Positions 1 through 38,902 of a DNA stretch of 38,902 nucleotides are shown in pieces (position 1 is the first letter of the stretch; each line of letters starts with the position of its first letter). This DNA is from Candidatus Cloacimonadota bacterium (GTDB lineage: Bacteria > Cloacimonadota > Cloacimonadia > Cloacimonadales > TCS61), in NCBI GenBank assembly GCA_021735645.1, contig JAIPGP010000029.1, forward strand, positions 1 through 38,902, in the 5' to 3' direction. The position numbers and the translations under genes were made by a program. The notes under the pieces were generated by a model. It ran no database searches, was not told the DNA's origin, and was given only the letters and a program-made list of their open reading frames with translations.

Positions 1-46
1 ATTGCTTCTGAAATTCAAAGAAACTTATCGTTTCATAATGTTTCAT
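1..46 (-). CDS. 5' end of a transposase-like gene, cut by window edge (IS1595-like?)
   Basis: Only the first 15 codons are visible (MKHYETISFFEFQKQ), running leftward out of the window. The ATG at 46-44 has a clear Shine-Dalgarno GGAGG at 58-54 with a 7-nt spacer, so a real start is likely. The N-terminus resembles that of IS1595-family (ISXO2-like) transposases, which begin with a short FxxFQxxF-type segment before a zinc-ribbon; this comes from memory of the family and 15 residues cannot prove it. It lies where istB would follow istA in an intact IS21 element, but it does not look like the start of an IstB ATPase. A possible IS end lies 50-75 nt upstream (99-121). Confidence 0.4.
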   Translation of the reverse strand, partial: MKHYETISFFEFQKQ

Positions 47-98
47 TAATAGACCTCCATTGAATATTTGATAGCAAATTTCCACCGAGTAATCTTAT

Positions 99-121
99 TG
101 TCAAGTTTTACGGAGACAGCC
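99..121 (-). repeat. Putative terminal inverted repeat of the left-edge insertion sequence
   Basis: Read on the minus strand this begins GGCTGTCTCCGTAAAACTTG. That style of end (GGCTGT.TCCG...) is typical of IS1595-family termini (known of the family, from memory). It lies between the istA stop and the partial CDS at 1-46, as expected if a second IS is inserted into the IS21 copy. The partner end is outside the window, so the assignment is tentative. Confidence 0.35.
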
Positions 122-127
122 GGATAG

Positions 128-1171
128 TCATTTAATATTAAGAGTGTTAAGAGATTCGCTAATCAACACATTCCGCCGTTGATATTTAAAAGGAACTGAA
201 TACTTATTACCACAAAATGATATCAAGCCGACTTTATCTACTTTTCGCTTTTCATCTTCAACTTTACTCCAAGGCTTCAGTTTTTCCAACTCTATCTGAA
301 ATAAGACATCTGGCTTTTCTCCCGTTGTACTATGAATTCTATTTCCAACATATTCTAACCAGGCAATGGCTCTATTACGTACAGACTCAATACCTTGAAA
401 ATATTCCCCATGAAGGAAGTCGTATTTTACTTCCTGCACAACTCGTTCTACTTTTCCCTTGCTTTCGGGATCATAGCCCTCGCAGACTCGAATTTCAAAA
501 CCTGATTTCAGGGCAAATTGATGAAACTTCTCATTAAGCCAAACCTCCCGATAATTCTCTTTGATTACGACTAACTTCGTTTGATCATAAACGTACTCAA
601 ACGCTAAGCCACCATAATACTGAAATACCTGTAAGTGTGCATTAATAAAATCATTAGTATTGTAAGGAGTAGTCTGAAAATGTGCGAATATTTTACGAGA
701 ATGAGATAATACGAAAGCTATGAAATATACTGTAAATTTAGTTTCCTCATCTCGTTCAACCTGAAACTGACCCGGATCAACCTGCATCTGATGACCTGGC
801 AAGTCATTGATTACAGGATGGTAAAAGCGATGCTGCCTGGATGGTGTATTTTTGCGTAAACGCTGAAGGTACTTGCGAAAAGCCCTTTGCTTAGCTGTAA
901 TTTCCGGATATTCAGCAGTTACCTGGCGATACAACTTACTGGCTCTGATGTTTGGAAAAGCATCTAATTTCTTTAAAATCAACTCGATAGCAACATCAAA
1001 CTGACTTTCTTTTTTTACATGGGTCAGTTTTTCAAGAGCTTCATCATTACCTAATTTCAAATACTCATTTACTGTAGTTTTGGACATATTCAACTGTGAG
1101 GCAATAGCTCTTTGACTCAGTCCATTATTACTCAATGTTTTCACTGTCTGATACACAATAACTCCTTTCAT
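128..1171 (-). CDS. istA: IS21-family transposase IstA, C-terminally truncated
   Basis: DDE-type integrase-fold transposase of IS21 elements. The N-terminus carries a helix-turn-helix (about residues 15-35, LSQRAIASQLNMSKTTVNEYL). The catalytic core shows the expected triad: first Asp in QVDPGQ, second Asp in VYDQTKLVV, and Glu in GKVERVVQEVK. The conserved CGNKYSVP strand follows near the C-terminus. The start is ATG at 1171 with a GGAG box at 1180-1177; an open frame extends further upstream to 1282 but runs through the IS end and is not credible. The protein has 347 residues and stops about 25 residues after the KYSVP motif, where IstA proteins normally continue for at least 50 more, so it looks truncated. 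No istB follows. It is probably a dead element. Confidence 0.85.
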   Translation of the reverse strand: MKGVIVYQTVKTLSNNGLSQRAIASQLNMSKTTVNEYLKLGNDEALEKLTHVKKESQFDVAIELILKKLDAFPNIRASKLYRQVTAEYPEITAKQRAFRKYLQRLRKNTPSRQHRFYHPVINDLPGHQMQVDPGQFQVERDEETKFTVYFIAFVLSHSRKIFAHFQTTPYNTNDFINAHLQVFQYYGGLAFEYVYDQTKLVVIKENYREVWLNEKFHQFALKSGFEIRVCEGYDPESKGKVERVVQEVKYDFLHGEYFQGIESVRNRAIAWLEYVGNRIHSTTGEKPDVLFQIELEKLKPWSKVEDEKRKVDKVGLISFCGNKYSVPFKYQRRNVLISESLNTLNIK

Positions 1172-1194
1172 TAGCACTCCAATTTCTTCTAACT

Positions 1195-1253
1195 GAGTGC
1201 CATTTTGTATGTACCAGTTTAGAGTGCCAGCTTTGTACCAATTTTGAGTGCCA
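1195..1253. repeat. IS21 terminal multiple-repeat end
   Basis: Three copies of GAGTGCCA lie at 1195-1202, 1222-1229 and 1246-1253 (spacing 27 and 24 bp), with GTACCA at 1211-1216 and 1235-1240. Read on the minus strand the end starts TGGCACTC and alternates with GGTAC boxes. IS21-family ends typically hold several short direct repeats recognised by IstA. The outermost copy marks the probable boundary at 1253. Confidence 0.65.
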
Positions 1254-1859
1254 TCGACATAGGAAATAACCGCTGAGAACACCCGATAACCTTATTGATG
1301 AAAATCAAGTTGATTAAGGTACAATCGAAACGATAAGCGCTTTAAAATTAAAAAAACGGGTATGTATATGCGAAAAGAGCAAAAAACGTAACTTTATTGG
1401 ATAAATTAATATGAAATATATAAATAGGCGGTTACGTTATGGTCACATTTTATTTGGAAACTGTATAGTGATATATAATATAGGTTTATGGTGGTGAAGA
1501 CTAAATAATAATGTAAAGTGGAAGATGGAAAATAGGAGATGGTATGAGAATTACAGATTTCAGGGATTTTTGGGTGGACTGTGACTTGGTATTTTGGATT
1601 GAATTAGGGAGGGATTTGATTTGTTACTGCGTTTTTTGGGATGATTTCTTTTATGGACATTATGGACAGAATGGACATTATGGACAGAATGGACTGGATA
1701 GAAAGGATAGACAGGATGAACTTTGTGGACTAGGGTTTGACATTTTTACTTGACAGTGTTACAGGGAAAATGCTTTATTAATTTTGAATGATGCAGATAC
1801 TCATGATAAAAAACTATGAGTATGAAATATACTTATTATTGAATCAATGAAGGGGCAGG
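1254..1859. other. Long intergenic spacer with 9-bp tandem repeats
   Basis: About 600 bp without a convincing gene. A short open frame at 1544-1753 is low-complexity and generated by the tandem repeat at 1653-1733. A TTGACA box at 1750-1755 is followed about 18 bp later by an AT-rich TTTATT, a possible promoter for the secreted protein gene at 1860; this is weak evidence only. Nothing else is recognised. Confidence 0.6.
1653..1733. repeat. Nonamer tandem repeat (ATGGACNNN), about 9 units
   Basis: Nine consecutive 9-bp units: ATGGACATT, ATGGACAGA, the same pair again, ATGGACTGG, then degenerate units (ATAGAAAGG, ATAGACAGG, ATGAACTTT, GTGGACTAG). The same nonamer period and GGAC core recur at 4004-4048 and 20251-20311. 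The function is unknown. Confidence 0.8.
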
Positions 1860-3878
1860 ATGATGAACAGGAATTTGCTATTTTTTATAATAATCGTGAT
1901 GATATCATATTTTACTGCGAATGCTTCTGGTGAGATTACAAATGGCTATTATTTGGTGCCTTCTCCGGAAGTGGAAGTTTCGGGGCGTGTAGTGGGTTCA
2001 GATGCTCCAGCGTTTGGCATTGCGGGTGTAGAAGTAGTATTTACTGGAAACGGGACACATACTGGCATCACGAATGATGAAGGATATTTTCTTATTGATA
2101 CTATTAATTCTAATTGTATTTATTTGATCACTATCGAAGAGGAAGGTTATCAGGACTTCGTAGGCGAAGCAATTATTGGTGATTATAATGTTGACCTGGG
2201 AGATTTAGTTTTGCTGGAATATGTATGTCCTGCTAATAATGTAACTGCCATTCTGAATGAGTATGAAACTAAGGCAGAGATTAGCTGGCACAGTCCGGAG
2301 CAGGGAGATTTGGTTTATTACAATTTATATCGATTATTGTGGGGAGAAGAAGAAAATGAGGAAACCTGGTTTGATATTGCCTACGGATTAACAGATACTT
2401 TCTATATCGATCTAAGCTGGGAAACGGTGGACTGGGGAGTGTATAGATATGCTGTAAAGACGGTTAATACGAATAATATTCTTTCGGAGGCAGCATTCAG
2501 CAACTGGCTTGCCAGGGATATGTATGCAACAGTGGAAATGAGTTTTTCTACCAATATAGGAGATATACCCGTGGGAGCATTAGTCACGCTAAATTCCACA
2601 GAACCTGATCCTGATGGTAATTATCCTGTTTACGAAGCTGTTACTGATGAGGAGGGCGAGTGCACGATCTTAGATGTTTGGAAGAGTAATTATGATATTA
2701 CAGCGGAATTTTATGGTTATGTAATTTTAGAGGATAATATTGATATCTATGAGGATACGGTTATTTTTGAAGGTATGTTTTTTGAGGAATTATTTCCGCC
2801 TTATAACGTAATCGTACATGAGAATCATTCTGGAAATGCGTTTTTGGTCTGGCATTCGCCGGAGGCTGGTCCATTATTAGGATATAATCTGTTTAGGGGA
2901 TTAGCAGATGATCAGGCAAGTTATGAGGACTGGGACTTGATAGTAGAACACGTTCAGGATACGATTTATGAGGATATTACATGGCAGCAAGTATCAGAGC
3001 CCGGTGAATACATGTATTGTGTGCGGGGATATTACGCAGGTGAAACTCTTTCCCCTCCGGCATTTTCTAATATTATCTGCTTTGACATTTCTGCCCCGGT
3101 AACAATATTTATTAGCAGTAACAGTGGTGACAGCACGGACGGGGCAGAAGTAAATTTATATAATCAAGACGGAGTTCACAATTTTAATGCGATAGCAGAA
3201 GACGGAATGGTATACTGGGAAGATGTGTTTTATGGAGTTTATGACTTGGAGATAATATTACCCGGACATGAAATATATCTGGAAACCGATATCTGGGTTA
3301 TAGGCTGTCTGGTTTTAGAAGTAGAAATGGAAGAACTTCTAAATCCTCCTGTGAATCTGCAATATGATCCAGGGTCATGGATTCTAAGCTGGGATGCTCC
3401 TGAAGCTTCACGCCATATTGAATATTATAATATCTATCTTGATGGTGAAGTGGAAGGTCAGACAACAGATCTGATGTTCGATTTGAGTTTATTAATAATG
3501 CCCGGTAATGAATATATTGTCGGTGTAAGTACCTATTATTCATCAACTCAGGAATCTGAGATCATAGAAATAGAAATTCCTAACATGGCGGAAGATGAAG
3601 ATTTTATAAATCCTCATCAAGATGGTTTTACCGATATTTACCCAAATCCATTCAATCCAGAAACTAACATCAGTTTTGAACTTGTCGCCGATGAAATAGT
3701 GCTTATAGAGGTGTATAATATCAAGGGGCAGAAGGTTGCAACTGTGCAGGAGCAGGAAATGGCTGCCGGGGCACATTCTGTTGTCTGGAATGCAGAAGGA
3801 CAGAATAGCGGAATATTCTTCTTACGCTTTGAAGCTGATGGGGTTTGTGATGTGAAGAAAGTGATTTTGCTGAAATAG
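1860..3878 (+). CDS. Secreted modular protein with type IX-like C-terminal sorting domain
   Basis: 672 residues with a signal peptide (hydrophobic residues 5-22, FFIIIVMISYFTANA). It then alternates two kinds of beta-sandwich. Carboxypeptidase-regulatory/PEGA-like segments lie near residues 37-110, about 220-305 and about 410-490 (VSGRVVGSD...GITNDEGYFLI). Fibronectin-III-like segments begin WHSPE or WDAPE and contain a YNLYR/YNLFR/YNIYL strand (about 130-215, 310-405, 500-575). The last about 75 residues match the Por secretion/type IX sorting tail: YPNPFNPETNISF, then VYNIKGQKV, then GIFFLRF and a final KKVILLK. It is probably exported and surface-attached or released; the ligand is unknown. 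ATGATG occurs at 1860-1865 behind AGGGGCAGG, so either Met could start. It ends convergently with the cyclophilin gene. Confidence 0.85.
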   Translation: MMNRNLLFFIIIVMISYFTANASGEITNGYYLVPSPEVEVSGRVVGSDAPAFGIAGVEVVFTGNGTHTGITNDEGYFLIDTINSNCIYLITIEEEGYQDFVGEAIIGDYNVDLGDLVLLEYVCPANNVTAILNEYETKAEISWHSPEQGDLVYYNLYRLLWGEEENEETWFDIAYGLTDTFYIDLSWETVDWGVYRYAVKTVNTNNILSEAAFSNWLARDMYATVEMSFSTNIGDIPVGALVTLNSTEPDPDGNYPVYEAVTDEEGECTILDVWKSNYDITAEFYGYVILEDNIDIYEDTVIFEGMFFEELFPPYNVIVHENHSGNAFLVWHSPEAGPLLGYNLFRGLADDQASYEDWDLIVEHVQDTIYEDITWQQVSEPGEYMYCVRGYYAGETLSPPAFSNIICFDISAPVTIFISSNSGDSTDGAEVNLYNQDGVHNFNAIAEDGMVYWEDVFYGVYDLEIILPGHEIYLETDIWVIGCLVLEVEMEELLNPPVNLQYDPGSWILSWDAPEASRHIEYYNIYLDGEVEGQTTDLMFDLSLLIMPGNEYIVGVSTYYSSTQESEIIEIEIPNMAEDEDFINPHQDGFTDIYPNPFNPETNISFELVADEIVLIEVYNIKGQKVATVQEQEMAAGAHSVVWNAEGQNSGIFFLRFEADGVCDVKKVILLK

Positions 3879-3892
3879 TGAGACGGGAAAAC

Positions 3893-3913
3893 GTGAGTCG
3901 TGAGTCGTGAGTC
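3893..3913. repeat. Heptamer tandem repeat GTGAGTC x3
   Basis: Three exact 7-bp units lie just after the stop codon of the secreted protein gene, preceded by GTGAGACGGGAAAA. Related heptamer runs with the same flanking words occur at 5443-5477 and 6234-6254. Confidence 0.8.
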
Positions 3914-4003
3914 GAAGAGAAAATTAAATGTAATGTAATCAGACCAGGTCTGGTTACGCAGGTAAAAACAGTGTAATCTATGGCGGGAATTTTGAAGTGG
4001 ACA

Positions 4004-4048
4004 GTGGACTTAGCGGACATAGTGGACTTATAGGACTTATAGTACCTA
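4004..4048. repeat. Nonamer tandem repeat (NNGGACNTA), 5 units
   Basis: Units GTGGACTTA, GCGGACATA, GTGGACTTA, TAGGACTTA and TAGTACCTA lie in the convergent intergenic region. The period (9 bp) and GGAC core match the repeats at 1653-1733 and 20251-20311. Confidence 0.75.
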
Positions 4049-4060
4049 TAAATTGAGCAT

Positions 4061-4101
4061 AAAAAAACTCTCCGCCTGGGGATTTTCCTGGGCGGAGAGT
4101 T
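4061..4101 (-). terminator. Rho-independent terminator of the cyclophilin gene (possibly bidirectional)
   Basis: A perfect 11-bp stem (4066-4076 with 4091-4101, AACTCTCCGCC/GGCGGAGAGTT) is followed on the minus strand by a run of T (4067-4061). It lies 16 bp past the cyclophilin stop codon and in a convergent region, so it may also stop readthrough from the plus strand. Confidence 0.85.
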
Positions 4102-4116
4102 CCTTATATTTTTGCT

Positions 4117-4677
4117 TTATTCCTTGGTTTCTACTACTTCGGCTTTGTTGACGATAACGTTTTCGAGGGGCCAGTCTCTCATGCCTTTTTTGGCACCTGT
4201 GGCAGTGGTTTCAATTTTTTTTACGATGTCCATGCCTTTGATGACTTTTCCGAAGACGCAGTAGCCGTAATCGCGGCTGCCGTGATCGAGGAAGGAATTA
4301 TCCTTGCAATTGATGAAGAACTGGGAAGTGGCAGAATCTACGACCTGGGTACGAGCCATGGCAATAGTTCCTTCGAGGTTTTTTAAGCCATTATCGGCTT
4401 CATTTTTGATGGGTTCCATAGTTTCTTTCTGGCTGCCTTCTGCAGTGAAACCGCCGCCCTGGATCATGAAACCTGCTATTACACGGTGGAAAACAGTGTC
4501 ATTATAATAGCCGTCATTAGTGTATTTGAGAAAGTTTTCGACTGTAACAGGTGCTTTGTCTTGATACAGTTCGATTGTGATATCTCCCAAATTTGTGGAG
4601 AGATTTACAACGGGATTTTCTGCGAGCATAATGCCTCCTGCAATAATAATTAGAATAAGTGCAATAATTTTCTTCAT
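4117..4677 (-). CDS. Periplasmic cyclophilin-type peptidyl-prolyl cis-trans isomerase
   Basis: 186 residues. The signal peptide MKKIIALILIIIAGGIMLA targets it to the periplasm. The rest is a complete cyclophilin domain: FHRVIAGFMIQGG (catalytic Arg and the hydrophobic pocket), GTIAMAR, SQFFINCKDNSFLD, and YCVFGKVIKGMDIVKKI. It catalyses proline isomerisation during folding of exported proteins, a job like that of E. coli PpiA. The start ATG at 4677 has GGAG about 11 nt upstream. It lies 20 bp after the LpxH-like gene on the same strand, so the two may be co-transcribed. It ends at a strong terminator. Confidence 0.93.
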   Translation of the reverse strand: MKKIIALILIIIAGGIMLAENPVVNLSTNLGDITIELYQDKAPVTVENFLKYTNDGYYNDTVFHRVIAGFMIQGGGFTAEGSQKETMEPIKNEADNGLKNLEGTIAMARTQVVDSATSQFFINCKDNSFLDHGSRDYGYCVFGKVIKGMDIVKKIETTATGAKKGMRDWPLENVIVNKAEVVETKE

Positions 4678-4697
4678 AGAAATGAGAACTCCTTTTT

Positions 4698-5426
4698 TTA
4701 TTTATATTCTTTTAATGCTAATTTTCCATCAGAGAAAAGCAAATAGGAAGAGTGTGATACCCAGTCCCCTGTATTTGCGTAAGTGCCATTTGCGGAAGCA
4801 CAAATAACTGGTATATGCGAATGCGAAAAGATCACGTAATCATAATCGTGAGTTTTGAGCAGTTTGAAAGCAGCCTTCTGCAGCGATTTTACCATAAGTT
4901 CTCTTCTTCTGGCAGGGATACGGCGGTTACGGCTGGAGCGGGAAAGTTTGATACCAAACTCAAGTGCGAAGTCAGGGTGCAATAGTGTGAAAATGCTTTT
5001 CACAAGGTCATTTCTGATAATAGAGCGGAAAATCTGGTAGCGCAGGTCATTTTTGGTATATCTATCACCATGATTAACAAAAAATCTACTGCCATCAATA
5101 GTTTCTATAAAGCTGTCCCGACAGACTTCAATGCCGATCTGTGATTTAAGGTAACCGCTGAACCAGAAATCGTGATTTCCAGGAGTGAGAATAATACGCG
5201 TTCCATTTGCTGAAAGGTCAGCGAGGATAGTGAGGAGGGGAAAATATTCTTTAATAATAACGTGTTTCCAGGCAATCCAGAGATCAAAGATATCTCCATT
5301 CAGCACCAATAGGTCTGTATTACCTTTGAGAGAATTCAGGAAACTAAGGAAACGGCTGCGTCTTTCAGCATCTTCCTGAGTTTCGTTAAATTTTATATGA
5401 GCATCAGAGACAATTATAGTTTTCAT
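4698..5426 (-). CDS. lpxH: UDP-2,3-diacylglucosamine diphosphatase-like metallophosphoesterase (LpxH-like)
   Basis: 242 residues, calcineurin-like fold. All metal-binding blocks are visible: SDAH (residues 7-10), NGDIFDLW (about 42-49), GNHDFW (about 82-87), NHGD (about 118-121) and SHSHIP (about 201-206). The GDIFDLW block and overall length match LpxH, which hydrolyses UDP-2,3-diacylglucosamine to lipid X in lipid A synthesis at the cytoplasmic face. An LPS role fits the many other LPS genes here. Some FCB genomes carry several LpxH-like paralogues, so the exact substrate is an inference. The ribosome-binding site before the ATG is weak. Confidence 0.8.
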   Translation of the reverse strand: MKTIIVSDAHIKFNETQEDAERRSRFLSFLNSLKGNTDLLVLNGDIFDLWIAWKHVIIKEYFPLLTILADLSANGTRIILTPGNHDFWFSGYLKSQIGIEVCRDSFIETIDGSRFFVNHGDRYTKNDLRYQIFRSIIRNDLVKSIFTLLHPDFALEFGIKLSRSSRNRRIPARRRELMVKSLQKAAFKLLKTHDYDYVIFSHSHIPVICASANGTYANTGDWVSHSSYLLFSDGKLALKEYK

Positions 5427-5442
5427 GATTTACTCGGGAATC

Positions 5443-5477
5443 GTGATGAGTGATGAGTGATGAGTGATGAGTGATGG
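5443..5477. repeat. Heptamer tandem repeat GTGATGA x5
   Basis: Four exact GTGATGA units plus one GTGATGG lie in the gap between the DUF4159 and LpxH-like genes, followed by GTGAAGAGTGAGTCGGGA. This is the same word family as 3893-3913 and 6234-6254. Confidence 0.85.
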
Positions 5478-5511
5478 GTGAAGAGTGAGTCGGGAGATGG
5501 GAAAACATTTT

Positions 5512-6180
5512 TTAGCCTTTTGTGAAGATATAGTAGAGGATATTTGTGCCCATCTGGAAGGCTTTCTGGCGGATATTTGGGGGGTCATCGTGAGCATTTG
5601 ACCAGCCGTCGGAAATATTGGTTTCATAGGTATATAAAACCATGATCCTGCCGGATTCATCGTAGATAGCAAAAGTTTGTGGTCTTTTATCATCATGCTT
5701 GTGAATTTTAGGAGTGCCATTTAATTCATAGAAACAGTGAAAAATCTCGTGTTCAGCGGGAAGTTCCACCATTTCTTTTTCCGGGAAGACTTTGGCAATT
5801 TCGCGCCGGAAAGATTCATCCATACCATAATCATCATCGGCGTAAAGAGTGCCACCGCGTAATAACCAGGATCGCAAGTTCCGGGCATCGTTTTCGGAAA
5901 AAGAAATATTTCCGTGCCCGGTCATGATCACAAAAGGGAAATCAAAGAGTCGTGATTCCCCCGGAGTGACAACAGCTTCTTCTGAAGCGAAATCAGTATG
6001 CAACTCGCGATTGAGCACCTGCACCATATTAGGTATCATGTCAGGATTATTATACCAGTCTCCCCCACCGTCAAAATGGAGACGGGCGATCTGCTCTTTA
6101 TTCAACTGAGCAGCATTAAGGGATGCGATAGAGATCAGCATTCCCAAAAGCATAATTAAGATCATTTTTATTTTTTTCAT
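5512..6180 (-). CDS. DUF4159 domain protein, exported
   Basis: 222 residues from the ATG at 6180. The N-terminus KKIKMILIMLLGMLISIASLNA is a signal peptide. The mature part matches my memory of DUF4159, a glutamine-amidotransferase-like fold of unknown function: ARLHFDGGGDWYNNPD, FPFVIMTGHGNISF, LRSWLLRGGTLYADDDYG, EHEIFHCFY, and a final NILYYIFTKG. Family members often occur in FCB and other diderm genomes near ABC/MoxR-type gene clusters; none is seen here. The frame stays open upstream to 6459, but that part overlaps kdsA antisense and lacks a signal-peptide start. The ribosome-binding site is poor. It is divergent from kdsA. Confidence 0.8.
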   Translation of the reverse strand: MKKIKMILIMLLGMLISIASLNAAQLNKEQIARLHFDGGGDWYNNPDMIPNMVQVLNRELHTDFASEEAVVTPGESRLFDFPFVIMTGHGNISFSENDARNLRSWLLRGGTLYADDDYGMDESFRREIAKVFPEKEMVELPAEHEIFHCFYELNGTPKIHKHDDKRPQTFAIYDESGRIMVLYTYETNISDGWSNAHDDPPNIRQKAFQMGTNILYYIFTKG

Positions 6181-6233
6181 ATCGGGTGGAGAAAAAAAAG
6201 CAGTTGCCAAAATGACAAGGAAAAAAAAATATA

Positions 6234-6254
6234 GTGAGATGTGAGTCGTGAGAC
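6234..6254. repeat. Heptamer tandem repeat GTGAGNN x3
   Basis: Units GTGAGAT, GTGAGTC and GTGAGAC, then GGGAAGAGTGA, lie in the divergent gap between the DUF4159 gene and kdsA. This is the third member of the heptamer family in 2.4 kb. Confidence 0.75.
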
Positions 6255-6286
6255 GGGAAGAGTGAATATAAAAAAAGGCGGTGGAG

Positions 6287-7084
6287 ATGAATAAGGGATT
6301 ATATGAAGATTTAGCGGTTAGTAAGCGATTTTTTTTGATTGCTGGACCTTGTGTGATAGAGAATGAAGACATTCTGATGGAAACTGCAAAGGAATTGCAG
6401 CGCATCTGTCTGGAGCGGGAAATAATTTTAGTTTTTAAATCTTCCTGGAAGAAAGCCAATCGGACGAGTGTGGATTCTTTTATCGGACCAGGACTGGCAA
6501 AGGGAATGGAGATGCTGGGAAGAGTGAAATCGGAATTGGGTTTACCAATACTGACGGATATTCATGAATGCTGTGAAATAGAAGCAGTGGCAGAAGTGGC
6601 AGACATTTTACAGATACCGGCCTTTCTGAGTCGTCAAACAGATTTATTACGGGCAGCGGGAAATAGCGGTCGGATAATCAATATCAAAAAAGGTCAATTC
6701 ATGGCACCTGAAGATATGATTCTGGCAGCAGAAAAAGTATTTTCCACCGGTAATGAGCAAATCATGCTCTGCGAGCGGGGCAGCAGTTTTGGTTATCATA
6801 ATTTAGTAGTAGATTTTCGTTCGTTTGCCGTAATGCAGGAAACCGGATATCCGGTAATTTATGATGTAACGCACAGCCTGCAAAAACCCAGTGAGGGCAA
6901 GAAAAGCGGCGGGACACCTCAATATGCAGAAATGATGGCCAAGGCAGCTATCGCCACGGGCATGGTGAATGGTTTATTTATTGAGACCCATCCCGAACCA
7001 GGATGTGCCTTGAGCGATGCAGGTTCCATGTTGCCACTGGACAAACTGGAACACCTTCTGGATGAGTGTATTAAGAAACTTTAA
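6287..7084 (+). CDS. kdsA: 3-deoxy-8-phosphooctulonate synthase (Kdo-8-P synthase)
   Basis: 265 residues. It condenses phosphoenolpyruvate with arabinose-5-phosphate to Kdo-8-phosphate, the first committed step to the Kdo of LPS. Family blocks: FLIAGPCVIE (about 16-25), VFKSSWKKANRTS (PEP binding), GLPILTDIHE, IPAFLSRQTDLL, IIKKGQF-like NIKKGQFMAPEDM, CERGSSFGYHNLVVD, YPVIYDVTHSLQKP and FIETHPEP. I chose ATG 6287 because GGCGG lies a proper distance upstream; an in-frame GTG at 6281 is possible. Ten bp separate it from kdsC, so the Kdo pathway steps are co-transcribed. Confidence 0.96.
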   Translation: MNKGLYEDLAVSKRFFLIAGPCVIENEDILMETAKELQRICLEREIILVFKSSWKKANRTSVDSFIGPGLAKGMEMLGRVKSELGLPILTDIHECCEIEAVAEVADILQIPAFLSRQTDLLRAAGNSGRIINIKKGQFMAPEDMILAAEKVFSTGNEQIMLCERGSSFGYHNLVVDFRSFAVMQETGYPVIYDVTHSLQKPSEGKKSGGTPQYAEMMAKAAIATGMVNGLFIETHPEPGCALSDAGSMLPLDKLEHLLDECIKKL

Positions 7085-7093
7085 GGCGGATAT

Positions 7094-7624
7094 GTGGATT
7101 ATAATAAGATAAAAATACTGATTCTGGACTGTGATGGAGTATTCACAGATGGCAGGATCATTTATGATGACCACCGTGTGGAAGCGAAGAATTTTAGTGC
7201 AAAAGACGGCATGGGAATTAAACTTTTGAAAACAGCAGGCATCAAAGTGGCGATGATCACAGGCAGAGAGTCTAATGTAGTGCGACAGCGGTGCCAGGAC
7301 TTGAGTTTTGATTTTATTTATCAGGGCGTGTGGCGAAAACGACCCGTGGCAGAGGAGATAATGAGTCAATTAGGCTACACCTGGGAGAATGTAGCATATA
7401 TGGGAGACGACTGGAATGATTATCCGGTGATAAAGCTGGCAGGGTTAAGTGCCTGTCCGGCAGATACATTTGCTGATTTTCAGGAAACAGTGGATTATGT
7501 GTGTGAGCGAAAGGGCGGAAGAGGAGCAATAAGGGAATTTATAGAATACCTGTTAAAAAAGCAAGGGAGATATCAAGATGCGCTGGCAAAACTTATTGCG
7601 AATCTGGAAAGTACTGCTCTTTAG
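7094..7624 (+). CDS. kdsC: Kdo-8-phosphate phosphatase (HAD family)
   Basis: 176 residues. It removes phosphate from Kdo-8-P to give Kdo. This is a C0-type HAD phosphatase: motif I DCDGVFTDG (residues 12-20), motif II MITGRES, the KdsC-type KDGMGIKLL and the GVWRKRPVAEE lysine, and motif III MGDDWNDYPV. The start is GTG at 7094 with GGCGGA 4-8 nt upstream. The family usually ends near residue 165. Here the C-terminal tail overlaps the start of lptC by 47 nt, a longer overlap than is usual. Confidence 0.94.
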   Translation: MDYNKIKILILDCDGVFTDGRIIYDDHRVEAKNFSAKDGMGIKLLKTAGIKVAMITGRESNVVRQRCQDLSFDFIYQGVWRKRPVAEEIMSQLGYTWENVAYMGDDWNDYPVIKLAGLSACPADTFADFQETVDYVCERKGGRGAIREFIEYLLKKQGRYQDALAKLIANLESTAL

Positions 7625-8138
7625 CACATTTATATTGTGGCTTTGCAGTTGTGAAGACGAAGGTCTTCCTGAAATGGGAACCACGAATAAAAGTCTTCCT
7701 GATGAGCAAAGTGACAGTGTGAAGGTGATAACGCTGGATGGGGAAATAATAAGCATGGAGATGCATGCCAGGCACATTGACCGTTATTATAAACGGAAAG
7801 AGACTCATATAGACAGTCTTTTTTTACAGAATTTTAATGAGGACGGCAGTTTGAAATCCACATTGACCTGTAATAGTGCGATCATCAATGAGACCAGAAA
7901 TGAAATTACCTGTCTCGGAGATGTAGTGGTGCTAAGTGAAAATGGCAGACTGGAAGCGCCAAAACTTGTCTGGGACAGGGACAGCAATAAAGTGCTGGCA
8001 GAGGAAGGGGTGAAGTTAGTGCGGGGAGATGATGTTTTATGGGGCGAGCGAATGCGCACCGATCTCGAATTGAATAATATAGAAATAGTGAAAGTCTCAG
8101 CCACAGGAACAGTGAAAGACGGAAGTGTGGAATGGTGA
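7578..8138 (+). CDS. lptC: LPS export periplasmic protein LptC (lipoprotein)
   Basis: 186 residues. A hydrophobic N-terminus (residues 5-24) ends in the lipobox-like LCSC, so Cys25 may be lipidated. The rest has the repeating beta-strand pattern of the OstA/LptC jellyroll (ISMEMHARHIDRYY, TLTCNSAIINETRNEITCLGDVVV, LEAPKLVWDRDSNKVLAEEGVKLV, GERMRTDLELNNIEI). LptC hands LPS from the LptBFG transporter to LptA. A GGGAG box precedes the ATG at 7578 inside the end of kdsC. Its end overlaps the next gene by 7 nt. Identification rests on fold pattern and position, which agree. Confidence 0.88.
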   Translation: MRWQNLLRIWKVLLFSTFILWLCSCEDEGLPEMGTTNKSLPDEQSDSVKVITLDGEIISMEMHARHIDRYYKRKETHIDSLFLQNFNEDGSLKSTLTCNSAIINETRNEITCLGDVVVLSENGRLEAPKLVWDRDSNKVLAEEGVKLVRGDDVLWGERMRTDLELNNIEIVKVSATGTVKDGSVEW

Positions 8139-9253
8139 TCCATAACAGGAATGCATTATTAACAGGAATTCTGCTGTTGATCCAGTTCGCAGCTTTGTGG
8201 AGCATTGATGAAAGTGGTTTGCGACCCTACCGCTTGATTCATGCCGACAGTTTGAAAGCCAACAAGATAAATGGAGCTTATATAAGTGAACTGATAGGTG
8301 CAGTTCATTTTTTTTATGGAAACACAGAATTTTTTACAGACCAGGCATTTTTGTATGAGCAGGAAAAGGTAGTGAGAATGACGGGAAATGTGCGGGTAAT
8401 TGAGGACAGTCTGAATTTAGAAGCTGAGCGGGTCAATTATTTTAGATTGCAGGAGAAGCTAGATCTGGAAGAGAATGTGGAATTTCATGAAAGTCATCAG
8501 GACAACAGTTGGCGGACATTTGAAGCGGAACGGGTGGAATATCTGCGGGAGAATAAAAATTTTGAAGCCTGGGAAAATGTGAGAGTATATGATTCCAGGG
8601 AGAATGTGAGCGGTAAGTGCGGTTATATGACATATAATGTAGATAAAGGATTTGGCTATCTGCGGGAAAATCCTGAGCTGCAAATGTCCAAATCTGACGA
8701 TATATTGATCAAATCTCAAAAAATCGAATATTATGATGATTATAAGAAGATAGTAGCGATATTTGAAGTAAGTACAATAATGCCGGATTATAATTTGACC
8801 AGCGACTTTTTGATCTATTATTCAGAAGAGGAGAAAGCAACCTATCGCGGTGAGCCCCGGCTCTATTCTGAGCAGTTTGATGCTGAGGCAGCAGAAGTTA
8901 CTTTATTTTTCCGGGAGAATAAACTGCATTATGCCCAGATGAACGATTCCTGCCGGGTAGTTTATAAAGTAAACGAGGAAGGCGTCAAAGAGAACTGGGT
9001 AACTTCCGAAGAGATGGAATTTGAGTTTCTGAATGGCGTTGTTCATGAATGCATCGCCAGGCGGGGAGTGGAGAGTTATTTTGTGCAGCAGGCAAATAAG
9101 CTAAAAAGGCAGGATTATTTAAGCAATGAAGCCACCGCTGAGAAGCTGATAATGTATATGAATACAGAAGGTTATATAGAGCAGATAGGATTGAGTAAAG
9201 CAATCACAGGCAAATACAGATTTGAGGGTAATGAGAATAACAGTAAGCAATAA
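8132..9253 (+). CDS. lptA: OstA/LptA-like LPS transport protein, long form
   Basis: 373 residues with a signal peptide (LLTGILLLIQFAALWS). OstA-type strands recur throughout: ADSLKANKINGAYISELIGAVHF, VVRMTGNVRVIEDSLNLEAERVNYF, ERVEYLRENKNFEAWENVRVYD, KSQKIEYYDDYKKIVAIFEV, KLIMYMNTEGYIEQIGL. LptA bridges the periplasm with a beta-jellyroll filament. This protein is about twice the usual LptA length (about 185), so it may span more of the bridge or represent the long OstA-like type of FCB bacteria. The ATG at 8132 overlaps the lptC stop, so translational coupling is likely. lptB follows after 61 bp. LptF, LptG and LptD are not in the window. Confidence 0.82.
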   Translation: MVIHNRNALLTGILLLIQFAALWSIDESGLRPYRLIHADSLKANKINGAYISELIGAVHFFYGNTEFFTDQAFLYEQEKVVRMTGNVRVIEDSLNLEAERVNYFRLQEKLDLEENVEFHESHQDNSWRTFEAERVEYLRENKNFEAWENVRVYDSRENVSGKCGYMTYNVDKGFGYLRENPELQMSKSDDILIKSQKIEYYDDYKKIVAIFEVSTIMPDYNLTSDFLIYYSEEEKATYRGEPRLYSEQFDAEAAEVTLFFRENKLHYAQMNDSCRVVYKVNEEGVKENWVTSEEMEFEFLNGVVHECIARRGVESYFVQQANKLKRQDYLSNEATAEKLIMYMNTEGYIEQIGLSKAITGKYRFEGNENNSKQ

Positions 9254-9276
9254 TGTAGCCAAACCTAAAAAAAATA

Positions 9277-9305
9277 TTGACAAATAAACTGAAAAGTAAT
9301 AATCT
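9277..9305 (+). promoter_or_regulatory. Sigma-70-type promoter for lptB-rpoN, almost leaderless
   Basis: TTGACA at 9277-9282, a 17-bp spacer, then TAATCT at 9300-9305. Transcription would begin at about 9311-9313, only 2-4 nt before the lptB ATG at 9315. This fits the absence of any Shine-Dalgarno before lptB. It is predicted from consensus matching alone. Confidence 0.55.
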
Positions 9306-9314
9306 CCAAACATA

Positions 9315-10055
9315 ATGAACAGGATAGAGACGAAAGATTTAGTGAAGATATATGGAAAAAGAAGGGTAGTGAACCAGGTCAGCATTTCGATCGACCAGGG
9401 CGAAGTAGTGGGCATACTGGGACCGAATGGGGCAGGAAAATCTACCACTTTCTACATGATTCTTGGCTTGATAAAAGCCAATTCAGGCAGTGTGCTTTTT
9501 AATGAGCAGAATATTTCAAAATTACCGATGTATAAAAGAGCGCAACTGGGAATTGGTTATCTGGCACAAGACCCTTCCATATTTCACAAATTGACCGTAG
9601 AGCAGAATATTATGGCAATACTGGAGACATTACCAATCTCCAGAAAGGAAATGAAAACACGTCTGGAGCAGCATCTGGAAGAGCTTGATCTGACTCGATT
9701 GGCCAAGCAGAAAGCCTATACACTGTCCGGGGGTGAAAGACGCAAACTTGAAATCACCCGTTCACTGGTGACTTCCCCATCATTTATGCTGATGGATGAG
9801 CCCTTTGCCGGAGTGGACCCACTGGCAGTTGCAGATATCCAGGATATCATCTGTAAATTAAGAAATATGAATATTGGAGTATTTATTACTGATCATAATG
9901 TACTTGAGACTTTGAAAATAACAGATCGGGCTTATATTATATATCATGGGGAAATCTTGTTTTCCGGAACGTCACAGGAGTTAGTAAATGATGAAAAGGC
10001 TCGTCAAGTGTATTTAGGTGATAAATTTATCAATCCTTTTGTGCAGGTACTATGA
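9315..10055 (+). CDS. lptB: LPS export ABC transporter ATPase LptB
   Basis: 246 residues. ATPase that powers LptFG extraction of LPS from the inner membrane. Walker A is GPNGAGKST (36-44), Q-loop LAQDPSIF, signature LSGGERRKLEI (about 137-147), Walker B FMLMDEPFAGVDP (about 154-166) and switch His in ITDHNV. The DEPFAGVDP block is characteristic of LptB. There is no ribosome-binding site; see the promoter at 9277. It overlaps rpoN by 4 nt, the conserved lptB-rpoN arrangement. Confidence 0.96.
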   Translation: MNRIETKDLVKIYGKRRVVNQVSISIDQGEVVGILGPNGAGKSTTFYMILGLIKANSGSVLFNEQNISKLPMYKRAQLGIGYLAQDPSIFHKLTVEQNIMAILETLPISRKEMKTRLEQHLEELDLTRLAKQKAYTLSGGERRKLEITRSLVTSPSFMLMDEPFAGVDPLAVADIQDIICKLRNMNIGVFITDHNVLETLKITDRAYIIYHGEILFSGTSQELVNDEKARQVYLGDKFINPFVQVL

Positions 10056-11533
10056 GCAAATTAGGCATAAACCACAGTCTGCACCAGAAGCAGACACAGA
10101 CGCTTCTGATCAAACCTAAGATGCTTCAGTCTTTGGAGATACTGGCAGCACCTATCATAGAATTAGAGACATTTTTGATCCAGGAACTGCAAAAGAACCC
10201 GATGCTGGAATTAGTGGAAGATAATCCTGAAGATGAAAGAGAGGAAGCAAACGAAACTGAAGTAGAAGATAAGCCGGAAGACAGCGAAGAAAACGAAGAG
10301 CTTTCAGAAATGCAGGAGTTGATAGAAGAGACCAGAGAATTAAGTAAAGTGCTTGATTCCTGGCAGGAATATAATAGTGAGCAGCAGAACAAGTTGCGTA
10401 ATGATGCAGATATCGGTTTTGAGAAGCGTTACGAATCAAATCTTCACATGATCTCGCAGAGTAATGATACAGATAGATATCTGGAGCAATTAGAGGATTA
10501 CGACTTTGAAGAGCAGGAATTGGAATATGTAGAAGAGCTGATTGAAAGTGCAAATGCCCACGGTTATTTGCCTGAAGAGCTGGATATATATGAGCTGGCA
10601 GAGGAATATGATATAAATTATGAACGAGCAGATGAGATACATAAAATAATTTTACAATTGCATCCGAAGGGAATCACAGCCAGAAATATTGCTGAATGTC
10701 TGCAATCCCAGTTAGACCCTGAAGATGAGAATTATGAGATAATATTCCAGATACTTGGAGAAGATTTTGATGATCTTATCCATAAGAGGTACCGTAAGAT
10801 AAGTGTGAAATATGGCGTGATGGAGCGCACAGTTCTTACCCTGAAAGAGAGCATTTCTCACCTAGACCCCAAACCTGGTTTGCGGATTCTACCTTCAAAT
10901 CCTGATTATGTAACTCCTGATGTAATAATAAAAAAAATAGGCGACAGATTTGAAATCATTTCAAATGATTATTCTTTTCCCCACGTGCACCTGAGCCGCA
11001 ACCATCTGAATGTTCTTAATATGGTGAAAGAAGACCGCAAAGCCCTGGAATATGTAAGGGAAAAAATCAATGCTGCAAAATTCATTATGAGAAGTATTTA
11101 TCTGCGAGGCAGGACTCTTGAGGGTGTGGTTAGGGCGATTATCAAGCATCAGCCGGATTTTTTCTATGAAGAAAATGGCACTCTACGCCCCTTGACCTAT
11201 TCCGTAATCGCTAATGAACTGGGTGTGAATGAATCTACAATTTCAAGAGTAGTACGCAGTAAATATGCTGAGACACCCTTTGGCATGATGTGTTTGAAAG
11301 ACTTCTTTACCAGTAAAGCAGGAAAAGATGAAAATTATAACTCCGTGTCCAGGCACAGTGTAGAAGCCCGGATAGCAGAGTACATTGATAATGAAGACCC
11401 GCAAAATCCCATCAGTGATCTTGATCTGGCAGAAAAACTGCATGATGAAGGAATGACTGTTTCCCGCCGGGTAGTTGCAAAATACCGGAAGCGTATGGGT
11501 ATTCTTAATAGTCATTTAAGGAGAAAAGAGTGA
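10052..11533 (+). CDS. rpoN: RNA polymerase sigma-54 factor
   Basis: 493 residues. Region I at the N-terminus is Gln/Leu rich (HSLHQKQTQTLLIKPKMLQSLEILAAPIIELETFLIQ...). Region II is a strongly acidic linker (about 60-110, many Glu/Asp). The core-binding domain follows. The C-terminal DNA-binding domain has the helix-turn-helix (VIANELGVNESTISRVVRSK) and the RpoN box SRRVVAKYRKRMGI that reads the -24 element. It directs transcription dependent on AAA+ activators; no such activator is in the window. ATGA overlaps occur at both ends: with lptB upstream, and GTGA with lpd downstream. Confidence 0.97.
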   Translation: MSKLGINHSLHQKQTQTLLIKPKMLQSLEILAAPIIELETFLIQELQKNPMLELVEDNPEDEREEANETEVEDKPEDSEENEELSEMQELIEETRELSKVLDSWQEYNSEQQNKLRNDADIGFEKRYESNLHMISQSNDTDRYLEQLEDYDFEEQELEYVEELIESANAHGYLPEELDIYELAEEYDINYERADEIHKIILQLHPKGITARNIAECLQSQLDPEDENYEIIFQILGEDFDDLIHKRYRKISVKYGVMERTVLTLKESISHLDPKPGLRILPSNPDYVTPDVIIKKIGDRFEIISNDYSFPHVHLSRNHLNVLNMVKEDRKALEYVREKINAAKFIMRSIYLRGRTLEGVVRAIIKHQPDFFYEENGTLRPLTYSVIANELGVNESTISRVVRSKYAETPFGMMCLKDFFTSKAGKDENYNSVSRHSVEARIAEYIDNEDPQNPISDLDLAEKLHDEGMTVSRRVVAKYRKRMGILNSHLRRKE

Positions 11534-12927
11534 TAGGCTTTGAAGTAGCAATTATTGGTGGAGGACCCGGAGGTTACACTGCCGGGATCAGATTACAGCA
11601 ATTTGGGATCAAGGCAGTTGTGTTTGAAAAAGCAAGACTGGGTGGAGTGTGTTTGAACTGGGGCTGTATTCCCACCAAAGCGTTAGTGAAAATCGCTGAT
11701 CTTTATCAGGAAGTGAAAGAGCGGGAAAATTCAGGAATATTTCAATCAGACCTGAAAGTGAATTATGCAGCTGCCCAGCGGCATAAAAACGAAATTGTAG
11801 AAAAGCTGGTATCCGGAATAGAGTTTCTTTATAAAAAGCGTGAAATCGCATTAATAAACAGCGAAGTAAGAGAGATCAGGCGCGATGGTTCTGCATATAT
11901 TTTAAAAGCAGGTGAAGATGAATATCGATGTAAATACGTAATCCTAGCCACTGGCTCGAAACCAAAAGAAACAGGCAATCTGAAATTTGATGGAAAGCAG
12001 ATACTATCTTCCAGAGATATTCTCAGCCTGCCAGAACTTCCCGAGAGCCTGGCTGTGATTGGCGGAGGTGTGATTGGCTGTGAGTTTGCCAGTATTTTCC
12101 AGCAGTTAGGCGTGAAAGTGAATATCATAGAATTTTTACCAGATTTAATTTCTCTGGAAGATAAAGAGATCAGTAAACGGCTGCTGGCAATCATGAAAAA
12201 AAAGAAAGTAAAGATTTATACAAAAACCGGAGTTACTGAAATAGAAAAACTGAAAGATAAAGTAATACTCCATTTATCTGATAAAAAACAGTTGGAAGCT
12301 GAAAAAGTTTTACTAAGTATTGGTAGAGAACCAGTCTGTGATATAAAATTCAACGGGTTAGATTTGGAAAAGGAACGAGGTTTTGTAACCTGCGATGCTG
12401 AACTGCGTACTAACAATGAGAATATGTTTGCAATAGGAGATCTCACTGGAAAATTGATGCTGGCTCATTCAGCCAGTAAGCAGGCAATGCTGGTGGCAGA
12501 TGTGATCCGACGTGAATTGCGGGGTGAAGGCGATGGCGGCTTCTCTATTGATTATGCAAATATTCCCCGCTGTACTTTCACAAACCCCGGTATAGGGTCT
12601 GTGGGACTCACAGAGGAGCAGGCAAGAGAAAGATATGGCGAAATCGGGACAGGAAAGTTCATGTTTTCTGCTAATGGCAAAGCTCTTGCTTCCGGCACTC
12701 CAGAAGGATTTGTCAAAGTGATATTTGAGCAAGAAAGTGGTTTAATCAGGGGAATGCACATTATTGGACCAGAGGCAGTGGAACTGATAAGCGAAGGCAG
12801 CATCCTGATAAACCTGAAAGCAGATATAAATAAACTGAGAAATCTTGTATTTGCTCATCCGACCTTGTCTGAAGTAGTTGGTGAAGCATTGGAAGATTGT
12901 GAAGGTCTGGCTATACATAAAATGTAA
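11530..12927 (+). CDS. lpd: Dihydrolipoyl dehydrogenase (E3)
   Basis: 465 residues, a flavin disulfide reductase. FAD-binding GGGPGGYTAG (10-19), redox-active pair in GGVCLNWGCIPTKAL (Cys41, Cys46), NAD-binding VIGGGVIGCEFASIF, FAD-binding FAIGDLTG, and the active-site base pair HPTLSE (His443, Glu448). It reoxidises lipoamide of 2-oxoacid dehydrogenase or glycine cleavage complexes. No E1, E2 or Gcv genes are nearby, so the partner is unknown. The start is GTG at 11530, overlapping the rpoN stop (GTGA), so it is translated from the rpoN message. An lpd gene at this place is unusual, since the conserved order has hpf directly after rpoN. Confidence 0.95.
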   Translation: MIGFEVAIIGGGPGGYTAGIRLQQFGIKAVVFEKARLGGVCLNWGCIPTKALVKIADLYQEVKERENSGIFQSDLKVNYAAAQRHKNEIVEKLVSGIEFLYKKREIALINSEVREIRRDGSAYILKAGEDEYRCKYVILATGSKPKETGNLKFDGKQILSSRDILSLPELPESLAVIGGGVIGCEFASIFQQLGVKVNIIEFLPDLISLEDKEISKRLLAIMKKKKVKIYTKTGVTEIEKLKDKVILHLSDKKQLEAEKVLLSIGREPVCDIKFNGLDLEKERGFVTCDAELRTNNENMFAIGDLTGKLMLAHSASKQAMLVADVIRRELRGEGDGGFSIDYANIPRCTFTNPGIGSVGLTEEQARERYGEIGTGKFMFSANGKALASGTPEGFVKVIFEQESGLIRGMHIIGPEAVELISEGSILINLKADINKLRNLVFAHPTLSEVVGEALEDCEGLAIHKM

Positions 12928-13041
12928 AATACTGAAAATAATTATGCCAGATATTCAAAAAGTCTTATGTTTAAATATAAAGTAGGTTTTGGCAATAGTT
13001 GTTATACAAAGTTTCAAAAAAATGACAGAAGGAGTAAAATT

Positions 13042-13572
13042 ATGCAAATTACAATTACTGCTCGTCACTTTGATCTGACAAATGCAATTCGAGAGCACAT
13101 CGAATCAAATGCAGAAAGATTAGATCGATATTTCGACCATATCATGAATGTCCATTTTATCTTATCGCTGGAAAACGGTTTAAGCAATGTGGAAATGATC
13201 CTGCATGTACCACGTCATGATTTCCGTTCAGAAACAACCGATAAGGATATGTATCTGGCGATAGACTCGACAATCGACAAGATGGAAACACAAATTAAGA
13301 AACTCAAGGACAAGTGGTCAGATCACCAGAAGAAGAGCTTGAAATTAGAAACACAATTTGTCTATACGGATTTAATTGAAAAGGCAGGAGACCGCAAGCG
13401 AATTAAGGTCAAGCGTATTCCTCCTGAGACAATGACTATTGATCAGGCAATTGATAAAATAGAGTTAGATGAAGAATTCTTTCTCATCTTCAGGGATGTG
13501 GAGACAGATAGATTATCCGTACTTGTACGAAAGGATGATTTGCACTATAAATTGTTCGCTACAGCGCGATAA
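13042..13572 (+). CDS. hpf: Ribosome hibernation promoting factor, long form
   Basis: 176 residues from ATG 13042, chosen because GAAGGAG lies 6-7 nt upstream; the open frame extending back to 12967 has no such signal. The N-terminal S30AE domain (1-100: MQITITARHFDLTNAIREHIESNA...) binds the 30S subunit. The C-terminal domain (about 120-176: PPETMTIDQAIDKIELDEEFFLIFRDVETDRLSVLVRKDD) drives 100S ribosome dimers in long-form HPFs. Its place after rpoN (with lpd between) is the conserved one. A hairpin follows at 13584. Confidence 0.94.
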   Translation: MQITITARHFDLTNAIREHIESNAERLDRYFDHIMNVHFILSLENGLSNVEMILHVPRHDFRSETTDKDMYLAIDSTIDKMETQIKKLKDKWSDHQKKSLKLETQFVYTDLIEKAGDRKRIKVKRIPPETMTIDQAIDKIELDEEFFLIFRDVETDRLSVLVRKDDLHYKLFATAR

Positions 13573-13583
13573 ATGAATAGCAT

Positions 13584-13610
13584 CAGGGGCTCTGCTTACA
13601 AGAGCCCCTG
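13584..13610 (+). terminator. Strong hairpin between hpf and hprK (no T-run)
   Basis: A perfect 10-bp stem CAGGGGCTCT/AGAGCCCCTG with a 7-nt loop lies 12 bp after the hpf stop. No T-tract follows (AATATTGG), so it may be a processing or stability element, or a weak terminator separating hpf from the phosphotransferase genes. hprK starts 15 bp later. Confidence 0.6.
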
Positions 13611-13625
13611 AATATTGGAATAAAT

Positions 13626-14612
13626 ATGAAGCAAAAAATTGAATATCCGATAAAGAAATTTTTTAATGACAAGAAACAGGACTTAAAACTGAGTCTTTTA
13701 ACGCATGAAAAGACTCTAAACAAAGCTATAAAAACACCTTTTCTAAATCGTCCGGGTTTGGCATTAACCGGATATTATGACCGCTTTTCTTCAGATCGGG
13801 TGCAGATTATGGGCGAAACAGAGATCAGTTACCTGCAGAGCCTGGAGGAAAATGAATTATTTTCCCGACTAAGAGAGATGCTGGTTTATGATATTCCCTG
13901 TATAGTAATAACTAAAGGATTATCCGCCCCGCAGGCGTTAACTTTTCTGGCAGATGAATATCAGATTCCGGTTTTTGTTTCTCATTTAAGCACAAACCGA
14001 TTTTACATTGATTTAATGAAGCATCTGGATACTACATTTGCAGAGCAAATTTCAATACATGGAGTACTAGTGGAAGTATTTGGAGTGGGAATGCTGATCT
14101 CGGGAGCAAGTGGCATTGGCAAGAGTGAGTGTGCTCTTGATCTGGTGGATCGCGGACACAGGATGGTATGTGATGATCTGGTAAATCTGCGCTGCCTGGA
14201 TGGACGACTGGTTGGGCAGCCTCGCTTTGAAAATTTATATACCATGGAGATCAGAGGCATTGGTCTGGTAGATATTGAGAAGATGTATGGTATTCATGGA
14301 GTTCGCAAGACAAAGGAAGTGGATATTCAGGTGGAATTGATGAAATGGGACGATATGGAGAGCTATCAGCGTTTAGGGTTGCAGGATGAAATGACCGAGA
14401 TAATGGGAATCAAAATACCGATTATCTATTTACCCGTCACATCCGGTAAAAACCTCTCAGTGATCATGGAGGTGATAGCCATGAATCACAGTCTCAGGAC
14501 ATTTGGCTATAATGCTGCTGAAGAATATACCCGCAAACTGAATAAATCAATCATGCAGGCATCGCAGGCAAACAAAGAATTGGAGAATAATATTGATAGT
14601 AAAAAGAATTAG
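13626..14612 (+). CDS. hprK: HPr kinase/phosphorylase
   Basis: 328 residues. It phosphorylates and dephosphorylates Ser46 of HPr. N-terminal domain about 1-135. The conserved IHGVLVEVFG (His145) is followed by Walker A GASGIGKS (160-167), ECALDLVDRGHRMVCDDLV with the catalytic Asp pair, and the family signature EIRGIGLVDI (208-217). The downstream HPr retains Ser46, so the pair can work. It overlaps ptsH by 20 nt. The set hprK-ptsH-ptsI without any EII suggests a regulatory rather than sugar-uptake system, at least at this locus (inference). Confidence 0.96.
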   Translation: MKQKIEYPIKKFFNDKKQDLKLSLLTHEKTLNKAIKTPFLNRPGLALTGYYDRFSSDRVQIMGETEISYLQSLEENELFSRLREMLVYDIPCIVITKGLSAPQALTFLADEYQIPVFVSHLSTNRFYIDLMKHLDTTFAEQISIHGVLVEVFGVGMLISGASGIGKSECALDLVDRGHRMVCDDLVNLRCLDGRLVGQPRFENLYTMEIRGIGLVDIEKMYGIHGVRKTKEVDIQVELMKWDDMESYQRLGLQDEMTEIMGIKIPIIYLPVTSGKNLSVIMEVIAMNHSLRTFGYNAAEEYTRKLNKSIMQASQANKELENNIDSKKN

Positions 14613-14880
14613 AGTAATAAATGATAACGGGTTACATGCCCATCCATCGACCCTGTTAGTAAAAAAAGCCACCCAATTCAGGGCAGAACTTAAAATTCGG
14701 AAAGATGAGATCGAAGTAAATGGTAAAAGTCTGCTGGGTGTATTGACCCTGGCAGCAGCTTATGGAACAGAATTGGAATTAATAGCCAATGGTATTGACG
14801 AAAATGAATTAATAAAGGCAATAGAAAAGCTGTTTGCATGCAAGTTTATTGAGGAAAAATGCAAAAATATTCAGCAATAG
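14593..14880 (+). CDS. ptsH: Phosphocarrier protein HPr, His17 variant
   Basis: 95 residues. The start is TTG at 14593 with GGAGA 6 nt upstream, inside the end of hprK. The active site reads NGLHAHPST: His15 is present, but the nearly invariant Arg17 of GLHARP is His. The regulatory-site block NGKSLLGVLTLAA has Ser46 exactly in place. HPr takes phosphate from PEP via enzyme I on His15, and from ATP via HprK on Ser46. The Arg17 change might alter phosphotransfer; since ptsI and hprK flank it, the protein is still expected to work in a relay. It overlaps ptsI by 22 nt. Confidence 0.93.
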   Translation: MIVKRIRVINDNGLHAHPSTLLVKKATQFRAELKIRKDEIEVNGKSLLGVLTLAAAYGTELELIANGIDENELIKAIEKLFACKFIEEKCKNIQQ

Positions 14881-16508
14881 CAGTTTCGCGAGGAATTGCC
14901 ATTGGCAAATCCTTATGTGTGGACAACAAGTTTAAGATAACAAATTATCGAATATCAGAAAGTGAAGTAGATAAGGAAATTGAAAGGCTCGAGGCAATGA
15001 TCGCTGCTACAGTTGAGGAATTGGATAAGTTTGGCAGTGAGTTCAAGGGCAGTAGCAAACAGAGTGAGATCATCACTATTCATAAAACAATATTGAAAGA
15101 CGAGGAGATGATTGAAAATATAAAAAAAATTCTCCGACAGGAATTCGTGACGGTAGAAAAAGCGTTGGAGCTGAATCTCGAGTCTATAAAAACCGTATTT
15201 TCTGAAATTAAAGATGAATATTTTGCTGCCAGGGTTCTTGATTATCAGGATGTTACTAATCGACTACAGAAAAAACTCAATAAGAATGAAGCTGATCAGG
15301 AAAGCTGGAAAGACAGGGTACTGGTAGCAGAAGAAATAACCCCCTCGCAGGTGTTGGAAGCATTTAAGCAGCAGACAGCCGGATTAGTTTCTATTCACGG
15401 CAGTCGCAAATCACATTCTGCAATCCTTGCCAGATCACTACTGCTGCCCTTTGTGATTGGCTTACCCGTTTCGGACCATGAAATCTGTTCATTTGAAATT
15501 ATTGTTGATGGTTTTTCAGGAGATGTAATCGTCTCCCCTACTGCTTCAATTAAAGAGAAGTATCAGCAGGCACTGGCAGAATTCCAGGCAGATAAGCAGG
15601 AATTAGCTTTATTGGCAGGTACAGACTCTGCTACCAAAGATGGAAAACGCGTCCCGTTGTACTGCAATATAGAAATCCCTGAGGAAATAACCGCTCTGGA
15701 CAAACTCGATATCGATGGAATTGGTTTGTTTCGCACAGAATTTCTCTTTCTGGACAGGCTTGAGCTGCCGGACGAAGAAGAGCAATATGCTATATATAGT
15801 AAATTAGCAGAGAAACTTTTCCCCAAACCGGTAGTGATTAGAACCATTGATCTGGGTGGTGATAAGATAGCTGCAAGTTTAATTGAAAAAGAGATGAATC
15901 CCAATCTGGGATTACGAGGTATACGTCTTTCCCTCAAATATTTAGATCTTTTTAAAGACCAGTTAAAAGCCCTTTTACGGGCAGCTGTACATGGAAATAT
16001 CAAGATCATGTTCCCGATGGTGTCAAATGTAGCAGAAATTCTGAAAGCAAAGGAAATTATTAGAGAGTGTGAACAGGAACTGAAAGCAGAGGGGAAGAAA
16101 TTTAAAAGCAATGTCGCTGTAGGCACAATGATAGAAATACCTTCCGCAGCCCTAAGAGCAAAAGAAATTTCTGCCCAGTGTGATTTTTTGAGCATTGGCA
16201 CTAATGATCTGGTGCAATACACCCTGGCAGTTGACCGCAACAATGATCTGGTGGCAGATTATTATAACGATATTGACCCTGCTGTCTTATATTTGATCAG
16301 CAAAGTTTGCAGTTCGGCTCATGAAGTCGGCATCCCGGTAGCTGTCTGCGGTGAAATGGCGTCTCAGGAAAAATATACCAGCCTGCTTCTGGGTTTAGGA
16401 GTAGATGAATTGTCCACTTCTCCGGCTAATTATGGTGAGATCAAAAAAACCATTCTCCAGCTTGATATGAAAGAGTGTGAAAAATATGCAGTTTCTTTGT
16501 TAAAATAA
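14859..16508 (+). CDS. ptsI: Phosphoenolpyruvate-protein phosphotransferase (enzyme I)
   Basis: 549 residues, close to the usual 570. N-terminal HPr-binding and swivel domain with the phospho-His in SRKSHSAILARS (His186). The C-terminal PEP-binding barrel shows GIGLFRTEFLFLDR, RTIDLGGDKIA, EMNPNLGLRGIRLSL, GTMIEIPSAAL, FLSIGTNDLVQYTLAVDRNN and VAVCGEMAS (catalytic Cys). It moves phosphate from PEP to HPr. It starts inside ptsH and is followed 12 bp later by the SIS-like gene. Nothing important is missing. Confidence 0.96.
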   Translation: MQKYSAIAVSRGIAIGKSLCVDNKFKITNYRISESEVDKEIERLEAMIAATVEELDKFGSEFKGSSKQSEIITIHKTILKDEEMIENIKKILRQEFVTVEKALELNLESIKTVFSEIKDEYFAARVLDYQDVTNRLQKKLNKNEADQESWKDRVLVAEEITPSQVLEAFKQQTAGLVSIHGSRKSHSAILARSLLLPFVIGLPVSDHEICSFEIIVDGFSGDVIVSPTASIKEKYQQALAEFQADKQELALLAGTDSATKDGKRVPLYCNIEIPEEITALDKLDIDGIGLFRTEFLFLDRLELPDEEEQYAIYSKLAEKLFPKPVVIRTIDLGGDKIAASLIEKEMNPNLGLRGIRLSLKYLDLFKDQLKALLRAAVHGNIKIMFPMVSNVAEILKAKEIIRECEQELKAEGKKFKSNVAVGTMIEIPSAALRAKEISAQCDFLSIGTNDLVQYTLAVDRNNDLVADYYNDIDPAVLYLISKVCSSAHEVGIPVAVCGEMASQEKYTSLLLGLGVDELSTSPANYGEIKKTILQLDMKECEKYAVSLLK

Positions 16509-16520
16509 GAGGAACTCATT

Positions 16521-17420
16521 GTGTATAAATATGACGATTATTTAGATAAAGATGATCTGATGAAGCTGCTGGGCTGGGAAGACTCCTATCATCAAGCTAT
16601 CCATTTCCCCGAGCAGGTTCTTCAAGCATATAGAATCAATACTAATGTATTGTCTGCTTTGCCTAATCCTCAACACATCTCCATCTGGCAGGCTGCTGGT
16701 GAAAACGACCTGCTTATTCAACTGCTTAGTATTATCTTTCAGGATAAACTGGAGATTTCTGCTCTCACTGAACTGCCGGAAGAATGGCAGAGTGAATGCG
16801 GTTTGCTGTTTATCCCTGATTTCAGGCAGCAATTGCTGAAAATACCTGATGCCCCGGGTGTTATCTATTTATCTAACGGAAAAAGGGGACAGTCATTCCT
16901 GAATGCAAGTTTTTTTGATTTTCAGCCTATTCCTGCCAATGAAGGGTTGGGAATCTTCCTGGGATTTATCAGCCGTTATCTGGATGATTTATTCGGATAT
17001 GATCACAGCAGTATTATATATAAAATAATTGCCTCAGGTATGCAGAAAGCGGGAGTTGTTGCCTGGAGACATCCACTTAAAAATAACTTTGCCAAATCAT
17101 GGGCAGTAAAACTTTCTCAACTGAAATTCTGCCGTTTTAGCTCCTCTCTGCCGGAATTAACTGTGCTCTGCCATTACTGGCAGAACAAAATGCAAACCTG
17201 GGCTGCAATCATACCTGGGGATGATAAACAGATTTATCTGGAAAGAATGTCATCTGCCGGAAAGTTACCAGCCCGACCTGCTGAAACCGAAATTATATTT
17301 GCTGATGGAGATGACCTGCTTAACCAGATCATCTCTCTACATTATCTCGTAAATGCTATTGCCATTTATACCGCAATCATTAAACAAATAAAATATAAAG
17401 AGGATATTTATGAGCTTTAA
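16521..17420 (+). CDS. Divergent SIS-type protein resembling phosphoglucose/phosphomannose isomerase C-terminus
   Basis: 299 residues, no close family recognised. The start is GTG at 16521 with GAGGAAC upstream. The N-terminal half ([34 protein letters not shown]) has the strand-helix spacing of a SIS domain but lacks the GxGGS sugar-phosphate loop. The C-terminal half looks like the bacterial PGI/PMI tail: [17 protein letters not shown], then [15 protein letters not shown] where true enzymes have PELNHNE, then [24 protein letters not shown] near the end. The catalytic Glu/His seem lost, so it may bind a sugar phosphate without isomerising it. Lying between ptsI and metK (11-nt overlap with metK), it could link metabolism and the phosphorelay. 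This is inference. Confidence 0.5.
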
Positions 17421-18570
17421 ACAATTATTTACCTCAGAATCTGTTACTGAAGGGCATCCCGATAAAGTCGCTGATCAGATTTCTGATGCTATTCTGGATG
17501 TTATTATTCAAGGAGACCCACTTAGCCGCGTTGCCTGTGAAACATTTTTAACCACTGGACTTGTACTTGTTGCCGGAGAGATCACTACAAATTGTTATGT
17601 GGAAATCCCCAGTATCGTGAGAGATACTTTGAAAGGAATTGGCTATTTTGATGCTGATTCCGGCATTGCCTATAAATCCTGTGGAATCATCACCAGTATC
17701 GATCCTCAGTCGGAAGACATCAAAATGGGAGTGGATGAAAGCTTTGGTCATGAACAGGGAGCTGGAGACCAGGGCATGATGTTTGGCTATGCCTGCAATG
17801 AAACTAAGACCCTGATGCCTATGCCTATCTCTTTTGCACATCAGCTTGCAGAACGTCTGGCATTCGTCCGCAAAGAAAATATTATTGATTATTTGAGACC
17901 TGACGGTAAAACCCAGGTTACTATAGAATACCGCGATAATAAGCCCTATGCTTGTGATGCAATAGTGGTTTCCACTCAGCACCAGCCAGATACGGATCAA
18001 AAGAAATTACGGGCAGATTTGATTGAAAACGTGATCAAGCCGATCATACCAGCTAAATATCTGACCGAAAATACTCGCATATTTACTAATCCTACCGGCA
18101 GATTTGAAATCGGAGGTCCCCAGGCAGATACCGGGCTTACAGGTCGCAAGATAATCGTGGACACTTATGGTGGCAAGGGCAGTCATGGTGGTGGGGCATT
18201 TTCCGGTAAAGACGCTACAAAAGTAGATCGAAGTGCCTCTTATATGGCTCGTCACATAGCCAAAAACATTGTAGCTGCGGGACTTGCCACTGAGTGTGAA
18301 ATAGAAGTTGCTTACGCGATTGGAGTTGCCCAGCCGGTTTCTTTACTGATAAACACTTTTGGTACCGGCAAAATTGATGATCTGCTCCTGGCAAAGATCG
18401 TGGATAAGACCTTTGACCTGAGACCAAAAAGCATCATAGAATATTTGCAGCTCAGAAGACCTATCTTCAAGCAGACGGCAGCTTATGGACATTTCGGTAG
18501 AGAATTACCTGATTTCACCTGGGAAAAAACTAACCGGATTGAAGAACTGATCCGCAAAGCTGGTTTATAA
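17410..18570 (+). CDS. metK: S-adenosylmethionine synthase
   Basis: 386 residues, full length. It makes AdoMet from ATP and methionine. Family blocks: [24 protein letters not shown] (N-terminal His and Asp for ATP/Mg), [12 protein letters not shown] (adenine-binding hexapeptide region), [16 protein letters not shown] (P-loop-like glycine-rich block) and a C-terminal [17 protein letters not shown]. It starts inside the upstream SIS-like gene (11-nt overlap) and ends at a strong terminator, so it closes the long plus-strand gene train. Confidence 0.98.
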
Positions 18571-18584
18571 ACTAATTGTCTGAT

Positions 18585-18618
18585 AAAAACAGAATAAGCT
18601 TAGGCTTATTCTGTTTTT
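18585..18618. terminator. Bidirectional terminator between metK and the membrane-protein gene
   Basis: A perfect hairpin (arms 18585-18599 and 18604-18618, core ACAGAATAAGC, loop TTAG) is flanked by A and T runs on the two sides. It ends metK on plus. On minus it overlaps the stop codon of the small membrane protein (18606-18608) and also offers a T-run, so it can serve both converging transcripts. Confidence 0.85.
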
Positions 18619-18944
18619 TTGTTTATCTGCTTTTTAGTGAGTTTCTGCTGATAATGCCTTTGCTGAGATTGCCTTAGCCGCTCTTGCTCCAGCTTGTCAT
18701 CCCGATGCATTTTCATGATGATATAGGCAAACCAGAATGCCAGCACCAGAAGAAACATATTTAATATTCCCTTGTAAATTGCTGACATATAACCAATCGC
18801 CAGACTCACAAATACCAGGATAAGACAGATTGTTCCAATGGTATTCGACCCTTTTTTCTTAAAAAGAGTGAAATAAAAGAATACAAACCCTAAAAAGAGA
18901 TAGAGGATGAAATAACCCACAAAGTTAACCAGATCAATATCCAT
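18606..18944 (-). CDS. Small membrane protein of unknown function
   Basis: 112 residues. Three predicted membrane helices (about 8-28, 36-54, 60-77) are followed by a charged, Gln/Arg/Lys-rich tail (HRDDKLEQERLRQSQQRHYQQKLTKKQINKK) that is probably cytoplasmic and helical. AAAGGTG lies 6 nt before the ATG at 18944. No family is recognised. It stands alone, with the metK terminator at its end, so it may be monocistronic. Confidence 0.6.
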   Translation of the reverse strand: MDIDLVNFVGYFILYLFLGFVFFYFTLFKKKGSNTIGTICLILVFVSLAIGYMSAIYKGILNMFLLVLAFWFAYIIMKMHRDDKLEQERLRQSQQRHYQQKLTKKQINKKTE

Positions 18945-19021
18945 AATTACACCTTTACATAAGATTTAGTTAAACAACCGAATAGATATTTTACTAGAGC
19001 GAACAATATGTCAAGTAAAAG

Positions 19022-19048
19022 AAAAAAGGTCGTCGGATGACGACCTTT
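19022..19048 (-). terminator. Rho-independent terminator of tRNA-Asn
   Basis: A perfect 10-bp stem (19025-19034 with 19039-19048, AAAGGTCGTC/GACGACCTTT) with a GGAT loop is followed on the minus strand by a T-run. It begins 4 nt past the CCA end of the tRNA. Confidence 0.9.
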
Positions 19049-19052
19049 AATA

Positions 19053-19127
19053 TGGCTCCTGAAGAGGGATTTGAACCCCCGACCTAGTGGTTAACAGCCA
19101 CCCGCTCTACCGCTGAGCTATTCAGGA
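19053..19127 (-). tRNA. tRNA-Asn (anticodon GTT)
   Basis: A 75-nt cloverleaf with encoded CCA. Acceptor stem TCCTGAA/TTCAGGA, D arm AGCTCAGCGGTAGAGC, anticodon loop CTGTTAA (GTT), T arm GTCGGGGGTTCAAATCC, discriminator G then CCA. It is read on the minus strand and stands alone between serA and the small membrane protein. A promoter-like site lies at 19150-19178 and a terminator directly after it. Confidence 0.97.
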
Positions 19128-19149
19128 TCACTAATTAACAATGAATGTC

Positions 19150-19200
19150 TTTTAATTATTCGCACTATATGCTGTCAAGCAAAAATGTGCGAATAATTAA
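19150..19200 (-). promoter_or_regulatory. tRNA-Asn promoter inside a 14-bp inverted repeat
   Basis: On minus, TTGACA (19178-19173), a 17-bp spacer and TTAAAA (19155-19150) put a start about 15 nt before the tRNA. A perfect 14-bp inverted repeat (19152-19165 and 19187-19200, TTAATTATTCGCAC/GTGCGAATAATTAA, 21-nt spacer) surrounds the -35 box and begins right at the serA stop codon. It could end serA transcription, control the tRNA promoter, or both. Confidence 0.5.
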
Positions 19201-20127
19201 TTATTTATTGACCTGAAAAGTGTTATCACCTTCTTCCAGATATTTTACTATTTGTGATATAGCTGCAACTCCGGCATTTAGGTTTGCTTCCTGCGTCTGA
19301 GCACCCATCTTTTTAGGAGTGAAAAATACCTGAGCGGGAAAAAGCTCTATCAGCTCAGCAGCATTATCAGGCGCAATATCCGAAGCATACTTCAGATCTG
19401 CTCTTTCACCTAATACAAGCTTGAGCCCTTCCTGGCAGACTACTTCCTTACGGGCAGTATTGATCAGAGCTGCACCTTTTGGCATCTTCCGCAGTAAATC
19501 GCGGTTTACAAATTTCAGTGTCTTTTCTGTTTTTGGTAAATGAAGTGATATATAATCACATGAGGAATACAGTTCATCAGCGGAATGCACGGGGGTGATC
19601 CCTTCAGAAATGAGAGCATCATCTGTCACATATGGGTCAAAGGCAAATACTTCCATATTAAATCCCCTGGCGATACGTGCTACATGCCTGCCCACATTGC
19701 CATAAGCATGAATTCCCACCTTCTTACCCATCAATTCAGTTCCCGCTTTCGGTTGAAATTGATTACGTGCCAGATAAACCATCATACCTATTGCCAGCTC
19801 AGCAACAGCATTGGAATTCTGACCAGGTGTGTTCATGCAGACGACCCCCTTAGCACTTGCTGCTGCCAGATCAAGATTATCAAATCCTGCTCCTGCCCGT
19901 ACTACTATCTTCAGATTATCAGCATTTTCGATCACATCTGCCGTTACTTTATCAGATCGTACGATCAGAGCATCCACGGTTTTCACTGCTGCCACCAGAT
20001 CTGCATGATCCGCATACTTCTCCAGCATGATACATTCATAACCTGCCTTCACGCAAAAGTCTTTAATCTTTCCCACTGCCTCTGAGGCAAAGGGCTTTTC
20101 TGTTGCTACCAGTACTTTCTTAGACAT
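19201..20127 (-). CDS. serA: D-3-phosphoglycerate dehydrogenase, Bacteroidetes-type
   Basis: 308 residues from ATG 20127, where GGAGG lies 6 nt upstream; an ATG 4 codons earlier lacks this spacing. It oxidises 3-phosphoglycerate with NAD as the first step to serine. Substrate loop VVRAGAGFDN (about 75-84), nucleotide-binding HAYGNVGRHVARIA (about 140-153), catalytic Arg in NTARKEVV (Arg226). The usual catalytic His of PHIGA is replaced: FFTPKKMGAQT has Lys at 272-273. I recall the same TPKKMGAQT tail from Bacteroidetes phosphoglycerate dehydrogenases, so this is a subfamily trait rather than damage. The C-terminal ACT domain of longer SerA forms is absent. serC is not nearby. Confidence 0.9.
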   Translation of the reverse strand: MSKKVLVATEKPFASEAVGKIKDFCVKAGYECIMLEKYADHADLVAAVKTVDALIVRSDKVTADVIENADNLKIVVRAGAGFDNLDLAAASAKGVVCMNTPGQNSNAVAELAIGMMVYLARNQFQPKAGTELMGKKVGIHAYGNVGRHVARIARGFNMEVFAFDPYVTDDALISEGITPVHSADELYSSCDYISLHLPKTEKTLKFVNRDLLRKMPKGAALINTARKEVVCQEGLKLVLGERADLKYASDIAPDNAAELIELFPAQVFFTPKKMGAQTQEANLNAGVAAISQIVKYLEEGDNTFQVNK

Positions 20128-20250
20128 TGCTTCCTCCAAAATATTTTTGGCATAATTTGATTATAACCCCTTTTCAGGTCAAGATAATTCCTGGGAGTAA
20201 TTGAAGAGCAACAACAAAGCACAATCTCACAAAGGTTAAGTGGCAATATA

Positions 20251-20311
20251 TATAGGTCTTATAGGACTTATAGGACTTATAGGACTTATAGGACTTATAG
20301 GACTTATAGGG
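20251..20311. repeat. Nonamer tandem repeat TATAGGACT, about 6.5 units
   Basis: One TATAGGTCT followed by five exact TATAGGACT units and a partial unit, directly after the stop of the flavin reductase-like gene. It is the most regular of the three nonamer arrays. It has no spacers and so is not CRISPR. Confidence 0.9.
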
Positions 20312-20315
20312 GAAT

Positions 20316-20792
20316 TTAGAATAGTTCTGCTACTGTGAGTGGTGGGGCATCTCCCAGCCAGGCGTATTTGACTTTCCCTACAAAAATAGTGTGGTCTCCG
20401 GATTGCACCTGAGTGATAACTTCGCATTCCAGATTAGCAGCAGCATCTTTAAGGATGGGCAGTCCGGCATATCTACCTTTGAACCACTTACCTTCTATGA
20501 AGTGCATTTTATCTATTTCTGAGCCAGACTTTGTGCCGGAAATACGGACAAATTCAACCTGAGCTAAGGTGGGAAAACATAGATTGAATACTCTGTTTTC
20601 CTGCAGGCATTTATGCGAGAATCTGGTATGCCCGATCGAGATGGCAAACATGACGGGATCAATAGAAGTTTTCATAAACCATTCCAGGGTGATGGGATTA
20701 TATCTGTCTTTATCAACCTGGACAAAAGCAACGACCACTTTCTGGGGATGCTTCACCTTTTTCAGTGCTTCATTTATCTCAATTCTCTGCAT
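20316..20792 (-). CDS. Flavin reductase-like FMN-binding protein
   Basis: 158 residues from ATG 20792, with AGGAG 6 nt upstream; a longer frame to 20825 lacks a signal. The pattern fits the flavin reductase/split-barrel family: VVVAFVQVDKDRYNPITLEWFMKTSIDPVMFAISIG (FMN-binding strands with N-P-I-T and S-x-x-P-M), FSHKCLQENRVFNLCFP, the SGSEIDKMHF segment, and a tail NLECEVITQVQSGDHTIFVGKVKYAW. Such proteins bind FMN and reduce it or serve as electron carriers; the substrate is unknown. It is divergent from dnaX. Confidence 0.85.
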   Translation of the reverse strand: MQRIEINEALKKVKHPQKVVVAFVQVDKDRYNPITLEWFMKTSIDPVMFAISIGHTRFSHKCLQENRVFNLCFPTLAQVEFVRISGTKSGSEIDKMHFIEGKWFKGRYAGLPILKDAAANLECEVITQVQSGDHTIFVGKVKYAWLGDAPPLTVAELF

Positions 20793-20880
20793 TCTTTCTC
20801 CTGTTATCATCAATTTGATTGACAATATTCATCTGGATACCTTTTTGTATTGAATTGGATAAAAAAGCAAGAGGTTTTTA

Positions 20881-22560
20881 ATGTCTTATTTAGTTTTAGC
20901 GAGGAAATACAGACCGCAGACCTTTGAAGAGGTGTATGCCCAGGATCAGATAACCCAGATATTGAAGAACAGTATAGAGATGGAAAGGATCGCTCATGCC
21001 TATCTTTTCTGCGGACCACGGGGAGTAGGAAAAACTTCGATGGCGAGGATATTTGCCAAAAGTCTGAACTGCCTGGAAGAGAATCTGTCTGACCGTCCCT
21101 GTAATAAATGCACCAACTGCCTGGAAATCACGCAAGGCAGTTCACAGGATGTGATCGAGATAGATGGGGCTTCCAATACTGGAGTAGAAGATATCCGCGA
21201 CCTGCAGAAGGAGCTGATGTATTCTACCAGCAATTCGCGTTATAAGATATATATCATTGATGAAGTACACATGCTTTCCAAGAATGCTTTCAATGCTTTA
21301 TTGAAAACACTGGAAGAGCCGCCGGATAAAGTGATATTCATATTTGCGACCACAGAACCTCATAAGGTGCTGCCTACGATCATTTCACGGTGTCAGCGTT
21401 TTGATTTCAAGCGGATACCGATCAAAAAGATAGTAGCCCGTATGCAGGATATCTGCCTGAAAGAAAACATTATTATCAGCGAAGATTCACTATTTCAGCT
21501 TGCTAAAATGGCTGATGGAAGTATGAGGGATTCGCAGTCGCTGCTCGACCAGGTGCTGGCGTATGGCAGTAATGAAATCAGTCTGGAAGATATTCTGGAG
21601 ATATTTGGCACAGTTGCAGTGGAAGTTTACGAAACGATTTTACGCTCCATTCATGAGCGTGAAACTTCTGTGATCATCAGTTCGCTGCATGAAGTGCTGG
21701 AAAAAGGTACAGACCTGCAGGAGTTTCTGGGTGGATTAATGGAGTATGTGCGTAATTTAACTTTGTTGAAAATAGGCATCATTCCTTCGGAAGCTGCTCC
21801 GCGGGAACTGGAGCAGATGAAAGCACTTGCCGGTTTATTTAATGAGAAGGAGCTAATCTATCTGGTGAGTATGCTTATCCGCACGAAAGTTGACATCAAG
21901 AGCAGCAATAATCCGGTTTTATTGACAGAAATGGCATTTATCAAGCTTTCACACATAGCTGAGATGCGTTCCCTGGAAGAAATTATCGGCAAGATAGACG
22001 CAAGTCAGCTCAATGGCGGAAATCAGGCAAATCCACCAGCCCGAAAACCGGTAAAAAAACTTTCTCCCTTAGAAGAGGCAAGGCAGTATCAGCAACAGCA
22101 GGAAGCAGAACTGCATAAAAAAGTTCAGGAAGAAAAGCAGAAATCGGAAGAACAAAGTCAGAAAGCGAAAGAGCTGTTTAATGACCTGGACCTTGAGAAG
22201 CTAAAAAAATATCTCCCCCCCCTGGCAAAAACCATCATGCGTGAGAAAATGGTTATCGGCAAAGAACTGGAAAGCGATAAACTGACCGGTTTTCATAATA
22301 ATGTAATCAGTATGGAAATAGATAAAAACATAACTTTCTCCATTATGACGAAAAACCAGGAATGGCTGGAAGAGAAATTCAGAGCCTATTTTGGTCATCC
22401 TATCCGCTTCAATTTTATTCTCAAAGTGGCAGAAAGAGTGAAAACACTTAAAAATCCCAGTGTTTATGATATTGAATTGAAAAGCCCTGAACTGGCAAAA
22501 AACCTCAAGAAAATTGATCCTAATATGCAGATAACTACAATGATAAATAATGAGTATTGA
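20881..22560 (+). CDS. dnaX: DNA polymerase III subunit gamma/tau
   Basis: 559 residues. The clamp-loader AAA+ ATPase module has Walker A GPRGVGKTS (about 45-53), four zinc-binding Cys (NCLEENLSDRPCNKCTNC), Walker B IIDEVHML, sensor 1 FIFATTEPHKV and SRC arginine finger ISRCQRFDF. The collar domain III follows to about residue 370. Then comes a low-complexity Lys/Glu/Gln-rich linker (about 380-440) and a C-terminal tau-like domain. The linker codes two A7 runs in frame position A AAA AAA (22053-22059 and 22203-22209); slipping there would yield a short gamma-type protein. The last 11 nt overlap the glycosyltransferase gene. Confidence 0.96.
   Translation: MSYLVLARKYRPQTFEEVYAQDQITQILKNSIEMERIAHAYLFCGPRGVGKTSMARIFAKSLNCLEENLSDRPCNKCTNCLEITQGSSQDVIEIDGASNTGVEDIRDLQKELMYSTSNSRYKIYIIDEVHMLSKNAFNALLKTLEEPPDKVIFIFATTEPHKVLPTIISRCQRFDFKRIPIKKIVARMQDICLKENIIISEDSLFQLAKMADGSMRDSQSLLDQVLAYGSNEISLEDILEIFGTVAVEVYETILRSIHERETSVIISSLHEVLEKGTDLQEFLGGLMEYVRNLTLLKIGIIPSEAAPRELEQMKALAGLFNEKELIYLVSMLIRTKVDIKSSNNPVLLTEMAFIKLSHIAEMRSLEEIIGKIDASQLNGGNQANPPARKPVKKLSPLEEARQYQQQQEAELHKKVQEEKQKSEEQSQKAKELFNDLDLEKLKKYLPPLAKTIMREKMVIGKELESDKLTGFHNNVISMEIDKNITFSIMTKNQEWLEEKFRAYFGHPIRFNFILKVAERVKTLKNPSVYDIELKSPELAKNLKKIDPNMQITTMINNEY
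22053..22059 (+). other. Candidate -1 frameshift site (A7) in dnaX
   Basis: A AAA AAA spans codons 391-393 in the phase needed for tandem slippage. In the -1 frame a stop is met after 19 codons (22116-22118), giving about 412 residues, close to the E. coli gamma size of 431. The other shifted frame stops even sooner. A second in-phase A7 lies at 22203-22209. No clear downstream stem-loop is visible. Confidence 0.4.
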
Positions 22561-23659
22561 TCTAATAGTTATACTTTGCTTCTTATTTTCAGGAATCTAT
22601 GCCGTGATCCTGCTTGCCTTTTTTATCGGCATACTATTACTTTCGCGTAAACGTGACGAAAGGCTGAAACCAGTCTCCGTAATCATCGCAGCCCGTAATG
22701 AAGAAAAAAACCTGGATTCCCTGATAGAAGCCCTGGCAATTCAGGACTATCCTGCTAAATTGTTTGAAGTTATCATCATAGATGACAGATCGGAAGATTA
22801 TTCTTTGCAGCTGCTGGCTCAGAAAGCTGCTCAATATCCATGGTTGAGTTATGACTCAATAAAAATAGAGAATCCTGATTTTATTGCCAAAAAAGGGGCT
22901 TTGAAACTGGCGATCAGCAAAGCAAAATATGAAATACTGGCTTTTACCGATGCAGATTGCCTGCCGGGCAGGAAATGGCTTGCAGAAATAAATGCCCTGA
23001 TGACTGATGAGACAGATTTTCTTTGCGGTTATTCCCCCCTGATTGGTTTAAAGGGAATTTCCGGATTATTGAAAAATCTGGAACGCAGCTCAATTTTTGC
23101 TGTGATAGCTGGCAGCTTTGGCTTAGGCTGGGATATCACTTCTGTAGCTCGAAACCAGGTTTATCGCAAGAGTAAATTTGAACTTATCGCTGGTTTTTCT
23201 GGGCTGGGAGATCAACGCTCCGGTGATGATGATCTGCTTCTGCAAAAAATGTCACCAGTGTTGCGGAAACGGAATTTCATCTTTGCTGCTCAGGCAGCAG
23301 TGCCCAGCCGAGACAAGCAAAACCTTAGCGACCAGATAAATCTGGAAACCCGCAGAGCTTCCAAATGGAATCTGTATCCATTACAGATAAAACTGCTAAC
23401 GCTCTTTATTATGGTTTATTATTTTAGCTTGATAGGTGTTCTAATACTCACGATTACTGGGTCAGTTCCACTCCATGATTTTATATTTATTAACCTGATT
23501 AAAATTGCTGCTGAGTTTATGCTCCTCTGGCTGTTTTTACTGAAAATCGGGCAGATCAGGCAATTACAGGCTTTCCTCCTGGCAGAAATTCTATATATCC
23601 CTTACTATATCTATTTTGGTCTGCGGGGAACTTTTGGGAGTTATTCATGGAAAAAATAA
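22550..23659 (+). CDS. Membrane family-2 glycosyltransferase
   Basis: 369 residues. An N-terminal membrane helix (about 5-30) precedes a GT-A domain: VSVIIAARNEEKNLD, VIIIDDRSED (nucleotide), FTDADCLP (DxD metal site), RNQVYRKS acceptor loop, GDDDLLLQ (general base) and ETRRASKW (QxxRW-like). Two or three helices follow at the C-terminus (about 280-355). Likely a processive or lipid-linked transferase making envelope glycan; the substrate is unknown. ATG at 22550 overlaps dnaX by 11 nt, and its own end overlaps the methyltransferase by 13 nt, so these are co-translated. Confidence 0.88.
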   Translation: MSIDLIVILCFLFSGIYAVILLAFFIGILLLSRKRDERLKPVSVIIAARNEEKNLDSLIEALAIQDYPAKLFEVIIIDDRSEDYSLQLLAQKAAQYPWLSYDSIKIENPDFIAKKGALKLAISKAKYEILAFTDADCLPGRKWLAEINALMTDETDFLCGYSPLIGLKGISGLLKNLERSSIFAVIAGSFGLGWDITSVARNQVYRKSKFELIAGFSGLGDQRSGDDDLLLQKMSPVLRKRNFIFAAQAAVPSRDKQNLSDQINLETRRASKWNLYPLQIKLLTLFIMVYYFSLIGVLILTITGSVPLHDFIFINLIKIAAEFMLLWLFLLKIGQIRQLQAFLLAEILYIPYYIYFGLRGTFGSYSWKK

Positions 23660-24210
23660 AGCAGCAAAACAAAGAAATCCTGGCACGGTTTGCTGAACAA
23701 AAAGCAAGTATCCATCGACTCTGGAACATTGAAGAAGAAAGTGCCCATCTGCTGTTTATGCTGGTTTTGATACGCCAGGCAAAATACATCGTGGAAATAG
23801 GCACCTCCAATGGCTATTCAACTTTCTGGCTGGCTGCTGCTGCTGAGCGCACCGGTGGTACAGTCCACACTATTGAAGTAGATGACCAGCGCTTTAATCT
23901 GGCAAAGGCTAACTTGAAAAACATGGAGAATATCCGGCAATATAACGCTAAGGCAGAAGACATCTTAGCTGATTTTGCTGCCGGAATTGATTTTTTATTC
24001 ATTGATGCCGGTAAGCCCGGCTATCGCGAATATCTCGCTCTGCTGGAAGCCAAATTAACTCCTGGCGCTGTAGTTATCGCAGATAACATCTGCTCACATC
24101 CGGAAACTACTGCACCCTATAGAAAATACATAGAAAACAACACAGCTTTCTACAGTCAGGTGATTCATTTAAATGCCGGCTTGCAGTTAGCTTTTTTCAG
24201 AAGAAGATAA
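23647..24210 (+). CDS. Class I SAM-dependent O-methyltransferase (family 3-like)
   Basis: 187 residues. AdoMet-binding motif I YIVEIGTSNGYST (about 47-59), acidic ribose-binding loop VHTIEVDDQR, FLFIDAGKPGYREYL (metal/acceptor loop where family 3 enzymes carry D-A-x-K-xx-Y), and the IADNICSHP strand that corresponds to their DNxLWxG. It methylates a hydroxyl of an unknown small molecule. It starts inside the glycosyltransferase gene and precedes uridine kinase by 11 bp, so it sits in a housekeeping operon. Confidence 0.85.
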   Translation: MEKIKQQNKEILARFAEQKASIHRLWNIEEESAHLLFMLVLIRQAKYIVEIGTSNGYSTFWLAAAAERTGGTVHTIEVDDQRFNLAKANLKNMENIRQYNAKAEDILADFAAGIDFLFIDAGKPGYREYLALLEAKLTPGAVVIADNICSHPETTAPYRKYIENNTAFYSQVIHLNAGLQLAFFRRR

Positions 24211-24221
24211 TAGAGGTGATT

Positions 24222-24851
24222 ATGAAGCCATTTGTCATAGGAATTGCTGGAGGAACAGCTTCGGGAAAAACAAGTATTGCCAGGCAGATTGCCAAAGCTA
24301 TAAAGGGTGACATTACTATTATCAAACAAGATAATTATTATCACTCATATCCCGAAAAGACCCAGGAAGAGCGAGCCCTGCTCAATTTTGATCATCCGCA
24401 TGCTTTTGATACTGAGCTTTTGATTGAGCACCTGGGCAAACTCAAAAATAATGAAGCTGTCCAAATGCCCGAATTTGATTATATCACGCATCTCCGCTCC
24501 GAAACCACTAATGAGATCAAACCTGCAAAAGTGATCATCCTAGAAGGGATTCTCATTTTTGAAAACAAAGAACTGCGAGAACTACTGGACATAAAGATTT
24601 TCGTAGATACTGATGCTGACCTGCGCATTTTAAGACGTGTGGAACGTGACCTCAAAGAACGCGAACGCAGCCTTGTCAGTATTCTCAGCCAGTACAGGAA
24701 TACAGTTCGTCCCATGCACCTGGAATTTGTGGAACCCAGTAAACGCTTCGCAGACATTATTATTCCTATCGGTGCTCATAATTCTGTGGCAATTGATATG
24801 ATAATCCGCTCTATCAAGCAAAAACTTTCTTCCAGGGAGGAAGACGAATGA
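24222..24851 (+). CDS. udk: Uridine kinase
   Basis: 209 residues from ATG 24222 with AGAGG 6 nt upstream; a GTG two codons before is less likely. It phosphorylates uridine and cytidine (pyrimidine salvage). Walker A GIAGGTASGKTS (about 6-17), IKQDNYYHS (substrate), NFDHPHAFD, PEFDYITHLR, VIILEGILIF (Walker B), DADLRILRRVERDLKERERS (lid) and EPSKRFADIIIP. Its stop overlaps the following gene (ATGA). Confidence 0.95.
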   Translation: MKPFVIGIAGGTASGKTSIARQIAKAIKGDITIIKQDNYYHSYPEKTQEERALLNFDHPHAFDTELLIEHLGKLKNNEAVQMPEFDYITHLRSETTNEIKPAKVIILEGILIFENKELRELLDIKIFVDTDADLRILRRVERDLKERERSLVSILSQYRNTVRPMHLEFVEPSKRFADIIIPIGAHNSVAIDMIIRSIKQKLSSREEDE

Positions 24852-26203
24852 GATATTTTATGATAATTATGCTGCTGCTGGCTATGTTTGCCCAGGCAGA
24901 TGACCTCACAGTATATCAGACGAATGGACAGGCTTATGCTCTGGTGCATTCTTCACAATCTGCCCGACTCACGAAAGGTGAAAATACTATCGAGCTGCTG
25001 AATCTATCTAACCAGATCAGGGTAAATTCTCTGCTCCTGACTGATGACAGTTATGGTATTCAGATAATCAGCCAGGATTTCAAACCGAACTTTTCGCGTA
25101 TTACTAATATCTTTGAATATACCATTAACCGGCAGAACATAGTAAAACTTGCTGATAGCGAGCCAATTCAAGGAACTTTAAAATTCTTTAATGACGGATA
25201 TCTGGGTATTAATCAGAGTGAGAATAATCAATTCCATCTCATCAAGGAGCAAAGGATAATCGATTTCCAGTTCCCTGGCATCTTTAATGATCAAAATGAC
25301 TTTACTCCCAGTATTTCCTGGCTTCTGGATTCCCCGAAAACTCAGGATATTGAGCTGAATTTCTCGTATCTCACTGGTGGCATTGGCTGGAAAGCTATCT
25401 ATCAGACGATATGGAATGACGAAACAAATGAATTAGTGATGAACAGCCAGGTAGAGTTGACCAATAATTGCGGTAAAGATTTTTTAGATAGCCAGGTGAA
25501 ACTGATAGCAGGTGACGTTCAGGAGCTTAACCAGGAAATTTCAGACAGAGGTTACAAGAGCCTGGCAATGGATGAAAGCATGGCTCCTGCCGGCTTTGGT
25601 GTATCTCACTCGCCCATATCTTCCTTTCATCTCTATACACTTGGCAGGAAAATCAATCTCCCGGATAATAGCAGCCGCCAGTTTCAGTTATATCCTTCTG
25701 CCACAATTGACGCAGAAAAATATTTCTTTTTCAACAGCAATGGCTATGAAACTAAATTGCAGAAAACCATTGCGTTCCAGAATTCTACTAAGACTGGTTT
25801 TGGTAAACCACTGCCACAGGGCATAGTGAAAATGTACACACCGGATAAAAATGATGGTCAATTGCAATTTATTGGTGATAGCCGCCTGGAAAATTCGCCA
25901 GTTGGAAAAAAAGTTATCCTGGTATTAGGAGATGCCTTTGACCTGAGTGCAGAAACTAAAACCATGAATGTGCAATATTCGGATAACCGCAGACGTGTAG
26001 AAAGCAGCGATTATCAGATCACTATCACAAATAACAGCACAGAAGAAGCTGATATTCTGGTGCGTCATCAGTTGGACAGGCAGTTGCCTCAGATATATTC
26101 AGCTGATTTTGAGTATGAAAAACTCGACGTTAATTCCCTGGAAATCCATCTGAAAGTAGCTGCAGACTCACAGCGTACTCTTAAATGGAGTCAAAAAAGA
26201 TAA
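24848..26203 (+). CDS. DUF4139 domain protein, secreted
   Basis: 451 residues with a signal peptide (MRYFMIIMLLLAMFAQA). Two beta-rich regions are seen. The C-terminal half matches DUF4139 in my reading: GGIGWKAIYQTIWN, LMNSQVELTNNCGKDF, LPQGIVKMYTPDKNDGQLQFIGDSR and KKVILVLGDAFDLSAETKT, then strands to the end. DUF4139 proteins are exported, widespread, and of unknown function. The ATG overlaps the udk stop by 4 nt. Nothing links it functionally to its neighbours. Confidence 0.8.
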   Translation: MRYFMIIMLLLAMFAQADDLTVYQTNGQAYALVHSSQSARLTKGENTIELLNLSNQIRVNSLLLTDDSYGIQIISQDFKPNFSRITNIFEYTINRQNIVKLADSEPIQGTLKFFNDGYLGINQSENNQFHLIKEQRIIDFQFPGIFNDQNDFTPSISWLLDSPKTQDIELNFSYLTGGIGWKAIYQTIWNDETNELVMNSQVELTNNCGKDFLDSQVKLIAGDVQELNQEISDRGYKSLAMDESMAPAGFGVSHSPISSFHLYTLGRKINLPDNSSRQFQLYPSATIDAEKYFFFNSNGYETKLQKTIAFQNSTKTGFGKPLPQGIVKMYTPDKNDGQLQFIGDSRLENSPVGKKVILVLGDAFDLSAETKTMNVQYSDNRRRVESSDYQITITNNSTEEADILVRHQLDRQLPQIYSADFEYEKLDVNSLEIHLKVAADSQRTLKWSQKR

Positions 26204-26261
26204 GCAGGTCGCTGTATAACATTATTAAGAAATATAAAAAGGTTGCAGTTTTTATTCAGTT

Positions 26262-26267
26262 TATAAT
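26262..26267 (+). promoter_or_regulatory. Possible -10 box (TATAAT) upstream of the histidine kinase
   Basis: A perfect TATAAT lies 45 nt before the kinase ATG in a 108-bp gap. No good -35 sits 16-18 bp upstream (nearest GGTT at 26241), so support is weak. Confidence 0.3.
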
Positions 26268-26311
26268 TTTCGCTTTATGGATTTATTATGAAGAAAGGGA
26301 ATAGGAAATAA

Positions 26312-28348
26312 ATGAGCATACTGCGGCAGGGTGTTTCACGTAAATTCTGGGAAGGTTCTATCAGAATGCACGTTAACCCCATCACACTATCTTTTCCTCC
26401 CTTACTTGAACGTCAATTCTCTGACGAGCATTTTAAATCTTCCAGGCTTTTCATACGTGTATCTTTTATTATTGGAATTCTGATGTATTCAGCTTTTGCA
26501 CTGCTGGATAGAAAAGTTGCTCCCGAAGTTCTTACTACCCTTCTCAAGATCCGCTTTTTATATATCTGCCCCATCATTCTGATCACATTTCTACTAAGTT
26601 TCTGTAAGTGGTTCAAAAAGTACTGGCAGATATTAATATTTTTAGCAATATTTCTTTCCGGCTGCGGTATCATTGTCATGCTGCTGGCAGGATCAGACCT
26701 CGTTGCCCAAGATTATTACGTCGGCTTGATACTCGTATTGATCTATGGATACTTTCTGATCAAACTTCGCTATATTTATGCTACTTATAGCGGTTGCCTG
26801 CAATTGCTGCTTTATTTTGCCATTGATTATTTTTATTTAGACCTGCCACCGCAGGTAAGTTTTGCGAATGGTTTCTTTCTGGTTTCTGCCAATCTGGCTT
26901 TGATCGTTGGCAGCTATTTCATCGAGTATTATACGCGAAGTGATTTCTATGCCAGGCTGCTTTTGGATCTGGAGCGGGAAAATGTTCAAAGAGTTAATAG
27001 TGAGCTTGAAAAGGAAGTGAGTAGAAGGACTGCAGAACTGGACAGCACTAATCAGGAATTACGGCATAAGATCAAAGAACTAAAGCTCTCACAGCGGGAA
27101 TTACAAGAAAGCGAAGAACAGCTTCGACTGGCGTTTGATGCCAGTGATGCCTCTGTCTGGAGCCTTGATCTGGTTAGTATGAAACTGCTGCTCACAGATG
27201 TCTGTCATGATATCCTGGAATACCCGGCTGAACAGAAAGTAGGGCATTTTGATCTTGATATCATTCATCAGAAAGATAGAACTAAATTTAAACTGGAAAT
27301 AGATAAGCTGCTGTTGAAGCAGACAGAAAATACAAACATTGAATTCCGGTTGCCTTCTTATAGCGGCTCCTGGAAATGGCTGCATGCCTGGGGTAAAATT
27401 TCTGAATACAGCCCCACTAATCAGCCATTAATTGTAATGGGACCGATCTTTGACATCACATTGCGGAAAGAAAATGAACTTGAACTGAATAATTACAGGC
27501 TTAATCTGGAGAAATCTGTCCGTGAACGGACAGACAGTTTGGAATCTTCACAGGATGCCCTGATGTATCTGATGGATGATATGAATGCTGCCAGTCAAAA
27601 ACTGAAAACAGTCAACAAACAATTAGAATCTGTAAATAAGGAACTGGAATCATTTTCTTATTCCATTTCGCATGATCTCCGTGCTCCTTTAAGGGGCATC
27701 AGCGGTTTTACTAAAATTCTCCAGGACGACTATCAGGATGTTCTGGATGATCATGGTAAGGAATATCTGGACCTGATCAAGGAGAATTCTGCGATGATGA
27801 GTCAGTTGATCAGTGACCTGCTGGAATTCTCACGTCTGGGTAAACAGGTCATCATTCCTGTTGCTATTGATATCCCGGTTCTTGCCAAAAAGATTTTTGC
27901 CACTCTAACTGCCAGTATTCCTGAGCGGGATATTATACTCGAAACAGATGAGTTTCCCCTGATTTATGCAGATATAAACCTGATGAACATAGTTCTTACT
28001 AACCTGATCTCCAATGCTGTCAAATTCACTGTTAAATGCCCAAAAGCAGTTATCCGGGTCGGGTATAGCCTGGAAGCCGGCGAACATCGGATTTGTGTAC
28101 AGGATAACGGGGTTGGTTTTGATATGAAATATGCCAGAAAACTGTTTGGCGTCTTCCAGCGTATGCACTCCAGTGAAGATTATGAAGGGTATGGTGTAGG
28201 ATTATCCATAGTGAAACGCATCATCACCAAACATGGCGGCACTACCTGGGCAGAAAGTGAAGTCGATAAAGGCACAAGTATATTTATTACTCTACCTCGA
28301 ACTGAGGAAGAAATCGAACTGGAAGAAGTTAATTTACAACAGGATTGA
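26312..28348 (+). CDS. Membrane-bound PAS sensor histidine kinase (orphan)
   Basis: 678 residues. Six or so membrane helices (about 45-210) form an N-terminal sensor of unrecognised type. A coiled coil (about 222-275) leads to a PAS domain (about 275-390, FDASDASVWSLDL ... GSWKWLHAWGKI ... GPIFDITLRKENE). A second coiled coil (390-440) follows. The kinase core has phospho-His454 in SYSISHDLRAPLRGISGFTKIL, N-box NLISNAVKFT, G1 DNGVGFDMKYA, F-box LFGVFQRMH and G2 GYGVGLSIVKRI. No response regulator or output domain is adjacent, so the partner is unknown. ATG with AGGAAA upstream. Its last 20 nt overlap the converging HAD gene. Confidence 0.93.
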   Translation: MSILRQGVSRKFWEGSIRMHVNPITLSFPPLLERQFSDEHFKSSRLFIRVSFIIGILMYSAFALLDRKVAPEVLTTLLKIRFLYICPIILITFLLSFCKWFKKYWQILIFLAIFLSGCGIIVMLLAGSDLVAQDYYVGLILVLIYGYFLIKLRYIYATYSGCLQLLLYFAIDYFYLDLPPQVSFANGFFLVSANLALIVGSYFIEYYTRSDFYARLLLDLERENVQRVNSELEKEVSRRTAELDSTNQELRHKIKELKLSQRELQESEEQLRLAFDASDASVWSLDLVSMKLLLTDVCHDILEYPAEQKVGHFDLDIIHQKDRTKFKLEIDKLLLKQTENTNIEFRLPSYSGSWKWLHAWGKISEYSPTNQPLIVMGPIFDITLRKENELELNNYRLNLEKSVRERTDSLESSQDALMYLMDDMNAASQKLKTVNKQLESVNKELESFSYSISHDLRAPLRGISGFTKILQDDYQDVLDDHGKEYLDLIKENSAMMSQLISDLLEFSRLGKQVIIPVAIDIPVLAKKIFATLTASIPERDIILETDEFPLIYADINLMNIVLTNLISNAVKFTVKCPKAVIRVGYSLEAGEHRICVQDNGVGFDMKYARKLFGVFQRMHSSEDYEGYGVGLSIVKRIITKHGGTTWAESEVDKGTSIFITLPRTEEEIELEEVNLQQD

Positions 28349-28928
28349 GGTATTTATTCAGTTTAGCAAGCGTGGCAGCATTATCCTGATGCCAGATAAT
28401 AGCTGCTCCTAAGCTGGCAGCTATATCTGTATTAACCTTCACATCATCAATAAACAGTGATTCATACCAGCTAAAATCATGCTGAAGCATTGCTTCCTGA
28501 TATACTCTTATATCCGGCTTAATATACCCTAATCTACTGGTGATCATAATGTCTTTCTGTGAAAAAATATGCAAACTCCGATATCTTTCCCAGATATAGG
28601 GGAAATGAAGTTCGTCATTATTTGAGAGAATCATCAATCGATAGTTTTTCTGCAAATCAGGTACGATATCCAGTAACTCATCATTTGCCCAAAACACATC
28701 ACACCAGGCTTCAGTGAATTGCTCAGTATCCAGATCAGAAGTATATACCTTCTGCAAAGCACTGATAAAATCAGTAATACTCATCTTACCGCATTCAAAG
28801 TCAAAAATCTCTTTATGAGCTTCCTGTAAGGTCCGCTCATACCGCTGATATCCCAGTTTCTCAAAGAAAATCTCAAAATCGTAATTTATCAGTACATTTC
28901 CCAGATCAAAAATTATGTTCTTAATCAT
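28329..28928 (-). CDS. HAD-superfamily hydrolase (subfamily IA)
   Basis: 199 residues. Motif I IIFDLGNVLINYD (Asp nucleophile at about 8), helical cap (about 18-85), motif II MILSNNDE, motif III Lys in RLGYIKPD, motif IV LFIDDVKVN. It is likely a phosphatase of small phosphometabolites or a haloacid dehalogenase-like enzyme; the substrate cannot be told. It is the third gene of a coupled set (gmhA-dtd-HAD), with ATGA overlap to dtd, and it converges with the kinase gene (20-nt overlap). Confidence 0.88.
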   Translation of the reverse strand: MIKNIIFDLGNVLINYDFEIFFEKLGYQRYERTLQEAHKEIFDFECGKMSITDFISALQKVYTSDLDTEQFTEAWCDVFWANDELLDIVPDLQKNYRLMILSNNDELHFPYIWERYRSLHIFSQKDIMITSRLGYIKPDIRVYQEAMLQHDFSWYESLFIDDVKVNTDIAASLGAAIIWHQDNAATLAKLNKYLNPVVN

Positions 28929-29362
28929 TTTTCCAGTATTATGGTCACAGGGCCATCATTGATCAGACTCACTTTCATATCTGCTCCAAATTTTCCTGTT
29001 TGAGCCTTGAAGCCAAGGCTATCTATTGCTTTCACGAATTCTTCAAACTGTCTTTCGGCAATTTCGGGGTCCGCTGCCTGATCAAAACCGGGACGCCTGC
29101 CCTTATGGCAATCTGCATAAAGCGTGAATTGAGATACAAGCAGTATTTCTCCCTTAATATCACGTAAACCCAGATTCATCTTCTGATTTTCATCCTCAAA
29201 TATCCGCAACTCTACTGTTTTATTAGCCAGCCAGTTGATTGCTGAGCTGTCATCCGCCTTGCCAATTCCCACCAGCACAAGCAGACCTCTGCCAATCCTG
29301 CCAATCACCTCACCTGACACTTCCACCTGGGCAGATTGCACACGCTGCAGCACCAGTCTCAT
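28925..29362 (-). CDS. dtd: D-aminoacyl-tRNA deacylase
   Basis: 145 residues, the usual length. It removes D-amino acids (and Gly from tRNA-Ala) wrongly attached to tRNAs. Signature blocks: MRLVLQRVQSAQVEV, LVLVGIGKADD, NLGLRDIKGEILLVSQFTLYAD (SQFTL catalytic Thr block), KGRRPGFDQAADP and the final INDGPVTIILE (cis-Pro GPVT motif). ATGA overlaps link it to both gmhA before and the HAD gene after. Confidence 0.97.
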   Translation of the reverse strand: MRLVLQRVQSAQVEVSGEVIGRIGRGLLVLVGIGKADDSSAINWLANKTVELRIFEDENQKMNLGLRDIKGEILLVSQFTLYADCHKGRRPGFDQAADPEIAERQFEEFVKAIDSLGFKAQTGKFGADMKVSLINDGPVTIILEK

Positions 29363-29949
29363 AAGCTTTCCTGATAGTTCTCGGGAAACATCAGCCGTTC
29401 CACCTGCTCGATCACTATATGCAGAATCAGCATGTGCAATTCCTGTATCCGGTCTGTGGTATCGCCGGGTACGATTATCTGCAAGTTTGCCATATCCTTC
29501 AATACTCCACCATCTTTGCCCAGCAGAGTCACTGTTTTCAGTTTTAGCTGCTCAGCTGTTTTCAAAGCTTGTATTACATTCTCAGAATTACCGCTGGTTG
29601 ATAAGATAATCAGTATATCTCCTGCTCTGCCCCACGCTTCCACACCCCTGGCAAAGATCTGGCTAAAACCATAATCATTACCTACGCAGGTAATATGAGT
29701 AGGGTCTGCCAGTGCCAGTACAGGTAATGCCTTTCTATCATTGCGATACCTGCCAGTGAATTCTTCAGCAAAGTGCATAGCATCTGCTGCACTGCCGCCG
29801 TTTCCACAGATCAGCACCTTACCATCATTATGAAATCTGTCAGCTATCAAACTGCTCAGTTCTGCAATAAACTTGCCAGTCTCGTCAGATTTCATAAGCT
29901 TTTCTGCTAATTGAACTGCCCTAACCAGTGCCTGTCTTATACTATCCAT
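29359..29949 (-). CDS. gmhA: Phosphoheptose isomerase (SIS domain)
   Basis: 196 residues. It turns sedoheptulose-7-phosphate into D-glycero-manno-heptose-7-phosphate for LPS core heptose. SIS domain: VLICGNGGSAADAMHFAEEFTGRY (about 45-68, with the phosphate-binding GNGGSA), LALADPTHITCVGNDYGFSQIFARGVEA, IILSTSGNSENVIQAL, and the Glu/His-rich QELHMLILHIVIEQVER. GGAAGAAAAT precedes ATG 29949. The operon continues to dtd by an ATGA overlap. Heptose use agrees with an LPS inner core. Confidence 0.94.
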   Translation of the reverse strand: MDSIRQALVRAVQLAEKLMKSDETGKFIAELSSLIADRFHNDGKVLICGNGGSAADAMHFAEEFTGRYRNDRKALPVLALADPTHITCVGNDYGFSQIFARGVEAWGRAGDILIILSTSGNSENVIQALKTAEQLKLKTVTLLGKDGGVLKDMANLQIIVPGDTTDRIQELHMLILHIVIEQVERLMFPENYQESL

Positions 29950-30022
29950 ATTTTCTTCCTTTCCTTATTAATCCCACCACATCGATTGCAGATATTTTGT
30001 ATAGTATTTTTTTTATGAGAAT

Positions 30023-33000
30023 CTAAAATTCGGCTGCCACTTCCATCCTGAATTCATGACTGCTCTCTTCCCGGGGATACTTGTCTCCCTTATATTCAAT
30101 CGATAGTTTCATGTAATTATTTAATTTATAATCATAAGAAGCGTTCCAGATCATTACTTCTCCAGCTCGCTTTTCTTCCTGCCAGGCAGCAGATTCTTCT
30201 CCCTCCCGCTCATTATACCGATATTTGAATCTGACAAACATCCTGCTTGTTCTCCTGGGAAACCAGTTCAAGGTCTGCACTACCTCCCACTTACTGAGCT
30301 TATAATTGATTTCCTGACTGCTATCGCTGCCATCTTCCCAACCATATTCCAGACGCAGAGAGTAATTTACCTGGCTACGCAGATTTGATCTGCTTTCACA
30401 GGCAAGTTCATAATTTTCCAGCTCACTGTCATAACGCGTGTCTGTTTCCTGCCTGTGTTCAATAAAGAATTCATAGCTCTGCTGTTTATTATACTTCCAG
30501 CGAAGATAGGCTTCTTCACTGCTAATATTCACGCTTTCAGAATCCTGATACCGGTTATCAAGCCGCGTCTCATCTTCCTTCATCAAACGCAGCGTCAGCT
30601 TATTCTTTAGTATATCATACCACCAGCGTCCTTTCAGAGACTGCCTGCCATACACCGTAGTATCTTTCTGCTGCAATTCCGAGCTGTTCAGCAGATAAAG
30701 CTGATGGATATTATCTGTAGTCGATTGCTCATTCACTGCACCATCCAGTTCCAGTCTCATCCTCTGCCAGAATTCTGATAAAGGCTTTGCCGGCTTAATA
30801 TTTACCAATGCCGAAGAAGTAAGTTCAATTGACTTTTGCGGATGAGCATAATCTATTGAAACCACCTGCCAGTTATAATCTCCATTTTCATCCTCTTCTC
30901 CATCTTCATTGTAATTACCCTCTTCATTTCCAATATATACCAGCTCCCTGACCCTCGGGTAGAATTCCAGATTCCTGATACGATATTTTGCCCCCAGACT
31001 GATCATTTTACCCAGACTGCCATTATAAGTCAGCTTTGCCAGATCATAGCCTACTTTCACACTATCCTGCACTTCTCGATGTGCCAGCTCTATTTCCAAT
31101 TGCTGTCTGCCGGTTTTATATCTGCTGCGGATTCCGGTAGTTGTGCTTATCTTACGTATTGGACTCTCCACACTGTCGATAGCTACCTGCTCCCAGTAGA
31201 TCCTGCTGCTGCCACCCTCTGTCGCCAGCTCCAGATAGCCCAGGTCTTTGGTTTTGTTATATTCTTCCAAGACGGCATCTTTTATTTCGCGAACCATTTC
31301 ATATCCAAGCTTGAATTTTCCTGCTGTATATGCCAGCATCCCGCTATGGCTGCTGAATTCAATCCTGCCTGCTGCTGTTTTATTCGACCAGGTGAGATAT
31401 CTATAATTGCTCTCCGGCAAGTAGCCAGACTGCTTTGTCCTGCCACTTCCGGCTAAATATCTGCTGCTGTATTCACTGCCTGCCGTTACTTTCCTCAGCA
31501 CGAATTGCGGGAAAAACACTCCCTGCACATCAGCCCCGCCAGTGAGACTATATTCCTGCCGTCCCAGCGTATCCGGCAAAGCATCTGTCTCATATAAATA
31601 TTCTGCTTCATCAAGTGGAACAAAACTGAATAATTCGGCTGTTTTACCCCGCCATTTGAGCTTGATATGCGGTTTAATAAGCCCTTCCTGTTTCTCATAT
31701 TTTATACCTGCACTACCTGCCCAGCCCAGATTATCTGCATCATCCAATTTAGATAGCGTATTTCGGTCATCACTGCTCAGCATACCTTCGCCCCGCAGCT
31801 CCAGTTCACCCAACGTCCATTTACTCCAAAGAGTGTAATTCCCCTGCGACTCAGGTGCTTCCAGCTCCACACCCAGAGCAAAATCACCATTCCCGCTGCC
31901 GACAAAGATGTAATAATTACCATTATCTGCTAATATATAATCTCCCCCACTCTGCGGATAAAAACTCAGATTATATGTCCCTGTGGAGTCCAGCCCCACA
32001 TACTGGTAATAACCCTCGATGCTTTTAATATAAGCACCCAGTCCGGCATCAGTTTCATATATCCCGCTGCCAAATACGCTCTCATCCCCTGCCTGCTGCA
32101 GACTATCCAGATCGCTGTCATTAAATTCCAGCTTCAAAGGATTATCTGCATCATCCTCACGGTAATAAACCGCACTGCCCAGCACAAAATTATCACTGAT
32201 TTCCCACTCACTGTCCTGCAGATATACCTGCTGCCGATATGTCTCATCGCTGTATTGATATTCCACATAAATCCGGTCACTGGAACTAATGAAATGTTCC
32301 TCAGTAAATGTTATACTCCCCTCAGCATAATCGATTGTATAATCATCACCCCGCTGCTGCTCTGACCCATCCAGATACACTGTTTCCGAGCCGGCAACTA
32401 TTAAAGCTTCCCCGCCATAATCATTACTGAGCCAGTAAGGTCCCTGTCTGCCGTCTATCCCGCTCAATTCAATCGTTGCATTTTGAGCTTTGGATAGCGC
32501 TGCCCCGGCAGTGATACGGCTTTTATCTCCCCACCTCGCTTTCACACCCTCAAAATAAGCTGTGAATGCCAAAAACTCTGTGTTAAGGAACTGATGCTCC
32601 AGATCACCAAAACCCAGCTCATAACGCCTGCCAAATACCCTGATGAATATCTGATCAAGACTGCTGATCTCTCGCGAATCGCCTTCTGGAGTGATGGGCG
32701 ACTCACTATCACTCACCTGTGCCTGAATATTCACGTTATCACTCAGCTTGCCACTTATCCGCAAAAACAGGCTCTGATCAAGCTGAAAATCTTCATTATC
32801 TGCTACTGAGATACTCACAGTTTTATTGCCTTTGACAACCAGTTCCAGAGGTCGATATTCCTTCCTGCTCTGCCTCTTTAATTCCGGCAAAGAGTCCCTT
32901 CCCGCAATTTCTATCTCGGCATAATTAAAATAACGCTGCCGCAGTTCCCTCGGAAACACAGCATATTCTATCTGCACCTGCTTATAAATATTTTTGAACT

Positions 33001-33232
33001 TCACAATCCCTTTCTGATAATCGATCATATAATCAATGCTGTCCTGCAGAGCTTCTCCCTGATACATTACTGTTACACTGCCTTCAATCACCGGCTTTTC
33101 TGCCAGCTCCACCGGCTGATCTGCCGCAATGATCTCTGTCCGCCATAAAGGTGAATAATAATTGTAGCCAGAAGCTGTGGCTGCCAGCAGCAGCAGAATT
33201 ATTAATAATAAGCCAGTTATTGGTTTTTTCAA
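30023..33232 (-). CDS. Large predicted outer-membrane beta-barrel protein
   Basis: 1069 residues. Start is TTG at 33232 (GGGT about 8 nt upstream); the next ATG would remove the signal peptide (residues 2-22, KKPITGLLLIILLLLAATASG). Two copies of a motif of the type YLDG...RGDDYTIDYAEGSITF occur (residues about 54-90 and about 280-325); I recall this from large surface proteins of FCB bacteria such as SprA-type proteins. From about 330 to the end alternate short amphipathic strands rich in Tyr/Trp and acidic loops, ending FRMEVAAEF with a terminal Phe as in barrels. A conserved-looking block is LSDNVNIQAQVSDSES...LDQIFIRVFG (about 160-200). Function unknown; possibly an envelope or secretion component. 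Confidence 0.75.
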   Translation of the reverse strand: MKKPITGLLLIILLLLAATASGYNYYSPLWRTEIIAADQPVELAEKPVIEGSVTVMYQGEALQDSIDYMIDYQKGIVKFKNIYKQVQIEYAVFPRELRQRYFNYAEIEIAGRDSLPELKRQSRKEYRPLELVVKGNKTVSISVADNEDFQLDQSLFLRISGKLSDNVNIQAQVSDSESPITPEGDSREISSLDQIFIRVFGRRYELGFGDLEHQFLNTEFLAFTAYFEGVKARWGDKSRITAGAALSKAQNATIELSGIDGRQGPYWLSNDYGGEALIVAGSETVYLDGSEQQRGDDYTIDYAEGSITFTEEHFISSSDRIYVEYQYSDETYRQQVYLQDSEWEISDNFVLGSAVYYREDDADNPLKLEFNDSDLDSLQQAGDESVFGSGIYETDAGLGAYIKSIEGYYQYVGLDSTGTYNLSFYPQSGGDYILADNGNYYIFVGSGNGDFALGVELEAPESQGNYTLWSKWTLGELELRGEGMLSSDDRNTLSKLDDADNLGWAGSAGIKYEKQEGLIKPHIKLKWRGKTAELFSFVPLDEAEYLYETDALPDTLGRQEYSLTGGADVQGVFFPQFVLRKVTAGSEYSSRYLAGSGRTKQSGYLPESNYRYLTWSNKTAAGRIEFSSHSGMLAYTAGKFKLGYEMVREIKDAVLEEYNKTKDLGYLELATEGGSSRIYWEQVAIDSVESPIRKISTTTGIRSRYKTGRQQLEIELAHREVQDSVKVGYDLAKLTYNGSLGKMISLGAKYRIRNLEFYPRVRELVYIGNEEGNYNEDGEEDENGDYNWQVVSIDYAHPQKSIELTSSALVNIKPAKPLSEFWQRMRLELDGAVNEQSTTDNIHQLYLLNSSELQQKDTTVYGRQSLKGRWWYDILKNKLTLRLMKEDETRLDNRYQDSESVNISSEEAYLRWKYNKQQSYEFFIEHRQETDTRYDSELENYELACESRSNLRSQVNYSLRLEYGWEDGSDSSQEINYKLSKWEVVQTLNWFPRRTSRMFVRFKYRYNEREGEESAAWQEEKRAGEVMIWNASYDYKLNNYMKLSIEYKGDKYPREESSHEFRMEVAAEF

Positions 33233-33265
33233 TCGTTACCCGTTTAATTCCCGAAAATCAGCTAC

Positions 33266-34069
33266 TCACACAAACATCAGTAAACTGAGAGCCATCAACA
33301 GCATCCCTGCCACTAAACCATAGATCGTTAAATGATGATGTCCAAATTTCTCCGCCGCCGGAAGTAATTCATCAAATGAGATAAACACCATAATCCCAGC
33401 CACCATCGCAAAAGGTATGCCAAAAAACTTCTCCAGATCGACCAGTGATGATAATAATAAAAAACCGACCAATGCTCCAACAGGTTCAGATAATCCAGAA
33501 AGAAAAGACCAGAGAAACGCTTTCTTTTTGCTGCCGGTTGCATAAAATAATGGCACTGATACAGCTATTCCTTCCGGTATATTATGGATAGCTATAGCCA
33601 CTGCTATCGAGATTCCCAGCTTTGTATCACTCAAGGCAGAGGCAAAGGTGGCAAACCCTTCCGGAAAGTTATGGATAGCTATTGCTAAAGCAGATAATAG
33701 CCCCATCCTCTTTAATTCCCCGAAATCAGGCGTCTTATTCAACTCCTCCACTTTATGCATCTCATGCGGATTCTCAAAGGATGGTATCAGTTTATCTATC
33801 AAAGCTATCATTAGTATCCCCATAAAAAATGCCAGCACTGTCAGCCAGTAACCTGTCCGCAAACCATAAATGGCAGTTAATGAATCTTTAGCTTTCACAA
33901 AAATCTCGATCATCGAGACATAGATCATTACGCCTGCTGAAAATCCCAATGCCAGTGACAAAAACTTTGTATCTGTCCGCCTGGCAAAAAATGCCAGGGC
34001 ACTACCTATGCCGGTCGATAGCCCAGCAAACACAGTTAAGCCTAAGGCAAATAATACTTTATCGTCCAT
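33266..34069 (-). CDS. zupT: ZIP-family metal transporter (ZupT-like)
   Basis: 267 residues, about eight membrane helices. Helices IV and V carry the metal-site motifs [13 protein letters not shown] and [13 protein letters not shown], and a [12 protein letters not shown] block follows, all typical of ZupT. It imports zinc and perhaps iron, manganese or cobalt through the inner membrane. A His pair FGHHHL lies in a late loop. AAGGAAGGTC precedes ATG 34069. It is 9 bp from the Nudix gene on the same strand, so Nudix and zupT are probably one operon. No Zur-like site was seen. Confidence 0.94.
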
Positions 34070-34078
34070 GACCTTCCT

Positions 34079-34537
34079 TTAATAAAAATTAACTGACCAG
34101 CTCTCTAATTCCCGCTCTATATACGTGAACCTGGCAGAGAAAAACTTCCCTTCTCCCAGCCATGGTAAAAATATCCGGTCTCCTGCCCACAAATTGAGCT
34201 GCAGCAGTTTATCATTATCAATCCAGGCTAATTCTCCTTCTGCAGAATCTATCATATCCCCTTCAAACTCGTCTATCTCAAATACAAACACATACCAGTC
34301 ATCCCTGCCATCAAACAGCGGAAAGGTGATCATCCCCTTCAGATTCTGGTGCATAACCGTATAGCCGGATTCTTCTTTTACTTCCCGAATAGAACATTCC
34401 TCCGGTGTTTCTCCGGCTTCCAGTTTGCCGCCCAGTCCATTCCATTTGCCCTCATGGGTGTCATTCACCTTGCGGTTACGGAAAAGCATCAAGGTTTTAC
34501 CACCTTTTCGCAGATAGCACAAGGTAGCCAGCTTCAC
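34079..34537 (-). CDS. Nudix hydrolase, MutT/8-oxo-dGTPase-like
   Basis: 152 residues. The complete Nudix box GGKLEAGETPEECSIREVKEESG fits GX5EX7REUXEEXGU (about residues 36-58, given here by its key Gly, Glu and Arg). The flanks LCYLRKGGKTLML and KWNGLGGK resemble the human MTH1/ 8-oxo-dGTP diphosphatase type, so sanitation of oxidised nucleotides is likely (inference). Start is GTG at 34537 in a GTGA overlap with the PspC gene stop, showing translational coupling. Confidence 0.92.
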   Translation of the reverse strand: MKLATLCYLRKGGKTLMLFRNRKVNDTHEGKWNGLGGKLEAGETPEECSIREVKEESGYTVMHQNLKGMITFPLFDGRDDWYVFVFEIDEFEGDMIDSAEGELAWIDNDKLLQLNLWAGDRIFLPWLGEGKFFSARFTYIERELESWSVNFY

Positions 34538-34935
34538 TCAGCCTCTTCTTCTTTTGGCATCAGTATCCAGAGCACAATATACACCGGGATTCCCACTCCT
34601 CCAGTTAATACGATGACGATTAAAAGTATGCGGATCACACTCACATCCCAGTCCAGATATCTGGCTATCCCGCCACATATTCCGGCGACTATCTTCTCAG
34701 AATTGCTGCGTCTTAAATTTGTGAATATGCTTGATTTTATGACCTCTTCTCCAAAATCCATCTCTGGCAATATGACCCAGAGAATAAGATAAAGCAAAAA
34801 GCCCATTCCTCCAGCTAAGATACTTATTAAAAACACTGCTCTCACTATATCGCTGTCAATCCCGGTAGATTCACCCAAACCTCCGCAGACTCCAGCTATC
34901 TTACGATTTTGCATTGATAAATGTAGTTTCTTCAT
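34534..34935 (-). CDS. Tandem PspC-domain membrane protein
   Basis: 133 residues formed of two PspC repeats. Copy 1 (about 1-58): LSMQNRKIAGVCGGLGESTGIDSDIVRAVF, helix, LILWVILPE. Copy 2 (about 70-130): NSEKIVAGICGGIARYLDWDVSVIRILL, helix, VLWILMPKE. Each ends with a membrane helix. PspC proteins act in envelope-stress control in some bacteria; no pspA/pspB gene is here, so that role is uncertain. AGGAG 6 nt before ATG 34935. It overlaps the Nudix gene by 4 nt. Confidence 0.88.
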   Translation of the reverse strand: MKKLHLSMQNRKIAGVCGGLGESTGIDSDIVRAVFLISILAGGMGFLLYLILWVILPEMDFGEEVIKSSIFTNLRRSNSEKIVAGICGGIARYLDWDVSVIRILLIVIVLTGGVGIPVYIVLWILMPKEEEAE

Positions 34936-35108
34936 ATTAACTCCTTAAATGTTTCTCTCTGTAAATTCTCCTTAATCCTTCCTTATCTGTCAACTAAATA
35001 TAATTTGCTGAATTATTTAATAATCACTAGCAGAAGCAGCAATATTAAGACAGCGATTATGTGTTGATAGAAGTTTTGTTAAGCATATTTCCGGATTCAC
35101 TCCACTGG
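34936..35108. other. Intergenic spacer, nothing recognised
   Basis: 173 bp, AT-rich, between the PspC gene and the YtfJ-like gene. No tRNA, hairpin terminator with T-run or ORF was recognised. Confidence 0.4.
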
Positions 35109-35486
35109 TTATTTTCTCCTTCTTTTACGACTGAGTTTCCAGATAAAGCCCATTATCATTCCTAAAACGACAATTACATGCTTAAATTGAACTACTGGAA
35201 TAAACCGAGTATTATCCGGGGTAATTTCAAAAACACCGATAGCTTCATTATGCAAGCCACCTCCACCACCTGTGCCATGAGGACCTTCATCCGGCAATGC
35301 CTTATCGCCATCTGTGTCATTGCCACAGCATGAGACTGGCGCACTACCTTCACCACCTCCGAAACCGCCAGCGACCTTGCTTACGGGTATAATTGTTTTA
35401 CCTTGCGCTTCGATCGGGTCACCAAATACCATAGATATCTTTAGACCCTTACCAACCTGATCGTGTAATTTCTGTAAATCAAACAT
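35109..35486 (-). CDS. YtfJ/GerW-family protein
   Basis: 125 residues from ATG 35486 with GGAGG 5-9 nt upstream; the open frame to 35570 runs back through a dispersed repeat and is not the start. The body fits the GerW/YtfJ family: GKGLKISMVFGDPIEAQGKTIIPVSKVAGGFGGGEG, a Gly-rich loop, an EAIGVFEITPDNTRFIPV strand and a C-terminal membrane helix (VVLGMIMGFIW) followed by KLSRKRRRK. In Firmicutes the family is tied to sporulation; here it is a non-sporulating, diderm-type setting, so only the family name is claimed. A CC...D cysteine pair occurs in the loop. A repeat copy lies just upstream. Confidence 0.8.
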   Translation of the reverse strand: MFDLQKLHDQVGKGLKISMVFGDPIEAQGKTIIPVSKVAGGFGGGEGSAPVSCCGNDTDGDKALPDEGPHGTGGGGGLHNEAIGVFEITPDNTRFIPVVQFKHVIVVLGMIMGFIWKLSRKRRRK

Positions 35487-35509
35487 CTTTTCCTCCTTAA
35501 CTTTCTTTA

Positions 35510-35539
35510 TTAACCACTGAACACACCGAACACACGGAA
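35510..35539. repeat. Dispersed repeat copy A (inverted orientation)
   Basis: Contains TTAACCACTGAACACACCG, then AACACACGGAA. Its reverse complement matches about 26 of 30 positions of copy B at 35632-35659, so A and B form an inverted pair 92 bp apart. It lies 24 bp before the YtfJ-like gene start. Confidence 0.8.
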
Positions 35540-35607
35540 ATAAAACTTCTATGAAAAAGAAATTTATCATAATACTAATAACTTAATTAAACTTTTCATT
35601 TTCCTTC

Positions 35608-35659
35608 AATCTTTCTTCTTCTCTTACATTCTTCCGTGTGTTCAGTGTGCTCCGTGGTA
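35608..35659. repeat. Dispersed repeat copy B
   Basis: Its first 23 bp (35608-35630, starting AATCTTTCTTCTTCTC) are identical to 36076-36098. They are followed by CTTCCGTGTGTTCAGTGTGC then TCCGTGGT. It lies directly downstream of the GxxExxY gene. It reads minus-strand as CCACGGAGCACACTGAACAC... Confidence 0.85.
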
Positions 35660-35664
35660 GAATC

Positions 35665-36042
35665 TTACAACACTATTCTCTTGATATCTACTTTGGGAAA
35701 ATGATTAAAATTTACTAAAAAACCTAATTTTAGCTTTGTAGCTTTTAAGTAATTAATCACTTGTGCTGTATGAATTTCTTCCAAATTTTTCACGGCTTTC
35801 AGTTCAACAATGATCTTATTAAAACAGATAAAATCAGGATAATACACCTGCTTAAGTGGCTGTCCTTTATACATCATACTTACTTTGTATTCTGAAATAT
35901 AGGGAATATCACTAAGTTCAAACTCCTTCTGCAGGCATTCTTGATACACTGCTTCCAGAAAACCACAACCCATCTCAGTATATACCTGATAAATTGCCCC
36001 TCGAATCCTGTAACTCTCTTTCTCAAACATTAAAAGACTCAT
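35665..36042 (-). CDS. GxxExxY protein, PD-(D/E)XK nuclease-fold
   Basis: 125 residues from ATG 36042 with GGAGG just upstream; a TTG five codons before is less likely. The name-giving motif GFLEAVY lies in GCGFLEAVYQECLQKEF (about 28-44). The nuclease-fold motif is PDFICFNKIIVELKAVK (about 81-97, Asp...Glu-x-Lys), as in PDDEXK_3 proteins. Their role is unknown. Related genes are often multicopy in environmental genomes and, from memory, sit beside short repeats. Here the gene is bracketed by direct repeats 35608-35659 and 36076-36128, which suggests a mobile or repeat-linked unit (inference). Confidence 0.9.
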   Translation of the reverse strand: MSLLMFEKESYRIRGAIYQVYTEMGCGFLEAVYQECLQKEFELSDIPYISEYKVSMMYKGQPLKQVYYPDFICFNKIIVELKAVKNLEEIHTAQVINYLKATKLKLGFLVNFNHFPKVDIKRIVL

Positions 36043-36075
36043 TTCTCCTCCAAGCAAATCTTCTCATTGTTAATA

Positions 36076-36128
36076 AATCTTTCTTCTTCTCTTACATTTT
36101 CAGTGTGTTCCGTGTGTTCCGTGGTTAA
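36076..36128. repeat. Dispersed repeat copy C
   Basis: Starts with the same 23 bp as copy B (36076-36098), then TTCAGTGTGTTCCGTGTG and TTCCGTGGTTAAA. It lies between the GxxExxY start and the esterase stop (8 bp away). Together with copy B it forms a direct repeat around the GxxExxY gene. Confidence 0.85.
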
Positions 36129-36135
36129 ACACTCT

Positions 36136-37647
36136 TTATTTAATTTCAAATTCCAGTTTATTCACCCAGACAGCTTTTCTATCCTTGTTTTGCAGTACAC
36201 ATTCCTGCATAATATAGCAGTCATAATCAACTATCTCTTCAAACATTTTTTCACCGTTAATGATCACCTGTACTGGAATTCTCAGGTTCACCATTTCAGG
36301 ATTGATATAGATAGCCACTGCCTGCACACGTGATGTTTGCAGATCAAAGATATTACCGTAATAATTAGCTTTCACAGCACCTGAGGGCTGATCATAGAAG
36401 AGAGCATCATTATAGGAAATCTCCGGGAAAGCACCTTCCAGCAGCAGCGTTTCACCTTCCCGATATACAGAAAGGCTCACGGCGTCTCCCCGCTGCTTTG
36501 CCTGCTTCAATTCACCCATTTCATCAATATTTGTGATAGTATTTTCATCCATGGCAATAATAATGTCTTTATCATGCAAGCCCATTTCAGCGGCCAAAGT
36601 TCCTTCTACCACTCTATCTACTAATATCCCGTCACCCTTGAACTCCTTATCATGATAAAAACCAAAAGCAATGCGGGTTTCAGGCAGTTTCACATTATAT
36701 TCCTGCTGCCAGGGATTTTTTTCTGCCAGTGTATCCAGAGCTGTGATCTCCAGCCAGTCACAGCGGTTGTATTCTAAGTCATTAAGGCATTCCCAGTAAA
36801 TATAAGGCTGGAAACTATCTCGGCTGCGTCTGCCAATATCAGTCATGATCAACGGGATGTCTTCAGCAGAATAAGCCCAGTCATGACCAATTCCCCAATA
36901 TTCGCGATAACTGATATCAGCACCGGCACTCAAAGCCAGTTGCATCGTCAAACGTGTACTCGCTGCCGGATATAAGCCATCTTCGTCAGTATTAACTGCC
37001 CGCAGGTGCCGATTCTGCATATTGGCCAAAAAACAGGGTTTCCCGGTAACGTGGGCAGCTACAGACACCATGCCGTTAAGAGGATAAAAGCCGGCATAAT
37101 CATTCGGCAGGCGGTAACTGAAATGAAAAGAGCCAGACCCGCCATCGGAAAAGCCAGTCATATACACACGGTCATCATCAATATTATATCTTTCTTTCAT
37201 AAGCAGCAGTTCTTCTCTGACATGCTGCTCTCCTGCTTTCTCCCACCACATACAATCTTTCCTGCTCATCGGGATCAGCAGCAGCATATTAGCATCTTCT
37301 ACATAATCTACTAACGGATGCTGAAAGATATATTCATCAGGCTCAAAATAATCCTCACGTCCCACTCCCCCATGCAGCCAGATGATCAAGCCATGCCTGT
37401 TATCCGGGTCATAGCCGGAGGGCAGATAATAAAACCAGGGAGAGCTATCTGCGAGGCTATCCATGAGCACTTCACCCTTCTTTGCCACTCTGGAATAATC
37501 ATTGAACATCCTAAGCTGCTGATAAATATCTTCTGAGCTCAGAATTTTATCTTCAAATATCTTCTGCATCGCCGCTCCATTAAAATCCGCCTGCAGGGCA
37601 GTTATCAACAATAAACCTGCAATTAGAATCACAATTTTCTTATTCAT
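36136..37647 (-). CDS. Secreted alpha/beta-hydrolase (esterase-like) with C-terminal PDZ domain
   Basis: 503 residues; signal peptide MNKKIVILIAGLLLITALQA. The hydrolase part (about 60-260): oxyanion-type IIWLHGGVG, nucleophile elbow MTGFSDGGSGS (Ser167), and YWGIGHDWAYS with the probable catalytic His. Then a linker and a PDZ domain (about 330-400: AFGFYHDKEFKGDGILVDRVVEGTLAAEMGLHDKDIIIAMD...). The C-terminus (410-503) is beta-rich. Prediction: a periplasmic or exported esterase or peptidase; the substrate is unknown. ATG 37647 overlaps the preceding CMD gene stop by 8 nt. The Shine-Dalgarno AAGAGGAAAAG comes from the end of repeat copy D. Confidence 0.82.
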   Translation of the reverse strand: MNKKIVILIAGLLLITALQADFNGAAMQKIFEDKILSSEDIYQQLRMFNDYSRVAKKGEVLMDSLADSSPWFYYLPSGYDPDNRHGLIIWLHGGVGREDYFEPDEYIFQHPLVDYVEDANMLLLIPMSRKDCMWWEKAGEQHVREELLLMKERYNIDDDRVYMTGFSDGGSGSFHFSYRLPNDYAGFYPLNGMVSVAAHVTGKPCFLANMQNRHLRAVNTDEDGLYPAASTRLTMQLALSAGADISYREYWGIGHDWAYSAEDIPLIMTDIGRRSRDSFQPYIYWECLNDLEYNRCDWLEITALDTLAEKNPWQQEYNVKLPETRIAFGFYHDKEFKGDGILVDRVVEGTLAAEMGLHDKDIIIAMDENTITNIDEMGELKQAKQRGDAVSLSVYREGETLLLEGAFPEISYNDALFYDQPSGAVKANYYGNIFDLQTSRVQAVAIYINPEMVNLRIPVQVIINGEKMFEEIVDYDCYIMQECVLQNKDRKAVWVNKLEFEIK

Positions 37648-38038
37648 TATCTTTTCCTCTTACCTTCGAGTGTACAGTGTGTTCCGTGGTTAAAGAAATA
37701 TTCTCCCAAAACTCCCAGGCTCGCCTGATATGCGGAATGGTAATACTGCCGCCTACGACCAGTCCGATAGCCAGAGCATCATCCAGTTCTACATCATTCA
37801 CACCTTCCTGACGGCATCTATCCAGATGGTAGCGGATGCAGTCATCGCACCTGAGCACCAGTGATGCCACCAGTCCCAGAAGTTCCTTGCTTTTTGTATC
37901 CAAAGCACCTTCCCGATAAACCTGACTATCCAGACTCAGAAACCGTTTCGTGCTCAATCCCGCCTTCTCCTGCATAAGAGTCTGCAGCCTGAGTCTTTCC
38001 TCACGGAATACATTTACTTTATCAGATTTATCAGTCAT
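37640..38038 (-). CDS. AhpD/carboxymuconolactone decarboxylase-like protein
   Basis: 132 residues. The redox motif CDDCIRYH has Cys64, Cys67 and His71 in an alpha-helical frame (VASLVLRCDDCIRYHLDRC), followed by the DALAIGLVVGGSITIPHIRRAWEF helices. This fits AhpD-like disulfide reductase/peroxidase partners or CMD enzymes. The final 18 residues (SLTTEHTVHSKVRGKDNE) are translated from dispersed repeat copy D, so the tail was probably added by repeat insertion. GAGGAA before ATG 38038. The gene is coupled to the esterase gene (ATGAATAA overlap). Confidence 0.85.
   Translation of the reverse strand: MTDKSDKVNVFREERLRLQTLMQEKAGLSTKRFLSLDSQVYREGALDTKSKELLGLVASLVLRCDDCIRYHLDRCRQEGVNDVELDDALAIGLVVGGSITIPHIRRAWEFWENISLTTEHTVHSKVRGKDNE
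37657..37694. repeat. Dispersed repeat copy D, inside a coding region
   Basis: Reads GTACAGTGTGTTCCGTGGTT, then AAAG; preceded by CTCTTACCTTCGAG, matching the CTCTTACATT flank of copies B and C. On the minus strand it encodes the C-terminus of the AhpD-like protein and ends as the ribosome-binding site of the esterase gene. Confidence 0.8.
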
Positions 38039-38361
38039 ATTTTATTCCTCAAGAATATAATTTCAACTTACTTCATTATTTGTGATGATTTACTAATGTA
38101 ATTTACCCGTCAAGCTTTTTCCTTTAGGTTACCACTACCTTGCTTCCAGCTTAAAATTACTGCTACTTTTATTTCACTCATATTTAATTCTCATTATTAT
38201 TGGAAAATACCAAGTAAATCCTCATATTTCACTCTTTTTCAGGCAAGTTTTTTCTAGAAATCTCCTAAATCATTACTATTCTGTAATAACGTTATATTAA
38301 TATCTAAGAACAGGAATAATGCTTAAAATAGAGATAAACAGATAATCATACAGTTGTAACC

Positions 38362-38392
38362 CACAGGGAGGTCACAGGGAGGGCACAGGGAG
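38362..38392. repeat. 11-bp tandem repeat CACAGGGAGGT, 2.8 units
   Basis: CACAGGGAGGT, CACAGGGAGGG and CACAGGGAG in a row. A further short-unit, purine-rich array like those elsewhere in the window, but with a different period. Confidence 0.75.
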
Positions 38393-38773
38393 AAATTTAG
38401 GGGCGAAAAATAGAGGTAAAGTATATCGTGGCAGATGTTTAGGTAATTATTGCTTTAAAAAGGGGTGAAACTGCTAAATTGAAACAGGTGATCAAACAGA
38501 GAATACTGATAAAAAAGAGAATATTATATGAGAACTGATGTATTATTATAATGTGAAAAGAACTTCTCTGCTTCTCTATTGAATTTTCTGTGATTTTTTT
38601 TGTTAACCCGGTGAATATTGTGAACTCTGGAATTCGTCTCTTAGTACGCTGCGTCCATAAGTGTTGTCAGTCTGGCATCCACCTGTTTTATAAGAGTAAT
38701 AAGATAGCTAAATCATTTTGTATAAGACAATTATATCAGTATAAATCTCTGCATAATTGGTATCTCCCAATCT

Positions 38774-38838
38774 CATTAACACCAGATTTTAATCTGGTGT
38801 TAATGATAGCAAAGAGAGAGCTAGTGGTTTCAACCACT
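38774..38838. repeat. Twin REP-like hairpins
   Basis: A perfect 15-bp inverted repeat (38774-38788 with 38791-38805, CATTAACACCAGATT, 2-nt loop) is followed after 17 bp by a 7-bp hairpin AGTGGTT/AACCACT (38823-38838, loop TC). Paired short-loop palindromes are typical of REP elements linked to RAYT transposases. No RAYT gene is in the window. Confidence 0.6.
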
Positions 38839-38902
38839 TCATAATATTTAAGTGCTACTACAATTTTAATTCACTGTATCTTACTTAAATATATGGTGAA
38901 GT

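Follow-up and report, generated by a model that had tools for sequence, protein, structure and literature searches.

A GxxExxY nuclease-like gene between matched iterated words: a candidate compact mobile element in Cloacimonadota and other phyla

Introduction

Systems in which an enzyme has its own dispersed end-repeats are of a known kind, of which the element described here possibly represents a new class. Small dispersed repeats of cyanobacteria were reportedly treated by Elhai in 2008. Heptameric short tandem repeats, intergenic and over-represented, have been described in xanthomonads and cyanobacteria with no assigned gene (PMC4692102). In REP/REPIN-RAYT systems, a small gene is accompanied by its own short repeats in inverted pairs and by many dispersed non-autonomous copies (PMC3116915). 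In Coxiella, the IVS is 428 nt long and is regarded as selfish; its terminal inverted repeats form a 28-bp stem around an S23/IVP ORF (PMC4990558). Genes of the 23S-IVP family have also been observed in CPR bacteria, where they occur as scattered rRNA insertions (PMC11270868), and near cas4/cas6 (PMC3936711).

The locus studied here consists of a GxxExxY gene flanked by short repeats, referred to below as words. It resembles REPIN-RAYT in that a small gene is flanked by its own repeats in inverted pairs, in the dispersal of these repeats (in the genome under study, though not in its relative G088) and in having more than one family of repeats, with a separate protein lineage for each. It differs in the enzyme, a PD-(D/E)xK nuclease-like protein (PDDEXK_3) instead of a Y1/HUH transposase, and in the repeats, which are tandem 8-10-nt iterated cores and not palindromic hairpins; moreover, the RAYTs of the same genomes carry repeats other than the GxxExxY words. 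With the 23S rRNA IVS it shares a size of about 0.45-0.5 kb and a single ORF between terminal inverted repeats, whereas the IVS sits in rRNA and encodes an unrelated protein, and the GxxExxY loci lie between protein genes and have arms of iterated words with no sign of selection for RNA pairing. Inverted ends around a gene and dispersed end-only copies are also characteristic of insertion sequences and MITEs, from which the GxxExxY element is set apart by having no known transposase and by ends that are defined by a period and a core pattern rather than by a fixed sequence; a clear target duplication was not found. The small repeats of cyanobacteria and xanthomonads resemble the words of GxxExxY and 23S-IVP genes in being very small, nested, intergenic and built of tandem 7-nt units, but the texts found link no gene to these repeats, whereas 23S-IVP genes are bracketed by 7-nt words and GxxExxY genes by 8-10-nt words in the loci studied here. 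A limited literature search in open-licence papers returned no prior description of such a gene-word element and no relevant match for the word sequences, and the mentions of GxxExxY in them were incidental. To our knowledge, no role has been assigned to the GxxExxY family.

Results

Organization of the window locus

The DNA analysed is a 38,902-nt stretch from a Candidatus Cloacimonadota bacterium (the window). An earlier note on this stretch had placed four copies of a dispersed repeat among its minus-strand genes, two of them on either side of a GxxExxY gene, and all four positions were borne out by the sequence check (words A to D). The features of the region are the following:

35109..35489, minus strand: flanking GerW/YtfJ-like gene (PF09579, profile match)
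35505..36135, strand not applicable: segment present here and in G088 and absent in G089, with words A, B and C and the GxxExxY gene; edges +/- about 10 nt
35510..35539, plus strand: word A, TTA-ACCACTGAA-CACACCGAA-CACACGGAA, in opposite orientation to B and C
35608..35659, minus strand: word B, word proper at 35632-35658, 3' tail AATGTAAGAGAAGAAGAAAGATT at 35608-35630
35665..36057, minus strand: GxxExxY gene (TIGR04256; Pfam PF13366, PDDEXK_3), 130 aa from a TTG start, with an ATG option at 36042
36076..36128, minus strand: word C, upstream of the GxxExxY start, word proper at 36099-36128, 23-nt tail at 36076-36098
36136..37647, minus strand: flanking PHB-depolymerase-like esterase gene with a PDZ domain (profile match)
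37657..37694, minus strand: word D, isolated, within the 3' end of an AhpD/CMD-like ORF

Allowing two mismatches at most, the core was matched five times in the window, against a mean of 0.04 (maximum 1) in dinucleotide shuffles. Each repeat copy is a 27-nt word composed of three 9-nt units, ACCACGGAA-CACACTGAA-CACACGGAA. Word A, also found in G088, lies directly upstream of the GerW-like gene start and forms with B the inverted pair that had been noticed before, the two being 89% complementary and 92 nt apart; B lies 6 nt past the GxxExxY stop. The 23-nt tail is identical in B and C (35608-35630 = 36076-36098), again as described earlier, and the inverted partner of C is present in G088 and missing at this locus. 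The reading of B and C as direct repeats around the gene holds at this locus; elsewhere, inversion is the usual arrangement. The grouping of all four copies stands for A, B and C, which go with the GxxExxY gene, and has to be given up for D: because a decayed word occupies its place in both same-genus genomes, G088 and G089, word D is an old and separate copy outside the unit. A CRISPR was discarded as a candidate, the four copies being irregularly spaced and in both orientations and the window GxxExxY gene matching no NCBIfam cas model.

The family assignment of the gene, made from the letters alone in the earlier note, was confirmed by profile matches to TIGR04256 (141.5 bits, cut-off 35) and to PF13366 (140.9 bits, cut-off 22). 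The window protein has the D, ExK and QxxxY residues that mark a RecB/Cas4-type nuclease site and, in an alignment of 105 homologues, D, ExK, Q and Y as well as the G, E and Y of the name motif are invariant in every one. The AlphaFold model has a pLDDT of 96.7 and, when used in Foldseek, gave Cas4 SSO0001 (4ic1) as the best PDB match (E 2e-4), with RecE, LHK-Exo, MGME1 and lambda exonuclease as further near folds, whereas a search of the PDB by sequence gave no match. The invariant site, together with the Cas4/exonuclease-like predicted fold, makes it likely that GxxExxY is an active PD-(D/E)xK nuclease. Relatives were not found in phage records, and eight were found in large plasmids predicted to be non-mobilizable.

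Matched words bracket GxxExxY genes across phyla

The window genome holds three GxxExxY genes. At the other two the window word is absent and they have words of their own, namely GTTCGTTTTGTTAGTTTTGTTCG on either side of the gene on C55, just under threshold in the formal pair test described below, and ACCGCGAAAGCCGCGAAAGCCGCGAAA-type words upstream with inverted ones downstream of the gene on C115. Within this genome, the layout of the GxxExxY loci recurs and the sequence changes.

Among 125 genomes of the same phylum, 83 contained GxxExxY, in as many as 16 copies each. For the pair test, loci of this phylum were joined by 80 loci taken from publicly available genomes in other phyla (Bacteroidota, Planctomycetota, Acidobacteriota, Chloroflexota, Proteobacteria, Cyanobacteria, archaea and others), a few of which were again Cloacimonadota; loci were picked by protein score and not by repeats. 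The 220 nt upstream of each gene were aligned with the 200 nt downstream, both inverted and direct, a score of at least 14 was taken as matched, and 250 other, non-adjacent genes from the same loci served as controls. A matched word pair was found around 119 of 148 GxxExxY genes (80%) and around 13 of 250 controls (5%), with 0-3% in dinucleotide shuffles; the Fisher p of 3e-57 overstates the difference because related loci are not independent, the effect size being independent of p. Split by set, the frequency was 84% (of 90 genes) for the own phylum and 74% (of 58) for the other loci. Inverted pairs were present at 70% of own-phylum genes and 66% of those from other phyla, compared to 2-3% in the controls and 0-1% after dinucleotide shuffling, and a direct pair was present at about a third of own-phylum genes, some of which had an inverted pair too. 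About 20% of the 148 genes had no matched pair. The suspicion that GxxExxY genes lie next to repeats above expectation was substantiated, with words that differ by locus.

A word comprises about three cores of the 7-nt pattern CRC-N-R-A-[GTA] (CRC-NRA-x), spaced core to core by 8, 9 or 10 nt in 145, 156 and 64 cases, respectively; minority types are CAGGATT, ACGGATT and CTAACAAAA. The resulting tandem period of 8-10 nt in GxxExxY flanks is rare in controls. The median distance from the end of the upstream arm to the start of the protein domain is 40 nt, that from the stop to the downstream arm is 12 nt, and in 99 of 106 inverted pairs the purine-rich strand points inward, toward the gene. The match between the arms of one gene is imperfect, at about 86% identity, and is closer than 91% of same-class arm pairs taken from other loci. 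On the protein tree, word class requires 23 changes compared to 48.5 when shuffled, none of 300 shuffles being as low; the own phylum alone gave 13 against 33.5, and in the other-phyla subset the coupling was not significant (12 against 14.4). Co-inheritance of the gene with its ends is enough to explain this agreement, and recognition goes one step further.

Gene and words as one unit

In the same-genus genome G089, the GerW-like gene is joined directly to the esterase gene, and this empty site, of the sort that the earlier note had asked after, lacks exactly the GxxExxY gene plus its words. G088 carries the gene together with two inverted pairs of words; close relatives that have the gene and lack the repeats had been named as evidence against a link, and this one has both. 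Similarity between close copies that occupy different sites mostly ends at or within the words. A clean set from five genomes (L041/L050/L063/L075/L077) is alike from -45/-47 on the left to +37/+43 on the right. In 21 cases of close copies for which an inverted pair was defined, homology ended no more than 12 nt from the outer edge of the word in 10 on the left and 7 on the right, several ends falling inside a word. Overruns of more than 25 nt numbered 3 on the left and 2 on the right and mostly concerned true orthologues (L031/L253) and the tandem copies of G001; overall, the edge agreement is loose. We found no consistent target-site duplication: AATGTAATGT stands on either side of some solo words, and most have nothing consistent in common. 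The flanks of solo words in G088 and G089 were too diverged or rearranged to give a clean empty site, and these genomes have stacked words of their own. The bracketing, the ends of homology and the empty site in G089 support what had been suggested earlier, a repeat-borne unit that is perhaps a mobile element.

Dispersal of words

Allowing one mismatch at most, the core was found 31 times in the window genome (3.77 Mb, 151 contigs) and the reversed pattern not once, which confirms the repeat as dispersed; most of the dispersed copies are single words away from GxxExxY genes. The CACGGAACA word occurs at about 25 sites of this genome (47 half-words), whereas G088 has three matches, all at its GxxExxY locus (C273), and G089 has one. 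This distribution is compatible with an origin of the word at the GxxExxY unit and a burst in the window genome. Stacked words of different sequence, joined by a common AATGTAATGTAAGA linker, were observed in three same-genus genomes.

Throughout the 125 genomes, the abundance of CGCAGAT words was unrelated to the presence of GxxExxY (medians 2 and 2, MWU p 0.92), and in the family where these words are common the medians were 8 and 8 with and without the gene. A simple driver, by which more GxxExxY gives more words, is not supported by these counts. Among the CGCAGAT-rich genomes, no GxxExxY gene was detected in G009 (120 words), G032 (99) and G004 (93), of which G009 and G004 are 99% complete. 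Therefore, either the spread of words outlives the gene, or another agent is at work, or GxxExxY genes were missed in drafts. Repeats spread with no link to GxxExxY, which the earlier note regarded as contrary to its proposal, do exist in part, as shown by the far single words and by the CGCAGAT counts.

A second bracketed family

Four-helix-bundle genes of the 23S rRNA IVP family (PF05635) were present in 102 of the 125 own-phylum genomes. Of 33 such genes 23 were bracketed, with a flank period of 7 nt in 45%, 8 nt in 36% and 14 nt in 52%; in other phyla, 20 out of 30 were bracketed, 19 of them by inverted pairs, and a 7-nt period was present in 73%. Because the 23S-IVP words are mostly 7-nt both in this phylum and in others, the repeat period goes with the protein family, being 8-10 nt for GxxExxY and mostly 7 nt for 23S-IVP.

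Discussion

We consider it probable that the GxxExxY gene and its words constitute one compact mobile element, about 0.5 kb long, whose nuclease would move or copy it via its own ends. Our confidence is moderate for the nuclease-driven mobility, because word abundance does not follow GxxExxY, and higher for the unit. The element would have the layout word > GxxExxY ORF < word, in which the words are the ends. As a Cas4/lambda-exonuclease-like PD-(D/E)xK enzyme, GxxExxY would bind and cut these iterated ends, and cutting there could cause the unit to be moved or copied; solo words would be non-autonomous derivatives of the ends, comparable to the REP sequences of RAYT elements. An action of GxxExxY on its own repeats seems plausible because the nuclease site is invariant and the word class tracks the protein tree.

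The serious remaining rival is that the words are independent small repeats, autonomous or host-driven like those of cyanobacteria, and that GxxExxY is a passenger or was captured between copies. This would account for the many solo words of the window genome lying away from GxxExxY, for the abundance of CGCAGAT in genomes devoid of the gene with no overall correlation, and for the stacking of different words via the AATGTAATGTAAGA linker in the three same-genus genomes. It does not account for a bracketing that is limited to particular gene families (80% of GxxExxY against 5% of other genes), and random capture is weakened because it predicts neither the match between the two arms, nor their 99:7 orientation, nor the tracking of the protein tree by word class, nor a period specific to the gene family; we regard this explanation as rather unlikely. 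An RNA-level element akin to the 23S rRNA IVS, in which inverted words would form a transcript stem around the ORF that is processed or retrotransposed, is brought to mind by the inverted-repeat layout that 23S-IVP genes share in the same genomes and by the Coxiella IVS, whose terminal inverted repeats and 28-bp stem surround the S23/IVP ORF (PMC4990558). It was rejected as the main reading on the arm mismatches, which have no G-U-compatible (wobble) bias (101 vs 109, p 0.63); direct pairs at about a third of own-phylum genes, the position of the loci between protein genes and a tRNA (19056-19127) as the only Rfam match in the window also make it improbable.

Movement of the words as REP sequences by Y1/RAYT transposases could be envisaged, given that Y1_Tnp genes are present in 99 of the 125 phylum genomes, the window genome included. 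However, a CRC word was within 120 nt of 0 of 28 Y1 genes tested, the inverted flanks of the Y1 genes themselves are other sequences, several of them palindromic, and G032, with its 99 CGCAGAT matches, has no Y1 match, so that this mover is largely refuted and has a very slim chance of being the right one. It is also highly improbable that the words are passive or regulatory intergenic repeats (terminators, RBS-like tracts or slippage microsatellites) with an incidental association to GxxExxY: they are indeed intergenic, and slippage can yield short tandem repeats, but control genes of the same loci are without words, the words differ by locus yet match across the gene, and gene and words are jointly missing in G089. 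As a general account, passive repeats are refuted by the bracketing test.

The compact element made of GxxExxY and its words may, as a tentative extension that we hold possible and short of probable, belong to a new class of minimal mobile elements, in which a single 120-130-aa protein is enclosed by inverted ends of short tandem units, and the period and core pattern are kept (8-10 nt for GxxExxY, 7 nt for 23S-IVP) while the sequence diversifies with the protein. If this is true, many of the dispersed 7-/9-nt intergenic repeats of bacteria would stem from elements of this class, and a role would be found for two large orphan protein families. GxxExxY and 23S-IVP are both common and orphaned, and the repeats that bracket them offer a concrete, testable function. 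The unit may be among the smallest mobile elements with an enzyme of their own, and iterated-core ends co-varying with the protein would represent a natural code for nuclease specificity.

Words apart from GxxExxY genes, and further GxxExxY units

In the window, at 37640-37694, the AhpD/CMD-like ORF takes its C-terminal codons from word D, an isolated word copy, and a decayed word was found at the matching position in both genomes of the same genus (G088, G089). Words of the CGCAGAT class gave approximately 93-120 pattern matches in G004, G009 and G032, three genomes of the phylum in which no GxxExxY gene was detectable. Several GxxExxY units, comprising tandem and truncated copies, were observed within approximately 35 kb of G001 (G001:C1:786000-822000; L254, L255), near sugar-nucleotide and surface-polysaccharide-like genes.

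Other bracketed genes and repeat arrays

The 23S-IVP four-helix-bundle genes parallel the GxxExxY genes in being bracketed, with a repeat period of 7 nt rather than 8-10 nt; their inverted tandem repeats were seen in many phyla (L324-L353, L131-L159, L034-L036). The window has heptamer arrays of this same type as well as arrays of a 9-nt unit other than the GxxExxY word, and its genome has a compound array:

3893-3914, 5443-5492 and 6234-6255, heptamer arrays GTGAGTC / GTGATGA
3988-4059 and 20237-20326, 9-nt arrays GGACTTATA / GTGGACTTA
G000:C133:1-1700 (L030, genome of the window), compound array of five tandem units, 228-398 nt each

Each L030 unit consists of several different words (9-nt, 7-nt and CGCGAAA type) with AATGTAATGTAA linkers between them.

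Y1 transposase genes of the phylum (L294-L323) often carry their own matched repeats on both sides, inverted in 8 of 28 cases and direct in 15 of 28, several of them palindromic; CRC words were found at none of the 28.

In G088 and G089, stacked words with differing core sequence are connected by a common AATGTAATGTAAGA...TTTTA linker (L279, L282, L290, L281), and this stacking looks as if successive insertions had entered one kind of site.
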